Assembly: GCA_014380365.1 (NCBI GenBank)
Contig: JACMJZ010000004.1
Coordinates: 62,001 to 126,000 of the forward strand
From: Pyrinomonadaceae bacterium
GTDB taxonomy: Bacteria; Acidobacteriota; Blastocatellia; Pyrinomonadales; Pyrinomonadaceae
DNA: 64,000 nt
Direction of reading: 5' to 3'
In this document: positions 1 through 64,000 of the stretch, piece by piece
Layout of the letters: the number at the start of each line of letters is the position of its first letter
Numbering within the stretch: the first letter of the stretch is position 1
Position numbers and translations under genes: made by a program
Notes under the pieces: generated by a model
Told to the model about the DNA's origin: nothing
The model's database searches: none
The model's input: only the letters and a program-made list of their open reading frames with translations

Positions 1-105
1 GGAGCGGATGTGCCGATGCCCTACGCCAAGAATCTTGAAGAGCTCGCCATCCCTGGCGTGGATCAGATTGTCGCGGCCGTCCGCGAAGTTGCGTATCTGG
101 ATTAG
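1..105 (+). CDS. pdhB: Pyruvate dehydrogenase E1 component, beta subunit (3' end only)
   Basis: Only the last 34 codons and a TAG stop are in the window. The visible C-terminus contains GADVPMPYAKNLEELA followed by a short amphipathic tail, which is the usual ending of the E1 beta (transketolase C-terminal) subunit of the pyruvate or branched-chain 2-oxoacid dehydrogenase complex. The next gene on the same strand encodes the E2 subunit, which supports the assignment. E1 beta with E1 alpha decarboxylates pyruvate using thiamine diphosphate and passes the acetyl group to the E2 lipoyl arm in the cytoplasm. The choice of pyruvate rather than another 2-oxoacid is inferred from the neighbouring E2. 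Confidence 0.85.
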   Translation, partial: GADVPMPYAKNLEELAIPGVDQIVAAVREVAYLD

Positions 106-198
106 TCAGACCCCCCTGCGGTGGCGGGCGGGCACGTGACGCGGATTTGAGTTTTGGAATTAAGGTTTTCGCCCGCCCGCTACCGCCGGCGGTTCTGA
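106..198. repeat. Imperfect palindromic repeat, family A (first copy)
   Basis: Two 28-base arms at 106-133 and 171-198 are reverse complements with four mismatches; each outer end reads TCAGA and each inner part is rich in GGCGGGC. The element fills most of the gap between the E1 beta stop and the E2 start. A second copy with the same arms lies at 24233-24324. No coding potential is assigned to it. Confidence 0.85.
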
Positions 199-218
199 CA
201 GGATCACCAACAAACAAA

Positions 219-1580
219 ATGGCAACTAAGGTAATCATGCCCAAGCTCTCTCCCACCATGGAGGAGGGACAACTTTCTCGCTGGCTCAAGAAAGAAGGCG
301 ACAAAGTATCCATGGGCGAACCGCTCGCCGAGATTGATACGGACAAGGCGACGATGGAAATGCAGGCGCTCGGGAATGGCGTACTGCGCAAGATTTTGAT
401 CCAGGACGGCGAGTCAGCCCCACTCGGCCAATTGATTGCCATCATCGGCGAGCCTGACGAAGATATCTCATCGCTCTTGAGCCAGACTGAGACTGCGCAA
501 CCGGCCAAGGCATCAACCCCGGATAAGGCCCCGACCCAGGAGGAAACCCAAGCCGCACCTTCCCCCGAACCTCGCGCAGAATCCAAACCCAAGGATGAGG
601 CTCTAGCTGAAGGTCCGCCCCGGGATGAAACGAATGCGGGCGACAGCGGCGGCAAGGGCGATAAGGCCGGCAGCGCTGGCGGAAATGGAACTCAGCGAGC
701 GCGATTGATAGTTTCACCGCTGGCGGCACGGATGGCGGCAGAATCAGGGATTGATTTGCGGTCTGTAAGCGGTAGCGGTCCGGGCGGGAGAATTATTAAG
801 CGGGACGTCTTGGACTTAGTTGCCGGCAAGGGCCCCGCCCCTGCAACTGCGGAAGACGGCCAGCGAACTGTGGTGCAGCAGTCCCCTGCCGAGCCTTCTG
901 CTTTCCGCGATGCGCCGGTTAGTGAAATGCGGCGCACGATCGCTAAGCGACTGGTAACTTCGCTTGGTCCTATCCCCCACTTCTTTCTCACCACCGAGAT
1001 CGAAATGGATCGAGCGGCGGAGATGCGCGCTGGCATAAATGCGCTCGATCCCGAGCTGAAGATCAGCATCAACGACATCATTATCAAGGTTGCGGCGGCG
1101 GCACTCAGACAGCATCCCCAAGTGAATGCGTCGTTCCAGGACAAAGTCGTCAGGTACTACGAACATGCCGACATCGGTGTGGCAGTAGCCATCGAGGACG
1201 GGCTGATAACGCCGATCGTCCGTTCCGCCGATCAAAAGTCGTTGAGCCAAATCGCTTCGGAGATTCGCGACCTCTCCGGAAGAGCGCGCAACCGCAAGCT
1301 ACGTCCCGAAGAGTTTATCGGCGCGACGTTTTCCGTCAGCAATCTGGGAATGTTTGGAATCGACGAATTCACTGCCGTGATTAATCCGCCCGAAGGTGCA
1401 ATCCTGGCCATCGGTGCGATGGCGCCGAAACCGGTGGTTCGTGAGAATGAAATCGTGGTCCGCCAGATGATGCGCGTTACGATGTCCTGCGATCATCGCG
1501 TTATCGATGGCGCTACCGGCGCGAAGTTTTTACAGACTTTCAAAAAGATTCTCGAGAACCCGCTGTTCCTGGTTGTCTGA
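219..1580 (+). CDS. pdhC: Dihydrolipoamide acetyltransferase, E2 of the pyruvate dehydrogenase complex
   Basis: A 453-residue E2 core protein that transfers the acetyl group from E1 to coenzyme A through a swinging lipoyl arm. Residues 1-80 form one lipoyl domain with the lipoylated lysine at about 43 in DTDKA. A long Ala/Pro/Glu/Lys linker follows, then a peripheral-subunit-binding domain at about 162-198 (VSPLAARMAAESGID, then GSGPGGRI). The catalytic domain at about 225-453 carries DHRVIDG, with the active His near 426 and Asp near 430. The ATG at 219 is preferred because an upstream in-frame start at 147 lies inside a palindromic repeat, whereas MATKVIMPKL is the normal family start. It follows E1 beta on the same strand, as in most E1-E2 operons; no E3 gene is in the window. 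Confidence 0.95.
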   Translation: MATKVIMPKLSPTMEEGQLSRWLKKEGDKVSMGEPLAEIDTDKATMEMQALGNGVLRKILIQDGESAPLGQLIAIIGEPDEDISSLLSQTETAQPAKASTPDKAPTQEETQAAPSPEPRAESKPKDEALAEGPPRDETNAGDSGGKGDKAGSAGGNGTQRARLIVSPLAARMAAESGIDLRSVSGSGPGGRIIKRDVLDLVAGKGPAPATAEDGQRTVVQQSPAEPSAFRDAPVSEMRRTIAKRLVTSLGPIPHFFLTTEIEMDRAAEMRAGINALDPELKISINDIIIKVAAAALRQHPQVNASFQDKVVRYYEHADIGVAVAIEDGLITPIVRSADQKSLSQIASEIRDLSGRARNRKLRPEEFIGATFSVSNLGMFGIDEFTAVINPPEGAILAIGAMAPKPVVRENEIVVRQMMRVTMSCDHRVIDGATGAKFLQTFKKILENPLFLVV

Positions 1581-1620
1581 GAGTTCGCGGCTGCGTAATA
1601 CCCTGACAGCGTTCCTCAGC

Positions 1621-1708
1621 TTAAACCGCAAAGGACGCGAAGACTGCGCCAAGGACGCAAAGGAACCTTTGCGATCTTTGCGCTCCACTTTGCGACCTTT
1701 GCGGTTAA
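1621..1708. repeat. CCGCAAAGG-type inverted repeat, family B (copy 1)
   Basis: The left arm contains repeated CGCAAAGGA and CCAAGGACGC motifs; the right arm contains their complements (CCTTTGCGG, ATCTTTGCGC). Start and end read TTAAACCGC and GCGGTTAA, forming a long imperfect hairpin. Related copies lie at 27311-27410 and 39031-39117. The open frame of the downstream transporter runs through it by chance, which argues against the longer start at 1507. Confidence 0.85.
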
Positions 1709-1749
1709 GTCTTTCGGAGGCTGATTCGGAATTTAACCCGACACTGATA

Positions 1750-2697
1750 ATGCCCGCTCTCCCGTCATTCAAGGATAGAAACCTCACGCCACATCTGGCG
1801 CTCGTTGCCGTTCAGGTTATGTTTGGCACGTGGCCTATCTTTGGCAAAATCGTACTGAGGTCTATGTCGAGCACTAGTCTGGTCGGGTTCCGCATCTGCG
1901 GCGCTGCGATCGTGCTCACGCTATTCCGCAGGCAATTAGGCGAGTTGATTCGCTTGCCTAGGCGCATCCTTGCCTGGGTGTTGCTCTCAAGTTTCCTGGG
2001 CGTGGTGCTGAACCAGCTCCTTTTTGTTAAAGGCCTTTCATTTACGACTGCGATAAATGCGTCGCTATTGACCACGACAATCCCCGTGTTCACGCTCGCC
2101 GTCAGTATCGCTCTTGGGCACGATCGAGCGTCGCTGCGACACATTCTGGGGATTGCTCTGGCTGCAGCCGGGGTTGTCTATCTGGTGGATCCGTGGCGTG
2201 CAAGTTTCTCTGCGCAAACTACTCTGGGAAATATTTTGATCGTCATCAATTCTCTCTCATACGGCGCATACATTGCGGTCTCGAGAGACCTGTTTAGGCG
2301 CTATGGCGCACTCAACGTGATTACCTGGCTCTTCCTGCTAGGCGCGCTCATGACTTTGCCGTTCGCGGGATATGCCTGGAGTAGCGATGAGCTGGATTCT
2401 GTTTCTTTGGGTGCCTGGCTAATCGTCGCTTACATCGTCTTGATTCCTACTGTTGGAGCTTACTATCTCAATTCATGGGCAGTCACACGCGTCTCGCCGA
2501 GCATCGTGGCGATCTACATCTATCTGCAACCGCTCCTGGCCTTTGGGTTTGCTCCGATGATCTTAGGAGAAAGCTGGAACTCCAGAACACTCGTAGCTTG
2601 CGTGCTTATTTTTGCGGGCGTGGCGGTGGTAACGATCTACGGTCGTAGCCGGGCAGTCGAAGAGGTCTCAGAACATCCGGACGCGCTGGCGCACTAA
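1750..2697 (+). CDS. EamA/DMT-superfamily transporter
   Basis: A 315-residue integral membrane protein with about ten hydrophobic helices arranged as two EamA halves, the drug/metabolite exporter fold. Family members export amino acids, sugars or metabolites; the substrate here cannot be read from sequence. The N-half opens with HLALVAVQVMFGTWPIFGK and the C-half ends near GVAVVTIYGRSRA. The ATG at 1750 gives a normal length. A longer in-frame start at 1507 would begin inside the E2 gene and run through repeat DNA, so it is rejected. It is probably transcribed alone or weakly with the E2 gene, since the repeat separates them. Confidence 0.85.
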   Translation: MPALPSFKDRNLTPHLALVAVQVMFGTWPIFGKIVLRSMSSTSLVGFRICGAAIVLTLFRRQLGELIRLPRRILAWVLLSSFLGVVLNQLLFVKGLSFTTAINASLLTTTIPVFTLAVSIALGHDRASLRHILGIALAAAGVVYLVDPWRASFSAQTTLGNILIVINSLSYGAYIAVSRDLFRRYGALNVITWLFLLGALMTLPFAGYAWSSDELDSVSLGAWLIVAYIVLIPTVGAYYLNSWAVTRVSPSIVAIYIYLQPLLAFGFAPMILGESWNSRTLVACVLIFAGVAVVTIYGRSRAVEEVSEHPDALAH

Positions 2698-2750
2698 CAG
2701 AGGTGTCGGGTGTCGGCTAAGAGCCTAACTCGAAACTTGGAACTCGAACC

Positions 2751-4487
2751 TTAAAGATTGAACGGCGTGAGGATACGGCCGACGGGATACAGGTTCATCT
2801 GGTTGTCCCAGTATGGAGAGCGTTTGTAAAAGAACTCCAGCCTCGCTTGGGGGTTCGCAGCAAATGCCGCATCGCTCGCCAGACGCCTTTGAAATTCTTC
2901 GGCCAACTGCGGTTCATTGGCTAACATCTCCCGCGCCAGTTTCTCCACCACATACGCTTCGCCATACTCCTTCTGCTCGAAGGTCGCATTGAAGAACCCC
3001 CAACGCGCCAGTGAGTCCGGCGCCTCCGGCTCAAGCAAATTTATCGCGACCTTCGCCCACTTCTGGGCGAGCGGAACAATCACTGAACCGGCGGGAAAGG
3101 TTCGGCGCTCGTTCACTTTCTCTGCCTTGAACGTTGGCATCTGCCTTCCTTCAAAAGGCCCGTCCGGCCACTTCACGTCATGAAACCGATAGCTCTCAAC
3201 TTCAATTGTAAGTGCTTCGTTCGTTGTGTGCAGCTTTAGCCCATGGGCTTTAAGGGCGCCGATGACTTCTTGCCACTGGGCGGGAACGATGTAATACAGC
3301 GGGGGCGCCACTGCCTTCGTCACCCGAAGGTCGTCGTACATTGGGACCGTCAAATCAAGAGGCTCGCTGCCGAAAGTGACGCGCGTGTCGCCTGAAACGT
3401 CGCTCAGCTCAGTGTTGTACTGAAATCCTTTGAGGTTGTATGGCCGGGTTTTTTCAGTCAGCTCGAAGTCAATGGGATAGAGTCGCGCTGGATCATAGGT
3501 TTGACCAGCGGCGAGGGTTTCATCGTCAGCTTGCTTCACAGCTTCTAATAGACTCTCCGGATCGCGGTTGACCTCTGCCAGGGCGAATCGCAGAAAGTCG
3601 TAGGTCCCGATCACCCGCGGACGATAGGGCTTGAGCATGTGCGTCTCGATGAGTATGCCGGGGCGATTTCTTAGCGACGTGTAGCCCGTCGAGAAACGCG
3701 GGCTGCCGTTGAAATCGCGAATGCCGATGGTTAAATCACGATTGTCGATAAACTCCAGGTACCAGGAAATCACATTTCCTGCGGCTTCCGTCGCAGCAGC
3801 GACGCGATGGTCAAACACCCGTTGTTCCCAGGCCAGCACGCTCGGCGCTACGCCCTGGTGATGCTCGTGTTGAAAAGTGATGTTGCAACGGTAGTCAGCG
3901 CCGTCGGTGACATGACAGTCAATGAACAAATCCGGTTTCCATTCGTTCCATAGCGATAGCCAGGCACGCGTTTCCGGAGTGTCGGCTTTCATGTAATCGC
4001 GATTGAGATTCTGGTAACTGCTGGTAGTGCGCCAGCCCATTTCCGCCGGCCCGTTCTGGTTGATGCGATTGTAAGGACTGACCCGCTCGTGACCATCGGT
4101 GTTGTAAATGGGAATGAAGAGCAGGACTAGTCTCTCAAGTAGCCCTTCCTGCGTTTGGGTGATGGCTATATCGCGCAACAGAGCCAACCCTGCATCCTTC
4201 CCGTCGGGCTCGCCCGCGTGAATGCAAGCCTGGATCAGGACGACGGGTTTGCCTGCGCGTTTGGCAGCCTCTGGTGTGAAGGCATCGTCTGCCGCGCCGA
4301 TCAGTAATGGCAGGTCACGTCCCTGTCCACTCTTTCCGAATGTTTGAAACTCAATTAACGGCGATGCCCGAGCAAGACGTTTGCAGTATTCGATGGTGGC
4401 GTCGTACAGGGGTGTCTCGCGGTAGTCCGTCTGCTCGGCGTGCGTAAGCCACTCGGCCGGTACTTGTGGATTTTGGTTGTGTGACAT
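2751..4487 (-). CDS. M14-family zinc carboxypeptidase-like protein
   Basis: A 578-residue protein with the M14 metallocarboxypeptidase fold in its first ~310 residues. Zinc ligands are visible as H90 and E93 in IHAGEPDGKD and a third His near 190 in DCHVTDG. The probable catalytic Glu lies near 281 in LIETHMLKPY. It should cleave C-terminal residues from peptides or act on a peptide amide. The last ~250 residues form a beta-rich extension of unknown role that is common in large bacterial M14 proteins. No clear signal peptide is seen, so a cytoplasmic location or non-classical export is possible. It is convergent with the transporter gene and has no obvious operon partners. Confidence 0.85.
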   Translation of the reverse strand: MSHNQNPQVPAEWLTHAEQTDYRETPLYDATIEYCKRLARASPLIEFQTFGKSGQGRDLPLLIGAADDAFTPEAAKRAGKPVVLIQACIHAGEPDGKDAGLALLRDIAITQTQEGLLERLVLLFIPIYNTDGHERVSPYNRINQNGPAEMGWRTTSSYQNLNRDYMKADTPETRAWLSLWNEWKPDLFIDCHVTDGADYRCNITFQHEHHQGVAPSVLAWEQRVFDHRVAAATEAAGNVISWYLEFIDNRDLTIGIRDFNGSPRFSTGYTSLRNRPGILIETHMLKPYRPRVIGTYDFLRFALAEVNRDPESLLEAVKQADDETLAAGQTYDPARLYPIDFELTEKTRPYNLKGFQYNTELSDVSGDTRVTFGSEPLDLTVPMYDDLRVTKAVAPPLYYIVPAQWQEVIGALKAHGLKLHTTNEALTIEVESYRFHDVKWPDGPFEGRQMPTFKAEKVNERRTFPAGSVIVPLAQKWAKVAINLLEPEAPDSLARWGFFNATFEQKEYGEAYVVEKLAREMLANEPQLAEEFQRRLASDAAFAANPQARLEFFYKRSPYWDNQMNLYPVGRILTPFNL

Positions 4488-4507
4488 TGGTCAGGTAGGG
4501 CTGAACT

Positions 4508-4617
4508 ATTTTCCATTTCTCATTTTCAACTTCTCATTTTCATGGGTTATCTCAGAAGTCGGACTGTTTCAGAGTTCCAACAAATGATCAGTGAGAAATG
4601 ATATATGGAAAATGAAT
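4508..4617. repeat. Inverted repeat with ATTTTCCATTTCTCATTTTC arms
   Basis: The left arm (4508-4527) is matched by an imperfect complement at about 4592-4617 (GAGAAATG, then GGAAAATGAAT). It lies between the M14 gene start and the small zinc-ribbon gene. It is a different family from the other repeats in the window. Confidence 0.6.
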
Positions 4618-4664
4618 CGGTTTATCCTCGCTCTTGCGTTCCAATTCGTCAGATAGTCGCATAG

Positions 4665-4832
4665 CTACCGCAGTTCCTTATCGCATGAGCGGCATTGCGT
4701 GCGGCGCTTCGCGTTCAAAGTGCCGCACGCAACGCAGCGCAGATACATGGTGCGTGCAAACCAAGAGGTGATGAGCGCACTGAACCCCAGAATGGCGACC
4801 AGCACAACCGCATTCAGCAGGAACTCTTTCAA
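4665..4832 (-). CDS. Small membrane protein with C-terminal zinc ribbon (55 aa)
   Basis: A 56-codon reading frame (55 residues plus TAG stop) that opens with TTG overlapping the TGA stop of the preceding gene (TTGA, three shared bases), which suggests translational coupling. The product has one transmembrane helix (NAVVLVAILGFSALITSW) and then a four-cysteine zinc-ribbon pattern: CVAC, ten residues, CRSC. No function is recognised. Its position directly behind the stress-type gene and the intact cysteine pairs argue that it is real, not chance. A longer frame over the same bases (4678-4881, minus) lacks these features and is rejected. Confidence 0.65.
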   Translation of the reverse strand: MKEFLLNAVVLVAILGFSALITSWFARTMYLRCVACGTLNAKRRTQCRSCDKELR

Positions 4833-5611
4833 TTCTTGTGTTTTTCTCCGAGCATCCGCTGATAAGCCTGGCCGCGCTCATAACCGTGTCGAAACGCTTC
4901 TGCCGAACCTGCTTTAGATGCAGCAGTGCTCAGCTCCGAGCTAACCGCTTCGTAAGACTTACCGCGCCTCTGGGGATGTAACGCCAGTTCAAAACCCCGA
5001 CGGTAGGCCGCCTCGTCGGCCTTGAAGTCTCTGCCCTGGGCCTGATAGGTCTCCTCCTCGGCGTCACGCAACCCTACCCACCACTCTTCTCGAGCGGCAT
5101 CGATGCTCTCAGCCCCAGCTTGAGCCAGGACGTTGCGCGCGCTTTCAGCCCCTTCACTATCGTCGGCAAAAGCGATAACTACTGAGCGACCTTTGCGCAA
5201 CGCGTCTTCGTAAAGGTACAGCTCGTCATGCGGTAATCCATCCGCTAACCCGCGTTCCAGCGCCGCACCCGCTGCCGCGCCCGTTGCCGCGCCACCCACG
5301 CCAAGGAGTGCGGCGCCGATAATTCCACCAGCAATCACCGGCCCCACACCGGGAATTAGCAAACTCGCTGCGGCAGCGCCCAGCGATGCGCCGCCAGCAA
5401 CACCCATCGCCCCGCCGACGGTCCCGCCCATTGCGCTGCCCATACCCGGCTGTTCGGATTCCGAGGTTGGCACAGCGGCTTCGACCTCCGCGTCAGTGGT
5501 GCCGGGCGTTAAGAACGCAATTCTGTCAGGCGCAAACCCAGCTGAACGAAAGCCCTCAACTGCGCGCTCGGCAGCAGCACGTGAATTGAATACTCCTGCA
5601 ACTGTCTCCAT
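4829..5611 (-). CDS. General-stress-type protein with glycine-rich core
   Basis: A 260-residue protein. Residues 1-40 (METVAGVFNSRAAAERAVEG) resemble the N-terminus of the general stress protein 17M/YflT-like family, a small alpha/beta fold that presents a ferredoxin-like module. The middle (~55-125) is a glycine/alanine-rich hydrophobic stretch (GGTVGGAMGVAGGASLGAAA), as in glycine-zipper membrane inserts. The second half has a further short alpha/beta segment and an acidic/basic tail with repeated YRRGFELAL and FRHGYERGQAY units. The start is well supported by AGGAGG seven bases upstream. It is divergent from the ferredoxin gene. The family is often stress-induced; the exact role is unknown. 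Confidence 0.75.
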   Translation of the reverse strand: METVAGVFNSRAAAERAVEGFRSAGFAPDRIAFLTPGTTDAEVEAAVPTSESEQPGMGSAMGGTVGGAMGVAGGASLGAAAASLLIPGVGPVIAGGIIGAALLGVGGAATGAAAGAALERGLADGLPHDELYLYEDALRKGRSVVIAFADDSEGAESARNVLAQAGAESIDAAREEWWVGLRDAEEETYQAQGRDFKADEAAYRRGFELALHPQRRGKSYEAVSSELSTAASKAGSAEAFRHGYERGQAYQRMLGEKHKN

Positions 5612-5780
5612 GCTGACCCTCCTATCTGAATACCTTTAGCTGTTTGACAGTCATTAGACGCCCCTCATCTGTTTACTACAAGCGGAACCAACGCCCGACA
5701 CAAATCGTTGAGGAATTAAGCAGAGCTATGTTAGATTGCACCAGGCTTTGCAAGTAACAACTCGCTGAGAGACGAAAAAA

Positions 5781-6155
5781 TTGTACGACATCGTAGACAA
5801 GCATTGGCCCATGTCAGAGGGCGACGGCAAGGCGGCGCGCAAGAAGCGACCGCGCATATTGGCGATCACCACTGACTGCTGCACCGGTTGCGCGGGCTCT
5901 CCGGCATGCATCGAGTATTGTCCCATCGATGCGTGTATGTTCTGGGTGCCCGACGAAGATCATCCGCCATTCGGACGCATCGAAGTTGACCCTTACCTGT
6001 GCATTGGCTGCCAAAAGTGCATCAGCAAAGGGCCAGATGGCGCCTTTCTCGACGGCTGCCCCTGGGATGCGATCGAGATGGTGCCGACCGACGACTGGGA
6101 AGCATTACACGGAATCACGCTACCCGATCTCCCGCCTCCCCCACCTACGGCGTAA
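5781..6155 (+). CDS. 2[4Fe-4S] ferredoxin-family protein
   Basis: A 124-residue soluble electron carrier with eight cluster cysteines in two groups: CCTGCAGSPACIEYCPIDAC and CIGCQKC with a later GCPWDA. Each group can hold one [4Fe-4S] cluster. The spacing in the first group has a two-residue insert relative to simple clostridial ferredoxins, and the second group has a long spacer (KGPDGAFLDG). The annotated TTG start gives MYDIVDKHWP; an in-frame ATG at 5811 (MSEGDGK) is a good alternative because neither site has a strong ribosome-binding site. The 3' end overlaps the convergent HEAT-domain gene by 11 bases. The redox partner is unknown. Confidence 0.85.
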   Translation: MYDIVDKHWPMSEGDGKAARKKRPRILAITTDCCTGCAGSPACIEYCPIDACMFWVPDEDHPPFGRIEVDPYLCIGCQKCISKGPDGAFLDGCPWDAIEMVPTDDWEALHGITLPDLPPPPPTA

Positions 6156-7050
6156 GCTTTTCCTGGCTTGAATTCGTGCGGCTCTGGATAGCACCAGCTG
6201 TCAGGGTCGCTTGTTGTTTTATGCGATCAGAAGTCGAGCCAGCCCCCTGCGCATACAAACTCACCGCCGGCAAGTCCTCCGCTTCGCCAACCAACGAAAG
6301 CGCGCGCAGCGCCTCCCAGATACTGTCTTCGTCCGAGTTTATGGTTAGCAGCGTTCCGCCCTGCGCGACGGTGGTACCGGCAGGAGCGATTATCTTTGCC
6401 AGGCTTCCCGGCAGCGGTGAACGTACTTCCGCGGATGCGTTTTCAGGTTGATTCATTCGTACCAGCAACGTCCCCCGAGCCACCTGGGCTCCTTCTTTTA
6501 GCGTACTAGCAACGGTGCCAGCTACCGGCGCGAGGAGCGGATAAGGCTCCAGGATGGCGCGTAGCTCGGCGCGTCCGCTCTTGTCGTTGAATCTAACCAG
6601 TGCAAGCGCTGCGTTCCGACGGACGATTGGTTCCGGATCTCGAACTAGCTGCAACAAGGTTCTGTGAAACTCCTGCGACCGGTTGTCAAAGCCCATTAAC
6701 CAGGCAACAGTCAAGCGAAACTCTCGCTCGGGACTCCCGGCCAACTTAATGACTTGCGGATACCATTGAGCAGCACTCGGGTCTCCGCGCTCGATTCGCT
6801 GCTGCACCTGAAGCAATGCATGCTGCACACGACGCGGATGTTTTTGATCGACGAGATAGTTGGCAATATCCGAGTCGGAAAGGTCGCGTCCAAACCAGGA
6901 AAAATACCAGGAGAGAAACGCTCCGACGACGAAGAGGACGGCGAGAATTAGTATGGGCCCAGACGCGCGGAGACGCCTTGGCGGTGCAGCCGTTACTGCG
7001 GTTTCGACACTCTGGGGACTATTACCATTGCCTGTTACTTGCTCGGTCAT
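6145..7050 (-). CDS. Membrane-anchored HEAT-repeat protein with biotinyl/lipoyl-like domain
   Basis: A 301-residue protein. One transmembrane helix lies at about 30-52 (GPILILAVLFVVGAFLSWYF). Residues ~60-175 hold helical HEAT-like repeats (EREFRLTVAWLMGF, EPIVRRNAALALVRF). Residues ~178-250 form a barrel-sandwich (biotinyl/lipoyl-like) domain with two hammerhead halves (LLAPVAGTVASTLKEGAQV and VRSPLPGSLAKIIAPAGTTV), but no modified lysine motif is seen. It is therefore more like the hairpin domain of membrane-fusion adaptors than a cofactor carrier. It is the last gene of the leftward oxidase cluster, after the DUF420 protein, so an assembly or scaffold role is an inference. Confidence 0.7.
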   Translation of the reverse strand: MTEQVTGNGNSPQSVETAVTAAPPRRLRASGPILILAVLFVVGAFLSWYFSWFGRDLSDSDIANYLVDQKHPRRVQHALLQVQQRIERGDPSAAQWYPQVIKLAGSPEREFRLTVAWLMGFDNRSQEFHRTLLQLVRDPEPIVRRNAALALVRFNDKSGRAELRAILEPYPLLAPVAGTVASTLKEGAQVARGTLLVRMNQPENASAEVRSPLPGSLAKIIAPAGTTVAQGGTLLTINSDEDSIWEALRALSLVGEAEDLPAVSLYAQGAGSTSDRIKQQATLTAGAIQSRTNSSQEKLTP

Positions 7051-7106
7051 TGATTCAATCAGCAGTTCGAATTGGCTCTTGACTCATCACTCATCACTCA
7101 TTACTG

Positions 7107-7538
7107 TCAGGAGGGATAGAGGTGATAGAGCATAACGTAAACAATGACACCCGTGACAGAAACGTAGAGCCAGAGCGGAAGGGTCCAGCGCGCGATCCGC
7201 CGGTGCCTATCAAAATCGCCGCGCGCCGCACGATAGACGGTCATCACAACCAGTGGGACGATTACTATGGCCAGAATGACATGGCTGATCAAAATCACGA
7301 AGTAAAAAGGACGGACAGTTCCCTGCCCTGGAAAAGGCGTATCGCCATGGTAGTAGTGATAGGTGAGATACGAAGCGAGGAATACCACCGAGGTAAATAC
7401 AGCAGCAACCTGGCAATTCCGGTGCGCGCGCACGCGGGTGGCACGGATGAAGCCATAGCCGGTGATCAGTAAAACCGCACTCGTCGTATTCAAGGCCGCA
7501 TTGAGATGGGGAAGAAATTGAATGTATTCAGGTAACAA
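7107..7538 (-). CDS. DUF420 (CtaM/YozB-like) oxidase-assembly membrane protein
   Basis: A 143-residue protein with four to five transmembrane helices and conserved histidines (LPHLNAALNTTSAVLL; LTYHYYHGDTPFPG; LISHVILAIVIVPLV; HRRIARWTLPLWLYVSVTG). This is the DUF420 family, whose member CtaM (YozB) is needed for aa3-type terminal oxidase function in some Firmicutes. The match to oxidase neighbours is good. The only usable start is TTG at 7538, because a stop lies just upstream; the lower-GC gene ends ten bases before it. This suggests that an insertion may have removed an original ATG. Confidence 0.85.
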   Translation of the reverse strand: MLPEYIQFLPHLNAALNTTSAVLLITGYGFIRATRVRAHRNCQVAAVFTSVVFLASYLTYHYYHGDTPFPGQGTVRPFYFVILISHVILAIVIVPLVVMTVYRAARGDFDRHRRIARWTLPLWLYVSVTGVIVYVMLYHLYPS

Positions 7539-7547
7539 GGATTATTA

Positions 7548-8096
7548 TCACTCAGAGCCGAGGCTGGTCGTTTCATTGTTCGCGCGGCTCTCACTCGAGG
7601 TCTCTGTTTCGGTCGTGGCTTCGCCAACGAGCTTTGTTGGCGGTTTCTTAGATCTCTTTCTGCTTTTCGGTTCCTTCAATGTCTTACCTTCCGAATCTCC
7701 AGGCCGGAGAGTCGGATCCGGGGTCTTCTTCGTTTCAAGTACGATTGCCGATTCGGAAGAGCCAAAGTATTGTGTTCTCACTTGTCCACCAAATCGTCGA
7801 AATTCATTCTCGTCTATTATCCCCAAGCGACGGTTTAGGTCCAACTCTACAACCTTGGCGTAAAAAGCAAATGACCTAGCAATAGATTTAGTCAAAGGAT
7901 TAAACATCGCCGCGTGTAACGCTCTGTGCACTATGGTTCCTATTGCTGAGCCAATAAAGATAATCTCTCTGGTGGTGGTATCTGACGGAAAAAACGAGGG
8001 ATGGTAGGTAAAAGCAAGATAAAGGAAGAAACAAACCCCCAGTGCGGCAAATGAGATAGATCGAATTAACTCTAATATCTGAGAGCTGCTGATCAT
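7548..8096 (-). CDS. Unknown membrane protein with charged tail (182 aa)
   Basis: Not recognised. The first ~75 residues contain two hydrophobic helices (AALGVCFFLYLAFTYHPSFF and IIFIGSAIGTIVHRALHAAM). A soluble segment follows (VVELDLNRRLGIIDENEFRRFGGQV), then a low-complexity tail rich in Lys, Ser, Thr and Glu (SRKRSKKPPTK). Base composition is clearly lower in GC than the oxidase genes, and codon use is more A/T-ending. With the next gene upstream it forms a pair transcribed the same way as the oxidase operon but with no family link to respiration. Horizontal acquisition is an inference from composition. Confidence 0.6.
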   Translation of the reverse strand: MISSSQILELIRSISFAALGVCFFLYLAFTYHPSFFPSDTTTREIIFIGSAIGTIVHRALHAAMFNPLTKSIARSFAFYAKVVELDLNRRLGIIDENEFRRFGGQVRTQYFGSSESAIVLETKKTPDPTLRPGDSEGKTLKEPKSRKRSKKPPTKLVGEATTETETSSESRANNETTSLGSE

Positions 8097-8124
8097 GCTG
8101 GGGAAAATGTGAGGAGGGCCCTAG

Positions 8125-9045
8125 TTAGGGACCGATCCGATGCGTTAGGTGAATAGCTCTGGCTACAATGCGCCCGTGGGAACGTATTACTAATCCCTCT
8201 AAGACAATGTAAATAATCAAGGCACCCGAGACCCCAACACGGCCGGGTGTCCCGGAAACAAAGAAGACAGGCACTGCAACGAGTGCCAAAAGTACTATGC
8301 GAATTAAAGCTATTCTCGAAAGTGCGTCTACGTGCGAAGGGTTAAACTTAGACTCAAGTCGATCGAAGTCATTACCCGGTCGGTAAGAAATTGAGTCAGT
8401 CATAAAAGATTGTTTCCGACGGCGGGAGTAACCTCTGGCTAATACGGTAAGAGCTATCGCCAACAAAACACCAGACAGAACAGCGCTTAACTGGGTGCGC
8501 CCTCTTAGAATCGTTGGCGCAAGGAAGACGAAGGAGGAGAGAGCTACGGTAAGATAATAGTCGGTCTCCCACGCGACGCGGCGCTTCCAGGGATGAAGAC
8601 GCTTTCTTTTTGTGACGAGAAAGCCTAAAGTAAAGATAAGGCCCAGGTAAATCAACATCGTGGACCAACTGCCTCTTCCCCGGATAATCAAGTAACTTGC
8701 GAAGAGAAAAAGTGTTAGAAAGAAAATTGTGGCCCTAGCGAATACAGCGGACTTATAGGCCAAACCCTCTCCTTCCAGTCCCCCGCGCACCCAAGTCAGA
8801 ACAAAAACAAAAACACCAGAAACTAAGGTACCGATAACAACAAACCCGAACCCATTTCTATAGCCCTGGGGCACGGTATATTGCTCAATGATTGGCACAA
8901 GGATCAGTATGCTGCAGACTCCCACTGCAAAGCTTATCAGAGCTTTGACAATGCTGTTATTTGATAGTTTGCTGATCAGGAAGTGAGCCAAAGCCGAAAT
9001 CTGGAAGGATACTAATAGGACAAGAATGAATTCTAGCTTAGGCAT
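8125..9045 (-). CDS. Unknown polytopic membrane protein (306 aa)
   Basis: Not recognised. About eight hydrophobic helices are visible, for example FILVLLVSFQISALAHFLI at the N-terminus, ALISFAVGVCSILILVPI and ALIRIVLLALVAVPVFFVSG near the end. A polar loop (YSRRRKQSFMTDSISYRPG) lies at about 210-240. There is no transporter or enzyme signature. It starts with ATG and lies 28 bases upstream of the 182-residue gene, so they are probably co-transcribed. It shares the low GC content of that gene and contrasts with the respiratory genes on both sides. Confidence 0.6.
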   Translation of the reverse strand: MPKLEFILVLLVSFQISALAHFLISKLSNNSIVKALISFAVGVCSILILVPIIEQYTVPQGYRNGFGFVVIGTLVSGVFVFVLTWVRGGLEGEGLAYKSAVFARATIFFLTLFLFASYLIIRGRGSWSTMLIYLGLIFTLGFLVTKRKRLHPWKRRVAWETDYYLTVALSSFVFLAPTILRGRTQLSAVLSGVLLAIALTVLARGYSRRRKQSFMTDSISYRPGNDFDRLESKFNPSHVDALSRIALIRIVLLALVAVPVFFVSGTPGRVGVSGALIIYIVLEGLVIRSHGRIVARAIHLTHRIGP

Positions 9046-9188
9046 AGGCGTGCGAGAGTTAACTTAGTGGAGGTGCCTCCATGTTCAAAACTTCATTACT
9101 AATTGGGCTTATCCGATCTTAGCGTATATACCTAGGCTTGGCTAAAGTCAACCGATAGTACTGGGGCGAGAACATCGATCAGTGTGTG

Positions 9189-9422
9189 TTAACTGGATTT
9201 TTTTCTTTCCGTAGCGGTTTTCTTCCCCTTCTCCGTCAGGGAATAGAAGTCATTTCCCAATTCTTCAAGGAAACCTTCCCTGACCAGTCGCTCGACAGTA
9301 TCGAAGACTCGGGTTCTCGCCTCCGGATCATTGCCACCTGCTTCAAACAGAGTGTGCAAATCAAGCGAGTCTTTTCCCCAATGCCCGAAGCTGCCCAGCA
9401 CCCGCTTTGTTAGTTCGTCCAT
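9189..9422 (-). CDS. Small winged-helix-like protein (77 aa)
   Basis: A 77-residue, mostly helical protein ending in a lysine-rich tail. The segment VFDTVERLVREGFLEELGNDFYSLTEKGKK resembles the recognition helix and wing of small winged-helix proteins (a helix, 'GFL', a short hairpin, then 'LTEKGK'). This fold usually binds DNA but can also bind protein. It starts at ATG, 13 bases after the 122-residue membrane protein, as part of the oxidase-linked series. No autoregulatory site is seen. The assignment is by pattern only. Confidence 0.6.
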   Translation of the reverse strand: MDELTKRVLGSFGHWGKDSLDLHTLFEAGGNDPEARTRVFDTVERLVREGFLEELGNDFYSLTEKGKKTATERKKSS

Positions 9423-9435
9423 AACCCTAACTTCG

Positions 9436-9804
9436 CTACGAGTCTTTCGCCTTCGGGTTCATGTTGGCCATCATTGATTTCACATCGGGAGGAACGGCGC
9501 GGCCTTTTGCGTCCAGCAACGGCGGCGTAGCGGTGGTAGAACCGGCAAGCTGAACAGCCGGCGTCCGCTGTTGCACGCCCAATCGCTTGGCGAAAGGTAT
9601 TGGCAGACGCCCTTCTGAATGCAGATAGAAGAGTGGGTTAACCATGAACAGAAGGGCCATCACGAGGCAGACGGAAATGATGAATAGGTTGTCCGTACTT
9701 AGGAGCGGCGGGTAGAAAAGAGCGGTCACCACGGCGAAAGCGATAAACAAAAGCCCGACTAGTACGCTGATGATGTTCAATAAACCTAGTTCTTTATTCA
9801 TCAA
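9436..9804 (-). CDS. Small two-helix membrane protein in the oxidase cluster
   Basis: A 122-residue protein with two transmembrane helices (IISVLVGLLFIAFAVVTALF and LFIISVCLVMALLFMVNPLF) and a polar C-terminal half with an Ala/Thr/Pro segment. No known domain is recognised. It follows the zinc-ribbon gene on the same strand, after a repeat-containing gap, and belongs by position to the oxidase cluster. The start may be either of two adjacent ATG codons. Confidence 0.6.
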   Translation of the reverse strand: MMNKELGLLNIISVLVGLLFIAFAVVTALFYPPLLSTDNLFIISVCLVMALLFMVNPLFYLHSEGRLPIPFAKRLGVQQRTPAVQLAGSTTATPPLLDAKGRAVPPDVKSMMANMNPKAKDS

Positions 9805-9864
9805 TCGACCTCAATGACAACATAAACCCTCACCATGCGGTTATGAGCCCCGACAAAGGAACAA

Positions 9865-9927
9865 TCCACATAATTACACGAAAAGACACCAAAGGACGTT
9901 CGTGTTAGTGCGTGTGATTTCGTGGAT
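9865..9927. repeat. Short inverted repeat (TCCAC...GTGGA type)
   Basis: The left part reads TCCACATAATTACACGAAAA and the right part GCGTGTGATTTCGTGGA; the two are imperfect complements, with a CGTTCGTGTTAG centre. It occupies the gap between the zinc-ribbon gene and the two-helix membrane protein gene and is unlike the other repeats in the operon. Confidence 0.65.
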
Positions 9928-9985
9928 GGTTCTTTTATCTCCAAAGCTTAACCAAAAACAGAAAGTTGCCGACCTTCCGAGGAGC

Positions 9986-10201
9986 TTAGTGTTTCGCTTT
10001 ACCAACCGGCTTCACCCGCTCCGACATTTCTTCGTAACCACAACGCTCGCATTGCCAAACAGGGAACACCGCGGTGGGATCGCCTGTACTCTGGTAAACT
10101 GCGCGATCAGATGGAATGATCTTGCCGCCACACTGCGGACAGACGCGCCCTCGCGTAGTGCGCTTCTCCACATCGATACGTTGAAGATTTTCCTCAGCCA
10201 T
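9986..10201 (-). CDS. Small zinc-ribbon protein (71 aa)
   Basis: A 71-residue soluble protein with two CxxC knuckles, VCPQCGGK and QCERCGYE, separated by about 27 residues, so one structural zinc site is expected. The ATG at 10201 with a GGTGA stretch just upstream is preferred over a TTG three codons earlier. It sits in the leftward oxidase cluster between the secreted 199-residue protein and the membrane proteins. The role is unknown; a metal-handling or assembly function for the oxidase would be speculation. Confidence 0.7.
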   Translation of the reverse strand: MAEENLQRIDVEKRTTRGRVCPQCGGKIIPSDRAVYQSTGDPTAVFPVWQCERCGYEEMSERVKPVGKAKH

Positions 10202-10232
10202 AATCACCAAAGTCTGAGAGTCACACTAGGTG

Positions 10233-10832
10233 TTAGCCTGGAACTATTGGCCTCGGAACCGGGGCGGGCGCCGGAGTGATCTCAAACGAATCGAAGAAAC
10301 GACCTATATTAGGGCCCCCTTCCCTTCCACCAATCGCAACCAAAACGTACATTCTATTAACCGCATCAAAAGCGCGTACCATACCGCGCGCTGTCGCGAC
10401 GGTAAGTGTGTACTGCCGACCAAAGCGACCCTTCAGGTCGAGGTCTCGCTCGGGCGTAAGTTCCAGCTTGGCACCTGCGGCGCCCATCGATTCGCCCAGC
10501 CCTTCCTTGAAGCCCTTCATGAACTCCTCGAGCCGCGTAGAGGGCGCCATGGCCCCGACCGCGCTGGAGAACTCTTGCATCGCCACCATGTAAAGCATCC
10601 CGCTGGGCTTATCGAAAGCCGTATAGAGGCGCATCTGATAGGTGCTCCCCGCTTGAGGAACTCGATCCGTCTCCTCATCGGGCTTCAATGGCATCCGTAC
10701 GGAAAAACCCTCGCCGGACGGAGCGACGAGCTGCCAATCGCCAGACCCCTGGGCAAATGCGGACGTCTGCGCTGCGAACAAGGCACCCAGCAGAACAGCG
10801 ACGGCAACTAGATGGATTCGCGAGTTGTTCAT
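10233..10832 (-). CDS. Exported protein of unknown function (199 aa)
   Basis: Residues 1-28 form a Sec signal peptide with hydrophobic core HLVAVAVLLGALFAAQTSAFA and a likely cleavage at AFA-Q. The mature part (~170 residues) is beta/alpha and contains FSVRMPLKPDEETDRV, then QMRLYTAFD and YVLVAIGG. This resembles periplasmic proteins that have a PsbP/Mog1-like alpha-beta fold, but the match is by pattern only. It is ten bases downstream of the CxxC membrane protein and continues the oxidase operon. A periplasmic role in oxidase assembly is possible from context. Confidence 0.6.
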   Translation of the reverse strand: MNNSRIHLVAVAVLLGALFAAQTSAFAQGSGDWQLVAPSGEGFSVRMPLKPDEETDRVPQAGSTYQMRLYTAFDKPSGMLYMVAMQEFSSAVGAMAPSTRLEEFMKGFKEGLGESMGAAGAKLELTPERDLDLKGRFGRQYTLTVATARGMVRAFDAVNRMYVLVAIGGREGGPNIGRFFDSFEITPAPAPVPRPIVPG

Positions 10833-10842
10833 GTCAGGACCG

Positions 10843-11100
10843 TTACGTCTCCGTATCGTCTTCAGCCGCTCGATAACGTTTCAGGGCAATAAAGATGGAG
10901 CAGAAGATGGTAACCGGAGGAATCAGGAGAACCAGCACCCCAATATTGAAATTTCGGATGAACAAAGCATTGTTCGAGCCAGCGAGCGCGGTCTTGCACA
11001 TGCCGCATTGCGCAAGGCCAGTTGCTTCCCACGCCAACGCTGCTGCCAGCGCAAGACACGCAGCCAAACAGAAACTCGTTTTTCGCAAAGTCATCATCAA
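10843..11100 (-). CDS. Small CxxC membrane protein coupled to oxidase subunit IV
   Basis: An 85-residue protein with an N-terminal signal or helix (FCLAACLALAAALAWEATG), then QCGMCK, then a transmembrane helix (NIGVLVLLIPPVTIFCSIFI) and a charged tail. The CxxC would face the periplasm after export, which would suit copper or thiol chemistry. Its ATG overlaps the stop of the subunit IV gene by four bases, so translation is probably coupled. No named family is recognised. A copper-delivery role for the oxidase is an inference from position and the CxxC. Confidence 0.65.
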   Translation of the reverse strand: MMMTLRKTSFCLAACLALAAALAWEATGLAQCGMCKTALAGSNNALFIRNFNIGVLVLLIPPVTIFCSIFIALKRYRAAEDDTET

Positions 11101-11450
11101 TGACTCTCAGCCGGCGCGGGCGGCGTCTCTTTAAACTTGTAGCGCAAGTCAGACGACCGAAAGCTGTCAGGGAAGAACACAAAAAGCAGGCAGATGCAGA
11201 TCACCAGCATCGGCACGATAGTCAGAATCAGACTCAGGCGCTCAAACTTCAAGTGCATGAAGTAAGCCACGATCAGCGCTGCTTTGACAATTGAAAGCCC
11301 AAGCAGGATGGACAGCATGACGAGAGTCGACATTGGTTTATAAGCCAGTCCGATCTCGATCAGCGTCAGCACCACCAGCCAAACCCAAATCGAGGTGAAC
11401 AGCTTGTTGCTGCCGGCAAAATGTTCATGATCTTCCACGTGTGCGCTCAT
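11097..11450 (-). CDS. ctaF: Cytochrome c oxidase subunit IV (prokaryotic type)
   Basis: A 117-residue protein with three transmembrane helices, the usual layout of bacterial oxidase subunit IV (CtaF/CoxD). Visible segments are SIWVWLVVLTLIEIGLAY, ILLGLSIVKAALIVAYFMHL and LTIVPMLVICICLLFVFF; YFMHLKFE is a family-typical loop. The ATG at 11450 is chosen because AGGAGGA lies eight bases upstream; a longer frame from 11489 would overlap the subunit III gene. It overlaps the next gene by four bases. The protein stabilises the oxidase complex and carries no metal. Confidence 0.85.
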   Translation of the reverse strand: MSAHVEDHEHFAGSNKLFTSIWVWLVVLTLIEIGLAYKPMSTLVMLSILLGLSIVKAALIVAYFMHLKFERLSLILTIVPMLVICICLLFVFFPDSFRSSDLRYKFKETPPAPAESH

Positions 11451-11475
11451 CAGTGTTTCCTCCTGAGTCCGGGCT

Positions 11476-12147
11476 TCAGTGTCCATCAATATGAACCGAC
11501 ATGATATAGATCAACGGGAACACAAACATCCAGACAAGATCTACGAAGTGCCAGTAAAGACCGCTAATCTCGACGTCCTCGTGCTTCAGCTTCTTGACCC
11601 GCGCCGCTACGACCGTCAGATAAATCGCACCAGTGAAGACGTGAAACATGTGTAAGCCGGTGATGGCGAAAAATGTGGCGCCGAACAAGGGCGATGGCAA
11701 CGTGCCGTCAGCAGCCGTGTACTGCGTTACCCATTCGGCTGGTAGTGCAAATGGCGTGAGCCCCTGGTGAATCAGATGGTTCCACTCGTACAAGTGGAGC
11801 ACCAGGAATGCGATGCCGAAGAAGATAGTAATCAGAATCCATTTCCGCGTAGCCTTCCAGTCTCCCCGGCTCGATGCGGAAACGCCAAAGACCATCGTCA
11901 GGCTCGACGAGAGCAAGCAAAAAGTCATCAGTGAAGAAAAAAGGATGCTTGGATTAAAATGAAACGGCGTGGGCCAGACGTTTGACGCGCGCAGATAGCT
12001 ATAGCCAATCAGCAGTGCGGAAAAAGTCAATGAGTCGGAAACAATGAACAACCACATTCCGAGCTTGCGATGACCGACGCGATACGGGTGCACCCCGCCA
12101 TCCCAGTCGGCCGCCGGAAAATGTACTGCGCGTGCTTCAGTACTCAC
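11476..12147 (-). CDS. ctaE: Heme-copper oxidase subunit III, paralogue 1
   Basis: A 223-residue subunit III with seven hydrophobic helices and the typical last-helix motif SGLYWHFVDLVWMFVFPLIY. Residues LGMWLFIVSDSLTFSALL mark helix 1, and GLHMFHVFTGAIYL is the conserved His-rich helix. Subunit III supports proton uptake and stability of subunit I. It follows two other subunit III genes on the same strand; this copy is the most divergent of the three and keeps the longest loop (EWVTQYTAADGTLPSP), as in canonical seven-helix subunits. Confidence 0.9.
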   Translation of the reverse strand: MSTEARAVHFPAADWDGGVHPYRVGHRKLGMWLFIVSDSLTFSALLIGYSYLRASNVWPTPFHFNPSILFSSLMTFCLLSSSLTMVFGVSASSRGDWKATRKWILITIFFGIAFLVLHLYEWNHLIHQGLTPFALPAEWVTQYTAADGTLPSPLFGATFFAITGLHMFHVFTGAIYLTVVAARVKKLKHEDVEISGLYWHFVDLVWMFVFPLIYIMSVHIDGH

Positions 12148-12187
12148 CTGTCACCTCCCAAAGAATGAAGTCTCCGAAAACTTTCTG

Positions 12188-12790
12188 CTACGAGCGCCAA
12201 AAGAACAACAACACGAACAGGTAGATCCACAAGAGATCCAGGAAATGCCAGTAGAACGTGACCGCATCCGCCGCGGCCTGGCCCTTCGCAATTGCGAATT
12301 CACTATCGCCGCCAGATCTGGTGCGCAATGAGATGAACAATAAAGCAATCAGCCCTCCCACGAGATGTACCCCGTGCGTGGCAGTCAAAACGTAGAAGAA
12401 AGAGCTGTGCGGGTTACTCGAAACATAAATTCCCTGTTGCACGAGTTGCCGCCAGGCGAACAGCTGCGATAACAGAAATGCGAAACCCAGGGCAGCGCTG
12501 ATCAGCAACCAACGCCGGTAGGCGGTCGGGGATTCTCGCTTCAACTTACGGCGAGCGGTCTCGAGCGTGCCGCTGCCAATGATGATGAGCGCGGTACTCA
12601 ACCAAAGGACCCGCGGCACGTTGAGCGGCTGCCAGTCACTCGACGAGCCTGCCCGAACGATGTAGGCACTCGTCAACGCCGTAAACATCATCAGAATCGA
12701 CGCCAGCGCGACCCACATCCCAATCCGATAGCGGTTTGCAGAAGACTTAGCAGTTTGTATCACCCTGGCCTTTTCAACTACAGCAACCAT
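12188..12790 (-). CDS. Heme-copper oxidase subunit III, paralogue 2
   Basis: A 200-residue five-helix type subunit III. It has YRIGMWVALASILMMFTALT at helix 1, SNPHSSFFYVLTATHGVHL in the central His helix, and FYWHFLDLLWIYLFVLLFFW at the end. It is clearly a close relative of the gene just upstream (12800-13489), sharing the GIYxxSNPHSSFFY and AYIV motifs, so the two arose by tandem duplication. The ATG start lies ten bases downstream of the previous stop. Having two short and one long subunit III in one operon is unusual. Confidence 0.9.
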   Translation of the reverse strand: MVAVVEKARVIQTAKSSANRYRIGMWVALASILMMFTALTSAYIVRAGSSSDWQPLNVPRVLWLSTALIIIGSGTLETARRKLKRESPTAYRRWLLISAALGFAFLLSQLFAWRQLVQQGIYVSSNPHSSFFYVLTATHGVHLVGGLIALLFISLRTRSGGDSEFAIAKGQAAADAVTFYWHFLDLLWIYLFVLLFFWRS

Positions 12791-12799
12791 ACCTTCTAT

Positions 12800-13489
12800 T
12801 TATCTCCACACCAGCAAGAGTAACAACAACCAGATCCAGACTGCGTCCATAACATGCCAGTAAAGCGAAACCACGCTCGCGGACGCCTGCGATCGCGGAG
12901 TGCCCAGCTCGTAGGTGTTGCGTGACCGAACAACCAGAAAGAGCAGCGCAATTATTCCTCCCAGCACGTGGGCCCCATGAACGCCGGTAAACAGGTAGAA
13001 AAAGGAACTATGCGGATTACTTGCCAGATAGATTCCCTGCGCCCTGAGTTCCCGCCAAGCCATCAACTGAGTTACAAGAAAGGTCAGGCCAAAGAGCAAG
13101 GTCACCGCAAGCCACTGCGCGTACTGACGCTGCCTGCCGTCTTTCAAATACCGTCGAGCTACTTCAAAAGTGGCGCTGCTAACTACTATCGCGCTTGTGC
13201 TCCAAAAGAACATCCGCGGGACTGCAATGGACGCCCACTCTTCGCCGCCGGAAAGGACGATGTAGGCGCTTGAGAGCGCCGCAAACATCATTACAATCGC
13301 TGCAAGCAGCACCCACATCGCGATGCGATATGCTGCCGGCGAAAACTTTCTTCGCTGATTTCCCTCGCCCTTCTGCCGCCACCCGTTTTCACCTGGGCCT
13401 CTGCCGTTCGGTCCCGGAGGCTTTGGACCTCCGCTGACTTGAGCCTCTTTCCTGCTCGTGGACCTAGTGCCGGTGGCCGTTGTGGCCAT
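12800..13489 (-). CDS. Heme-copper oxidase subunit III, paralogue 3
   Basis: A 229-residue subunit III with a ~50-residue hydrophilic N-terminal extension rich in Gly, Pro and Arg (GGPKPPGPNGRGPGENG) before helix 1 (YRIAMWVLLAAIVMMFAALS). The His helix is SNPHSSFFYLFTGVHGAHV and the C-terminus is LYWHVMDAVWIWLLLLLLVW. The ATG is supported by AAGGAG nine bases upstream and overlaps the end of the subunit I gene by 26 bases, so translation is coupled to it. It is the tandem partner of the 12188-12790 gene. The disordered N-terminus is not typical of the family. Confidence 0.9.
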   Translation of the reverse strand: MATTATGTRSTSRKEAQVSGGPKPPGPNGRGPGENGWRQKGEGNQRRKFSPAAYRIAMWVLLAAIVMMFAALSSAYIVLSGGEEWASIAVPRMFFWSTSAIVVSSATFEVARRYLKDGRQRQYAQWLAVTLLFGLTFLVTQLMAWRELRAQGIYLASNPHSSFFYLFTGVHGAHVLGGIIALLFLVVRSRNTYELGTPRSQASASVVSLYWHVMDAVWIWLLLLLLVWR

Positions 13490-15320
13490 TCCCTGCTCCT
13501 TCAGTTGCGGGCACCGTACCCGGCTCCGGCTCGGTCTGCATTATGAAATCGTTTGGCGCACCCGGCACCGCAAACTCATAAGGGCCGCGGTAAACAGTCG
13601 GTATCACGCCGGCAAAATTGTCATGCGGCGGCGGGCTGGGCGTAATCCACTCCAGCGTCGTCGCCTCCCAGGGGTTCGCACCCGACTTCTCGCCCTTGAA
13701 TATGCTCCAAACCAGATTGAAGTAGAAAAGGATCTGGGCGAACACAGTCGCGATGGCGGCTATGGAAACGAAGACCACCAGCGGATGCAACGTGGCCAGG
13801 AATTCGTACTCCGTAAACTGCGCGAAACGGCGCGGCATGCCGACGATACCCATGGTGTGCATGGGCACGAAGATGCAATAAACTCCGACGAAGGTTATCC
13901 AGAAATGGATCCTGCCGAGGCGTTCACTCATCATGCGGCCGAACATCTTGGGGAACCAGAAGTAAGTCGCCGCAAACATGCCGAAGATCGAGGCCACACC
14001 CATCACCAGGTGGAAATGCGCGGTCACGAAATACGTATCGTGCATCGGCAAGTCGAGCGAGCTTTGGCCGAGCACGAGGCCCGTGATTCCCCCGGCAACG
14101 AATAAGGAAACAAATCCAATCGCAAACAGCATGGGCGTGGTGAAACGAATCCTTGCGCCCCACAACGTACCCAGCCAGTTAAACGTCTTAACTGCCGAGG
14201 GCACGCCGATCGAAAGCGTCAGAATCGAAAAGGTCATCGCCGAATAGGGACTCATGCCGCTGATGAACATGTGATGGCCCCAGACAAAAAACCCGAGTAA
14301 TCCGATGGCGAAGATCGCAAACACCATGGCGCGGTAACCAAACACAGGTTTGCGCGCGAAGGTCGAAAGGATGTGCGACGTGGCGCCCATGCCCGGAAGG
14401 ATCGCAATGTAAACTTCCGGATGCCCGAAGAACCAAAACAGGTGCTGCCAGAGGATTGGCGAGCCGCCCGTATGTATCGGGAAATTAGCCGACGCCCCGG
14501 AAAGTTCTCCACCAATGTAGAGTCCGCCCGGAATAAAGAAGCTCGTGCCGGCGGTTCGATCGAGCAAAAGCAGTACACCGCCACCGAGGAGGACCGGGAA
14601 AGACAGCAACGCCAGCACGGCGGTCGTAAACCAGGCCCAACAGGTCAACGGCATGCGCATCAGCGACATTCCAGGAGCGCGCATGTTGAGCAGCGTCGTG
14701 ATGAAGTTGAGCGCGCCGAGCAATGAACCCACGCAGAAGATCGCGATGCTGATAATCCATAGGTTCATGCCCATTCCCTGGCCGGGCCCGGAGTTCGGCA
14801 GCGCACTTAGCGGCGCGTAACCCGTCCATCCTCCAATAGGGCCAACTGTAGACTCCGCTCCTGAGAAGAAGATTGCCGCAAGAATTACGACAAACCCGAC
14901 AAAGGTGACCCAAAACGACAGCATGTTCAGCACGGGAAACGCCATGTCTTCGGCGCCAATTTGGATCGGCAGAAAGTAGTTACCGAAACCGCCCTGCGGC
15001 GCGGTGGTCAGCACAAAGAAAACCATGATGGTTCCGTGCATCGTAACCAGTGACAGGTAGAATTCCGGCGTCATCATGCCGTCCGGCGCACCACCCGGAA
15101 ACAGCGTTCCGAGTATCGGCCAATTGGTTCCGGGCCAGGACAGATTCATGCGCATCAGCACGGACATCGTCATGCCCACGAGCACCGCAACCAGGGCCAA
15201 AATGATGTACTGGATGCCGATGACCTTGTGATCCAGGCTGAAGATGTACTTACGAATGAAGCTGGTGGGCGGCTCGTGCCGGTGCACTGCTCCGTGCGTT
15301 TCGTGCGTTTCTCCTGACAT
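13464..15320 (-). CDS. ctaD: Cytochrome c oxidase subunit I
   Basis: A 618-residue, at least 12-helix catalytic subunit that reduces O2 to water and pumps protons. FWFFGHPEVYIAILPGMG holds the CuB ligand His, the cross-linked Tyr and the Glu of A1-type oxidases. HHMFISGM supplies two further CuB His, and HDTYFVTAHFHLVMG carries the heme a3 and heme a ligands. An N-terminal His-rich cytoplasmic lead (ETHETHGAVHRHEPP) and a C-terminal tail (GNGHNGHRH) may bind metal. The ATG at 15320 has GAGGAG upstream. It lies between subunit II and the subunit III genes, the standard order. Confidence 0.97.
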   Translation of the reverse strand: MSGETHETHGAVHRHEPPTSFIRKYIFSLDHKVIGIQYIILALVAVLVGMTMSVLMRMNLSWPGTNWPILGTLFPGGAPDGMMTPEFYLSLVTMHGTIMVFFVLTTAPQGGFGNYFLPIQIGAEDMAFPVLNMLSFWVTFVGFVVILAAIFFSGAESTVGPIGGWTGYAPLSALPNSGPGQGMGMNLWIISIAIFCVGSLLGALNFITTLLNMRAPGMSLMRMPLTCWAWFTTAVLALLSFPVLLGGGVLLLLDRTAGTSFFIPGGLYIGGELSGASANFPIHTGGSPILWQHLFWFFGHPEVYIAILPGMGATSHILSTFARKPVFGYRAMVFAIFAIGLLGFFVWGHHMFISGMSPYSAMTFSILTLSIGVPSAVKTFNWLGTLWGARIRFTTPMLFAIGFVSLFVAGGITGLVLGQSSLDLPMHDTYFVTAHFHLVMGVASIFGMFAATYFWFPKMFGRMMSERLGRIHFWITFVGVYCIFVPMHTMGIVGMPRRFAQFTEYEFLATLHPLVVFVSIAAIATVFAQILFYFNLVWSIFKGEKSGANPWEATTLEWITPSPPPHDNFAGVIPTVYRGPYEFAVPGAPNDFIMQTEPEPGTVPATEGAGNGHNGHRH

Positions 15321-15360
15321 CCGCTATCTCCTCGTGGTAAAGCCCGAATTTGCTAAGTCG

Positions 15361-16209
15361 TTAGTAAGCCGTGGGCAATTTGTATTTCGCCAGCAACTCC
15401 GTCATGCGCGTTTGAAACTGATCCTGTGGCAAGCCCATCAACGCCGTATGTTCGTCCGTAGGCAGAACCAACATGAAACTTCTCATCTTAAAGTGGAGTT
15501 GTCCGCAAAGTTCGGCGCAGGCTAGTTCATACTTGCCCGGCGTGTTTGCCGTGAAGTGCACACGAATAGCCATGCCCGGGACCAGGTCCTGCTTGAATCT
15601 CAGTTGGGGAACCCAGAAGTTGTGAATCACGTCCTTCGATCGAAGGGTCAGCTCCACGGGCCGGCCGGCAGGAATCGCAATCACACTGTGGACCGCATCA
15701 TCTTTGGCGCTGGGATCCGCCTCGTCGATGCCGATGAAGTTAAGCGCCGAGTCGTCGATGAGGGTTGGGTGCGTGCGGCCCAAAACTCCGTCGGTGCCGG
15801 CGTAGTGGAAGTTCCACTGAAATTGCTGCGCGACGACTTCTACCTTGAACGCGCCAGCCGGTGCCTCGTTGAATCTGAGTGACGCCCAGACGCTCTGGCC
15901 CATGACGGCAAGTCCGATGAAGATCACCGCGGTCACAATCGTCCAGACAACTTCGAGGCGATTGCTCCCATGCGTGTACATCGCGCGATCACTCTGACCC
16001 CGGTCCCGGTATTTCCAGACCATCCAACCGAGGCCCACCTGGGCCGCCGTGAAGGAAAGGCCCACGACAATGATCGTCAGCAGGAACTGACTGTCGAGCG
16101 CAGGCGCGTGTTCTGAAATGGCGGTCGGAAACCACCACTTCTTGACGAAAAAGAGACCGACTGAACCTACAGTCAGAAGCCAGATGATAACCGCCAGAGC
16201 TCGTCCCAT
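15361..16209 (-). CDS. ctaC: Cytochrome c oxidase subunit II (CuA, no fused cytochrome c)
   Basis: A 282-residue subunit with two N-terminal transmembrane helices (LAVIIWLLTVGSVGLFFV and LLTIIVVGLSFTAAQVGLGW) and a periplasmic cupredoxin domain. The CuA site is visible as CAELCGQLHFKM (two Cys, His, Met), with an earlier His in HNFWVPQL. Unlike caa3 enzymes it has no CXXCH domain at the C-terminus, so an external electron donor is needed; the octaheme cytochrome and the copper lipoprotein upstream are candidates. The ATG has AAGGAG upstream. It is the first oxidase structural gene after the heme A synthesis genes. Confidence 0.95.
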   Translation of the reverse strand: MGRALAVIIWLLTVGSVGLFFVKKWWFPTAISEHAPALDSQFLLTIIVVGLSFTAAQVGLGWMVWKYRDRGQSDRAMYTHGSNRLEVVWTIVTAVIFIGLAVMGQSVWASLRFNEAPAGAFKVEVVAQQFQWNFHYAGTDGVLGRTHPTLIDDSALNFIGIDEADPSAKDDAVHSVIAIPAGRPVELTLRSKDVIHNFWVPQLRFKQDLVPGMAIRVHFTANTPGKYELACAELCGQLHFKMRSFMLVLPTDEHTALMGLPQDQFQTRMTELLAKYKLPTAY

Positions 16210-16225
16210 CGGTTAGATCTCCTTG

Positions 16226-16326
16226 TGGTAAATAGTGAATGGTAAATAGTAAATAGTTAAGAAATCTTTTCGTTGAGAACAGAGGAACGCGGCGGCGCGT
16301 TTTCCATTCACTATTTACTATTCACC
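16226..16326. repeat. TGGTAAATAGTGAAT-type inverted repeat in the ctaB-ctaC gap
   Basis: The left arm at 16226-16256 contains GGTAAATAGTGAAT and GGTAAATAGTAAATAG. The right arm at 16302-16326 (CCATTCACTATTTACTATTC) is its complement. The ctaB stop codon (16322-16324) lies inside the right arm. A related TTTACCATTT stretch precedes coaD near 32240. Confidence 0.75.
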
Positions 16327-17236
16327 TGTTTATGACCATCAAAATGAACAAGAGCGGCAGATAGATAACCGAAGCCAGCAAAAGCCGACGGGCCTCTTGT
16401 CTGGATTTCGAAAATGCCGCGCGCACGCTGCTGTAAAGAAAGAGCAGTCCGAGAACGATCGCTCCGTAGAGATAAATCTTGCCCGAGATACCCATCACAG
16501 TGGGAAGCAAGCTCACGGGCAACAACATTACTGTGTAAACAACGATCTGTTGCCCCGTCACACGTCCGTCCGGCTCAACCACTGGCAACATTAGAATACC
16601 GGCGCGGCTGTAATCTTCCCGGTACATCCAGGCGATCGCCAGGAAGTGTGGAAACTGCCAGAGAAACAAAATCGCAAACAATACCCACGCTTCAAGTCCG
16701 ATGTCTCCGCGAGCCGCGGCCCAACCAATTAGCGGCGGCACTGCTCCCGGAAAAGCTCCGACCATCGTCGAAAGTGACGTTCTCGTCTTTAATGGAGTGT
16801 AAGCAAACAGGTAACCGGCGATGACGGTCAGGCCCAGCAGTCCGGTTAAAGGATTGACCAGAAACGAGAGGTAAATCTCAGCCAGCACGGTCAGTGTGAC
16901 GCCAAACGTCAGGGCCTCCCAGGGCATGAGTTTTCCGGAGGGCAACGGCCGGTTAGCAGTGCGCCGCATCAGCAGGTCGAGGTCGCGCTCCATATATTGA
17001 TTGAGCGTCGCGATGCCGGATGACAGCAGTGCTATGCCGAACATTGCCCTGGCCATCAACGCGTAATCGATGCTGGCGGCAGAACCCAGAGCAAACCCGG
17101 CAGCCGCGGTAAGGACGATCAGGAATGTAATCCGCGGCTTTGTCAGCTCAAGAAAAGCCGTGAAGCGCTCGCGCGCGCTGAGCCGTTCGAGCCGAACCAC
17201 TGACCCGCTATTTAGTTCTATTGCAAACTCTTTCAT
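16322..17236 (-). CDS. ctaB: Protoheme IX farnesyltransferase (heme O synthase)
   Basis: A 304-residue UbiA-family prenyltransferase with about nine transmembrane helices that adds farnesyl to heme B to make heme O. The diagnostic Asp-rich motif NQYMERDLDLLMRRTANRPL is present in the first cytoplasmic loop. The second loop (YTPLKTRTSLSTMVGAFPGA) is also normal. The ATG at 17236 is chosen; a TTG 12 codons earlier is in frame but has no ribosome-binding site. The last codon and stop fall at the edge of a repeat arm, so the C-terminus may have been set by that insertion. It works just before CtaA. Confidence 0.93.
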   Translation of the reverse strand: MKEFAIELNSGSVVRLERLSARERFTAFLELTKPRITFLIVLTAAAGFALGSAASIDYALMARAMFGIALLSSGIATLNQYMERDLDLLMRRTANRPLPSGKLMPWEALTFGVTLTVLAEIYLSFLVNPLTGLLGLTVIAGYLFAYTPLKTRTSLSTMVGAFPGAVPPLIGWAAARGDIGLEAWVLFAILFLWQFPHFLAIAWMYREDYSRAGILMLPVVEPDGRVTGQQIVVYTVMLLPVSLLPTVMGISGKIYLYGAIVLGLLFLYSSVRAAFSKSRQEARRLLLASVIYLPLLFILMVINR

Positions 17237-17301
17237 ATAACCTTCGTAAGAGGAGCGCAGTTCAGAGTTCAATCTTTAGATTGTCTTTCGGTCGGCCAGC
17301 C

Positions 17302-17401
17302 GCAAGCTAAAGCTTGTACTCTATACGCCTGATAACGGGCGTTCAGAGTACAACCCTCAGGTTGCTCTACGCACTACCACGCAAGCTAAAGCTTGTACTC
17401 T
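17302..17401. repeat. GCAAGCTAAAGCTTGTACTC repeat pair at the ctaA 3' end
   Basis: Direct copies lie at 17302-17322 and 17381-17401, each containing the palindrome AAGCTAAAGCTT. Between them is an inverted relative (AGAGTACAACCCTCAGGTTG). The right copy encodes the last six codons and the stop of ctaA. Confidence 0.85.
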
Positions 17402-18354
17402 AAACTCCGGGCTTGTGCCGACAATCTGACCGCTGCCTCAGAGGCACGCAAAACCTTAAACGATCTCAACGTCAAGACTATTGTGGTGGCAAACACCATC
17501 GCCCCACACGCAACGTGAGCCACTGTAATGCCGATCATTGGATTCAACGGCTGCGGGTCATTCGGGGAACCCAACCGCGTGATATAAGCTGCGACTCCCA
17601 GCAACAACTGCAAAGCAAGCAACGAGAGTGCAACCTTTGCCGGTCGTGTCAGAAATGCTTCTCCGGGATAACGTCGCAACAACAACCACGCCGCGCTTCC
17701 CACCAAGAGTGTCACAACGATCGCGCCCCCGACATGCGTAAGCAATAAATCAGTAGGCAGGTGCTGGTCCCACGTTGCCGAATGTCGCAGTGTCGCCCCA
17801 ATTATCAACTGCACCAAAATAGCTGACGAGGCGGCGACGCAAAGATAGCGAAGCGACAAACCACCCTGTTCTTCCATCGTTGGCTGCTCCCGCATCCAAC
17901 TTGCCGAAGTAAAAACTGCCAAACTCACCACTGTGCAAAAGAACAGTTGAGCGAGCGTCGCGTGGGCCGTCGAAACCCACAACGGTAACATTAGTTTTAC
18001 CGTCAACCCGCCGAGTAGTCCCTGCGCAATGACTCCGAAGAGTGCTATCAGACCCAGACGACGGATCCATTGCCGGCGTTCCCTGGCAAAGAGATAAATT
18101 ACCAGGCCAATCGTAAGCAGGCCGACGGTCGTGGCCACCATGCGATGGCCATGCTCCCAGAACAGATTGCCGACCATGTTGACGCCGGTGCGGATTCCCA
18201 GAAACTCAACCTTCGGCAGAAACGCACCTTCCGTAAGCGGCCAATCCGGCGTCGCCAGCCCGGCTGCATTACTGGTTACCAGCGCGCCCGCAACAATCAG
18301 AAAAAATGTTGCTCCGGCTACGATGCAAGCGAACCAATGCAGACCCCTGTTCAT
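17386..18354 (-). CDS. ctaA: Heme A synthase (COX15/CtaA)
   Basis: A 322-residue, eight-helix membrane enzyme that oxidises the C8 methyl of heme O to the formyl group of heme A. Conserved His positions are visible in WEHGHRMVATTVG, STAHATLAQ, TDLLLTHVGGA and ITVAHVACGA, and LVTSNAAGLATPDWPL is a typical loop. The ATG at 18354 (MNRGLHWFA) is chosen; the 24 codons before it run through repeat sequence. The final six residues (SLEYKL) and stop are encoded by a repeat arm, so the native C-terminus has probably been replaced. It is co-transcribed with ctaB and the oxidase genes. Confidence 0.93.
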   Translation of the reverse strand: MNRGLHWFACIVAGATFFLIVAGALVTSNAAGLATPDWPLTEGAFLPKVEFLGIRTGVNMVGNLFWEHGHRMVATTVGLLTIGLVIYLFARERRQWIRRLGLIALFGVIAQGLLGGLTVKLMLPLWVSTAHATLAQLFFCTVVSLAVFTSASWMREQPTMEEQGGLSLRYLCVAASSAILVQLIIGATLRHSATWDQHLPTDLLLTHVGGAIVVTLLVGSAAWLLLRRYPGEAFLTRPAKVALSLLALQLLLGVAAYITRLGSPNDPQPLNPMIGITVAHVACGAMVFATTIVLTLRSFKVLRASEAAVRLSAQARSLEYKL

Positions 18355-18360
18355 ATTTCC

Positions 18361-18438
18361 GAATTGCGATTGCCGATTTCCAACTGCCAATTGCCGATTG
18401 CTATTTTCCCAATCGCAAATCGGCAACAGGCAATCGGA
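18361..18438. repeat. GCCGATTGC/GCAATCGGC repeat between ctaA and the copper lipoprotein
   Basis: Multiple short units (GCGATTGCCGATTTCC, GCCAATTGCCGATTGC) on the left are complemented by AATCGCAAATCGGC and GGCAATCGG on the right. It fills the gap between ctaA and the preceding gene and is unlike the other repeat families nearby. Confidence 0.75.
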
Positions 18439-18445
18439 AGTGTGT

Positions 18446-19327
18446 TCAGTGCCTGCCGATCATCGGAAGGTCGAGGGCCGGCATCATTTTCAGACCCGGG
18501 TTACCGGAAGCAGTTGCTGCGTCGCCGAAAGCAAAATCAGCCTTGGCGGTTCCGTTTGCCGCAACCGTTACTTCCATCGTCTTTTCGGTTCCGTTGGGAC
18601 CACCCTTCTCATGCCATGCAGCCACTGTGTATTTTCCTGGGGGCAGGCCCTTGATAACGAAGGTGCCGTCTTCGCCGCTTACCGCAAAGAAGGGGTGCTT
18701 GACGACACCGACATATGACTTCATCCACGGGTGCTGATCACACTTGACGGGGATGAGCACCTCAGCACGAGCGAAAGTCTTCTCGATCGGAGCGGCGCCA
18801 TTGGGCTGCGTCTGGTTCCAACCCGGATTGCTCTTCGGATTCGGATGGATATTGTGCTGGGTCGGGTCGCTGTTAGTGACCTTGAATTTCTGATTTACTT
18901 GAACTCCAAGCACATGCGGCACATACTGGCAGCCTTTTTGATCGAGGGTGACCGCGTCGGAAGGTGTTTTATGCGTGTAGTCACCAATCTTGGTTCCGTC
19001 CGCGGCGGTGCCGTCCTTGATGTACACAAAGACATTCGCGAGCTTGCCATCCTTAACCGACGTGTCCTCGGTTGTCAGGTTTGGATTGGCCGTCCCGCAG
19101 GCGGGATCAGCCGAAGTGTCGATCTTCTTCGGGGCTGGCGGAGCGCCGTTGAAAGCGATAGCACCGCTCACCGTGCCCTCATCACCTTTGGGCACGTAGG
19201 CCTTACTCGTCGCTGAGGGCGTTTCAGCTTCAGGCCCATTCGTTGCCGACTTGCTGCAAGCAGTGCCGAGCGCTATTAGCGAAAGAATCGTGGTCAGGAC
19301 AAGCCAGACCTTTATCTGCTTAAACAT
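18446..19327 (-). CDS. Lipoprotein with probable type I copper (plastocyanin-like) domain
   Basis: A 293-residue exported lipoprotein; the lipobox is IALGTAC with lipidated Cys near 24. A Ser/Thr/Pro linker leads to a cupredoxin-like domain. Type I copper ligands can be placed at the His of TQHNIH (~158) and in KCDQHPWM (~197-203), giving the plastocyanin order His, then Cys-x2-His-x2-Met. A short carboxypeptidase-regulatory-like beta domain follows (EDGTFVIKGLPPGKYTVAAW). The GGAGGA site supports the ATG. It lies directly between the octaheme cytochrome and the heme A genes, so it may shuttle electrons to CuA; this role is inferred. An alternative is a structural copper-storage protein. Confidence 0.75.
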   Translation of the reverse strand: MFKQIKVWLVLTTILSLIALGTACSKSATNGPEAETPSATSKAYVPKGDEGTVSGAIAFNGAPPAPKKIDTSADPACGTANPNLTTEDTSVKDGKLANVFVYIKDGTAADGTKIGDYTHKTPSDAVTLDQKGCQYVPHVLGVQVNQKFKVTNSDPTQHNIHPNPKSNPGWNQTQPNGAAPIEKTFARAEVLIPVKCDQHPWMKSYVGVVKHPFFAVSGEDGTFVIKGLPPGKYTVAAWHEKGGPNGTEKTMEVTVAANGTAKADFAFGDAATASGNPGLKMMPALDLPMIGRH

Positions 19328-19446
19328 AATCAGTTCCTCCAGAATTGAATAACTTTAGAATAACTTTATCACGAGCCGCTACAAGAAGTAGACCTGCCAG
19401 GGCCGCGGGTAATGTTCAGTCTTCTCTGTGAGATTAGCTCCATTCG

Positions 19447-22400
19447 CTACAGACCACGACCACGCTGATTGGAGCGCAGGCTGACAGCGCGCGCCAGGGC
19501 AGTTCCGCGTCTGGTTTTGCGATCCCTTCCTGCCGATGTCGACGGCTTCTTATCTCTCGTTCCTCTCTGAGCCGTCGGTGCTGGAGCCGCCGGCGCTGCT
19601 ACCGGGGCAGTCGCGAGCAAGCGCCTCTGCTCATCCGGCGTTAGCAAAAGCATGTAACGCACCAGCAATTGAGCGTGATCATTCTTGTACTCATTCGCAC
19701 TCGCCGGCGGATTGGGTAAATTAATCACCCATCGTTCGCCCTCTTTTCTGAACAACCCACTCGGCATAGCCGTGCCGGGACTAATTTGCGCCGGGTCGAG
19801 CAGCCAGCGGAAGGTCCAGTCGGGTTTGAGACGCTCGCCCGCCAACAGGAAGTTTGGCGCGATTGCCTTGGCATCGTGCGTCGGGTCGCCGGTGATGTGA
19901 CACTTCAAACACGGCGTGCCCGAAGTAAACATCTGCCGCGCCACCAGCTTCTCCTGTTCAGTTAGAGGCTGGAGCGGTTCCTTGATGTAAGGCTCCTGCT
20001 GGCCTGATAAGGCCATGAAGAAGCGCACCAAAGTTTGAAGTTCATTCGGCGAAAAGTTAAACGTCGGCATGCGGGCTTTCAGATAAGGCCGCACGCCGTT
20101 GCGATCCAAACCTGGTTGCGCTTTTAGTTTGCCGTCTGCGGCTGGGAGCGCGGGCATCCTGCCCGCAGTGGTCGCGTTAGCCGGTGTCGTTGGGGATGCG
20201 CTCGGGGTTGCCGGCAGAATGCCTGGGCTCCCAGCGCTCGCCGGGCTCGAAACCGCAGGTTTGTCGCCACTGAGCGAGGGGTCGTTAAGGAATCGCAGGA
20301 GCCAGTTTGGATCGACGCGCGCGCCTTCGCTTGTCAGGCGCGGCGGCAGCAGATCCTTGCCTTCGGGCGTTTGATAGTAGGCCACACCCATCAGTCCCGA
20401 GTTTTGGCCCACCTGGACCTGGTGACAACCGACGCAGTTGTATTTTTTGATCACCCACCAGCCGTTTTGTATGTCCTGCCGGCGCTGATCCTGAGGATCG
20501 AAGAAGAGCGATCGCGGCACGTTTGACCCTTCAGTCCCCACGCTGCCCAGTAAGAAAGTAGTTAGAGCCGTTCGCCATTCCGGAGTCAGGTAAGGCTTCG
20601 GCATCCGCAGCTTGTCTTTGGGATCCTTTTCTTTGCCCCGATCGTAAATGGCAGGCTCGGCGAGCTTGTGCTCGAAAAACCCTTTATGGTTGTACCAGGG
20701 CTTCTCGGTGTGTTCGCCATGCAGGTCGAGCGGGTCGTGTCCCTTCTCGGCGTCATGAGTCAGCAGAGCGAAGTCTAACCTCTCAATCGGCGTGGCCCCT
20801 TCGACCGTCAACTCTTTGCCGATACGCTGTTCGTCTTCGAAGCCTTTGATTTCGTGACAACCAGCGCAACCATATTGCTTGATCAGGGCCCCACCCTGCA
20901 GTTTCAGATTCGGATCGTCCATGAAAGATGCGTCCGCGTAGGAAGGCGGCGACGAAAGCGAGAACAGATAGGTGGCAATGTCGCGCGTGTCGCTATCCGA
21001 GAGCCGGAAGTTTGGCATGACGGTCATGTTCTGGACTTGCAACTCAGCGCCGTCGTTTGGACAACGCGAATTTAACTCCGTGTCGAAAACATAAGGCTTG
21101 CCGTTCTTGCTGTAGTCTTCCGCCGTGAGATCTCGTTTCTCTTTTGGACAGTACGGCGCCCAGCGCTCGCGCGGGTTGTGAATCCAACGCACGATGTACT
21201 CGAAGTTTGACTTCTCACCGACGCGTTGCAGGTTCGCGGCAAACTCACCACCAGTCGGGCTTGAGGCATCGCCAATCGAATGACAGCCGAGACATCCGCG
21301 TGTTTCGAAGAGCTCCTGGCCATGGGCCGCGTTGCCGCGTGACTGTGGGGGTGCTTTGCCTTCAAAACTCTCCTGCCAGAGGTATGCGGAAATAGCCCGG
21401 ATCTGATCCTCCGCATCCTTGTCGCGCTCCACGCCGCTCTTGTTCGCCGTCTCGGCAAAACGCCAGAACGTCGGCATCTTGGTTCCGGGGCGGAAATTCT
21501 GCGGATCCCTCAGCCAGACCGGAATCCATTCCTTACGCAGCTTGAGTTTGACGTCCTTGAGATTTGGGCCAATCTTCTTCTGGTCCTGCATCAGATACTT
21601 CGACTGCAGATTGGCCTGATCGATGCGTGCGGCCAGCAAACTGTTAGAGACGCGCAGAGACTCGGCATGTGCGAGCAACTTCTGCGCCTCAGCATCCTCG
21701 GCAGCCTGCCCTGCGGCTTCGGTGTCCTGGCGAATCTGTTTCTCGTTTTGGAGAATCTGATCTTCGAGTTGGGTCGTATTTTGACGCGTGCCGGAGAGCG
21801 CATCAGTCTCGCGGTCAAACCCTTCGTAACGATGACAACCGACACACCCGCGCTCGTAGAAAAGATCTCGGCCGCGATTTAGCGTGTCAGCGCCCTGGGT
21901 CACGCGATCCTTCGCATGGCATTGCTGGCACCCAGCCTCCATATTCTCTTTCTCAAAGAGCGGCCAGAGCCAGTATTTGTGACGTCCGTGACCTTTCACC
22001 TCTCCGGTCGTAGCGCGTCCATTGCCCCAATGGCAACCGGAACAACCAAAGCGTTCGGGAGTATGAATCTGAAGCAGCTCTCTGTTCGGATGACTCACAA
22101 ACGCGCGAGCCAAGCTGTCTGGTTTCTTGCCCGGGCCATCCGGAGCCAGGTCCGCCGGCTTAATATCCAGCGGCTCGCGAATCCCAATATGACAAACCTC
22201 ACAGCGATCCACCACGTTTGCCGAGTTAACACTTATCTGATGGCCCAGGATTGAGTAATCGAAATTGTCCATCTTCCGAACCAGACCGTCGATCGCCGTG
22301 GGAGTCAAACCGATGATGTGGTGCTTAAGATAATCGTCCCGCTTCTTCGCGAGCTCAGTTGGTTCCTTTAGCAGCTCAGCTTTCTTTGCGAGCAGGGTGG

Positions 22401-23010
22401 CCTTCTCTTCGCGCTTGTCGTTATAGAACTTCTCGAGCTGCTCATAGTTCATGTCTTGAGCAACGGTTTTTCCTGAACCGTCGGCTGCGGGCAACTCCAC
22501 TTCGACCACTTCCTGCCGCTTCCGTTCAGCCTCCTTGCGATACTTCTCCTTGGCCGAACCTTCAGCGGTTTCAATGTTGTAACTGATGACTGTTAGCCGC
22601 CCGCGCTGATTCTGGAACGGATCGGTTACGGCGTCGATCTGCTTTTGAATCAGCGTCACCTTTTTATCGGCTTCCGCGGTTTCAGGTTTGACTTGTTCCA
22701 GCGCGGCCTGAGCTTCAGCTTCCAACTGCTGGTATTCAGCGCTCTCTTTGACTTCCGCTTCGGTTTTTCCGGCTTGGGGTTTAATGCTCTTGAGGTAGCG
22801 GGTGTAGCGGCTGACAAACTCTTTCTGAATTCCCTTCCATGGTCGCTGGCCGAACGCTTCATCCCAGAGTGCCCACGCCAGAGACAGGGTGAGCAGCAAG
22901 GCGCAGAGCAGCAGGATGCCGCTCGTAGAACGACTCACAATGGGATCATGCGTCGGAGTCTCGGGTTCTTTCTTAACCAGGGAACCTGTTGTCTCAGGAG
23001 AGTCAGCCAA
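19447..23010 (-). CDS. Octaheme membrane-anchored cytochrome c of the quinol-oxidising complex
   Basis: A 1187-residue protein with one N-terminal transmembrane helix (GILLLCALLLTLSLAWAL) and eight CXXCH heme sites near residues 270, 323, 362, 390, 574, 716, 861 and 1037. A long charged coiled coil lies at ~60-245 and a second at ~410-480. The later hemes look like repeated monoheme cytochrome c modules, each with a distal Met region (for example KMPTFWRF). A basic Ser/Arg/Gly-rich tail ends the protein. It starts at TTG with AAGGA upstream and follows the two cytochrome b halves, so it should take electrons from the Rieske centre. A palindromic repeat encodes residues ~925-957 in frame. It is far larger than ordinary cytochrome c1. 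Confidence 0.9.
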   Translation of the reverse strand: MADSPETTGSLVKKEPETPTHDPIVSRSTSGILLLCALLLTLSLAWALWDEAFGQRPWKGIQKEFVSRYTRYLKSIKPQAGKTEAEVKESAEYQQLEAEAQAALEQVKPETAEADKKVTLIQKQIDAVTDPFQNQRGRLTVISYNIETAEGSAKEKYRKEAERKRQEVVEVELPAADGSGKTVAQDMNYEQLEKFYNDKREEKATLLAKKAELLKEPTELAKKRDDYLKHHIIGLTPTAIDGLVRKMDNFDYSILGHQISVNSANVVDRCEVCHIGIREPLDIKPADLAPDGPGKKPDSLARAFVSHPNRELLQIHTPERFGCSGCHWGNGRATTGEVKGHGRHKYWLWPLFEKENMEAGCQQCHAKDRVTQGADTLNRGRDLFYERGCVGCHRYEGFDRETDALSGTRQNTTQLEDQILQNEKQIRQDTEAAGQAAEDAEAQKLLAHAESLRVSNSLLAARIDQANLQSKYLMQDQKKIGPNLKDVKLKLRKEWIPVWLRDPQNFRPGTKMPTFWRFAETANKSGVERDKDAEDQIRAISAYLWQESFEGKAPPQSRGNAAHGQELFETRGCLGCHSIGDASSPTGGEFAANLQRVGEKSNFEYIVRWIHNPRERWAPYCPKEKRDLTAEDYSKNGKPYVFDTELNSRCPNDGAELQVQNMTVMPNFRLSDSDTRDIATYLFSLSSPPSYADASFMDDPNLKLQGGALIKQYGCAGCHEIKGFEDEQRIGKELTVEGATPIERLDFALLTHDAEKGHDPLDLHGEHTEKPWYNHKGFFEHKLAEPAIYDRGKEKDPKDKLRMPKPYLTPEWRTALTTFLLGSVGTEGSNVPRSLFFDPQDQRRQDIQNGWWVIKKYNCVGCHQVQVGQNSGLMGVAYYQTPEGKDLLPPRLTSEGARVDPNWLLRFLNDPSLSGDKPAVSSPASAGSPGILPATPSASPTTPANATTAGRMPALPAADGKLKAQPGLDRNGVRPYLKARMPTFNFSPNELQTLVRFFMALSGQQEPYIKEPLQPLTEQEKLVARQMFTSGTPCLKCHITGDPTHDAKAIAPNFLLAGERLKPDWTFRWLLDPAQISPGTAMPSGLFRKEGERWVINLPNPPASANEYKNDHAQLLVRYMLLLTPDEQRRLLATAPVAAPAAPAPTAQRGTRDKKPSTSAGRDRKTRRGTALARAVSLRSNQRGRGL
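20141..20235. repeat. Intragenic palindromic repeat inside the octaheme cytochrome gene
   Basis: Arms at 20141-20166 and 20210-20235 are reverse complements at 22 of 26 positions; both begin GCTGGGAGC at the outer end. On the coding strand they read AGSPGILPA and AGRMPALPA, the mirror translations of one palindrome. The element is in frame, so the cytochrome is not truncated. Confidence 0.85.
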
Positions 23011-23035
23011 GCGAAATTAGTCCTTTGAGAATTAG

Positions 23036-23105
23036 TAGGACAGACATTCTTGTCTGTCCTCAGTCAATGGCACATAAAATGGACAGGCAGCAATGCCTGT
23101 CCTAC
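23036..23105. repeat. GGACAGACATTCTTGTCTGT double hairpin, copy 1
   Basis: Two small palindromes in tandem: GGACAGACATTCTTGTCTGT near 23036-23060 and GGACAGGCAGCAATGCCTGT near 23081-23105. They occupy the gap between the cytochrome b C-half and the octaheme cytochrome. A second copy is at 31952-32009. Confidence 0.9.
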
Positions 23106-23109
23106 ACAG

Positions 23110-24222
23110 CTAAACGTTGAACCAGGGCGTCACCCACACGTACTTAATTGTGAACACCAAACGCAAAATCAGCTTCACGGGCATCGCCAGCAAAACTGTA
23201 ATCGCAAAAAACTGGAACGTCGCATATTGGAGCAGGCTCGTGCGCGCCAGCAGCTTCTGTTCAAACGGATCCGGAGTTTTCATCCAGAGCCAAACACGTT
23301 TCCAAAACGGCAGCGAGCGATCCATGCGATCGAGGCCGCCGCGGGTCAGCAGCCAATGGAAGAAAAGCGCGCCGACTACGAAAAACAGTCCCACGACAAT
23401 GGCGCCGAAAATCATCTTCAGCACCCAGGAACTCGAAAGCTGTGTGAACCCGATCATATCGGCGACGATATCGTGCAGGTCGCGGTTGCGATCGTAGACC
23501 ACCGCATTGTGGTCCCACGTTTGACCCGGCCAGAACCAGATCCAACCCGGGCCGCGAATAAACGTCCCAATGACAATCAACAGGATCCACTGGAGGAAGC
23601 CGGCGCAAAACATCCACAGCGCAACCCGGCGTTGCTTGATCGTGTAGTAACCATTACCCAGCGGGTTCGAATCCACATATGGAAAGACCATCAGCCCGAC
23701 CATGATCAGACTGGGCATTACTACTCCGGCAATCCACGGGTCGAAATAGACAAGCATCTCCTGCAATCCGAGGAAGTACCACGGCGCTTTCGACGGATTC
23801 ATAGTCAGGTTGGGATTGGCAGGTTCTTCCAGCGGCGCGTTCAGCGTTATCGACCAGACAAATAAAATGACGGTGACGATCACCGCCGCGAGAAATTCGA
23901 TCCGCACCAGATACGGCCAGACGTGGATGTCGCGCGCCCAACCCGGACGCCACGGCTCAGCTTTTCGGTGATGTGTTTTGGCAAGCTTCGGATCTTTTTC
24001 CAGTTCCTCGACCAGCCGGTCGTTCGCCCTTGCCTGTTTGATTCCCAGCCACGTGAAGAATGGGACGAGGAATAGCATCGCGACGATCGGCACATTGTCT
24101 GGCGCCGAAGATATCTTCCATAACTGGTGCCAATCGTGGACCGTGAGCACGGCGAGAACCACGAGAGCGATTACCACTCCCAGAGTTATTAACCTACCCT
24201 TGCTCAAACTGAATCTCGCCAT
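23110..24222 (-). CDS. Cytochrome b, C-terminal half (subunit IV/PetD-like, extended)
   Basis: A 370-residue membrane protein forming the second half of a split cytochrome b. The Qo-site region is NPSKAPWYFLGLQEMLVYF, where the usual PEWY Glu is replaced (APWY). At least six hydrophobic helices are visible, more than the three of PetD. They include ITLGVVIALVVLAVLTV at the N-terminus, LVRIEFLAAVIVTVILFVW before the Qo loop and VVMPSLIMVGLMVFPYV after it. ATG start. It follows the N-half gene on the same strand and helps oxidise menaquinol, passing electrons to the Rieske centre and the b hemes. The extra helices suggest added contacts, perhaps to the octaheme subunit. Confidence 0.9.
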   Translation of the reverse strand: MARFSLSKGRLITLGVVIALVVLAVLTVHDWHQLWKISSAPDNVPIVAMLFLVPFFTWLGIKQARANDRLVEELEKDPKLAKTHHRKAEPWRPGWARDIHVWPYLVRIEFLAAVIVTVILFVWSITLNAPLEEPANPNLTMNPSKAPWYFLGLQEMLVYFDPWIAGVVMPSLIMVGLMVFPYVDSNPLGNGYYTIKQRRVALWMFCAGFLQWILLIVIGTFIRGPGWIWFWPGQTWDHNAVVYDRNRDLHDIVADMIGFTQLSSSWVLKMIFGAIVVGLFFVVGALFFHWLLTRGGLDRMDRSLPFWKRVWLWMKTPDPFEQKLLARTSLLQYATFQFFAITVLLAMPVKLILRLVFTIKYVWVTPWFNV

Positions 24223-24232
24223 CTTGTATTAG

Positions 24233-24324
24233 TCAGAACCGCCTGCGTTAGCGGGCGGGCATGTGGTATCACGTCCTTCCCCTCGGCCAGCGGCGGGCGC
24301 ACCCGCTACCGCAGGTGGTTCTGA
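24233..24324. repeat. Imperfect palindromic repeat, family A (second copy)
   Basis: Arms at 24233-24260 and 24297-24324 match those of the copy at 106-198: the left begins TCAGAACCGCCTGCG and the right ends GGTGGTTCTGA. It exactly fills the gap between the two cytochrome b genes and abuts the stop codon of the N-half. Confidence 0.85.
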
Positions 24325-25254
24325 CTACTTCTTCTTGATCGCTTTCATCTCCGACTCCAGCACCATCGGTGCGGGCCCGGAAATTCCACCGTCTTTACGT
24401 ATACGCCAGAAATGCACCGCCATAAAAATTGAAGCAACGAGCGGAATTCCAATGCAGTGCCAAATGTAAGAACGCAACAACGCGTTGGCGTCCACGATGG
24501 AACCGCCCAACAGTCCAAACCGAACATCGTTAAAGGGAGTCATGCCAAGCTGCACGCCGAACGGCCCTTCCGAACCCAGCATGGGTGTCGCGCGCGCCAT
24601 GTTCGTGCCAACTGTCACCGCCCAAAATCCAAGTTGATCATCCGGAAGCAGGTAGCCGGTAAACGAGAGCAGCAAGGTAAGCACCAGCAACACCACACCG
24701 ACGCACCAATTAAACTCGCGTGGCCTCTTGTATGAACCAGTCAACACTACGCGAAACATATGCAGCCAGGTGGTTATGACCATCAGATGGGCGGCCCACC
24801 GGTGCATGTTCCGCAAAAGTTTTCCGAAGGGGACGTCGTGTTCAAGGTAGAGAATGTCGCGGAATGCATCAGCCTTGGTGGGGTGGTAATAAAACATCAG
24901 CAGCACACCGGTAAACGTCAGCACGATGAAAAGGTAGAACGTGATGCCGCCCATGCCCCAGGTGAACGCGTAACGCACCGCATCGCGATTGATCTTTGCC
25001 GGATGAAGATGAAGGAAAACGTTTGAGAGAACTGCGAGCGAGCGGTTGCGCGGGTCGGAACGATCGTGAGAAACACGAAAGATCGACTTCCAGAGTTGTG
25101 TGTCCTGAGGATCTTTATAAGTCTTAGCTTCCTCAACCGCACGTTCCTTGAGGGCAGCTCCGCTCTCCCGGACCTTTGAGATCAGGCCGGCGCTCGGCTT
25201 CTCGTCGCCGGTCAATTGCTTAGTCTCTTTTTGGTCAGGACGTTCTGGATCCAT
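24325..25254 (-). CDS. Cytochrome b, N-terminal half (b6-like)
   Basis: A 309-residue four-helix cytochrome b6-type protein that binds two b hemes across the membrane. The heme His pairs are in HRWAAHLMVITTWLHMFRV and in YIWHCIGIPLVASIFMAVHF. The loop PREFNWCVGVVLLVLTLLLS and the motif GYLLPDDQLGFWA are typical of the split b6 family. A ~70-residue cytoplasmic lead rich in charged residues precedes helix 1. ATG start. The cysteine in NWCVGV sits where b6-type proteins can carry a covalent heme c(i) link, but the match is not certain. It is the second gene of the operon after Rieske. Confidence 0.93.
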   Translation of the reverse strand: MDPERPDQKETKQLTGDEKPSAGLISKVRESGAALKERAVEEAKTYKDPQDTQLWKSIFRVSHDRSDPRNRSLAVLSNVFLHLHPAKINRDAVRYAFTWGMGGITFYLFIVLTFTGVLLMFYYHPTKADAFRDILYLEHDVPFGKLLRNMHRWAAHLMVITTWLHMFRVVLTGSYKRPREFNWCVGVVLLVLTLLLSFTGYLLPDDQLGFWAVTVGTNMARATPMLGSEGPFGVQLGMTPFNDVRFGLLGGSIVDANALLRSYIWHCIGIPLVASIFMAVHFWRIRKDGGISGPAPMVLESEMKAIKKK

Positions 25255-25271
25255 AAACTTTCGCTACGACG

Positions 25272-25340
25272 GCAGCAGCCCAACCGTCAGAAAGGGCACA
25301 AAAAAAGAGGGCCCTTGCCTACGCGCGGGCGGTTGCTCCT
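25272..25340. repeat. GCAGCAGCCCAACCGTCAG repeat, family C (copy 1)
   Basis: The left part reads GCAGCAGCCCAACCGTCAG, and the right part contains GGGCCCTTGCCTACGCGCGG. The same pattern recurs at 34033-34170. It lies in the gap between the Rieske and cytochrome b N-half genes. Confidence 0.75.
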
Positions 25341-25346
25341 TGCAAC

Positions 25347-26009
25347 TCACAGCGGAATGTAAGCGCCCTTCTCATCAAACTTGCTCTCTTCGCCCTTAGG
25401 CCAGGCGTAGAGTCTAGCCAGATCTACACGGATTTGCCCTTCGGCATCGAGTTCCACGTAGGCGCGATCCATCGGTCTGGGCGCCGGTCCTTCAAAGTTG
25501 ACGCCTTCGCTGTCGTAGCCGCTGCCGTGGCAGGGACACTTAAACTTGTTTTCGCTTGCCTTCCAGTCGGGCGTGCAGCCCAGATGCGTGCAGCGCGCGT
25601 AGATTACAAATAGGCGATCGGAAGTCCTGGTAACCCAGATTCGATACTGTTGTTGCCACTTTGTATCAACTCCGAGCGCATAGTCTCCGGGCGCGCCGAT
25701 GCGAAAAGTGCTGGATGGCTCAAGGATGGACCGCGGCAGGAAAAAGCGTAGGAACATCAAAAAGTATGCAACCAAACTGGCGGCAATCGCTGACCAAACG
25801 ATGCGCCGTCGCATTTTGTTAACGGGAGGATCGGGCGCGCTTTCCACCAGCGAACCCACCGGCTTGGCGACAACTCGCGCCGCCGGCGCAGCCACGGCCG
25901 TTTTCGGAGGCGCTGGTTTCGCGGCTGGCGGTGTTCCGGCCGGAGTCTCAACTTCTGGAGAGGCGCTCGCGACCTTACCGGCTGGCTCTTGATCCGTCTT
26001 ACTATCCAC
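25347..26009 (-). CDS. Rieske iron-sulfur protein
   Basis: A 220-residue subunit that moves electrons from quinol to cytochrome c. The [2Fe-2S] ligands are in CTHLGC (~139-144) and CPCHGSGY (~158-165), both boxes complete. One transmembrane anchor (IVWSAIAASLVAYFLMFLRF) lies at about 70-90, preceded by an unusual ~65-residue Ala/Pro-rich cytoplasmic extension. GTG start. It is the first gene of the large respiratory operon, and a promoter-like site lies ~180 bases upstream. The cluster-binding domain is of the small b6f/bc type. The function is secure; the N-terminal extension has no known role. Confidence 0.95.
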   Translation of the reverse strand: MDSKTDQEPAGKVASASPEVETPAGTPPAAKPAPPKTAVAAPAARVVAKPVGSLVESAPDPPVNKMRRRIVWSAIAASLVAYFLMFLRFFLPRSILEPSSTFRIGAPGDYALGVDTKWQQQYRIWVTRTSDRLFVIYARCTHLGCTPDWKASENKFKCPCHGSGYDSEGVNFEGPAPRPMDRAYVELDAEGQIRVDLARLYAWPKGEESKFDEKGAYIPL

Positions 26010-26186
26010 TAAAATCGAAGCCTCCGTGGGTTGAATTCAGCAAATACACTTCAACATTGCAGTGGAGCGCTGACGATACAACTCCCCGCATTGCAGGGAA
26101 CACCACTCTCTGCTCAGAACCACTTATTCGTTTATACATGAAGAGCGCCGTGCAAATAAATTCTTATAATCGGGCTCGGTGCGCTA

Positions 26187-26216
26187 TTTATAACCCGTTT
26201 TCCAATTTACTGGCAA
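26187..26216 (-). promoter_or_regulatory. Candidate sigma-70 promoter for the respiratory operon
   Basis: On the minus strand TTGCCA (26211-26216) and TATAAA (26187-26192) are separated by 18 bases, each differing from consensus at one position. The surrounding ~200 bases are AT-rich compared with the genes. It lies about 180 bases upstream of the Rieske start and just past the lipid-kinase stop. Pattern evidence only. Confidence 0.5.
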
Positions 26217-26232
26217 GAAGTTTTATAGTTGG

Positions 26233-27192
26233 TCATTGTGACGCCCGCGGACAGCGGACGCGAAGGGCCTGGGGGATGATCTGAAATGTTGCCGGAAGAA
26301 ACCCAGGCAATTCACCGTCTACCTCAATCTGCACAACTTCATTTTTGTCGAGAGCCCGGGCCAGAATCTTTTTCGCCAACACGTGCCCCACTTCGGGCAT
26401 TCCCAGATGCGAGCCCAGGTAAATGCGGGGCGCATTTGCCATCATTCGGGCGGCGCCAAGGTCGCCGATGCTAACCACGTCCAGCTTTCCATCAGCCAGG
26501 CTGGCGTGCGGAGCGATCTTCATGCCCCCGCCAAAGTAGCGCGCGTTTGCAATGCAAAGATTGGCTACCGTCATGTGGCGTTCCGGGTCGTCGTCGAGTT
26601 GGACTACGACACGCGTGGCTCCAGTTTTCAGTGAAGCTTGCGCCATCGCCAGCCCAAACGTGAGACGTCCACTGAGCCACTTAGTTGCCTTCGACGGAAT
26701 CCACTCGGGTCCACCTTCCTTAACCCGCCCGATCACCTCAGCGCTCATACCAAACGAAGCGACGCCGACAAAATACCGCGATTCATACTCGCCGTCCTCG
26801 CTGCGGAAGGTGACCTTCCCCACATCGATTTGGCGTGTGCGGCCATGGCGAAGGATTCTGGCGGCGTCGCTGGATCGCACCGGTATTCCGATAGTCCTGC
26901 GGAAATCGCCGCCTGTGCCGCTGGGAAGTATTCCCAATTCCGCGCCAGTGCCGGCGGCCAGAATTCCATTGGCAACTTCTGAAATTGTGCCATCACCCCC
27001 ACAGGCGACGATGAGCTCGGCTCCTTTGCGCGCAGCTTCCGCGGCCAGTTCGGTCCCCTGTCCCGCGCCCTCTGTAAACAGTGGTATGAACGCGCCAAAA
27101 TGCGTCGCGAGATCGCTGGCGATTTTTGGCCACGCGTCGCGGGTGGCGCCGCCGCCGGACTCAGGATTGATAATGACTATTGGAAGCGACAT
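26233..27192 (-). CDS. Diacylglycerol kinase-family lipid kinase
   Basis: A 319-residue protein with the DAGK catalytic fold. GGDGTISEVANG near residue 67 is the ATP-binding motif. IINPESGGG marks the N-terminus and LGILPSGTGGDFRRTIGIP the substrate loop. Such enzymes phosphorylate diacylglycerol or another long-chain lipid alcohol at the membrane surface. No transmembrane segment is visible. The ATG is clear. It precedes the respiratory operon on the same strand but is separated by an AT-rich promoter-like region, so it is probably an independent gene. The lipid substrate cannot be told from sequence. Confidence 0.9.
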   Translation of the reverse strand: MSLPIVIINPESGGGATRDAWPKIASDLATHFGAFIPLFTEGAGQGTELAAEAARKGAELIVACGGDGTISEVANGILAAGTGAELGILPSGTGGDFRRTIGIPVRSSDAARILRHGRTRQIDVGKVTFRSEDGEYESRYFVGVASFGMSAEVIGRVKEGGPEWIPSKATKWLSGRLTFGLAMAQASLKTGATRVVVQLDDDPERHMTVANLCIANARYFGGGMKIAPHASLADGKLDVVSIGDLGAARMMANAPRIYLGSHLGMPEVGHVLAKKILARALDKNEVVQIEVDGELPGFLPATFQIIPQALRVRCPRASQ

Positions 27193-27200
27193 GAATTAAG

Positions 27201-27246
27201 CAGTCGGCAGTCGGCAGTCGGCAGTCGGCAGTCGGCAGTCGGCAGT
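27201..27246. repeat. Tandem 7-base repeat (CAGTCGG)n
   Basis: Six full copies of CAGTCGG plus four bases, without mismatch, lie just upstream of the lipid-kinase start codon. Copy number is likely to vary between strains by slippage. No protein is assigned. Confidence 0.95.
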
Positions 27247-27310
27247 GAAACATGAAAACTGTCCCTACCGGTTAGTGTCAAGGGGCGCCTTTTAAGGTTC
27301 TGGTGCAGTT

Positions 27311-27410
27311 TGCTTTGCGGCTCTTTGCGAGTTCTTTGCGTCCTTTGCGGTAAACACAGAAGCAGCACCGCAAAGGTCGCGAAGTAAGACGCAGAGTTAC
27401 GCAAAGAGAA
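27311..27410. repeat. CCGCAAAGG-type inverted repeat, family B (copy 2)
   Basis: The left arm has repeated CTTTGCG units ending CCTTTGCGGTAA. The right arm begins ACCGCAAAGGTCGCGAAG and ends GCAAAGAG. It has the same pattern as 1621-1708 and 39031-39117. It lies between plsC and the lipid-kinase gene. Confidence 0.85.
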
Positions 27411-27445
27411 TCCAATTCAATTCCAAACTCCACCACTACCCTTCT

Positions 27446-28369
27446 TCACTTTGCCCAGCTAGCGCTGTCTTGTTCGCCTAGCTCGGCAATCTTCCGCATG
27501 ACAAAGTCGGAAATCTCTTTGTAGGTGCGAATGCGATCGGGCTTGGCGAGGTAATCGGTTAAGTCGAGTTGGGGGCCAAAGTAAATGCGAATCTGGTCTC
27601 CGCCCGTCCAGTTTCCCATCACCTGTTTCGGCAGATCGTTTCCGAGGCCCGTGATGAAAACCGGGATCACTTGCGGCGCCGCGTCTTTGATTAGTTTGCC
27701 GACGCCCGGCTGGGCCGGCAAAAACGAGTAGGGATCAGTGCCTTTGTTGCGCGTGCCCTCGGGATGAAACCCAATCACATTGCCTGCGCCGTTTCGGCAA
27801 AGCTCGCTCAGCAACCGCATGGAATATTTATCAAACTCGCGCTTCTCAGTCATCGGTTTCTCGCCTGACGCAAAGAACGGCGGGTACATCGACCACCAGC
27901 CCATCACCAGATTCACCAGCAGACCCAGGGGCGATTCGTAAAAGAAGCGGCCGCGCACAGGAAAGAAAAGCTGCTTGCGCCACGTCGTGTTGCGGAAAAG
28001 CGCGGTGGAGACGACGTACATGTCGAAGAAGGATCGGTGATTCGCGACCAAAAGTATCGGCCGGTCGCGCGAGGCAGCCTCGACATGATCGAGACCGTAG
28101 ATGTTCATGATGTTGTAAGTGGCAAAATGGATCCAGCCGGCGCCAAACACGCTCTGGCACCACGTCCAGAACTGCTTCCAGCCACCCTGATTCATCCGGC
28201 GAACGAAGCGAAAGGCGAAACGCTCGAACCAGCTCAACACTGCAAACTCTTCGGGGGAAGGTTCCAAAGAATGTCCAAAGTCCAAAGTCCAAGGTCCAAT
28301 GTCTTTTTTTCCACGCGTTGTAACGTCCGCCGCGACAACTTTCGGTTCGGAACTTTGGACTTTGGACAT
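27446..28369 (-). CDS. plsC: 1-acyl-sn-glycerol-3-phosphate acyltransferase (PlsC family)
   Basis: A protein of up to 307 residues with the acyltransferase motifs NHRSFFDMY (HX4D catalytic box, ~108-116) and FHPEGTRNKG (substrate Glu-Gly-Thr-Arg box). It esterifies lysophosphatidic acid to phosphatidic acid at the inner membrane. The first ~35 residues of the open frame come from a palindromic repeat (MSKVQSSEPK and its mirror), so the ATG at 28369 is suspect. An in-frame GTG at 28240 or a nearby TTG would give a normal-length enzyme, but none has a clear ribosome site. It may share transcription with metH, which ends upstream on the same strand. Confidence 0.85.
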   Translation of the reverse strand: MSKVQSSEPKVVAADVTTRGKKDIGPWTLDFGHSLEPSPEEFAVLSWFERFAFRFVRRMNQGGWKQFWTWCQSVFGAGWIHFATYNIMNIYGLDHVEAASRDRPILLVANHRSFFDMYVVSTALFRNTTWRKQLFFPVRGRFFYESPLGLLVNLVMGWWSMYPPFFASGEKPMTEKREFDKYSMRLLSELCRNGAGNVIGFHPEGTRNKGTDPYSFLPAQPGVGKLIKDAAPQVIPVFITGLGNDLPKQVMGNWTGGDQIRIYFGPQLDLTDYLAKPDRIRTYKEISDFVMRKIAELGEQDSASWAK

Positions 28370-28375
28370 TGGACT
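28271..28375. repeat. TCCAAAGTCCAAAGTCC inverted repeat at the plsC start
   Basis: The left arm (from 28271) has three TCCAAAGT/TCCAAGGT units. The right arm (to 28375) is the complement, GGACTTTGGACATTGG. The apparent plsC ATG and first codons lie inside the right arm. Confidence 0.85.
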
Positions 28376-28393
28376 ACTTATAGGACGTCGTTA

Positions 28394-31300
28394 TCAGTCG
28401 ACTGAAAAATACTTCGCTTCCGGATGATGAGCGATGATCGCAGAAGTGGATTGCTCGGGTTCGAGTTGAAACTCCTCAGTCAGTTCCACGCCAATGCGCG
28501 ATGGGTCGAGCAACTCAAACAGCTTGGCCTGGTCCTCAAGACTTGGACACGCCGGATAGCCAAAGCTAAAACGGGATCCCTGATATTGCTGTCGGAATAA
28601 CTTCCTCACGTCCTCGGCATCGTCCTGAGCGATGCCCAACTCTTCGCGAATGCGTTTATGCCAAAGCTCCGCCAGCGCCTCAGCGCTTTCCACGCTTAGA
28701 CCATGAAAGTAAAGATAGTCAGCGTAGTTGTCCGACTTGAATAAGTGCTGCGAGTACTCGCTCGCGCGGCTTCCCATGGTAACCAGATGAAAAGCAACAG
28801 TATCCATTTTTCCTGACTCTTTCGACGCAAAGAAATCGGCGAGGCAGAGATTCTTGCCCATATTCAGCGGCTGGCGCGGAAACGTGAAGCGCATTCGCTC
28901 CGTCGCCTGATCCTCGTTGTAAATGATCAAGTCATTGCCAGATGACTGCGCCGGAAAGTAGCCATAAACAACGCGCGGTTGCAGTAATTTCTCGAGCTTG
29001 GTGAGTTCTTTCAACTCCTCATAGATTGGCCGGACTTTGTCTCGAACCAAAGTTTCATATTCATCCGCCGGCCGGCGTCCCTGTTTGAATTGCCACTGGC
29101 CCTTGAACAAAGCAGTCTCGTTAACGAACGCGAACACCTCGTCAAGCGATATATCTTCAACAACTCGCGACCCGTAAAACGGCGCGGGGGGGATGGCAAC
29201 GTCGGAACGCACAGATGAACGGAGTGTGTGCGTGGTATCGCCTGAGACCTTTGCAGCGCCGCGTGGCCTCACATTCTTGCTGATGCCGAGTTTCGCTTCT
29301 TCGCCGACGCGGTCCTCGACATCCTCAGGAGCTTCGCCATTATCGCCTGATGCGGCAGCGGCCTTTGCCAGGTCGTTCGTGATCACGTTTGCGCCGCTTA
29401 CCAATTGATCCATCGTGTGCAAGCCCGCGAACGCGTCGCCGGCATAAAAGAGTGTTCCTTTATAGATGGAGTTCAAATCTTCGTCGACGTAACGGCGTGT
29501 CAGAGCCGCGCCCCCTAGAATCACCGGAACGGTAATGCCGCGTTCGTTCATGAGCTCGAGGTTGTCTTTCATGATTAAGGTCGACTTAACCAGCAACCCG
29601 CTCATGCCGATCGCGTCGGCGTCGTGTTCCTCGTGCGCCAGCAAAATGTTGTCAATCGTCTGTTTGATACCGAGGTTAATAACCTTGTAACCATTGTTCG
29701 TGAGAATGATGTCGACCAGGTTCTTGCCAATGTCGTGGACGTCGCCCTTGACGGTCGCAAGCACCAACGTCCCTTTCGCGGTTGCGCCTCCCTTCTTCTC
29801 CATGAATGGCTCCAGGAAACGCACCGCCGCTTTCATCGCTTCCGCCGACTGCAACACAAACGGCAGCTGCATCTGCCCGCTGCCAAAGAGATCGCCGACC
29901 ACTTTCATTCCGTCGAGCAGAATATTGTTGATGATGTCCAGCGCAGCGTGCGTCTCGAGTGCGGTCTTTAGTTCGTCCTCCAGGCCAATCTTTTCGCCGT
30001 CGATGATGTGATTCTTCAACCGCTCTTCAACTGTCGCACCCTTGGATTCCTTCTTGGACGCCTTTGCTTTGACGTTCTCAAACAAAGTGGTGAACTTAGT
30101 CAGCGGATCGTAAGTACAGACGTCACCCTCAAACTCGCGCCGGTCGTAGATCAAGTCGCGCGCAACTTTGAGTTCCTGTTCGCCGATGCGATTGAGCGGT
30201 TCAATCTTACTGGCGTTGACGATTGCGGCATCGAGCCCGGCCTCGACAGCGTCATGCAGGAACACTGAGTTGAGCACGACTCGCGACGCCGGGTTCAGAC
30301 CGAAGGAGATGTTTGAGACGCCAAGAATCGTGAAGCAGCCCGGCAGCTCCTTTTTGATCCGGCGAATCCCTTCGATGGTCTCAAGCGCGTTGCGGCGATC
30401 CTCTTCGATACCCGTGGATATCGGCAGCGCGAGCGGATCAAAGAAGATGTCGCTAGCCGGCAAACCCAGTTCGCCAGTCGCCTGATCGTAAGCGCGTTTA
30501 GCGATTGCAAACTTTCCATCCGCTGTGCGGGCCATTCCCTCTTCATCGATGGTGCCGATGACCACGCTGGCGCCGTAGCGCTGCGCGAGATCGATGACCT
30601 TCGCAAACCGCGGCGGTCCGTCTTCGTAGTTAGTCGAATTGAGAATGCTCTTGCCGCCGGCGTGCTGCAGTCCGGCTTCCATCTTTTCCCACTCAGTGGA
30701 GTCAAACATCAGCGGCAGCTTGATGTTCGTTACCAGTCGCGAAGCCAGCTCGTGCATGTCAGCTTCGCCGTTGCGGCCCACAAAGTCGACGTTAACGTCC
30801 AGAATGTGAGCGCCCTCGCGTTCCTGCTCTTTCGCTAGTGCAACCAAACCATCCCAGTTTTCCGCGTTGAGCAGGTCGCGCATCTTCTTTGAGCCGCTGG
30901 CGTTCACTCGTTCGCCCACGATCAAAAACGATGCGTCTTGCACATAAGGTTGTTGGAAGTAAATGGACGACGCGGCGGGCAGGAGTTTGACGTCGCGCGC
31001 TTTCGGCGTAATGCGCTGCATCGCTTCAACGACGAGTTTCAAGTGCGCCGGCGTTGTACCGCAGCAGCCGCCGACTATGTTGACGCCGAAGTCGCTGGCG
31101 AAGTGGACGACCTGAGCAGTGAAACTTTCCGGCGTCTCGTCGTAATGCATCTGGCCGTCAACGACTGAAGGCAAGCCGGCGTTGGGCAGAACTGACACGG
31201 GCAACGGAGCATTCTCGCAAAGGTAGCGAATGCTTTCGGTCATGTGACGCGGGCCAGTGCCGCAGTTCATGCCGATGACGTCAACTGGAAATGGTGCGAG

Positions 31301-31933
31301 CGCGGTCAGGGCTGCGCCTATCTCCGTCCCATTGAGCATTGTCCCAAAGAGTTCGATCGTTACCTGGGCAATAACCGGGACGCGCACGCGATGCTGTTTG
31401 AAGTGTTCAAAAATCGCAGAGAGAGCGGCCTTTGTTTGCAGCAGGTCCTGGCATGTCTCGACGATCAACAGATCGACGCCGCCATCAAGCAACCCACGCA
31501 CCTGCTCAGCGTAGGCGGCTTTGAGATTCGCGAAGGTGATGTGGCCCAACGTAGGGAGTTTGCGCCCCGGCCCCATCGAGCCGGCGACCCAGCGTGGTTT
31601 GCTTATGGTTGAGTAGTCGGCGGCAACGCGCTTAGCGAGACGCGCAGCGAGCAGATTCATCTCATGCGCCTTGTCGCCGATGTCGTATTCTGCGAAGTCG
31701 ATTGGCGTTCCGTTAAACGAATTGGTTTCGATGACGTCGCAGCCTATTTCGAGAAAGGCTGAGTGGACGTTCTCAACTGCGTCGGGACGAGTGACAAGCA
31801 GGTTTTCGTTGCAACCTTCAAATCGCAGGCCGCCGAAATCCTCGAGCGTGAGGTTCTGGACCTGCAGGTTAGTGCCCATCGCGCCGTCAAAGACGACGAT
31901 GCGCTCCTTCAATGTGTCGAGAAAGTTAGCCAT
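28394..31933 (-). CDS. metH: Cobalamin-dependent methionine synthase
   Basis: A 1179-residue, four-module enzyme that methylates homocysteine using methyl-tetrahydrofolate through cobalamin. Module 1 (~1-320) has zinc cysteines in GMNCGTGP and GGCCGTTPAH. Module 2 (~330-610) is the pterin-binding domain (GERVNASGSKK). Module 3 has the B12 motif DVHDIG near 731, with GNAA-type helices before it. Module 4 (~880-1179) is the SAM-binding reactivation domain ending in GYPACPSLEDQ. Length and motifs are complete. A promoter, a SAM-II-like aptamer and a terminator lie upstream, consistent with shut-off by S-adenosylmethionine. Confidence 0.97.
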   Translation of the reverse strand: MANFLDTLKERIVVFDGAMGTNLQVQNLTLEDFGGLRFEGCNENLLVTRPDAVENVHSAFLEIGCDVIETNSFNGTPIDFAEYDIGDKAHEMNLLAARLAKRVAADYSTISKPRWVAGSMGPGRKLPTLGHITFANLKAAYAEQVRGLLDGGVDLLIVETCQDLLQTKAALSAIFEHFKQHRVRVPVIAQVTIELFGTMLNGTEIGAALTALAPFPVDVIGMNCGTGPRHMTESIRYLCENAPLPVSVLPNAGLPSVVDGQMHYDETPESFTAQVVHFASDFGVNIVGGCCGTTPAHLKLVVEAMQRITPKARDVKLLPAASSIYFQQPYVQDASFLIVGERVNASGSKKMRDLLNAENWDGLVALAKEQEREGAHILDVNVDFVGRNGEADMHELASRLVTNIKLPLMFDSTEWEKMEAGLQHAGGKSILNSTNYEDGPPRFAKVIDLAQRYGASVVIGTIDEEGMARTADGKFAIAKRAYDQATGELGLPASDIFFDPLALPISTGIEEDRRNALETIEGIRRIKKELPGCFTILGVSNISFGLNPASRVVLNSVFLHDAVEAGLDAAIVNASKIEPLNRIGEQELKVARDLIYDRREFEGDVCTYDPLTKFTTLFENVKAKASKKESKGATVEERLKNHIIDGEKIGLEDELKTALETHAALDIINNILLDGMKVVGDLFGSGQMQLPFVLQSAEAMKAAVRFLEPFMEKKGGATAKGTLVLATVKGDVHDIGKNLVDIILTNNGYKVINLGIKQTIDNILLAHEEHDADAIGMSGLLVKSTLIMKDNLELMNERGITVPVILGGAALTRRYVDEDLNSIYKGTLFYAGDAFAGLHTMDQLVSGANVITNDLAKAAAASGDNGEAPEDVEDRVGEEAKLGISKNVRPRGAAKVSGDTTHTLRSSVRSDVAIPPAPFYGSRVVEDISLDEVFAFVNETALFKGQWQFKQGRRPADEYETLVRDKVRPIYEELKELTKLEKLLQPRVVYGYFPAQSSGNDLIIYNEDQATERMRFTFPRQPLNMGKNLCLADFFASKESGKMDTVAFHLVTMGSRASEYSQHLFKSDNYADYLYFHGLSVESAEALAELWHKRIREELGIAQDDAEDVRKLFRQQYQGSRFSFGYPACPSLEDQAKLFELLDPSRIGVELTEEFQLEPEQSTSAIIAHHPEAKYFSVD

Positions 31934-31951
31934 TTCCAGTTGCCGCGCTGA

Positions 31952-32009
31952 GTAGGACAGACATTCTTCTCTGTCCTGTCATCAACTGACAGGCAATGCC
32001 TGTCCTGCA
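31952..32009. repeat. GGACAGACATTCTTCTCTGT double hairpin, copy 2
   Basis: It has the same paired small palindromes as 23036-23105: GGACAGACATTCTTCTCTGT, then ACAGGCAATGCCTGTCC. It lies between the metH start and its leader terminator and so may be in the metH 5' untranslated region. Confidence 0.85.
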
Positions 32010-32013
32010 AAAC

Positions 32014-32045
32014 GAAAGCCCCGCGCTGAACAACGCGGGGCTTTC
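32014..32045 (-). terminator. Intrinsic terminator in the metH leader
   Basis: A perfect 12-base-pair stem (GAAAGCCCCGCG with its complement) and an eight-base loop, followed on the minus strand by CGTTTTGC, close the metH leader about 40 bases past the aptamer. A short competing hairpin (GGCTTT, TAG, AAAGCC) overlaps the 5' side of the stem and could act as antiterminator. The stem is symmetrical and could also end transcripts entering from the other side. Confidence 0.75.
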
Positions 32046-32084
32046 TAAAAGCCTGTTCGATTAGTCTAAGAAAGACTCGCCGTG

Positions 32085-32138
32085 CTGTTTAGCGGATTAT
32101 TTTACGTGGCCGCAAGTCGCCTTAACTCACCACGTCTG
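32085..32138 (-). promoter_or_regulatory. SAM-II-like riboswitch upstream of metH
   Basis: Read on the minus strand, the core is ACGTGGTGAGTTAAGG, then CGACTTGCGGCCACGT, then AAAATAATCCGCTAAAC. ACGTGG and CCACGT form stem P1. The conserved GGTGA, CTTGC-GCCAC and GCTAAA blocks match the SAM-II (metA motif) consensus in order and spacing, and GUUA with UAAU can form the pseudoknot stem. SAM-II binds S-adenosylmethionine and represses methionine genes, which suits metH. A promoter precedes it and a terminator follows, so control by attenuation is likely. Recognised by eye, not by a covariance search. Confidence 0.75.
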
Positions 32139-32147
32139 TTCCGAGTT

Positions 32148-32176
32148 ATTGAAACATCGCGATTGGGCACTGTCAA
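32148..32176 (-). promoter_or_regulatory. Sigma-70-type promoter for metH
   Basis: On the minus strand, TTGACA (32171-32176) is a perfect -35 box. It is followed after 17 bases by TTCAAT (32148-32153), four of six matches to the -10 consensus. The expected transcript start falls a few bases before the SAM-II-like aptamer, which supports both calls. Confidence 0.65.
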
Positions 32177-32278
32177 GCACATCAACGCCCGTACGTTCTC
32201 TTCTTAAGATCGTGGCGTTCAGCCCACAACCGCATTCTCTATTTACCATTTCCCGTTTACCCTTTACCATCCCTACCA

Positions 32279-32773
32279 ATGCGACGCGCCATCTACCCCG
32301 GTTCATTCGATCCAGTTACCAACGGTCACCTGGACATCATCGAGCGAGGCTGCAAACTCTTCGACGAAATCATCATCGCCATTCTGGTGAACCCCGACAA
32401 ACAGCCCTTCTTCTCGATAGACGAACGACGGGAAATGCTGGGCGCAGTTCTCAAGACTATCGAGCGGGGAACCTGTGTTATTCAGGTCGATCATTTTCAG
32501 GGCCTGTTGGTTCACTATGCCCTGGCGCAAAAAGCCGACGCGATCGTGCGTGGAATTCGTGCTATTTCGGACTACGAATACGAATTGCAGATGGCGTTAA
32601 TGAATCGCCGGCTGGAGCCAAGCATCGAAACCGTTTTCATGATGCCAGCGGAGACTTACTCTTATGTGAGCTCGCGGCTGGTGAAGGAAGTGTTTCAGTT
32701 AGGCGGCGAACTGAAAGGCCTGGTTCCTCCTCTCGTCGAGGCGCGGATGAGAGATAAACTTGCAAGCGACTAG
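32279..32773 (+). CDS. coaD: Pantetheine-phosphate adenylyltransferase
   Basis: A 164-residue cytoplasmic enzyme that adenylates 4'-phosphopantetheine, the fourth step of coenzyme A synthesis. YPGSFDPVTNGHLDII at the N-terminus holds the nucleotidyltransferase TxGH-type motif, and YSYVSSRLVKEVF is the family's ISSTxVRE-type substrate-binding signature. Length is normal for the family. ATG start. It is divergent from metH and shares the ~345-base intergenic region with it. The segment just before the start (TTTACCATTTCCCG) looks like part of a repeat family also seen near ctaB. Confidence 0.95.
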   Translation: MRRAIYPGSFDPVTNGHLDIIERGCKLFDEIIIAILVNPDKQPFFSIDERREMLGAVLKTIERGTCVIQVDHFQGLLVHYALAQKADAIVRGIRAISDYEYELQMALMNRRLEPSIETVFMMPAETYSYVSSRLVKEVFQLGGELKGLVPPLVEARMRDKLASD

Positions 32774-32826
32774 GGCTTGGGCGAGTTCCTCAGCAGCCTG
32801 TTAGTGGTACTGATAACGACAAAAAT

Positions 32827-34050
32827 ATGATGACCAAACCCGCGAGCTCCTCGTTTCACGAATCCGCCAACGTTTCGAAAATGCAGGCGTCGTCGACGCT
32901 GGCAGCGATGCAGGCGGCCGAAGCATTGCGGGCTGCGGGTGTCACCGTTTTCGATTTCGGCGCGGGCGAGCCGGACTTTGATACGCCGGACAACATCAAG
33001 CGAGCCGCTGAAGAAGCGATGCGCTCGGGCAAGACGAAGTACACGCCGACGGGGGGCACACGACTCGTTCAGCAGGCGATCATCGATTTTTATGAACGTG
33101 AGTTTGGCGCGGTCTACCAGCGGAGCGAGGTGATGGCCACTTCGGGTGGGAAGCAGGCGATCTTCAATGCGGTAGTGAGCCTGATCAATCCCGGCGACGA
33201 GGTTTTGATTGCCAAGCCCTACTGGGTGACTTTCCCCGAGGTTGTCGTTTTCGCGGGCGGCACTCCGGTTTATATCGAAACCGAAGAGACCGGATTTCTA
33301 TTGAACGCGGAACAGGTCGAACGTGCTATTACCCCGCGCACGAAATTAATTATTCTCAACTCGCCCTCGAATCCTTCAGGGCGAGTAATTCCGCCGCAGG
33401 AATTCGAACGCATCATGGAAGTTCTTGTGAAGCGCGGCGTGCATGTGATTTCTGACGAATGCTACCTGCGTTATGTTTACCCACCCGCCGAGGTCTTCAG
33501 CGCAGCTTCACTCCCGGCCGAACTGCGTAGCCGTCTCTGTATCGCCGGGTCATTCTCCAAGACATATGCCATGACGGGATGGCGCATGGGTTACGCGTTG
33601 GCTTCGCCGGACTGGACCAAGGCAATGCTAAAGGTGCAGGGTCATTCAACGAGCAACGCAAACTCGATTGCCCAGAGCGCGGCGGTGGAAGCACTCAACG
33701 GCTCCCAGGATTCAGTGACGGCGATGTTGAGCGAGTACACCCGACGGCGTGGCTGGCTTCTGGCGGCGCTTGCTGAGATTCCGGGGATAACATGCAACGA
33801 ACCGGAGGGGGCGTTCTACGCCTTTCCCAGTATCAAAGGTTTGCTCGGCGGTGAGCTAAAGACTTCGGGTGAGTTTGCCCAGCGGCTGATTGAAGAAGAG
33901 CAGACGGTCGTGACCGATGGCGCAGGTTTCGGCGCCGAAGGGTACTTACGAATTTCCTACGCTACCTCAATGAAGCAGCTCCAGGAAGGACTCCTTCGGA
34001 TAAAGAGATTCGTCGAGAGACTGGACCAAAAAGCAGAAGCCCGACCGTGA
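32827..34050 (+). CDS. Class I pyridoxal-phosphate aminotransferase, aspartate type
   Basis: A 407-residue fold-type I aminotransferase. SFSKTYAMTGWRMGYA carries the Schiff-base lysine near 243 and the phosphate-binding Arg. NSPSNPSGRVI and the terminal LRISYATS (substrate Arg) are also typical. The pattern FGAGEPDFDTP at the N-terminus places it in the 1-beta aspartate/prephenate-type subgroup. The likely reaction is aspartate plus 2-oxoglutarate to oxaloacetate plus glutamate, but prephenate is an alternative. It lies 53 bases after coaD on the same strand. Its final residues (AEARP) and stop fall in a palindromic repeat that begins near 34033. Confidence 0.88.
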   Translation: MMTKPASSSFHESANVSKMQASSTLAAMQAAEALRAAGVTVFDFGAGEPDFDTPDNIKRAAEEAMRSGKTKYTPTGGTRLVQQAIIDFYEREFGAVYQRSEVMATSGGKQAIFNAVVSLINPGDEVLIAKPYWVTFPEVVVFAGGTPVYIETEETGFLLNAEQVERAITPRTKLIILNSPSNPSGRVIPPQEFERIMEVLVKRGVHVISDECYLRYVYPPAEVFSAASLPAELRSRLCIAGSFSKTYAMTGWRMGYALASPDWTKAMLKVQGHSTSNANSIAQSAAVEALNGSQDSVTAMLSEYTRRRGWLLAALAEIPGITCNEPEGAFYAFPSIKGLLGGELKTSGEFAQRLIEEEQTVVTDGAGFGAEGYLRISYATSMKQLQEGLLRIKRFVERLDQKAEARP

Positions 34051-34170
34051 GGGAGGGCTCTCTTTGTTTGAGCCTGCTGGGGAGTCTTATCTCCTGAGCC
34101 CTTGCTGACGCGCGGGCTTCCGCTTGGAGCGGGCTTCCGCTCGCATAAGCGCCGTCCGTAAGGGAAGGCT
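34033..34170. repeat. GCAGAAGCCCGACCGTGAGG repeat, family C (copy 2)
   Basis: The left part GCAGAAGCCCGACCGTGAGG is matched further on by CCTTGCTGACGCGCGGGCTT and by variants to ~34170 (CGTCCGTAAGGGAAGG). It resembles 25272-25340. The element supplies the last codons and TGA stop of the aminotransferase gene. Confidence 0.75.
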
Positions 34171-34181
34171 TAAACAAAAAC

Positions 34182-34216
34182 AAAGGGCGGCGACTAAGAA
34201 AGTCGCCGCCCTTTTT
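34182..34216. terminator. Bidirectional intrinsic terminator
   Basis: A 13-base-pair stem (AAGGGCGGCGACT with its complement, AAGAA loop) is followed by CTTTTTGG on the plus strand and preceded by AAACAAA runs, which become T-rich on the minus strand. It lies between the convergent aminotransferase and TonB-domain genes and can end both transcripts. Confidence 0.9.
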
Positions 34217-34235
34217 GGTTTCCCTGGAGTAATCG

Positions 34236-35744
34236 TTAGTAAAGATTGAAGCTGTATTCCAGTTGAATATGCATTGAGACTGCGCGGCCATCCTTCGTAG
34301 CCGGAACAAACTTAATGTTCCTCGCCGCGGCGATTGCCCTCTCGGTCAACCCGTTCGGAAGTCCCGACACGGCCTTAATACTGCTGACCTGACCGCCGGA
34401 GGTAAATATAGCGCGCAAGACAACTGTTCCTTGTACCTGGTTCTTGCGAGCGTCTTCCGTGTAATTCGGCTCCGGCTTTGAAATCACGCGAGCTTTCGTG
34501 CTCACCTCTCTACCACTAAAAACTCGATTGTAGTCGGTGCCGCCACCGCCACCGCCCGGTCCGCCACCACCGTCGTTACGATCGCCTCCGCCGACGTTAC
34601 CGCCGCGCCCCGGCCCAAGACCGCCGCCTTCGCCCGGTCCCATTCCTCCGCCTGTTCCGGTACCCATGCCATTACCCTTGCCGGAGCCGGATGATGGATC
34701 GTTGCTCTTGGAATCGCGCAGACCGTATGGCAGCAAACGCGCATCAGGTGGAATCAGCATCGGATCTCCAACTAGAGTTGCGGCCACTGGCAACGCGGGG
34801 TTAAGAATCCTGGGAGGCTTCGGATCTGGCGCCACCACCTGGGGAACGGTCAAAGATGCTTGTGGAGTCTTTCCATGCGATGCTGGCTTCGGATCCTCGC
34901 GACCGCCGCCGCCGCCGCCGCCGGCTTTCTCCTGCTTGGGTTTGCTTCCGCCACCCTTGCCTTTGGCGAGTCCAGCCGTGCCTTCGTCAGGCGTCGGCAT
35001 TTCGGCCGGAATATCAACCATACTCTCTAAGATGAGCTGCTCTTCCTTCGCCGCCTGTGCCAAATCCAGCCGTACCTCGAACTTATCCAGCAGAATGACT
35101 CCAATGATCGCGGCAATCATAATCACCAGCGCACTCAGCACACCGGTTGCGACGTTAGGCTGGGAAAGAACACTCCAGCTCGCCTGGCTATAACCAACTA
35201 CCCCGCGCTTCGTAAACCCAAATGGATCTTTCTTGAATTCAGGCCACGTCAGTTCAGATTCATGAGCCACTCCCTTTATCGCGTCGACCAAACGAGAAAT
35301 CAGTCCCGCGTCGTCCAAAAAGGTCAAATGAAACTCGCCGCGTGGCACCATCGCCATGCTACCCCCGGCTGCCGCTGCGGCCATCATGGGTGCCTGGACG
35401 TTCATCGGCTCGCTGACCGGAGGCGGCGCACTCATGGGTATTTCCGGCTCGGCGACTGCGGCGTTTAAGGGGGTGCCATCCACCGGACAAAAGCTGAACT
35501 TGTCCGCAAACTCTTCTTTGCATGTGGAGCAAAACTTCATCGTTACTACCTCTTTGTGGCTTGGGGGTGACAGTACGGAGTCGGCCGTTTCTGCGCTTCC
35601 AAACTCCATATAATAACTGTTTACGACTCGCTGATCGAGAGTTTTTGACGGCTCGGGAGCAATCCAGCGTTCCAGCAGATTCTTCAGATCATCTTCTGAA
35701 ACGAACTTGTCGCCGGGCTCTCCGGAACCAATGTTACTGCTCAT
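34236..35744 (-). CDS. Zinc-ribbon, membrane-spanning TonB-domain protein
   Basis: A 502-residue protein with an unusual layout. Residues 1-70 are soluble and helical (EDDLKNLLERWIAPEPSKTL). A zinc ribbon follows at ~71-90 (FCSTCKEEF, then FCPVDG). One transmembrane helix lies near 205-225 (VLSALVIMIAAIIGVILLD). A long Gly/Lys/Pro-rich periplasmic spacer with several poly-Gly runs follows, then a C-terminal TonB-like domain (PEPNYTEDARKNQVQGTVVL) that usually contacts outer-membrane receptors. The start is at ATG 35744, one base after the sigma factor stop, so the two genes are translationally coupled. Its N-terminus may act on the sigma factor; that is inference. A longer ATG upstream lies within the sigma gene. 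Confidence 0.8.
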   Translation of the reverse strand: MSSNIGSGEPGDKFVSEDDLKNLLERWIAPEPSKTLDQRVVNSYYMEFGSAETADSVLSPPSHKEVVTMKFCSTCKEEFADKFSFCPVDGTPLNAAVAEPEIPMSAPPPVSEPMNVQAPMMAAAAAGGSMAMVPRGEFHLTFLDDAGLISRLVDAIKGVAHESELTWPEFKKDPFGFTKRGVVGYSQASWSVLSQPNVATGVLSALVIMIAAIIGVILLDKFEVRLDLAQAAKEEQLILESMVDIPAEMPTPDEGTAGLAKGKGGGSKPKQEKAGGGGGGGREDPKPASHGKTPQASLTVPQVVAPDPKPPRILNPALPVAATLVGDPMLIPPDARLLPYGLRDSKSNDPSSGSGKGNGMGTGTGGGMGPGEGGGLGPGRGGNVGGGDRNDGGGGPGGGGGGTDYNRVFSGREVSTKARVISKPEPNYTEDARKNQVQGTVVLRAIFTSGGQVSSIKAVSGLPNGLTERAIAAARNIKFVPATKDGRAVSMHIQLEYSFNLY

Positions 35745-35745
35745 A

Positions 35746-36333
35746 TCAAGCCCTCTCCAAACTAACAAGTTCCCGATTAGTATTCAAATAGGGCTGGAGC
35801 GCGGATCTTAGCCGCTCCCGCGCCCGGTATAGTCGGGCTTTAACCGCTCCGACATCCGTGTCGACCATGCTCGCAATTTCGCTTAGCGAGAGGCCTTCGT
35901 ATTCAAAAAGAACCAGCGCCTCGCGTTGCAGCGGTGATAAACTTGCCACCGCCTCCTGAACTTTCAAAGAGAGCTCCTGGTCTAGCAAGTAATCCAGAGG
36001 CTCTGAACTCACCGCAAAAAACTTATCGTCATCGAGATCGTCCATCCCCGACTCCTTACCCAGTTTCCGCAGCTGCTTGAGCCAAAGGTTCCGCGCAGCC
36101 GAAAAGAGATACGTTCGCAAGGACGCGCGACCGGGGATAAAGTTGCCCGGCTTCCTCATCAGGCTCAGGAAACAATCATGGGTGATGTCCTCGGCCATTT
36201 CCACACTTCCCGAAATTCTGTATGTAAAACGGAATACGTGGTCACGATGTCGTTCATATAACTCGAGGAAAGCGGCTCGGTCACCAGCTCCTGCCCTTTG
36301 AAGCAAAAGTTCTTCTGTAGTTGTCTCTGGCAA
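35746..36333 (-). CDS. ECF sigma factor (RpoE-like)
   Basis: A 195-residue extracytoplasmic-function sigma-70 factor. Region 2 (FLELYERHRDHVFRFTYRI, then MAEDITHDCFLSLM) recognises the -10 box. Region 4 (SLSPLQREALVLFEYEGLSL, then DTDVGAVKARLYRARERLR) recognises the -35 box. It directs RNA polymerase to a stress or envelope regulon. The frame opens at TTG with no strong ribosome site, so the true start is not settled. The next gene, a zinc-ribbon/TonB protein, starts one base after this stop and may hold the anti-sigma function, since no separate anti-sigma gene is present. Confidence 0.92.
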   Translation of the reverse strand: MPETTTEELLLQRAGAGDRAAFLELYERHRDHVFRFTYRISGSVEMAEDITHDCFLSLMRKPGNFIPGRASLRTYLFSAARNLWLKQLRKLGKESGMDDLDDDKFFAVSSEPLDYLLDQELSLKVQEAVASLSPLQREALVLFEYEGLSLSEIASMVDTDVGAVKARLYRARERLRSALQPYLNTNRELVSLERA

Positions 36334-36651
36334 TCAGCGCTCGATTCTGTAGGAATCGCTTCCTACTAGTATTACCGCCAAACTCCTAAAGGATACTCTG
36401 TTCCTCCAAACTTTTGGCTCCTGCTGCTATTTTCAAACACCGACCGTCGGAAAGTTTGAAGTCTGCCGGTGATGGAACTGGCCACCCACATGGTTCCGGG
36501 CGGGCTAATACTATTCAAACCACGGCCTTGGATGCATTTAGAGGCCAAACGGTTGACGGGCAAATATCGCGCATCTAAGATGTTTGCTCCCCTCGGTTCC
36601 TAATCCGAAAATAGTATCAAATCGATTTAGAATAAGGCCGTGTTTTAGCTT
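36334..36651. other. Intergenic region between sigma factor and M16-like gene
   Basis: 318 bases between divergent genes. A 63-codon minus-strand frame (36372-36563) has no homology signal and is not called. AT-rich stretches near 36600-36650 may hold promoters but no convincing box pair is seen. Nothing else is supported. Confidence 0.6.
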
Positions 36652-38073
36652 ATGAGCTACAAATCACTAAAGGATTTCCTAACGAAACCACTTATTACTC
36701 TTTGTTTATTAGCCGCTCTGCACACGTCCGCAATGGCTCAACTTTCCGTCGCACCCGAGCGAACCCGCCTTCTTAACGAGTTGCAAGTCCTGCTGGCGCC
36801 CAGTCCCGGAGGGCAAGATGTGCTCGTCAAACTGCGCGTTCACAGCGGCGCCGCCTTTGACCTGGCTGGCAAAGCGGGAACCATGGCCTTGCTGGGCGAT
36901 TTGCTCTTTCCAGACCCAGACACGCGCGAGTATTTCACTGACGAAATGCAAGGCCGCCTGGCTGTTGCTACGGACTACGACTCAATAACGATCACGATGC
37001 AGGGTCGTGCGCGAGACTTTGAGCGGATCATAGAGATTCTGCGCAACGCGTTGGTCACTACGCCGTTGACTCCTGCAAATGTATCGAAGGCGCGGGAGGT
37101 TCGAACGAAGATTATTAAGGAAACCAGCGTTTTGCCCGCAGCCGTTGCTGACCGCGCCATCGCCGCTCGACTTTTCGGCGATTTCCCTTATGGACGACCT
37201 TATAGCGGCACAGTTGAGTCGCTCGAGCGGGTGGAGCGAGCGGATGTCATGCAGGCGCGGGAGCGTTTCCTCAACCCCAACAATTCGAGTCTGGTCATTG
37301 TGGGAGACGTGCAACCGGGCAGGGCGCGCCGAGCGCTTCGCCAACTCCTGGGCACCTGGCGAAAAAGTGAACTCATCGTACCCTCAACTTTTAAGCAGCC
37401 ATCCTTGCCCGATTCACGCACGTTGGTGATTAACGGACCCGCCGACCAGAGTGTGGAAATCAGACTGGCTGTGCGTGGTTTTGCTCGTTCGGATCCGGAT
37501 GCAACTGCGGCGACCCTGCTTGCCAGCGTGGCTCGCCAACGTTGGGAGAAGCTCCTCCCTGAGCTTACGCGCGGTCCGGTCTTCGTTAGACGAGATGCGT
37601 TTGCTCTGCCGGGGATGTTCGTAATGGGTGCAACAGTGGACAACTTGCTGGCAGGCAAAGCGCTGGCAACCGCGCGCGGAGTAGTTAAGTCGCTTGCCAG
37701 CGCTCCCGTCACCTCCGCCGAACTGGAGCAGGCCAAGAGCGAAGTGACCGTGGCGGCGAATAAAGAACGCGCCAAACCGGACGGACTCGCTGAGGCATGG
37801 CTGGATATCGAGGCGTACAAGCTTCCTTCAATAGAAGAACAAACGCGCGCGCTGACCGCCATCTCGCCCGATGATCTTCGCAGAGTGGCTGCGCGACTTG
37901 TGGATGAACGAGGCATTGCGTCTGTGGTCCTCGGTAACTCGGAACTACTTAAGACGCAGATCGAGCAATTGGGGAAAGTTGAAGTCATGGGAGAGATGGA
38001 ACCCAAGCCGGACACTAAACCGAGTCCAAGCGCGGTCTCGCCTCAAACAAAGCCGCTTTCCAAACCTGAGTAA
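36652..38073 (+). CDS. Degenerate M16-family (insulinase-like) protein
   Basis: A 473-residue exported protein: the signal peptide has hydrophobic core ITLCLLAALHTSAMA. Both halves have the M16 alpha/beta fold; FGDFPYGRPYSGTVESLERV and SLVIVGDVQPGRARRAL are family-typical helices and strands. The active-site HxxEH helix is absent: the equivalent segment reads AGKAGTMALLGDLLF, without His or Glu. It is therefore likely an inactive partner that needs a catalytic subunit, as in mitochondrial processing or two-subunit M16B pairs, but no active partner is next to it. The C-terminus is Pro/Ser-rich. ATG start. Confidence 0.82.
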   Translation: MSYKSLKDFLTKPLITLCLLAALHTSAMAQLSVAPERTRLLNELQVLLAPSPGGQDVLVKLRVHSGAAFDLAGKAGTMALLGDLLFPDPDTREYFTDEMQGRLAVATDYDSITITMQGRARDFERIIEILRNALVTTPLTPANVSKAREVRTKIIKETSVLPAAVADRAIAARLFGDFPYGRPYSGTVESLERVERADVMQARERFLNPNNSSLVIVGDVQPGRARRALRQLLGTWRKSELIVPSTFKQPSLPDSRTLVINGPADQSVEIRLAVRGFARSDPDATAATLLASVARQRWEKLLPELTRGPVFVRRDAFALPGMFVMGATVDNLLAGKALATARGVVKSLASAPVTSAELEQAKSEVTVAANKERAKPDGLAEAWLDIEAYKLPSIEEQTRALTAISPDDLRRVAARLVDERGIASVVLGNSELLKTQIEQLGKVEVMGEMEPKPDTKPSPSAVSPQTKPLSKPE

Positions 38074-38129
38074 TCACAAATCATTCGCAATCTGCTTGCA
38101 ACCACATCGCTACCCACAACCGGTTAACT

Positions 38130-38858
38130 GTGTCTGAGAACGAAAGCGCCACGACGAAGACTGAACAAGCGCGTCGCGTTCGCGAGATGTTTGCGACCAT
38201 CGCTGCGCGTTACGATCTTTTAAATCATTTGCTTTCCGGCAACATCGATAAGCGATGGAGACGGTTGGTCGCTAAGATCCTCTATCAAGGGTTGCCCCTG
38301 GAAAGTCGAATCTTAGATGTGGCGTGCGGCACGGGTGACCTTTCGCTGACGCTATCTGAAAGCGGCGAGGCCCGAATTGTCGGCTTGGACTTTTGCCGGC
38401 CAATGTTGGATATCGCGGCGGCGAAGAGTTTGAAGCGTGGTGCGAAAGTTCCATTCATTGAGGGAGACGCCCTCGCTCTTCCGTTTCAGGATCGCTCTTT
38501 TGACAGCGTGACGATCGCGTTTGGACTCCGGAATTTAGCAAGTGTTGAATCAGGGTTGTGCGAGTTGTTGCGGGTGTTGAGACCGGGCGGCCGAGTTGCT
38601 GTACTTGAGTTTTCGAAACCCAGGTACGCGATTTTCAGAGGACTCTTCAAAGTCTACTTCACGAAGCTGCTGCCGTTCGTGGGCGGTTTGATAAGTGGTT
38701 CAAGGGGTGCTTACCAGTATTTGCCGGATTCGGTTTCGCGCTTCCCTGATCAAAAGGAGTTGGCGTCCCTGATGAAGAACGCAGGGTTCGAGGAGGTTAC
38801 TTACCAGAACCTAACTGGCGGAATTGCGGCGCTGCATCTTGGCCGCCGCCCGCATTAA
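38130..38858 (+). CDS. menG: Demethylmenaquinone methyltransferase
   Basis: A 242-residue class I SAM-dependent methyltransferase (UbiE/MenG family) that methylates demethylmenaquinone to menaquinone. Motif I is ILDVACGTGDLSLTL, a post-motif is FDSVTIAFGLRNL, and RVLRPGGRVAVLEFSKP is the family signature. The N-terminal ARRVREMFATIAARYDLLNH is also typical. GTG start. It lies downstream of the M16-like gene on the same strand, 56 bases away, and may be co-transcribed. It implies a menaquinone pool for the respiratory complex in this window. A ubiquinone role is less likely in this lineage but not excluded by sequence. Confidence 0.92.
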   Translation: MSENESATTKTEQARRVREMFATIAARYDLLNHLLSGNIDKRWRRLVAKILYQGLPLESRILDVACGTGDLSLTLSESGEARIVGLDFCRPMLDIAAAKSLKRGAKVPFIEGDALALPFQDRSFDSVTIAFGLRNLASVESGLCELLRVLRPGGRVAVLEFSKPRYAIFRGLFKVYFTKLLPFVGGLISGSRGAYQYLPDSVSRFPDQKELASLMKNAGFEEVTYQNLTGGIAALHLGRRPH

Positions 38859-39224
38859 CAGGATTGGTTGCTATCGACTCTTCGCTGGCAACCATAAAGA
38901 GCGTAGCCCGGAGGATGGGCCTTGGGGAGCGCGCGGTTGTCGGGGCCACGCACTCATTTCGGTTTTCCTCACGGGCTATGTTCTTGTCTGCCTCCAACCC
39001 AACAATAGCTCCCTGCGTGGGTCAAGCATTCCTTTGCGTTCTTTGCGCGTCCTTTGCGCGCTTTGCGGTAAAGCCAGAACTGAAACCGCAAAGGCCGCAG
39101 AGTACTCGCAAAGGGCCGCCAGGAGAAACTCAACTCTCCAGGCGACTTCACCAACCGCTGACTGCTGCTATGTTACTATCCCAAGCGAATTCCATCTTCG
39201 TTCTTCCTTTAGGATCACGTCAGA
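38859..39224. other. Intergenic region with CCGCAAAGG repeat
   Basis: 366 bases between menG and the ABC permease gene, both on the plus strand. About 87 bases are a family B repeat (39031-39117). Open frames here (such as 38864-39343) run through the repeat and lack homology. The last ~60 bases (ATTCCATCTTCGTTCTTCC and AGGATC) carry a weak ribosome site for the next gene. Confidence 0.75.
39031..39117. repeat. CCGCAAAGG-type inverted repeat, family B (copy 3)
   Basis: The left arm has four CCTTTGCG/CTTTGCG units ending CTTTGCGGTAA. The right arm reads AAACCGCAAAGGCCGCAG, then CGCAAAGGGCCGCC. Members at 1621-1708 and 27311-27410 have the same design. It occupies the centre of the menG-permease gap. 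Confidence 0.85.
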
Positions 39225-40289
39225 GTGCGTTCAGTCTTCAAGCACAAAGCTCTTGCCACACTACGGCGGTTCGCGATTTTCCTGCTTGTTGTCTGGACTG
39301 TCGTCTCCCTCGTCACCTTGCTAATCGAACTTGTCCCGGGTGACCCAGCGGTTTCCGTCCTGGGTGAACAGGCGACGCCGGAACAGTTTGAACAGTTTCG
39401 TCAGAAGCATGGGCTCGATCGGCCCCCCTTCTTTTTTTCCTTCCCGCGCGACGCGCAAGAGACGCGACATTTTCAATGGCATGGAACCGACAACCGGTAC
39501 ACGGATTACTGGATCGCTCTTCTTCAGGGCGACATGGGGACATCCTTTCGTACGGACTGCCCAGTCGGCAAAGCGATCTTCCAGAATTGTTCCACCCCGG
39601 ATAACGCGCCGCTGACGCAAAAATTCGAAGCATTTCTGAACTCACGGTTTGGTTCCACAGTTCAACTTGCCGTCTCGTCTTTGATCATTGCAGTCCTCAT
39701 CGCGATTCCGCTCGGGGTGTTTGCCGGAAAGAACAAGGGAACATGGATGGACAATGTCGCTTCGGCGGTAGCCCTGATCGGCATAAGTCTGCCCAGTTTC
39801 GTTATTGGTCCCCTACTGGTTTACGTGTTTGCGGTAAAACTTAACCTGCTGCCTCCATCGGGAGGCTTCGATATGACCTACCTGATCTTGCCGGCGGTTA
39901 CGTTAGGCGCAGCTTTGTCGGCCATCCTAACTCGCATGGTGCGGTCATCGGTGATCGAAGAGCTGGGCGAAGACTACGTGCGCACAGCTCGCGCAAAAGG
40001 CCTCAGCGAGACGAAGGTGGTTTACAAACACGTTTTGAAAAACGGATTGATTCCGGTGGTTACGATTTTGGGTCTACAGCTCGGCGTCCTGCTCGCCGGC
40101 GCGATCATCACGGAAAAGATTTTTGGGTGGCCCGGTCTGGGCCTTCTCCTGGTGGATGACGGAATCGGCAAGCGCGACTATCGCGTGGTGCAGGGATGCG
40201 TGCTGGTGATTAGCATTACCTACATCGTGGCGAACATGCTAACGGACATGGTTTATCGTTGGCTGGATCCTCGCATCAGAATTCAGTGA
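39225..40289 (+). CDS. Oligopeptide/nickel-type ABC transporter permease (DppB-like)
   Basis: A 354-residue inner-membrane permease with six core helices. The N-terminal helix FAIFLLVVWTVVSLVTLLIE leads to the family sequence LVPGDPAVSVLG. The cytoplasmic coupling loop is EDYVRTARAKGLSETKVVYK, and KNGLIPVVTILGLQLG follows it. An extra periplasmic segment (~60-140) is longer than in DppB. GTG start with AGGA upstream. A DppC-like permease gene follows 171 bases later. No binding protein or ATPase gene is adjacent, so the substrate is unknown; peptides are the usual one. Confidence 0.88.
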   Translation: MRSVFKHKALATLRRFAIFLLVVWTVVSLVTLLIELVPGDPAVSVLGEQATPEQFEQFRQKHGLDRPPFFFSFPRDAQETRHFQWHGTDNRYTDYWIALLQGDMGTSFRTDCPVGKAIFQNCSTPDNAPLTQKFEAFLNSRFGSTVQLAVSSLIIAVLIAIPLGVFAGKNKGTWMDNVASAVALIGISLPSFVIGPLLVYVFAVKLNLLPPSGGFDMTYLILPAVTLGAALSAILTRMVRSSVIEELGEDYVRTARAKGLSETKVVYKHVLKNGLIPVVTILGLQLGVLLAGAIITEKIFGWPGLGLLLVDDGIGKRDYRVVQGCVLVISITYIVANMLTDMVYRWLDPRIRIQ

Positions 40290-40428
40290 CGAGTTATGAG
40301 TGAGCTGTCAAAGCCGATTTTCGATCTACTTCAGGAACTGAGGAAGATGCTCAATGGTTTACGCAGAAAATTGCAAGGCCGCTGAAAGAATGCACCAGAC
40401 ACCTGCGCACGGGGTTTCAGGGTATAGC

Positions 40429-40458
40429 TTGTCACTCGTCACTTGTCACTCGTCACTT
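40429..40458. repeat. Short direct repeat (GTCACTCGTCACTT)n
   Basis: Two and a half copies of a GTCACTCGTCACTT unit end two bases before the ATG of the second permease gene, so they crowd its ribosome-binding region. A similar short TCACTCATC series lies near 7085. Confidence 0.7.
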
Positions 40459-40460
40459 CT

Positions 40461-41276
40461 ATGAATCGTCTGACTTACATCGGTCTTGTTTTCGTGGCAA
40501 TCCTCGTGATGGTTGCCATCTTTGCGCCGTGGATCGCTACGCATGACGTCGGCGCCACGGACCTCTCGATTCGTTACCTGCCGCCTTCCGCTCAACATTT
40601 CTTTGGCACCGACGCCACAGGTCGCGACATCTTTTCCCGAGTCGTGTTTGGATCACGTATTTCCCTTCAGGTTGGCCTCATCGTTGTCTCCGTCTCGGCG
40701 GTCGTTGGAACACTTCTCGGAGCTCTGGCGGGTTACTACGGCGGATGGATTGACCGTTTTATCTCCGGCTACGTATTCAATGTATTCATGGCTTTTCCGG
40801 GCCTGCTGCTGGCGATCGCGATGGTAGCGTTCCTGGGCGCCGGACTGAACAAACTGATCTTCGCGCTGTGCATCATCGGCTGGGTGGGCTATGCGCGTCT
40901 GATTCGTGGTCAGGTTTTGAAGGTGCGCGAGTATGACTTCGTCCAGGCAGCCCGAGCGCTCGGAGCCGGGGACGCACGCATACTTCTGATCCATATCCTT
41001 CCGAATGCAATTCAACCTTTGATTGTGCAAGCGAGTTTGGGCATGGCCGGCGCCGTTCTATCGGAAGCCGCGTTATCGTTTCTGGGACTCGGTGTGCCGC
41101 CGCCGGCGCCGTCGTGGGGCGTACTGATTGAAGAGGCGCGCGATCTATCGACACTCCAGGCCGCGCCCCACGCGCTGATATTTCCCGGGCTGGCGATCGC
41201 GCTGACTGTGCTGGCCTTCAACTTTATCGGCGATGGTCTGCGAGAGTATCTCGACCCACGCCAGCGCACCAGATAA
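40461..41276 (+). CDS. Oligopeptide/nickel-type ABC transporter permease (DppC-like)
   Basis: A 271-residue permease with about six helices. ATDLSIRYLPPSAQHFFGTDATGRDIFSR near the N-terminus is the DppC-type segment, and YDFVQAARALGAGDARILL is the EAA coupling loop to the ATPase. LSEAALSFLGLGVPPPAPSWG is a well-known family signature. ATG at 40461 is preferred; an in-frame TTG 18 bases earlier is within a short repeat. It pairs with the preceding DppB-like gene to form the membrane part of a peptide-type importer. The ATPase and binding protein must be encoded elsewhere. Confidence 0.9.
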   Translation: MNRLTYIGLVFVAILVMVAIFAPWIATHDVGATDLSIRYLPPSAQHFFGTDATGRDIFSRVVFGSRISLQVGLIVVSVSAVVGTLLGALAGYYGGWIDRFISGYVFNVFMAFPGLLLAIAMVAFLGAGLNKLIFALCIIGWVGYARLIRGQVLKVREYDFVQAARALGAGDARILLIHILPNAIQPLIVQASLGMAGAVLSEAALSFLGLGVPPPAPSWGVLIEEARDLSTLQAAPHALIFPGLAIALTVLAFNFIGDGLREYLDPRQRTR

Positions 41277-41333
41277 CACAGTCCATGGGGTCGATTGATC
41301 TAATCGCAAACTAACAGTTTGCGTTACACACAC

Positions 41334-42086
41334 ATGCGAAGAGTTATCAAGATTTTATTTCTGGTGATCCTCGGCGTCTCGATTGGCGTCATCGGATATG
41401 AAGCCATCAGGTGGATTAACATCTCGCATCTGGCAACCGGCAACCCCGTAACCACGTCGCTGATTGACGCGCGGGCAAATGAAGCGCGGGCGCGAGGTGA
41501 AGAACCGAAGCGTTTCCAGGTTTGGGTTCCCCTTGCCAAAATCTCTCCAAACCTGCAGCGCGCGGTGCTCGCCGGTGAAGACACAAACTTCGCGACGCAC
41601 AACGGCTTCGATTATCAGGCCATCCAGAAAGCCTACGACGAAGCTATGCGCAACGCCGCCCAGGAAGCGAAGAAGGAAGGTGAAAACGACGATTGGCTGC
41701 CAACCATTCCTGAATTCAAACGCGGCGCGTCGACGATTTCCCAACAACTCGCCAAGAACCTTTACCTTTCCTCGCGACGGTCATTTTTCCGCAAAGGTCA
41801 GGAAGCGATTCTGACAGTTTTTCTCGAGCGTCAGTTGCCGAAGCGCCGGATTCTCGAAATCTATCTGAACGTCATTGAATGGGGCGATGGCGTTTATGGC
41901 GCGGAGGCTGCTTCGCAGCACTATTTCCACAAACCGGCGAGCGCCCTGACTGCGAACCAGGCGGCTTTCCTTTCGGCCATGATTCCCAACCCGCGCACCG
42001 TCTTTAATCCTCGCGTGAACCCCCGCCGTGTGGCGCGACGGCAAAGGATCATCCAGCGAGGCATGCCTTACGTTCGTCTGCCATGA
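41334..42086 (+). CDS. mtgA: Monofunctional peptidoglycan glycosyltransferase
   Basis: A 250-residue glycosyltransferase family 51 enzyme that polymerises lipid II into glycan strands. One N-terminal transmembrane helix (ILFLVILGVSIGVIGYEAI) anchors it with the catalytic domain outside. Motifs are GEDTNFATHNGFD (catalytic Glu), RGASTISQQLAKNLYLS, KRRILEIYLNVIEWG and GAEAASQHYF. No transpeptidase domain follows, so it is the monofunctional type. The ATG at 41334 is chosen over a TTG five codons earlier. An acidic/basic insertion (~110-135, QEAKKEGENDDWLPTI) is longer than usual. Confidence 0.92.
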   Translation: MRRVIKILFLVILGVSIGVIGYEAIRWINISHLATGNPVTTSLIDARANEARARGEEPKRFQVWVPLAKISPNLQRAVLAGEDTNFATHNGFDYQAIQKAYDEAMRNAAQEAKKEGENDDWLPTIPEFKRGASTISQQLAKNLYLSSRRSFFRKGQEAILTVFLERQLPKRRILEIYLNVIEWGDGVYGAEAASQHYFHKPASALTANQAAFLSAMIPNPRTVFNPRVNPRRVARRQRIIQRGMPYVRLP

Positions 42087-42150
42087 AGTTTGGAGTTTGT
42101 CTTGAATCAAATGCCGCCCCTGGTGCTTGCACAGAAAGTAGGTTTGTAAT

Positions 42151-42358
42151 TAACGCCGAAGGCGTTGGCTAATTCCAGCCCAGGGTTTCCTACCCTGGGA
42201 TTAGATGAGCTTGGGAATCATTGAACTCTGAAAGAGTTCGCAAGTCGTTTTCTCATCGCCGGCAAATTTGCCAACTCCTTCAGAGTTAAGGGTTGAGGAC
42301 GCTCTTTCGTCCCAGGGTAGGAAACCCTGGGCTGGAATTAGCCAACTCCTTCGGAGTT
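42151..42358. repeat. Long inverted repeat pair (CAGCCCAGGGTTTCC)
   Basis: Arms at 42151-42200 and 42310-42358 are near-perfect reverse complements over ~49 bases. Each contains AATTCCAGCCCAGGGTTTCC or its complement, a GGCGTT/AACTCC outer segment, and its own internal CCCAGGG palindrome. About 110 bases between them have a further CTCTGAAAGAGTTCG hairpin. The whole unit looks like a mobile palindromic element without a transposase. Confidence 0.85.
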
Positions 42359-42446
42359 CCGTTGCGCATGCCGGAGTGGAAGTTGGCTTCATCACTGTGG
42401 CAGGTGTTTCCAGCAGCGCGAAAGGTGGCTTTTGCACCGTATTCTC

Positions 42447-42479
42447 AAAAGAAAAAGGCCGCTTCCGAAGAAGCGGCCC
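42447..42479 (-). terminator. Intrinsic terminator after the roadblock gene
   Basis: A nine-base-pair GC-rich stem (GGCCGCTTC/GAAGCGGCC, CGAA loop) is followed on the minus strand by TTTTTCTTTT. It lies just downstream of the roadblock gene and ends the leftward pil operon. Confidence 0.9.
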
Positions 42480-42505
42480 AATCTAGTTTTAGTGCTTGAG
42501 TGCGT

Positions 42506-42871
42506 CTATACCGCAAACTCGCCGGCGATCTGAAGTTCTGCTTTGCGCAGTTCGAAGCGGGCCCTACCCAAATTGCCTTCGGGACTTATCGCCAGAACCA
42601 CGAAGTATTCCTGGCTCAGCAGTCGCATCAGCACCACGGCGTCGTCAAGCGAGATTACTAGTTCGCGGACTCCACCCAGGCCGGTATCTCTGCCGGCGCG
42701 CTGTGCATTCTTAACCAGGGACGTAAACTCAGCGGCAGCGACATCGAGGTTGGCATCCTGCCCTTCCTTCTTAAGCGACCTCTCAACCGCAATTCCGTCG
42801 AGACCCATAATGAGTGCACCGAGGCTGCCCTCGGTGTGCTCAACAATCGTTTCCAATACTTCCTTAAACAC
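42506..42871 (-). CDS. Roadblock/LC7-domain protein
   Basis: A 121-residue protein with the roadblock fold: EVLETIVEHTEGSLGALIMG, then DGIAVE, VRELVISLDDAVVLMRLL and EYFVVLAIS. Bacterial members (MglB-like) regulate small GTPases of the MglA class that control cell polarity and type IV pili. No GTPase gene is adjacent. GTG start with AAGGGAGGTG just upstream. It is the last gene of the pilMNOPQ operon, 12 bases after pilQ, which fits a role in pilus control. Confidence 0.88.
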   Translation of the reverse strand: MFKEVLETIVEHTEGSLGALIMGLDGIAVERSLKKEGQDANLDVAAAEFTSLVKNAQRAGRDTGLGGVRELVISLDDAVVLMRLLSQEYFVVLAISPEGNLGRARFELRKAELQIAGEFAV

Positions 42872-42883
42872 GCGTCACCTCCC

Positions 42884-44773
42884 TTACGGGCGCTGACCGC
42901 CCAGCGTTCCGGGACGTGCCGATGGAGCGGCCGCGCCGGGAGCGTTGGGGGTAGGCGCGCTCATCAGCTGGCCGCCCGGGTTATTTTGCGGTGCACTTTG
43001 CTGCTGTTGCAACTGAGTCGGAGTTGGCGTGTTGCTTTGCGGGTTTCCCAGGGGCACCGGCTGCGAAATTTGGATTGTGCGCGGTGCGTTACTGATGGTG
43101 CCGGTGATTGGCTTACCGTGATAGTCGGGGCGGTAAATGCGCGGCGTGATGAAGAAGAGAATTTCGCTGCTTTGCTTCGTAACCAGTTTGCGTTTGAAAA
43201 GATTACCAACTACCGGAATAGAAGCGAGACCGGGTGTGCGCTGACGGGTTGTACCTTCAGTGTCAGCCAACACACCGCCCATCACGGTCGTGCCGCCATC
43301 GGGAACGAGCACTTCAGTCTGCATGCGCTGAGTGTCGATGCCCGGGACGCCACCAACGGCGATGCCGGTATTGATGGTGTTATTTTCAATCGTAACGCGA
43401 AGGATGACAGTGCCGGCGTCGGTGATTTGCGGAGTGATCGAAAGTCGCAAAGGAACGGAAACGAACGTCGTCGTTACCACCGCCGTGCCGCTCGCAGCCT
43501 GCGTAGTCTGCACCGGAATTTGCGAACCGCTTTCAATCTGCGCTGGCCGATTGTTGAGCGCGGTCACACGCGGGGTCGCGACAGTCTTTGCTTCGCCTCT
43601 GGATTCCGCGGCGGTAATCGCGGCGCTGATTTGCGCAGTGCCGAAGAGTCCCGTGGTCAAACCGATAACGGTGCTCGCGGCGGCCGCGCCAAGGGATCCG
43701 AGAGGTTGATTGGTTCCGGCTAGTCCGCCAAAAACACCAAACGGATTCGGGCCACTTTGCAGAGCTCCTGGGCTCGAGCCGCCGGATGAAGTACTACTTG
43801 CAGGTAGCGAGGAGATGTTTGCCAACCCACCACGGCCGAGGTTAATGACACCAGCCGAAAGCTGCGCGCCAAGGTCGCGACTGAAGTTTCGTTGGGCTAT
43901 GACGATTCGCGTTTCGATTTCAACCTGAGGCTCCGGTTGATCGAGAATCGCAGTTAGCTGGCGAATGGCTTCGATGTTTTCTTTTACGTCGGTGACTATC
44001 AGCGTGTTGCTGCGTCCATCGACTTCGATAGAACCACGTCGGGATAAGCGGCGAGAAATAATTGGCAGTAACCCCTGGTCACCACTTCCGCCAGTTGCAT
44101 CACCACCCGCGCCGCCACTGAAGCTGAGATTTGTGGCGCCACCGGAGAAGGCTCCAGTTGAGCCGGCGGCCTGCGCCAGTGTTCCTGAGGCGCGCGCGTA
44201 GTTCAAACGAATAAACTCGGTGACGAGCGGCGAAGCGTCGAGTCGAGATTCATTAATCACCTTTTGCGTAGCCGATTCTTTGGCGAGCACCTCGGTGGTG
44301 GCGACCCGCAGGATATTCCCGTCGGATTCAATGCCCAACCGATTAGCTTTAAGAACCGCATCCAGCGCGACGTTCCAGGGCACTTCCTGGACGTTTACAG
44401 TCACCGGCACCGCTTGTACCGAAGAGTCGATGACGAAGTTCACGCTGTACTGCTCGGTAATATAGTTGAGGATGTCGCGGATGTCGGCGTTGACCACATT
44501 CAAATTAATGGGCTCGCCCACAAACCCGGGATTTCCGTACTGACGTCCCTGTTGCGACTGCGACATGCCCGCGCCTGGCGTAGGCATTGGCGCCGGCGAC
44601 GGCGTCTGCTGCGCAACGGGCTCGGCAACTTTAGCCACTACCGCAGGCGCGTCGGTGGTTGAGGTTGTATGAGAGTCTTCGGCTGCAACCAGAACGTTAG
44701 CGCCGCAAAACATGAATACCAGGACGAGCGTAGTCCTCTTAATGGCATTGGTGATTAGAGACTGATAAAGCAT
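42884..44773 (-). CDS. pilQ: Type IV pilus secretin
   Basis: A 629-residue outer-membrane secretin through which the pilus passes. A signal helix (TTLVLVFMFCGANVLVAA) comes first, then a Pro/Gln-rich linker. The secretin short N domain follows (INLNVVNADIRDILNYITEQ), then an N1 domain with a Gly/Ser-rich insertion (SFSGGAGGDATGGSG). The secretin core is at ~310-575 (VEIETRIVIAQRNF; TEVLVPDGGTTVMGGVLADT; FLIGGF-like end region PVVGNLFKRK). The tail is Pro/Gln-rich. The ATG at 44773 has GGAGGG upstream; a longer ATG at 44896 has no site. No AMIN domain is clear. Confidence 0.93.
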   Translation of the reverse strand: MLYQSLITNAIKRTTLVLVFMFCGANVLVAAEDSHTTSTTDAPAVVAKVAEPVAQQTPSPAPMPTPGAGMSQSQQGRQYGNPGFVGEPINLNVVNADIRDILNYITEQYSVNFVIDSSVQAVPVTVNVQEVPWNVALDAVLKANRLGIESDGNILRVATTEVLAKESATQKVINESRLDASPLVTEFIRLNYARASGTLAQAAGSTGAFSGGATNLSFSGGAGGDATGGSGDQGLLPIISRRLSRRGSIEVDGRSNTLIVTDVKENIEAIRQLTAILDQPEPQVEIETRIVIAQRNFSRDLGAQLSAGVINLGRGGLANISSLPASSTSSGGSSPGALQSGPNPFGVFGGLAGTNQPLGSLGAAAASTVIGLTTGLFGTAQISAAITAAESRGEAKTVATPRVTALNNRPAQIESGSQIPVQTTQAASGTAVVTTTFVSVPLRLSITPQITDAGTVILRVTIENNTINTGIAVGGVPGIDTQRMQTEVLVPDGGTTVMGGVLADTEGTTRQRTPGLASIPVVGNLFKRKLVTKQSSEILFFITPRIYRPDYHGKPITGTISNAPRTIQISQPVPLGNPQSNTPTPTQLQQQQSAPQNNPGGQLMSAPTPNAPGAAAPSARPGTLGGQRP

Positions 44774-44965
44774 CTTTTCCCTCCTTAAGGGAATGGCTGG
44801 ACTCGACCGCCACGCGCTACGCTCGTGCAGTTTCACAGAAGCGCGCGCCGCACAAAGCGGCTCATCCGGGTTGATTGTCAAAGGCGTAGGGGCCATCTAT
44901 CAGGCTAGAGTGCCAGTTACGCGCGGAAGGAGTTTCGAATCAGTAGATCCATTCGAAACCAAAAA

Positions 44966-45607
44966 CTACTCAGGCTTGGAGGGTGCTTTGTCTTCCGGTT
45001 TCTTTTCCGGTTCGACAGCCGAGGTGTTGGCGGGAGCCGCTTTCGTCGCCGCCAGAGCGTCAACGAGGTTGGCTTGTCTAAGAGGCTTTAGTTCCACTGA
45101 ACGCTCTCGTTTGCCGCTGGTGAAGACAGTCTCGCGACGGAAAACAAGGCGGTTGTCTTCGATAGCCACCAGCTGGCCATCGTAGAATTTCTCTCCCGGG
45201 TAAATAACGTAGGCCAACTTGATTGGCGTGGCTTCCACGATTGCCGCATAGCCGCGAGGCGAGCGGGAAATCCCAACCACCTGAACTTCGCTCAAAAGAA
45301 AAGCGGTAGTCGGCTTGGGAGCAGCTATTCGGGCCATCATCGCAGTTTGCTTCTGCGCCTTGTACTGTTCAATTCGTTGCTGAATGCTGGGCGGCTCGAC
45401 CACACTGCTCTTCTTTGCCACAGGCGCGCGGGGCGGTTCATACTTCTTGAAAGGATCGCGGCCACCTGTGTTGGTGCGAGTCTGCGCCGGCTTGGTTTCA
45501 GGCTTGACCTGGCCGTTGGCCGTCAAAGCCGTTCCACTAACTGTTAAGCCGGAAGCCATGAGCAGGACGGCAAATCCGCTGCGTAGGTTTTTCGTTTTTT
45601 GATTCAT
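44966..45607 (-). CDS. pilP: Type IV pilus assembly protein PilP
   Basis: A 213-residue protein with an N-terminal hydrophobic segment (FAVLLMASGLTVSGTAL) and a C-terminal small beta domain of the PilP/HofP type (SEVQVVGISRSPRGYAAIVE, then IYPGEKFYDGQLVAIEDNRLVF). PilP links the inner-membrane PilMNO complex to the PilQ secretin. The middle is Pro/Lys-rich, and the C-terminus ends in an Ala/Pro/Glu tail. A lipidation Cys is not present, unlike many PilP proteins. It follows pilO on the same strand. Confidence 0.85.
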   Translation of the reverse strand: MNQKTKNLRSGFAVLLMASGLTVSGTALTANGQVKPETKPAQTRTNTGGRDPFKKYEPPRAPVAKKSSVVEPPSIQQRIEQYKAQKQTAMMARIAAPKPTTAFLLSEVQVVGISRSPRGYAAIVEATPIKLAYVIYPGEKFYDGQLVAIEDNRLVFRRETVFTSGKRERSVELKPLRQANLVDALAATKAAPANTSAVEPEKKPEDKAPSKPE

Positions 45608-45648
45608 GGTGATTAAGTTCCTGAAGGTTTTCGTCTAATGGGAGTCGA

Positions 45649-46275
45649 CTACTGAGCAGCCTTTGGCGCGGTTGCAGCGGGAGCTGCAGGCTTCGCGGCC
45701 GGCGCTTGAAGTTTTTCAGCGGAAACATAATAGGCAGTCAGGTCAAAGGTGGCATCAACTGTGCCTCGCGATGATTGTTTTTCCGCCTGGTTGAGATGAA
45801 AGTTTGTGACGGAAACTATGCGCTGGTAGCGTGCGAGGTGATCAAAGAAGCCACGCAGAGCGGCGAACGAACTGGTGACGCTAACCTCGATCCTCTTGCC
45901 GCTGTAATTCCCTTCCTGAATGTCATCCTTGGGGAAAAACTTCCGCAACAACAGACCATTGCTCCGCGCACGATCCTGAACGCCCTGCAATACCATGGTC
46001 AGCTCACGCTGTTCCGGTAGCAGCGCTTTCAGCTCGTCATACTCCTCTTCCCTGGTCTTGTAGAGTGCGCGAAACTCGCTGAGTCGTTGCGAGGCAATCT
46101 GCGCCTGAGCGTTCTTGGGCAGAAGCTGAGCTATCTCATCGTTGAGCGCTTTTGTTTCTGCGCGCGTCGGCTTGGTCACGAAGTTCCAGAAGCCCGCGTA
46201 CATAACTGCAGCGACCGCGACGAAGACTACGAGTCGCAAGTACCAGGGCATCGTTTGAATGTTACCAATTCTCAT
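45649..46275 (-). CDS. pilO: Type IV pilus inner-membrane protein PilO
   Basis: A 208-residue protein with one transmembrane helix (LRLVVFVAVAAVMYAGFWNF), a helical stalk (LNDEIAQLLPKNAQAQIASQ) and a ferredoxin-like C-terminal domain (YSGKRIEVSVTSSFAALRGF). It pairs with PilN to align the pilus motor. The ATG at 46275 with AAGGA ten bases upstream is preferred to a TTG seven codons earlier. The C-terminal tail is Ala/Pro/Lys-rich. It lies between pilN and pilP in the standard order. Confidence 0.88.
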   Translation of the reverse strand: MRIGNIQTMPWYLRLVVFVAVAAVMYAGFWNFVTKPTRAETKALNDEIAQLLPKNAQAQIASQRLSEFRALYKTREEEYDELKALLPEQRELTMVLQGVQDRARSNGLLLRKFFPKDDIQEGNYSGKRIEVSVTSSFAALRGFFDHLARYQRIVSVTNFHLNQAEKQSSRGTVDATFDLTAYYVSAEKLQAPAAKPAAPAATAPKAAQ

Positions 46276-46331
46276 CTGTTTAGTTCCTTCCCCCAATTTG
46301 ATTGGCGGGTCTTAGCGGATGACGGGGCGTG

Positions 46332-47006
46332 TTATTTCTTCGCAACTTGCGGTGATGCGGCGCTGGTTGCTGTTTGTGCCTGAGGTTTGGCATAGGCGCA
46401 CTTTACGGTGAAGGCGATGACCTCAACCTGGGGCATGGCCGGATCAGCCGGCGCCGCACCCTTATCGCCACCTTCCTTACCAACTGTCTCGCGCTGGGTT
46501 TCGATATTGAGGTTAGTGAATAAGCCCGAGGAGAATTCCAGGCTCTGGCCAAACCGGGTCACGGAATACTCATTCGGCGAAATGCCCTTGATTGTGAGCT
46601 CGCCGTCTTTCTGTTCCAGGCTCTTCAGATAAAGTCCAGGAACGCTGTCAAAACGCGCTTTGATGTCACGCAGAACGGCGCTCGGTCCCTGCTGCGACTG
46701 GCGCAAGCTCTTTATCGCGTCGATGCGGCCCTGAATGTCCTGGGCCTTCTTCTCCAGCTCCGCTTGTTCCTTGTTGACGGCCAGCATTTGCATGTTGATG
46801 CGACGCTGGTTTTCAACTTCGCGTTGGGCTGTTTCGCGGTTCGATTTTGCGTTCACATAATCGTAACCGGCGCCAAGAACCAGGAGGCCAAAGACGGTGA
46901 GCGCCAGTAGCAGCGTTTGGGTCTTCGGGCTTGCCACTTTGGATTCAACTAACGCTGCTCCAGTGGGCCGATCTGTTATAGATTCAAGTAGGTTTATCTT
47001 GATCAT
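46332..47006 (-). CDS. pilN: Type IV pilus inner-membrane protein PilN
   Basis: A 224-residue PilN with the short cytoplasmic N-terminus MIKINLLES that binds PilM. One transmembrane helix follows (TLLLALTVFGLLVLGAGYDY), then a coiled coil (EVENQRRINMQMLAVNKEQAE, shortened here) and a C-terminal ferredoxin-like domain (DGELTIKGISPNEYSV). The ATG overlaps the pilM stop by four bases, so translation is coupled. Its tail is Ala/Gln-rich. Confidence 0.9.
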   Translation of the reverse strand: MIKINLLESITDRPTGAALVESKVASPKTQTLLLALTVFGLLVLGAGYDYVNAKSNRETAQREVENQRRINMQMLAVNKEQAELEKKAQDIQGRIDAIKSLRQSQQGPSAVLRDIKARFDSVPGLYLKSLEQKDGELTIKGISPNEYSVTRFGQSLEFSSGLFTNLNIETQRETVGKEGGDKGAAPADPAMPQVEVIAFTVKCAYAKPQAQTATSAASPQVAKK

Positions 47007-48067
47007 GCCGCTTCCACTCCTCTCAAGGCGAGACCGACGGCAATCGCCATGTCTGGAACGATCTCTTTCATATAGTCTGGATCAAACTTTCTACCGTCTA
47101 CCTGGATCTGGCGAAACGGATCAAATAGCTCAACTGGAATCTCGAAGCGCTTGGCGAGATACTCCGGCAGTCCAGGAAGCTTTGAACCGCCTCCTGAAAT
47201 CAGAATCTTCTGAATAGCTTCCTCGCTCTCTTCCGCGGTCGCTCTATAGAAATCCATGGTCTTACGGATCTCCAGGGCGAGAATGTCTGAGACGGTTTCT
47301 ATGATCGGCTGAATGGGACGTGGCTCGATACCCTCTGGTAGGGGAAAACCGCGCTTCACGGATTCTGCCTGCTCGAATGACAGGCCGAGTTCTCTTTGAA
47401 GCAGGCTGGTGTACTGGCTGCCGCCCACAGAAGCGTCGCGCGCAAACACCGAACGGATGCCGTTCAGTATGTTGATGTTCATCGTTGAGGCGCCGATGTT
47501 GAGTAATGCTACTACTTCGCCGGGCTGAGGGTTGTAATTGAGTTCATAGCAATTCTGCAGTGCAAACGCGTCCACATCGATAATAACCGGCTGCTTGCCA
47601 GCGAGCTGTATTGCCTGTTTGACGTTTGCGATCTTGTCGCTCTTGCACGCCGCCATCAGCACGTTCAGCGTATCCGAAGAACTACTAGTCACTTGATAGT
47701 CCAGGTTCACATCGGAGATATCAAACGGAATGTGTTCTTCCGCGTGCCAACTGAATGACTCCTGCAGTTCGTCTTCGCTCATCTGCGGCAGGACGATATT
47801 CTTGACGATTACCGAGTGTCCACTGACTCCCGCAGCCACTTTTGAAGTCTTGATCTGGTGCTCATTGAAGATGCTCGTAATAACATTGGACACGTTGTTG
47901 AGTTCCATAATTTGGCCATCAACTATGGTATCCGACTGCAGGTTTTCGAAACCCAGGTTTACAAGCTGAATGCTGTTCCCCTTCTTCTGTAGTTCGACCG
48001 CTTTGACCGAACTCGAGCCGATATCCAGGCCAACCAGATTCTTCTTGCCGATGCTTTTTTTGAACAT
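47003..48067 (-). CDS. pilM: Type IV pilus actin-like ATPase PilM
   Basis: A 354-residue actin/FtsA-fold protein on the cytoplasmic face of the pilus alignment complex. VGLDIGSSSVKAVEL is phosphate-loop 1, ALLNIGASTMNINIL is loop 2, and ILISGGGSKLPGLPEYLA is the adenosine motif. The motif HAEEHIPFDISDVNLDY is typical of PilM. It is the first gene of the pil operon; a ~330-base leader precedes it, with GAGGAA shortly before the ATG. Confidence 0.93.
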   Translation of the reverse strand: MFKKSIGKKNLVGLDIGSSSVKAVELQKKGNSIQLVNLGFENLQSDTIVDGQIMELNNVSNVITSIFNEHQIKTSKVAAGVSGHSVIVKNIVLPQMSEDELQESFSWHAEEHIPFDISDVNLDYQVTSSSSDTLNVLMAACKSDKIANVKQAIQLAGKQPVIIDVDAFALQNCYELNYNPQPGEVVALLNIGASTMNINILNGIRSVFARDASVGGSQYTSLLQRELGLSFEQAESVKRGFPLPEGIEPRPIQPIIETVSDILALEIRKTMDFYRATAEESEEAIQKILISGGGSKLPGLPEYLAKRFEIPVELFDPFRQIQVDGRKFDPDYMKEIVPDMAIAVGLALRGVEAA

Positions 48068-48586
48068 GTCTATTTATTCCTCGCGATTAAGAGAGTGCGG
48101 ATTCTGTGTTGTTGACGCAGGCGAGCACGAGCTTTCATTGCTCTTGATAACCGGCTTTTTGTAGATTTTGTAGGAGCGGGGTCGTTGTCGTTTTTCAAGA
48201 TCAAAATACCTCGAAGTGCGTGTAGCAGGTTCTTTCGGAGTGATTGGAGCGGAGGCGGTCGCGGCCGTAGAACTTCTTCTATTTCTGAACCGACGACTAG
48301 TTTTCGGTGGAATCAAGCCTTCGCAAACCCAAAGGCGGGAGAAACTGGGAACAGGCAAGGAGCTAGCGGCAGCACTCTCATTGCCGACGCACAAGCAGAC
48401 TACCCTACCGGGCTAAACATTGTCAACTCCTATTTAACCAATGTTTAACCCTGGGCTTCTGCGATTTTGTGCATACAGATTTGCCCTCGTTTTGGACGCC
48501 TGAGTCTTCTCTGGAACACGAAACCCCAGGTTCCAGATAAGTAATAGTAAATGTTGTCCTTGCGCCGGTTTGGCCCCAAGGGTAGG
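48068..48586. other. pilM leader / divergent intergenic region
   Basis: 519 bases between pilM (leftward) and the 574-residue protein gene (rightward). A minus-strand open frame of 106 codons (48074-48394, TTG start) ends six bases before pilM and begins close to the predicted transcript start, but it has no homology or codon signal I trust. A promoter candidate lies at 48397-48426. No other RNA or repeat is supported. Confidence 0.55.
48397..48426 (-). promoter_or_regulatory. Candidate promoter for the pil operon
   Basis: On the minus strand TTGACA (48421-48426) is a perfect -35 box. The best -10 is TAGTCT (48397-48402) after 18 bases, with three matches only. If used, the transcript has a ~330-base leader before pilM. 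Confidence 0.4.
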
Positions 48587-50311
48587 ATGCGCGCGATGAG
48601 AAGAAGCCGCTGGTTACTGGTTTTCACATTGGTTGTTATTGCCCTGGTCGCAAGCTGGCTTTGGTGGGTTAAACCCAAGCCCGTGGACATGTCCGTCCAC
48701 GCTCCTGCCCATTCTCTCGTCTATTTGGAGGCAAATAGTCCGTTAGGCGTGGTGGAAGCGCTCGAGCACACGGACGCCTGGAAGATAGTCGAAAGTCTCA
48801 GCGGAACCAGGCAGAACGCTCCAGGAAATCCCTGGGTTCGCCAGTTTGTTGCCTGGACAGGCCTCGGCCCGGTCGAGTCTGTAATCATGACTCGAGCTCA
48901 AGTCGCCGTCGTGGTTACGGATTTGGGAGCAACTGAAGACGCCGATACCCTACGAATAAAGCCTGAAGGTGCATTAATCATTGAAACAAAGACGAGCGAG
49001 CGGCGAATCAGGCCCGCGGTTGAGGAAGCGATCAAAAAGCTTGCGGAACTCACCTATGGAAAGGCCATTTCCCGAAACACCACAATTGATGGGGTGAACT
49101 TCATTGAGTGGGTCGCGCCGGAGGGTTCTCGCCAGATCGTAGCGATCATTAGCGGTAGCCTGGTGATCGTTGGAAACACTCGTCAGGCCGTACAAGACTG
49201 TCTGGCTGTTAGTCAGGGACGCAAGCCGAGCCTTAGAGAGGATGCCGAATTGAATCGTTTGCGCTCCCAGCTTGGGGCAACGCACGCCCTGAGTTTTGGT
49301 TACGTTCCAGCCGCGAACAGCGCACGATTACTATCCATTGGAGTGCCGCTGCTGTTGGGAAGAGCGCCGGCCAATTCCGAATTTCAGCGTCTTATTGCGG
49401 GTGGGGCATCAAAAGTGGTTGGTAGTCTCGCGTGGAGTTCCCGCTCATTCAAGACAGGGATTGAAGATCGCTTTCTGTTTTCGCTACAACCTTCAATTGT
49501 CGCCCGGCTCAGGCCGGCTTTCACTTCAGTCAAGCTCAGTAGTCAGTTACAGAAGATTCTTCCCAATGATGTTCACTCGATTACCTACTACAAGTTTGAG
49601 AATCCCGGCAATGCCTGGAAGGGTCTGAAGAGTGCTGTATCATCGCAGGTCGACGCTCTGTTGGCTGTTGTCTTCTCTTCGCTACTCAATTCGTCACTGG
49701 GTTCCTACGGCATCGACGATCCCGAACGATTTCTAGCGGCGGTTACTTCTGAAATCGTCACTCTGCGTGTGAATCAAAATTCTGAACGGTCCTTGCTCGT
49801 TGCCCGCGTTAGGGACCGGGCGAGCCTACGAGAACTTTTTGCTCAAACTATGCAAGCGAGAGCACCAAGGGACAAAAACAATGTCGAAATACTGGATGAT
49901 TCCCAGGGAGAGCTTTCGGCTGGTTTCATTGGCGACTTCATTGTCATGGGTTCGCCGACAGATGTTCGACTCTACACGGAAGAACTAAAGAACAATTCCG
50001 TGCTTTCGGATCCAGGCAAACTTCAGAGACTGACTTTTTTCGTGCCCTTCTCAAGCTCGGCAAGTATCGTGACCTATGCAGACGACAGCGACCGCGCGAG
50101 GAGGTTTTTCTCAGCAGTACTCGCCGTAAATGGAGTTGCCCCCGGTGCGGCCACACGCATGGATCAGATGCTCAACGATTTACCTTATTCCGCCACCGAA
50201 ACAACTCTGGGCCAGCACGGCCTTGAGCGAACAACGCTATCTCCGTTGGGACAGTTCAGCACTTTACTGCCCTTGTTGATACCCGCCGAGCGTGCTCCGG
50301 CGAGTCCATGA
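48587..50311 (+). CDS. Membrane-anchored protein of unknown function (574 aa)
   Basis: Not recognised with confidence. One N-terminal transmembrane helix (WLLVFTLVVIALVASWLWWV) is followed by a ~530-residue extracytoplasmic region. It contains repeated alpha-beta segments such as HSLVYLEANSPLGVVEAL, VAVVVTDLG and LVIVGNTRQAVQDCL, a pattern like DUF3352-type proteins, though I cannot confirm the match. Several ATG codons compete for the start; the one at 48587 has GGTAGG just upstream and 48596 is nearly as good. The stop lies 19 bases before the rdgB ATG, so the two are probably co-transcribed. Confidence 0.7.
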   Translation: MRAMRRSRWLLVFTLVVIALVASWLWWVKPKPVDMSVHAPAHSLVYLEANSPLGVVEALEHTDAWKIVESLSGTRQNAPGNPWVRQFVAWTGLGPVESVIMTRAQVAVVVTDLGATEDADTLRIKPEGALIIETKTSERRIRPAVEEAIKKLAELTYGKAISRNTTIDGVNFIEWVAPEGSRQIVAIISGSLVIVGNTRQAVQDCLAVSQGRKPSLREDAELNRLRSQLGATHALSFGYVPAANSARLLSIGVPLLLGRAPANSEFQRLIAGGASKVVGSLAWSSRSFKTGIEDRFLFSLQPSIVARLRPAFTSVKLSSQLQKILPNDVHSITYYKFENPGNAWKGLKSAVSSQVDALLAVVFSSLLNSSLGSYGIDDPERFLAAVTSEIVTLRVNQNSERSLLVARVRDRASLRELFAQTMQARAPRDKNNVEILDDSQGELSAGFIGDFIVMGSPTDVRLYTEELKNNSVLSDPGKLQRLTFFVPFSSSASIVTYADDSDRARRFFSAVLAVNGVAPGAATRMDQMLNDLPYSATETTLGQHGLERTTLSPLGQFSTLLPLLIPAERAPASP

Positions 50312-50330
50312 TCCATCGCGCCAGCTTCGA

Positions 50331-50981
50331 ATGACTTTCAAACCCAGATTGGAATTGCTGATTGCCACCCACAACGCCGGAAAAGTACGCGAGCTTCAGC
50401 AGACTCTGCGCGAGTTGCCGTTAACGCTGCGGTATTTAGCAGAGTTTCCCGACATCTCCACAGTCGAGGAAACTGGTAATACCTACGAAGCGAACGCGAT
50501 CCTCAAAGCACTGAGCTATGCAGAACAGACTGGAATTTGCGCGCTTGGTGACGATTCGGGCTTGGAAGTAGATGCGCTTGGCGGAAAGCCGGGAGTGCTC
50601 TCGGCGCGATTTGGCGGCGAGAACGCATCGGACCAAAACCGCACTGAAAAACTCTTGCGAGTGCTCTTGCCCCATAGGAAGGGTGAGATCACTGCTCGTT
50701 TTATTTGCTGTATCGCTTTCGCCGGCTGGCAATCAAGCAGCACTGAGCCGCGAACGACGAAACCGCGAATATTGAACGTCTCCACCGGAACGTGCGAAGG
50801 CGCAATCGCGTTGGAACCGCGCGGAACCAAAGGCTTCGGTTACGATCCCATATTTATTCCCAGCGGTTACAACGAAACGTTTGGTGAGCTGTCGGAGGAC
50901 GTGAAAGGAAGCTTAAGCCATCGGGCAAAAGCTCTATCCGCGACGCGAGGATTCCTCACTCAATTTTTGCGGGCAACTTGA
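50331..50981 (+). CDS. rdgB: XTP/dITP diphosphatase (Ham1/RdgB family)
   Basis: A 216-residue cytoplasmic pyrophosphatase that removes inosine and xanthosine triphosphates from the nucleotide pool. LLIATHNAGKVRELQ holds the substrate-loop motif, GDDSGLEVDALGGKPGVLSARF is the family signature, and GTKGFGYDPIFIPSGY and LSHRAKAL complete it. The ATG at 50331 matches the family start; an earlier in-frame codon at 50292 lies inside the preceding gene. A 19-base gap to the preceding gene suggests an operon. Confidence 0.95.
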   Translation: MTFKPRLELLIATHNAGKVRELQQTLRELPLTLRYLAEFPDISTVEETGNTYEANAILKALSYAEQTGICALGDDSGLEVDALGGKPGVLSARFGGENASDQNRTEKLLRVLLPHRKGEITARFICCIAFAGWQSSSTEPRTTKPRILNVSTGTCEGAIALEPRGTKGFGYDPIFIPSGYNETFGELSEDVKGSLSHRAKALSATRGFLTQFLRAT

Positions 50982-51037
50982 CCCTTATGGGAGTGCCCCC
51001 TAGAATGCTTTCCTGCCCACTGTTAAAAAAGGCAAGC

Positions 51038-51115
<78 letters not shown>

Positions 51116-51212
51116 TCATTTCAAGATTCTTCCAACGGTCGCCCGCGATGGCGGCCGTTACTTTTTTGTGGGGACAAACTGGCGTCAACCGCTCAAAACT
51201 TCGGGGCTCAAG

Positions 51213-52211
51213 CTATGCTAATCGAAGCTCTGGGAAGTTTTGACGGCTGCGGTGAGGCTCCACCACCTTCAGCCCGCCCTTAGAACTATGGCTTCTGCTG
51301 CGTTTCTGAACATACATAGCCTTGTCCGCCTTACCGATCAGCTGGTCGAGACTCAGATTGTTGTCAGGATCAATCAAAACAGCTCCGACACTTAGCGATA
51401 GTTGATATGGCTGGGTGCGCTGTTCGTTAACAGCTCGAAGATTTCCTTCCAGGCGAGCGACAATATTACTTATGTCATGGCGCGAAGCATTTTGAGCGAA
51501 TATCGCAAACTCATCTCCGCCCAGTCTGGCGAGGATGTCGGAAGTACGAAAAGTTTGACGTAAGACCTCCGCGGTTTTCACAATTGCCAGAGAACCCTCA
51601 CTATGCCCAAACGTATCGTTGATGTTTTTCAGACCATCGAGGTCGGCATAAAACAACAATGAAGGCTGCGACGACCGGCTAGTGGTCTTTAAGGTGTGTT
51701 CGGCGACCGTAAAGAAGCCACGCTGGTTATATAGACCAGTTAGGTCATCGGTTAGCGTCAGCTCGCGCAGGGCCTCCTCGGCTCGGCGGCGTTCCCCGAT
51801 TGCGACTTCAAGTTCTTGCACGCGTTGCACCAGACTGCTCTGTAGTTCGACTGTCCGCATGCCAACTTTTAACCGCACCCGAAGCTCATCTCGATCGAAG
51901 GGCTTGCTGAGATAGTCGTCCGCGCCAGCCTCCAGGCCCGCCAACATTCGCTCCTTTTGGCTTAGAGCGGTCAAAAGAATGATGTAAGGCGCCGTCTTAA
52001 CCGCTTTGCGCACTCGGCGACAAACCTCCGGACCTTCGAGACCGGGCATCATCCAATCAAGGATCGCCAACCGAGGGGCATTATCCTTTTGCAACTCGGC
52101 CTGGGCGTCGAGGCCATTGTCAGTGGTTACGACGTCATGGCCCCATTTGATTAGTGTGGTCGCGAGGACGCGACTGGAAACCCGGTCGTCTTCGGCAATC
52201 AGTATTTTCAT
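51213..52211 (-). CDS. Response regulator with GGDEF diguanylate cyclase domain
   Basis: A 332-residue protein. Residues 1-120 form a receiver domain (IAEDDR; LAILDWMMPGLEGPE with the phosphorylation Asp near 52; TALS; KPFD). A coiled linker (~125-150) joins a GGDEF domain at ~155-305: TDDLTGLYNQRGFF, DGLKNINDTFGH and LGGDEFAIF, so the active site is intact and can make cyclic di-GMP. An Rxx D inhibitory site is not obvious. The ATG overlaps the Hpt stop by four bases. It is the last gene of the signalling block. Confidence 0.93.
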   Translation of the reverse strand: MKILIAEDDRVSSRVLATTLIKWGHDVVTTDNGLDAQAELQKDNAPRLAILDWMMPGLEGPEVCRRVRKAVKTAPYIILLTALSQKERMLAGLEAGADDYLSKPFDRDELRVRLKVGMRTVELQSSLVQRVQELEVAIGERRRAEEALRELTLTDDLTGLYNQRGFFTVAEHTLKTTSRSSQPSLLFYADLDGLKNINDTFGHSEGSLAIVKTAEVLRQTFRTSDILARLGGDEFAIFAQNASRHDISNIVARLEGNLRAVNEQRTQPYQLSLSVGAVLIDPDNNLSLDQLIGKADKAMYVQKRSRSHSSKGGLKVVEPHRSRQNFPELRLA

Positions 52212-52621
52212 TCCGATCTCCCTGTCCGCACTGCAAGCAAAACATAAAGTGCTCGCTCAAGCTCGACTTCCAGACAGCTCATTAATGCGGGAATGCTCCC
52301 CCAGGTATCCTCAGTTAGCAACTCGATTTCCTGGCACCTTTGGGCAACCAGCTGTGCGCCCAGGCTGCCGCTGCTTCCTCTAAGACTGTGAGCTCCCTTT
52401 TTCACGCCCCGCCAATTTCTCTCAGCCACCGACTGCCGCATGACCCCCAGTCGTTGCGGGGCATCGTCGGCGTACAGGTCAATCAATTCAACGATTAGAT
52501 CGGGCTCGCCTTCGAGCTGAATCGATTCATAGTTGGCGAGCACGGTAAGGTCAACGGGCTGAGTAATCTCAAGAGCCCTGGTAAAGTCATCCATAAAGTT
52601 GGTCTTCGCTATTGAGAGCAT
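52208..52621 (-). CDS. Histidine phosphotransfer (Hpt) protein
   Basis: A 137-residue helical bundle with AHSLRGSSGSLGA, where His is the phosphoryl-accepting residue (~78). LIVELIDLYADDAPQRL and QRCQEIELL are the flanking helices. It can move phosphate between the hybrid kinases and receivers of this cluster. The ATG is two bases after the receiver gene stop, and its stop overlaps the GGDEF gene start, so all three are coupled. Confidence 0.9.
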   Translation of the reverse strand: MLSIAKTNFMDDFTRALEITQPVDLTVLANYESIQLEGEPDLIVELIDLYADDAPQRLGVMRQSVAERNWRGVKKGAHSLRGSSGSLGAQLVAQRCQEIELLTEDTWGSIPALMSCLEVELERALYVLLAVRTGRSE

Positions 52622-52623
52622 GA

Positions 52624-53046
52624 TTATCCTGGTGGCAGCGGCGCAGGGGTAGTTTTGTTAGTTAGAAGAATTCTCAGCGTGGCCAGGAACTGATCGGGAT
52701 TGAAGGGCTTGGTGAGAAAGACCGTGGCGCCGGCGACAAAACTTTTGGCCATTAGCTGCAAATCCTGTTCAGCGCTAATCATCAACACCGGTATGCGCCG
52801 CAGCCGTTTCTCCGTTCTCATGTAACGAATGATGTCCAGGCCTTCGAGGTGCGGCATCATCATATCGAAGATTCCGGCTCTGAAATCGGCATCGCTTTGC
52901 AGAATTCGATACGCCTCGCGCCCATCCTCGACAACGACGGGGTCGTAACCTTCCTTCGTTACTATGGACCTGAGAAGATGTCTCATTACCGGATCGTCAT
53001 CGGCAATCAAGACTCGTTGCGAAGTTTGATTAGGTGGTCGGGCCAT
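52624..53046 (-). CDS. Stand-alone response regulator receiver
   Basis: A 140-residue single receiver domain: LIADDDPVMRHLL (acid pocket), GIFDMMMPHLEGLD (phosphorylation Asp near 60), MISAE and FLTKPFNPDQF. No output domain. The GIFD in place of the more usual LxxD is minor. It lies 13 bases after the large hybrid kinase and two bases before the Hpt gene, which fits a phosphorelay shuttle. Confidence 0.92.
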   Translation of the reverse strand: MARPPNQTSQRVLIADDDPVMRHLLRSIVTKEGYDPVVVEDGREAYRILQSDADFRAGIFDMMMPHLEGLDIIRYMRTEKRLRRIPVLMISAEQDLQLMAKSFVAGATVFLTKPFNPDQFLATLRILLTNKTTPAPLPPG

Positions 53047-53059
53047 TTCTTTAAATCCT

Positions 53060-56000
53060 TTAGACTAAAACCGGCAGCTGCGTCAGATTCTCCTGAAGAA
53101 AAACCTTCACTCTTTCAAACTCTCGCAGCGCTTCATTGCCCAGCGCTTCAGCGCCATCAAGTAACCCTTCGCGCCCCATTCGCTCCAGCTCACGCATCGG
53201 ATGCACCAGGGCAGTAATGCCGCAGTTTGCGCTGGTCCCGGCGCAGTTATGGGCGATGAAATCCACTTCGCCTGAGTTTCCTGTCTTGATCGCCAACATA
53301 AGCTTTTCGAGACTCTCGGTGGTCTGCGCGAGGTAGATTTCCAGTATCTCGGACAGCTCATCTCCCATGGCATCCTGCAAATGCCCCAGGTCCACCGGCG
53401 GCGGGACTTCTTCCTGTTCGCACACGTCCTGGACCTCAACCGGGTCAGTGAACATTCGTTGCAGAACGCTCGCCAGCTCGTCAGGCTTCACTGGTTTTGA
53501 GATGTAGTCGTCCATGCCTGCTGCGATACATTTCTCACGATCCCCCTGAAGGGCATTCGCCGTCATGGCTACGATCTTAGTGTGTTTGGTTTTCCCCTCA
53601 GCGCGACGGATTTCCGCCGTAGCCTCATACCCGTCCATCTCCGGCATCTGGCAATCCATCAGCACCAGGTCGTAGGAGATTCTCTCTAGTGCTTCGACTG
53701 CTTCACGCCCATTAGCAACGGCATCGGCGCGGTAGCCGAGCTTCTGGAGCTGACGCAACGCGACCTTTTGGTTCACGATGTTGTCTTCGGCAAGGAGGAT
53801 AAGTTTATTGCTCTTCATGGCTGTTGTTTCTGTCAGCATGTGACGTGTGATTAGTTGGACCGGCATGCGCGAAGATCCGGGATCCTTCTCCATTTCAGCG
53901 GACGTCTGGCTGACAACGCTAGTCAGGCACTCGAACAGGTGCGACTGCCGCACGGGTTTGGTGAGGTACGCTGCAACCCCCGCTTCACGGGCGGTCGTCC
54001 CGTCTCCACGCTGTCCGTGCGAGGTCAGCATAACCATGCGTGTAGCGTCGAATAGGGGGTCCGACTTGATCCTGCGGGCCAACTCGAAACCATCCATTAC
54101 CGGCATCATGAGATCGAAAATAGCCAGATCGTAGGCGTGACCTTCGGCCACCGCCGAGTGCAGTAATTCAAGGGCTCTCTCACCCGAATCAGCCTCCTGG
54201 TGGGTCAGACCCCATGAACTCAGTTGGTGCGACAATATCTTCCTATTCGTAGCATTGTCGTCGACGATGAGAGCATGCAAGCCCCTGATGCTGGTCGTGC
54301 CTTCGTGAATTGGCACAGCCTCCCCGAGTTGTTTGGCAAACTTGGCGGTAAACCAGAATGAAGAACCCTTTCCGGGCACGCTATCCACACCAATCTGGCC
54401 TCCCATGAGCTCGACCAACTGCTTCGAGATCGCCAAACCTAATCCTGTGCCTCCATACTTTCGCGTCGTCGAGCCATCGGCTTGGGTAAAGGCTTGAAAG
54501 AGACTTCGTTGAGCCGCTTGATTAATGCCGATCCCGGTGTCGCTGACCGAAAAGCGCACAACGATTTCGGCCTCGGTCTCGCTTTCCTTTTCCGCCCGCA
54601 AAATGACTTCGCCGTGCTCGGTAAATTTCACGGCGTTACCCAATAGATTGGTGAGCACCTGGCGCAGACGTCCTGGATCTCCCTGAAGTCTGGTGTTCAC
54701 ATCATTGTAAATTAGCGAAGCCAACTCTATCTTTTTGTCGCGCGCGCGTGCGGCGAGTAACTCCACTGCCCCTTCAACCGCATTGCTAAGGTCGAAGTCA
54801 AGTATCTCGAACTGAAGTTTGCCTGCCTCAATTTTCGAGAAATCGAGAATGTCGTTGATGATTGTCAGAAGTCCGTCTCCACTGGACTGAATTGTTTCTG
54901 CGAACTCACGCTGCTCTTCATTCAAGTTAGTGTCGAGCAGGAGACCCGTCATGCCGATCACACCATTCATCGGCGTACGAATCTCGTGGCTCATATTCGC
55001 CAGAAACTCCGACTTCAGTCGGGCGGATTCGAGCGCCGCGTCGCGCGCCTGTTTCAGCTCCGCCTCAAATTCCTTACGTTCAGAAATATCGTGTAGGGTC
55101 GAGCGAATGCCTGTGACGTTGCCGTTCACGTCGCAGATAAGCTGGTCCTTAATAAGCATTGGCACTAATGAGCCGTCTTTCCTGATAAAGGTTCGCTCAA
55201 ATGGTTTGAGTTCGGCGCTTCCGGAAAGCTTTGCCTTGATTGCGTCCAACGAAACCTTCTCAACGATGAACTCCCACGCCAGTCGTCCCTGCATTTCTTC
55301 GGCTGTGTAACCGAGCAACCGCTGCTCAGTAAGATTTACTCTCACAATGCGCCCGTCCTTATCCAACTCGTGGTATGCCACGGGCGCATGGTCGAAGAGG
55401 TCTTTGAACTGAGCTTCATTCTCGCGCAATGCGGCTTCACTCTGTTTCCGCTCCAGAGCTAAGGCAATTTGGCCGCCCACTGAGGTCAGGAATTCCAGGT
55501 CTCGGATTGAGTAGGCTTCGGCGTTTGTATAGTGCTGCACGACAAGCACACCAATTACGCCTGAAGGGGTCGCCAGGGGGACGCCTAACCATGAAGCTGG
55601 AGGTGTTCCCACATTTTCGATATCTCCTTCTTTCACCAGTTGCTCAAAGGTTTCCTGCGTCATAACGATGGGCCGGCCCGTGCGGAAAACATAAGCGGTG
55701 CGGCTCTGCGCAAGTTTTTGAGGCTGCGGCGCCTCGTCAAACTGATCGATGAAAAACTCCATCTCGAAGAACTCGGTCTTATCGTCGTAGAGCGCGACAA
55801 AGCAGTTCCGCGCGTCAACAACCTTGCTGAGTGATCGATGCACATTCTCAAAGAGAGACTTGACGTCAGAAATTTGACTCACGCTTTGGATGACTTCTGA
55901 GACCGCCTGCCGCTCTTTTTCCGCGCGCCGACGCTCGGTGATGTCGCGCCCGATGCCCTGAAGGCCCACCACCGCGCCGTCTTGATGAATCAAAGTGGTG

Positions 56001-58339
56001 CTGATATCCATCGTCACGCCGCTGCCGTTTTTGGCGAAAATCTCCAACTCGAAAGCGGGTAGGTTCGCGCCGGCGAGATTCTTTGCAATCCTTTCTTGTA
56101 TACGTTTCCCATCTTGAGGCGAGATCACTTCAGAGATATTCATCCGCAGAGCTTCCTCAAGGGTGTAGCCGGTGAGCCGCAGACCTGCTCTGTTGATTGA
56201 GGTAAAGTTCCCTGACAAATCCACGGTGTAGATAATGTCAGTAGCATTCTCGATGAGGACACGGTATCTCTCCTCGCTCTGGCGCAGCGCGTTCTCTCCT
56301 TGCATGCGCTCGGTAATGTCCTGAGTGGTTCCCCAAAGGCTGGTCAAGCTGCCGGTCTCATCTGCAGCCACCTCGCCATTCATTTGGAGCACCCGTACTG
56401 CCTGATCCGCGCGCACAATGCGAAAGTTGAAACTGGATACAACGCCGTACTTAAGAGCCTTTTTGATAGCCCTTTCCACGAGTTTCATATCTTCCGGGTA
56501 AACATGAGCGAAGAATTCGGCCACCGTTGGACCAAAATCCCGTGGCTGGAGACCGAAAATGCGGAAAAGCTCCTCAGACCAGTGTAAATTCTTTTTAATG
56601 ACATCCCACTCCCAATTCCCGATATGGGCAATCTGCTGGGCTGCATTGAGCTGCCTTTCGTTCGACTTGAGTTCCAGTTCGATTTGCTTGCGCTCGATAG
56701 CCAAGCCAAGTTGGTTGCCGACTGAGGCCAGAAAATCCAGGTCGCGCTGGCTGTAGGCCTGCTCCTGCTCATAATCTTGCACGACGAGAACACCGGTCGT
56801 GCGCGAACTCGTCCGCAGCGGAACGCCCAGCCACGAAGGAGAGTCGGTTCCACTCAGCTCGACTCCGTTCCCCTCGTCTATTTGGCTTTCGAAGCTTTCT
56901 TTCAGCAGGAGTGGTTGACCTGTGCGCAACATATAACTGCTGAGGCCTTTGTCGACAGAGTGCGGCGACGGCACCGTATCAAACTCGTCGACCCAATATT
57001 CATAATGGATTTGGTCAGTACTCAGGTCATGAAGAGCGATGAAGCAATTCTCCGCGGAAAGGATTTTATTTATTGCCTGGTGAGCGAGCTTAAACAACGC
57101 ATCAAGACTAGCTGCCGTGATAACGCTCTGGACTATTTCAGCGATAACCTGACGTTCCATTTCCGCCCGCCGGCTCTCGGTGATGTCTCGGGCGATTCCC
57201 TGCACGCCGACAGCTTTCCCCTCGTGAAACGTCAGCTGCGAATTCACTTCCAATATCACTCTGCGTCCGTCTTTGGCAATGATCTCAATTTCATAGGCGG
57301 CGTGCGGCTCCTTGGTGACCTTCCGTTCAACCATCTTCGTTGCGAACTCGAGGAATTCCGGCGCGATCACTTGCCTTACGTTCAAGCCGACCGACTCCGC
57401 AGCTGTATAGCCGGTGACCTTCTCGCAAACCCTGTTGACTGAGGTGTAGTTTCCAGCAAGATCGTGGGTGTAGACTATGTCGTTAGCGTTTTCAAAAAGG
57501 TTGCGGTAGCTTTCTTCACTTTTGCGCAAAGCTAGCTCAATTTCCTTACGCTCGCTTATTTCTGTCTGTAGCTCTTTCAGAGAGCCTTCTTTTTCGCGCG
57601 CTCCTGCCTCAATCTGCTTCTTAGTCTTATGGCCATAGAATACAGCTCCGCCGACCATCAGCAGGACGAATAGAGCGATCAGCTGCTCAAACTCTCTGAG
57701 AGTATTAGTCGACTGCGTATCTTTCTCGAAGAGTTTTCCCTGGATCTCGCCAATACCTGCGTGTATCTGGAAAAGGCCGGCCGAAACCAGCGCATACTGC
57801 CGATCCATCGCCGCCATTCGCCTTGCAGCTTTTCCTGGCTGATCCGCCTGGAAGTCGGAAAAGATTAGTTCGGCCTCATTCGTCATCGCCGTCATGGCAA
57901 GCTTCGTAGACGCCAAACCCCTCGGAAGTTTATCGAGGATGGGTTGCATGGCCGGATCGCTGCGCTTTCCTGATGCAACTTGAGCGAGTAGCCCTTCTTC
58001 CACCTCTGCTATCCGCTTGTTATAACCATCGAGGGCTGCGTGCATTCTGACATTCTCAGACGCCACATCGTGAGAATCGAATACATCATTCCCGGGGGCG
58101 TTAACGGCGCCAGCCAAAATGCCAAGATCGCGAATGTGATTGCGTTGCTCGACCCACTCCTGATTTACGGTAAGGGAATGATCGTAAATTCTCAGTATCT
58201 GATGCGTGAGCGAAAGACCCAGCAGGACGATTAGCACATCAAAAGCAGCTAAGAGGTAATAAAGACGATGCCACTTGGGTGGCACGAAAGGTCGCGCTCC
58301 GGGAGGGTTCACGCCAGACTGGAGTTTTTTTTGGTGCAT
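53060..58339 (-). CDS. Large hybrid sensor histidine kinase (PAS/GAF, two receivers, Hpt)
   Basis: A 1759-residue kinase. Two membrane helices ([20 protein letters not shown], ~25-47; [17 protein letters not shown], ~216-236) flank a helical periplasmic sensor. Then come PAS (~270-395), GAF (~400-555), PAS (~565-680), PAS (~690-805), GAF (~815-960) and PAS (~970-1090). HisKA follows with [15 protein letters not shown], His near 1118, and HATPase_c with [12 protein letters not shown]. Two receivers lie at ~1360-1475 ([10 protein letters not shown]) and ~1505-1625 ([11 protein letters not shown]), and an Hpt domain with NCAG at the end. The two GAF and several PAS units look internally duplicated. 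The Hpt His is present ([12 protein letters not shown]), so a full internal phosphorelay is possible. Confidence 0.93.
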
Positions 58340-58508
58340 TAGTTTGTGTGCTTCCGGCAGGTTCCGATGAGACCGTTAATGCGGAGAAGTGAACTTGTGT
58401 GACGTTATGGTGAGGTGAAAGACCCCAGAGTTGGTTGGTAAGGCGTAGCTTCCCACGGTGGAGATGAACTGCACTCGCTGTGCCAGCTTGTTTAAGACGA
58501 GATGAAGG

Positions 58509-61214
58509 TCAGGAGGCTGCTGGCTCAGGTGGGTCCAAAATCTGGCGCACCTTCAGAGCAAACAGATCGAGTGAGAATGGCTTTTGAATGAAAGACATCC
58601 GATCGTCGAGAATTCCGTGTCTGACAATCGCGTCATCCGTATAACCCGACATGTACAGCACCTTTGTTTTGGGCCGCAACTCAGCCAAACGTTCAGCCAG
58701 CTCGCGCCCACCCATTTGAGGCATCACTACGTCAGTGATCAAAAGATCAATGTTTCCCTCATAGCCGGCGCTAACGCGCAAAGCTTCGACTCCATTTGCT
58801 GCGGTGAGCACGTCATAGCCATTTGCCTGCAGGATTTCACCCGCGAGATTCCTTACCAGTTCTTCGTCTTCGACAAGCAACACGGTCCCGTGCCCTCGAG
58901 GGACCTCAGACACGTTGGTATCAATTTCATTGTTTACGAACTCATCCGCAACAGGTAAATAGATCTTAAAAGTAGTGCCGTGGCCTGGTTCGCTATAGAC
59001 CAGAATGTTCCCATCGCTTTGTTTGACAATGCCATAGACCGTCGCCAGCCCCAGTCCCGTTCCTTTGCCAACTTCTTTGGTGGTGAAGAACGGCTCAAAA
59101 ATGCGCTTCTGCGTTTCCGCGTCCATGCCGATGCCTGTGTCGCTCACGGCCAGCATCAAATAGCGGCCAGGCTTGAACGAGACATGGGAGTTGATCGTCT
59201 GATCCAGAACCGCGTTACCGGTCTCGATGGTGAGGTTGCCACCGCGCGGCATAGCGTCGCGCGCATTGACCACCAGATTCATGAGCACCTGTTCAATCTG
59301 ACCCGGATCCGCCTTTATCTTGCATAGGGAAGGTTCAAGCAGTGTAACCAGATCAATGTCCTCGCCAATTAGCCGCTGCAACAACGTGTCCATGTCGGCT
59401 ACGATTAAGTTGAGGTCGATCACCTTCGCTTGAAACATTTGTTTACGGCTGAACGCCAGCAGCTGGCGAGTTAGCGACGCGGCTCGATCACCCGCCTTCT
59501 TGATCTCCTCCATGTTTCTGCGCATGGGATCGGTGGCCGCCATGCGTCTGAGTCCGATCTCGCTATAGCCCGTGATCACGGTAAGCAGATTATTGAAGTC
59601 GTGAGCGACACCCCCGGCAAGCTGGCCGACCGCCTCCATCTTTTGGGATTGGCGAAGTTGTTCGGCCTTCTCACGTTCCCGTTGAATCAACTCGACATTC
59701 TCCACCGCAGTGGCGGCGAGATTCGCTGCCATCCGCATGGCCGTGGCGTGTTCATTGGTGAAGGCGTGAGACTGGTAACTCTGAATTTCAACACAGCCCA
59801 CGGTACGCCCACGGACGGCCATGGGCGCAGCAAGGGCTGACTGGGGAATAGAACCTTCCTCGAGTTTTCCCACCAGGACCGCTTTGCCGGTCACATTCCG
59901 CTGGTATTCATTGTCAATCACGATCTCACCAGACTTGATCGCGCGACCAGTCATCCCATCTCGGACTGGTACGCCAGCCAGGCCTGAAGTTTCAAGCTCT
60001 GCGCCGTCCACCCAACAATACGTCGGTCGGCGCAGATTCTCTTCGGGCTCATACAGCGTGATCACCATGCCGTCGCACGGTACCGAAACAACGGTAAACT
60101 CGCGGAGAGCCCGAAAGATAGACTGAAGTTCGCGGGCTTGCCCCAACGTTTGACCCAACATCGCGATGCGCTCCATCAACCGCTCATATTCGCGGATCGC
60201 TCGCTGGTTGGCCTCCTGCAGTGCCGCTTCGGCGAGCTTCCTGTCCGAAATGTCGCGAATAACCGCCTGGATTGTGGACCCGTTACGTGCGCCAAACGAA
60301 ACTGATTGCATCTCGACATCAATGGTACTTCCATCCAGCCTTAAACATTTGAACCCAAGCGCCGGCAGCGATTCGCCGTTATGGATCCTGGCGATGCGGG
60401 AACGCATCATGTCCAGGCTATCTGGGGTGACGAAATCAAAGACTGACCTTCCGATTAGTTCTGTGGTCGAACTAGCGCCGACGAGTTGCGCCGCAGCAGT
60501 ATTGCAGAAGCTGACTTCGCCATCGGTATGGACGATGATTGCATCCGGAGAGAGCGCCACCAGACGCTCATAGCGCTCTTCGCTTTCGCGCAGCGCATCC
60601 TCAGCCATCTTTCGTTGAGTTATGTCGCGCTTGGTTCCCCACGCTCGGGCAAGTGCCCCATCCTCGATAATCCCTACCAGGTTGTTCAGGAAACATTTGA
60701 CGTTGCCCTCACGATCAAGTTCGTGCAACTCCTCATCGGCGAGGCGGTAACCTGACTGTATGAACGCCTTCAGATATTCCCGGCTCCCGGGTACCGAACG
60801 CGGCAAGAGATTGCTCATGCTTGCTCCGACGATTCTGGAGGCGTCTGGAAATCCGAACATCTGGGCCATCGCGTCGTTACACTCTGCAAGAAAGCCGTAT
60901 TTATAGAAATGGTCGATCTGCTGATCGACGGTATCTTTGATCGGGCATGGAGGCTCGATCTCCACACACCAAACCGCTTCCGAGCTGTGTTCCACTAGAG
61001 TGCGATAACGTTCCTCACTCTTTTGTAGAGCGTCATCCGACTGGCGACGATTCCTCTTGCGTGCATCGCTCGCCGCGACCAATTGCGGGCTGCCAGCCGA
61101 AATGGCGGTAACCGTATGCTCAGCGCCCTTAATAGCGTGGTTTACCAGTGAAGCAATCTCCTTGTTTGACCGTTTCATTTGCATGACCGCTGGCTTAGTT
61201 AATGTTTGAGTCAA
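58509..61214 (-). CDS. Hybrid sensor histidine kinase (PAS-PAS-GAF-HK-REC)
   Basis: A 901-residue soluble kinase with no transmembrane helix. The domains in order are a short N-terminus, PAS (~60-200), PAS (~205-325), GAF (~335-500), HisKA with QLAGGVAHDFNNLLTVITGY (His near 545), HATPase_c (GKGTGLGLATVYGIV) and a receiver (TVLLVEDEELVRNL; LITDVVMPQMGG). The DFNNLL phosphoacceptor box marks the cytoplasmic hybrid-kinase subgroup. The start at TTG 61214 sits immediately after the PilZ stop; ATG codons at 61184 and 61178 are alternatives. It belongs to the same leftward block. Confidence 0.9.
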   Translation of the reverse strand: MTQTLTKPAVMQMKRSNKEIASLVNHAIKGAEHTVTAISAGSPQLVAASDARKRNRRQSDDALQKSEERYRTLVEHSSEAVWCVEIEPPCPIKDTVDQQIDHFYKYGFLAECNDAMAQMFGFPDASRIVGASMSNLLPRSVPGSREYLKAFIQSGYRLADEELHELDREGNVKCFLNNLVGIIEDGALARAWGTKRDITQRKMAEDALRESEERYERLVALSPDAIIVHTDGEVSFCNTAAAQLVGASSTTELIGRSVFDFVTPDSLDMMRSRIARIHNGESLPALGFKCLRLDGSTIDVEMQSVSFGARNGSTIQAVIRDISDRKLAEAALQEANQRAIREYERLMERIAMLGQTLGQARELQSIFRALREFTVVSVPCDGMVITLYEPEENLRRPTYCWVDGAELETSGLAGVPVRDGMTGRAIKSGEIVIDNEYQRNVTGKAVLVGKLEEGSIPQSALAAPMAVRGRTVGCVEIQSYQSHAFTNEHATAMRMAANLAATAVENVELIQREREKAEQLRQSQKMEAVGQLAGGVAHDFNNLLTVITGYSEIGLRRMAATDPMRRNMEEIKKAGDRAASLTRQLLAFSRKQMFQAKVIDLNLIVADMDTLLQRLIGEDIDLVTLLEPSLCKIKADPGQIEQVLMNLVVNARDAMPRGGNLTIETGNAVLDQTINSHVSFKPGRYLMLAVSDTGIGMDAETQKRIFEPFFTTKEVGKGTGLGLATVYGIVKQSDGNILVYSEPGHGTTFKIYLPVADEFVNNEIDTNVSEVPRGHGTVLLVEDEELVRNLAGEILQANGYDVLTAANGVEALRVSAGYEGNIDLLITDVVMPQMGGRELAERLAELRPKTKVLYMSGYTDDAIVRHGILDDRMSFIQKPFSLDLFALKVRQILDPPEPAAS

Positions 61215-61622
61215 TCAATTCTGCATGGCTAAACAGACACCGGATTTCACAACGTGCTGGCGGGAAGCATCGATCTCTCCAAGACGCCAGGAACCCCTGG
61301 GGTCTTTTTCCAGTTTGGAATTTGCGCGCTGAATCAGCGAAAGGATATTGCGACGCAGGTCTTCATCAGGATTTACAAAACGCGCCCCAAACCCAAGCCC
61401 GGGTGAAAAGTGGGCTACGACGCTCTCCAACTCGAGCCATTCCCCTTTGGAGACAAGAATTCTGATAAGCATTGCCTCGCCCACAAAGACCTCGGCGATT
61501 GAGTCCACATAACAACCCCGTTCCGACAAGTCGCTAATGCGGATCTCCTGTTGAGTTGAAGACCCATGAAGGCGCGCAGTCAGACTTACATCAAATCTCT
61601 CTCGTGTTCTGTTTTCACTCAT
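61215..61622 (-). CDS. PilZ-domain protein (cyclic di-GMP receptor)
   Basis: A 135-residue PilZ protein. The motif RERFDVSLTARL (R-x-x-R type) and ISDLSERGCYVDS (D-x-S-x-x-G) are the two cyclic di-GMP binding boxes. FSPGLGFGARFVNPD ends the beta barrel. A ~35-residue helical tail follows. The ATG overlaps the upstream gene's stop by four bases. It reads the nucleotide made by GGDEF proteins such as the one at the other end of this block and may affect pili or motility. Confidence 0.92.
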   Translation of the reverse strand: MSENRTRERFDVSLTARLHGSSTQQEIRISDLSERGCYVDSIAEVFVGEAMLIRILVSKGEWLELESVVAHFSPGLGFGARFVNPDEDLRRNILSLIQRANSKLEKDPRGSWRLGEIDASRQHVVKSGVCLAMQN

Positions 61623-62737
61623 GAGCTAACCACCTTGTCGATACCCAGTGTGGCGTGATTGGCCGGCAATAGCGTCACGGCTTCAGGATAAGCGGCCGCA
61701 ACAGTGTCTTGCGCCAGCACGCCATATTCCTGGAAGGTTCCGTCTCGATCACGGTGTGTGCCGAGTTCTTCAGATGAGAGTTGTGACAATATTTCAAGAA
61801 CGGTGGGATCAAATTGTTTCCCAGACCGCTGAATCAGAAACCTCATTACCTCCTCGTGAGTCATTGGCGCAGTAGCTTGGGGCAGAACCATTTGATCATA
61901 TTCGTCGGCAAGCCGGAGGATGCGGCCGGAGAGCGGTATTTGCTCTCCCCTCAGCCCCCTTGGCAAACCCGTGCCGTCATAGTTCTCACCGTTGCAACTG
62001 ATTATCTCGGCCACGTTTGCTAGTTCAGGGATCGAGTGGAATAGTTTCGCTTCGGACTCCGACTGTTCCTGCGCCCTCTGTTTAAGCGGAGACTCCTGGA
62101 TACCCGACGCGCCCTTGCGATACACATCAACCAGGCCGATGTTGAGCAGCAGAGCGGCTATGGCCAACTCTTGCGTTTGTTCATCGCTTACACCGATCTT
62201 TCCTGCGATGGTCATTGCGTAGTGACGGACTCTGAGGGCGTGGCTGTGTGCATGCTTGTCCCTGATTCGCAGCATCTCCCTCAAGGCCGCCACGACGCTC
62301 AGTTTTATGTCGCCCAGCCTTTGGGTGAGTCGCTGGTTCGCATCCGCGAGAGCCTGTCGCTTCTTGTTGTTTAGATAGTGCTCGCAAGCGCGGTTCACTC
62401 TCAATTTGAGATCCTCGTTGTTCCAGGGTTTGCTGATATACATGTAGACCAAACCTGAATTGAGGGCCTCGACCAGCGCTTCAACATCGGAGTACCCGGT
62501 CAGAAGAATACGCACCATGTGTGGGCGCACCGCCGCGGTTCGCTTTAACAACTCAAGCCCAGTCATCATGGGCATGCGTTGATCGGTAATGAGAATTGCA
62601 ATGTCGTGTTGTTCGAGCAGACGGATCGCCTCAACGCCGGATGAGGCAGTCAGGCAATGAAACTCAGGAGAAAACAATCTTTCGAGCAGTCGCAGGTTCG
62701 CCATTTCATCGTCGACGATTAGGAGTTTGTAGGTCAT
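61619..62737 (-). CDS. Receiver-coupled degenerate HD-GYP protein
   Basis: A 372-residue response regulator. Residues 1-118 are a receiver (IVDDEMANLRLL; ILITDQRMPMMTG). Residues ~155-350 follow the HD-GYP fold, for example HSHALRVRHYAM and GRILRLADEYDQM. The catalytic signatures have been lost. The HDIGK helix reads LLNIGLVD, so the metal His-Asp pair is Leu-Asn. The HHE..DG.GYP box reads CNGENYDGTGLP, so both His are gone and GYP is GLP. It cannot be expected to hydrolyse cyclic di-GMP; a binding or regulatory role is inferred. It is coupled to the PilZ gene and follows the partial kinase by 29 bases. Confidence 0.9.
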   Translation of the reverse strand: MTYKLLIVDDEMANLRLLERLFSPEFHCLTASSGVEAIRLLEQHDIAILITDQRMPMMTGLELLKRTAAVRPHMVRILLTGYSDVEALVEALNSGLVYMYISKPWNNEDLKLRVNRACEHYLNNKKRQALADANQRLTQRLGDIKLSVVAALREMLRIRDKHAHSHALRVRHYAMTIAGKIGVSDEQTQELAIAALLLNIGLVDVYRKGASGIQESPLKQRAQEQSESEAKLFHSIPELANVAEIISCNGENYDGTGLPRGLRGEQIPLSGRILRLADEYDQMVLPQATAPMTHEEVMRFLIQRSGKQFDPTVLEILSQLSSEELGTHRDRDGTFQEYGVLAQDTVAAAYPEAVTLLPANHATLGIDKVVSS

Positions 62738-62766
62738 GAATTTGCCTCCGGAATTTTCCTTGGTTC

Positions 62767-64000
62767 TTATTGTTTACTTGATTCGAGCTTACGAACGGGA
62801 ATTCGCACCGTGAACGTCGTGCCTACCCCTACCGTACTCGTGACGGCTATCGTCCCCTCGTGGCGCTCGATAATGCCGTAAGAGATCGAAAGGCCGAGGC
62901 CGGTGCCTTCGCCGACAGGTTTCGTAGTAAAGAAAGGGTTAAATATGCGCGAGAGTTGCGCTTCGGGGATGCCGCTTCCAGTGTCGCTGATCGCTACCAC
63001 AATTGAGTCGCCATCGGCTCTGGTGGTAATTCTGACTTCGCCGCTTCCGACTACTGACTGGGCAGCGTTTACCAACAGATTCATCCACACTTGATTCAAC
63101 TGACCGGCGTAACAAGTAACCGGCGGCAAGTCACCGTACTCCTTGCGCAGCATCAACGGCCCGGAACTGTAGTAACGGGAAAGGAGTCGGAGGGTTGAAT
63201 CTATACCCTCGTGAATGTCGATGCGTTTGAACTCAGCCTCGTCAAGCCGGGAGAAAAGCCGAAGATTCTTGACTACGTCGCAGATTCGCTGGGCGCCCTC
63301 GCGACAATCCGAAACAATTGAGTTGAGATCACCGATCAATCGTTCGTAGTTAATTTCAGTTTTTACCGCAGCGACTGCCAACAAAGCCTCGCTTGACAAG
63401 GGCAGCTGGTCGTAGACACTGAAGAGCGTCTCGAGTTGGGCGAGTTCATCTCGCAGCATGTCCATATTGCCGTAGACGAAACCAGCAGGGTTGTTAAGTT
63501 CGTGAGCAATTCCGGCGGCGAGCTGGCCCAAACTGGCCATTTTCTCGGTGTGCACCAGCTGGGCCTGGAGACGTTCCAGTTCTGACTTCTGGTTCGCCAG
63601 CTCGTTGTTCTGGTTTTCCAGGTGGCTCTTGTAGGTGGTGGCCGTACGCTGTAACGCCCGGCGCTCAAGCGCGTGTTCGACCGACAGCGTTAACACATCC
63701 AATTCACATGGCTTGATCAGGTAATCGAATGCCCCAAGGCGAAGGGCATCGCGCATTCGTTGCGGGCGATCGACTCCGGAAACCATGATCACTGCTGTAT
63801 CGGGATACCTGGAGGTGACCTCCCGCAACAACTCGACGCCGTTCCTCCCCGGCATCATCATGTCCGAAATCACCAAAGCGTAAACTTCAACTGCCAGAAG
63901 GGCCAGCGCCTCGTCTGCCGAAGCCGCCGTCTTGCACTCAAACTTTTCCCGTAACGTCTGGGCAAACAACTCCCGCAACGGGCGCTCGTCGTCGACGATC
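62767..64000 (-). CDS. Receiver-histidine kinase (5' end outside the window)
   Basis: At least 411 codons; the gene continues beyond the window edge. The frame at the edge reads IVDDERPLREL, which is the acidic start of a receiver domain, so the first methionine is outside. The receiver (VISDMMMPGRNG) is followed by a coiled coil (~105-140), a phosphoacceptor helix QLAAGIAHELNNPAGF and a HATPase_c domain (VGEGTGLGLSISYGII). The receiver is at the N-terminus, unlike usual hybrid kinases. It is the first visible gene of the signalling block. Confidence 0.9.
   Translation of the reverse strand, partial: IVDDERPLRELFAQTLREKFECKTAASADEALALLAVEVYALVISDMMMPGRNGVELLREVTSRYPDTAVIMVSGVDRPQRMRDALRLGAFDYLIKPCELDVLTLSVEHALERRALQRTATTYKSHLENQNNELANQKSELERLQAQLVHTEKMASLGQLAAGIAHELNNPAGFVYGNMDMLRDELAQLETLFSVYDQLPLSSEALLAVAAVKTEINYERLIGDLNSIVSDCREGAQRICDVVKNLRLFSRLDEAEFKRIDIHEGIDSTLRLLSRYYSSGPLMLRKEYGDLPPVTCYAGQLNQVWMNLLVNAAQSVVGSGEVRITTRADGDSIVVAISDTGSGIPEAQLSRIFNPFFTTKPVGEGTGLGLSISYGIIERHEGTIAVTSTVGVGTTFTVRIPVRKLESSKQ

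Follow-up and report, generated by a model that had tools for sequence, protein, structure and literature searches.

Organization of the metH leader

The minus strand of the window, by which we mean the whole 64-kb stretch of DNA analyzed here, carries metH, encoding a cobalamin-dependent methionine synthase of 1179 aa (28394-31933, with the ATG at 31933), which matches TIGR02082 with 1413.8 bits at a cut-off of 1010.85. The upstream open reading frame on the plus strand (32279-32773), which is putatively coaD-like, is transcribed away from metH. Inspection of the sequence located a promoter, the blocks of an aptamer and a terminator, all on the minus strand and at the positions where the initial annotation had placed them.

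The promoter consists of a -35 hexamer TTGACA (32171-32176, minus strand) and, after a spacer of 17 nt, the hexamer TTCAAT (32153-32148), with a TG one base ahead. The TTGACA-N17-TTCAAT element proposed upstream of the aptamer is therefore present, and it takes the form of an extended -10, TGtTTCAAT (32148-32156, minus strand). A strict consensus scan rejects the -10 box of the window, which has no A at position 2. Among 84 relatives, TTGAC was found in 71 (60-nt upstream stretch plus 10 nt) and a spacer of 17 nt in 50; TTCAAT is the most frequent -10 among the matches (10/84).

The intrinsic terminator spans 32009-32045 on the minus strand and comprises a hairpin followed by a GUUUU tail. Its arms, GAAAGCCCCGCG (32045-32034) and CGCGGGGCTTTC (32025-32014), form the G+C-rich 12-bp hairpin named in the initial annotation, which ends at 32014. 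Two more loop-closing pairs extend the fold to 14 bp (-27.3 kcal/mol, z -6.4, with 0/200 shuffles as good). The U-tract of the tail (GUUUUGCA) is weak, and the window terminator does not pass the strict consensus scan. Terminator-like hairpins better than -10 kcal/mol were found in 81/84 matches, and in many relatives both the -10 box and the terminator tail are better formed than in the window copy. Because the upstream reading frame is divergent, the hairpin is assigned as an attenuator of metH, and a role as terminator of the upstream gene was ruled out. Between terminator and metH (31954-32006), the window also contains the short palindromes GACAGGCA/TGCCTGTC and AGGACAGA/TCTGTCCT; several relatives show similar palindromes or simple repeats in this gap.

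Aptamer identity, fold and probable ligand

The covariance model RF00521 (SAM-II, SAM_alpha) matches the minus strand end to end at 32143-32068 with 43.4 bits, above the gathering threshold of 36 (cmscan; E 1.8e-6 for a search of the entire 64-kb window with all families). The search on which the initial annotation was to be judged thus supports a SAM-II aptamer, and the match is the sole cis-regulatory RNA that cmscan detected in the window. Our model R1 gives 79.6 bits for the same element, with the window sequence itself among the rows from which R1 was built. SAM-I or SAM-I/IV was rejected as an identity for lack of matches, and none of 60 genomes of the family has a covariance-model match to SAM-I (RF00162).

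The three conserved blocks lie on the minus strand at 32131-32127 (GGTGA), 32116-32112 (CTTGC) and 32093-32088 (GCTAAA). Helix P1 is formed by CGUGGU (32129-32134) and GCCACG (32105-32110), also on the minus strand; in an alignment of 70 aptamers, 95.7% of its cells are paired, with two-sided changes at two pairs. The pseudoknot (helices 2 and 3) joins the 5' strand GCGACUUGC (32112-32120, minus strand), each of whose two GC ends pairs with a GC within 32084-32093, to the 3' strand CGCUAAACAGCACGG (32080-32094, minus strand), which also serves as the candidate antiterminator arm. The four inner pairs of the P2 pseudoknot are formed in 70/70 aptamers, one of them with two G-U cells. Covariation is seen at the third pair of the outer pseudoknot helix (UA, GU, GC and AU, with 29 two-sided changes); in the window this pair is an unpaired G-A, leaving an outer helix of only 2 bp. 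Pairing in P1 and the pseudoknot is above both shuffles and slid controls in the 70 aligned aptamers. Judged by sequence, the leader before metH is a genuine SAM-II riboswitch and a predicted SAM sensor. The crystallized metX SAM-II (2QWY) shares the 2-bp outer pseudoknot helix and the pocket bases except U10; it regulates translation, whereas the acidobacterial leader has a terminator after the aptamer.

In the numbering of 2QWY, the positions U11, U12, U20, U21, G22, C23 and G42 to A47 are without variation among the 70 aptamers, which includes the SAM-contacting U11, U21, G22, U44 and A47. Position U10 in loop L1, described as a binding-site base of SAM-II (PMC3764141; PMC11508383) and termed completely conserved in a published survey (PMC3764141), was found to be G in 50/70 aligned aptamers, all 50 from Pyrinomonadaceae. 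It is G in 54/58 named metH leaders, and it is kept as U by the other families and by Pyrinomonas itself. Within Pyrinomonadaceae, U10 is retained in only a few metH leaders (L042, L053, L074 and L097), among them that of Pyrinomonas methylaliphatogenes. Since the window has G at this conserved position (32126, minus strand), we file the element as a SAM-II variant and not as a plain member.

One consequence of the change could be a ligand different from SAM: the aptamer might sense a SAM analogue or fail to discriminate SAM from SAH. The published conservation of U10 and its place in the binding site speak for this, as does the prevalence of G among the metH leaders. A further point comes from SAM-V, whose pseudoknot triplex and SAM pocket are nearly identical to those of SAM-II (PMC6061858): its U10 equivalent, U8, holds the uridine partner of the SAM adenine. 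The same U8, however, bonds to that uridine without contacting SAM (PMC6061858), which makes U10 a second-shell base by this analogy; SAM-V U8, SAM-II U10 and the G of the window were matched to one another in a by-eye motif alignment. Moreover, the sulfonium-contacting U11 and U21 are invariant together with U44, A47 and G22, and methionine-synthesis genes are regulated in U10 and G10 lineages alike. We therefore regard a non-SAM ligand as unlikely. With all SAM-contacting bases intact, SAM stays the likely ligand of the G10 aptamer, and U10-to-G would be a tolerated or affinity-tuning change. SAM-V itself is translational, and the window sequence is matched by the SAM-II model instead.

Antiterminator pairing and the proposed switch

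A possible antiterminator had been suggested in the initial annotation; its terminator-pairing arm is here assigned to the SAM-binding strand itself. The ligand-binding strand CGCUAAACAGC-ACGG is complementary to the 5' arm plus loop of the terminator, CCGCGUUGUUCAGCG (32024-32038, minus strand), so that 13 of the 15 positions in the duplex of 32094-32080 and its partner are paired and the other two are A-C mismatches. The full terminator is more stable than this duplex (-25.6 vs -17.8), which requires the switch to act kinetically. The second SAM-II copy of the genome has a longer and stronger antiterminator match (-27.0 vs -17.8 kcal/mol in the window). Minimum-energy folds of the growing transcript gave the same order for both copies, with the antiterminator appearing first (8-12 pairs at 114-122 nt) and then the terminator.

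Across 81 leaders, the antiterminator duplex averages -17.2 kcal/mol, compared with -11.1 for shuffled terminators. Exchanging terminators between loci yielded -14.27 (sd 0.27), and 0/5000 exchanges reached the real value; as the duplexes were picked by energy and these permutation tests ignore shared ancestry, the numbers rank the hypothesis but give no probability. When terminators were swapped between the two copies of one genome, the own pairing was better in 24/30 genomes and worse in 4/30, with a neutral outcome for the genome of the window (-44.8 vs -45.0). Base 48, the one variable base of the aptamer core, is paired in 77/81 duplexes, and its partner varies along with it: C-G (58), G-C (10), A-U (3) and wobble pairs. 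At the level of sequence, the leader thus has what defines an attenuator, a terminator between promoter and gene and a mutually exclusive antiterminator. A linker hairpin of the window (GUCU..AGAC) was excluded from the switch, having no counterpart in the relatives inspected.

These features make it highly probable that the leader is an OFF switch, a SAM-II riboswitch repressing metH by transcription attenuation. RNA polymerase would start about 7 nt past TTCAAT. At low SAM, 32094-32080 would pair with the emerging 32038-32024 ahead of the terminator 3' arm, and this antiterminator would allow read-through into metH. Once SAM is bound, the pseudoknot triplex would lock GCUAAA and the adjoining GC, leaving the partner 32038-32024 free; the terminator could then fold and halt transcription before metH. 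P1 is expected to be present in both states.

Two other modes of action were considered for the same RNA. A minority of SAM-II riboswitches, including that of metX, act on translation (PMC6061858), and the pseudoknot might accordingly hide the ribosome-binding site of metH. However, about 150 nt, including a stable hairpin, separate the pseudoknot 3' strand from the metH ATG, too great a distance for it to mask the ribosome site, and hairpins occur in nearly all relatives; we consequently discarded translational control as extremely improbable. The short U-tract could also mean that termination is constitutive or inefficient and that the RNA acts mainly in trans as a SAM-II derived small RNA, and small RNAs do arise from SAM-II leaders of S. 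meliloti (PMC9373788). Complementarity to the own terminator is, however, maintained despite sequence change, which favors switching in cis and makes a main role in trans very unlikely.

The attenuation architecture itself is not new. Promoters just ahead of P1 and terminators past P2 were described for SAM-II in 2005 (Corbino 2005, PMC1273637), and the majority of SAM-II riboswitches are transcriptional (Barrick and Breaker 2007, PMC2258182; PMC6061858). The alphaproteobacterial elements of S. meliloti metZ and metA have the same consensus, P1 and pseudoknot, with promoter, aptamer and terminator following one another in the same way. Leaders of the metZ type also have a pseudoknot 3' strand that matches the terminator 5' arm, and hence the working principle is not new either. 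This rhizobial match is clear in Shinella and in the S. medicae plasmid copy and weak in S. meliloti metZ, and in two rhizobial metA leaders it is not above shuffles. Unlike in rhizobial SAM-II, the acidobacterial partner comprises the terminator 5' arm plus loop, in a register that recruits the GCUAAA core.

Distribution and regulated genes

RF00521 matches (E up to 0.001) were found in 52/396 Acidobacteriota genomes, 28 of them Pyrinomonadaceae; with a model built from these aptamers, a SAM-II element was detected in 96/99 Pyrinomonadaceae genomes. A weak RF00521 match without the core (L162) was discarded as probable noise. Named metH relatives assign the window to Pyrinomonadaceae. The aptamer lies upstream on the coding strand in 58/65 acidobacterial metH loci, as tallied by hand, and 6 of the remaining 7 loci end close to or inside metH, which gives 58/59 testable loci. 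The GGTGA, CTTGC and GCTAAA blocks, whose conservation upstream of metH in relatives bore on the initial annotation, are kept in these 58/59. None of 15 cyanobacterial metH loci has the aptamer. Our literature search found no report of SAM-II in Acidobacteriota, and Rfam's automatic member lists may already include it. The earlier proposal that a transcriptional form in this lineage extends the range of SAM-II therefore holds for the lineage, as none of the surveys consulted names Acidobacteriota for SAM-II, but not for the transcriptional form, which is already the norm.

The second SAM-II copy in the genome precedes a gene for a bifunctional homocysteine S-methyltransferase/methylenetetrahydrofolate reductase (HMT/MTHFR), an assignment tested on the orthologue in L113 (NF006396). 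Both copies are thus located before methionine/SAM genes, as is characteristic of SAM-II. Known proteobacterial targets are metY, metA, metX, metC, hom and metW (PMC4239095); in contrast to S. meliloti SAM-II, the acidobacterial element has G at U10 and metH and HMT/MTHFR as targets. The less expected features are the Acidobacteriota lineage, the metH and HMT/MTHFR regulon and the U10-to-G change; the GCUAAA-recruiting register is a further difference from the rhizobial elements.

In other families of the class, SAM-II aptamers occur in tandem upstream of thrC (threonine synthase; L144/L169 in G051, L150/L170 in G063 and L134/L171 in G235), and each of them has a terminator of its own. TIGR00260 is above cut-off in both proteins tested (from L169 and L171); an aspartate kinase gene follows thrC in L169 and a short-chain dehydrogenase gene lies ahead of it in L171. 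Tandem SAM-II arrangements are already known (PMC9481103), and our literature search found no paper tying SAM-II to threonine synthase. Weaker SAM-II matches, some of them with the core GCUAAAGAGC, were located upstream of cystathionine gamma-synthase/O-succinylhomoserine sulfhydrylase-like genes (L156 at G086:C1:90695-90766, L158, L146, L147 and L154), with the family assignment tested for L156 only.

Tentatively, the Pyrinomonadaceae elements might form a SAM-II subclass of their own: U10, adjoining the adenine-recognizing base, would have become G in both genomic copies, with altered affinity or ligand discrimination, the ligand-binding strand would double as the antiterminator, and control would be exerted on the final methylation in methionine synthesis. 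As the SAM-binding bases would also form the antiterminator, the competition between the on and off states is open to paired compensatory mutants, and the G10 aptamers offer a naturally occurring test case for a supposedly invariant base beside the pocket. In Pyrinomonadaceae, a family without SAM-I matches in 60 genomes, SAM-II appears as a nearly universal regulator whose targets have shifted to methionine synthase and the HMT/MTHFR enzyme.
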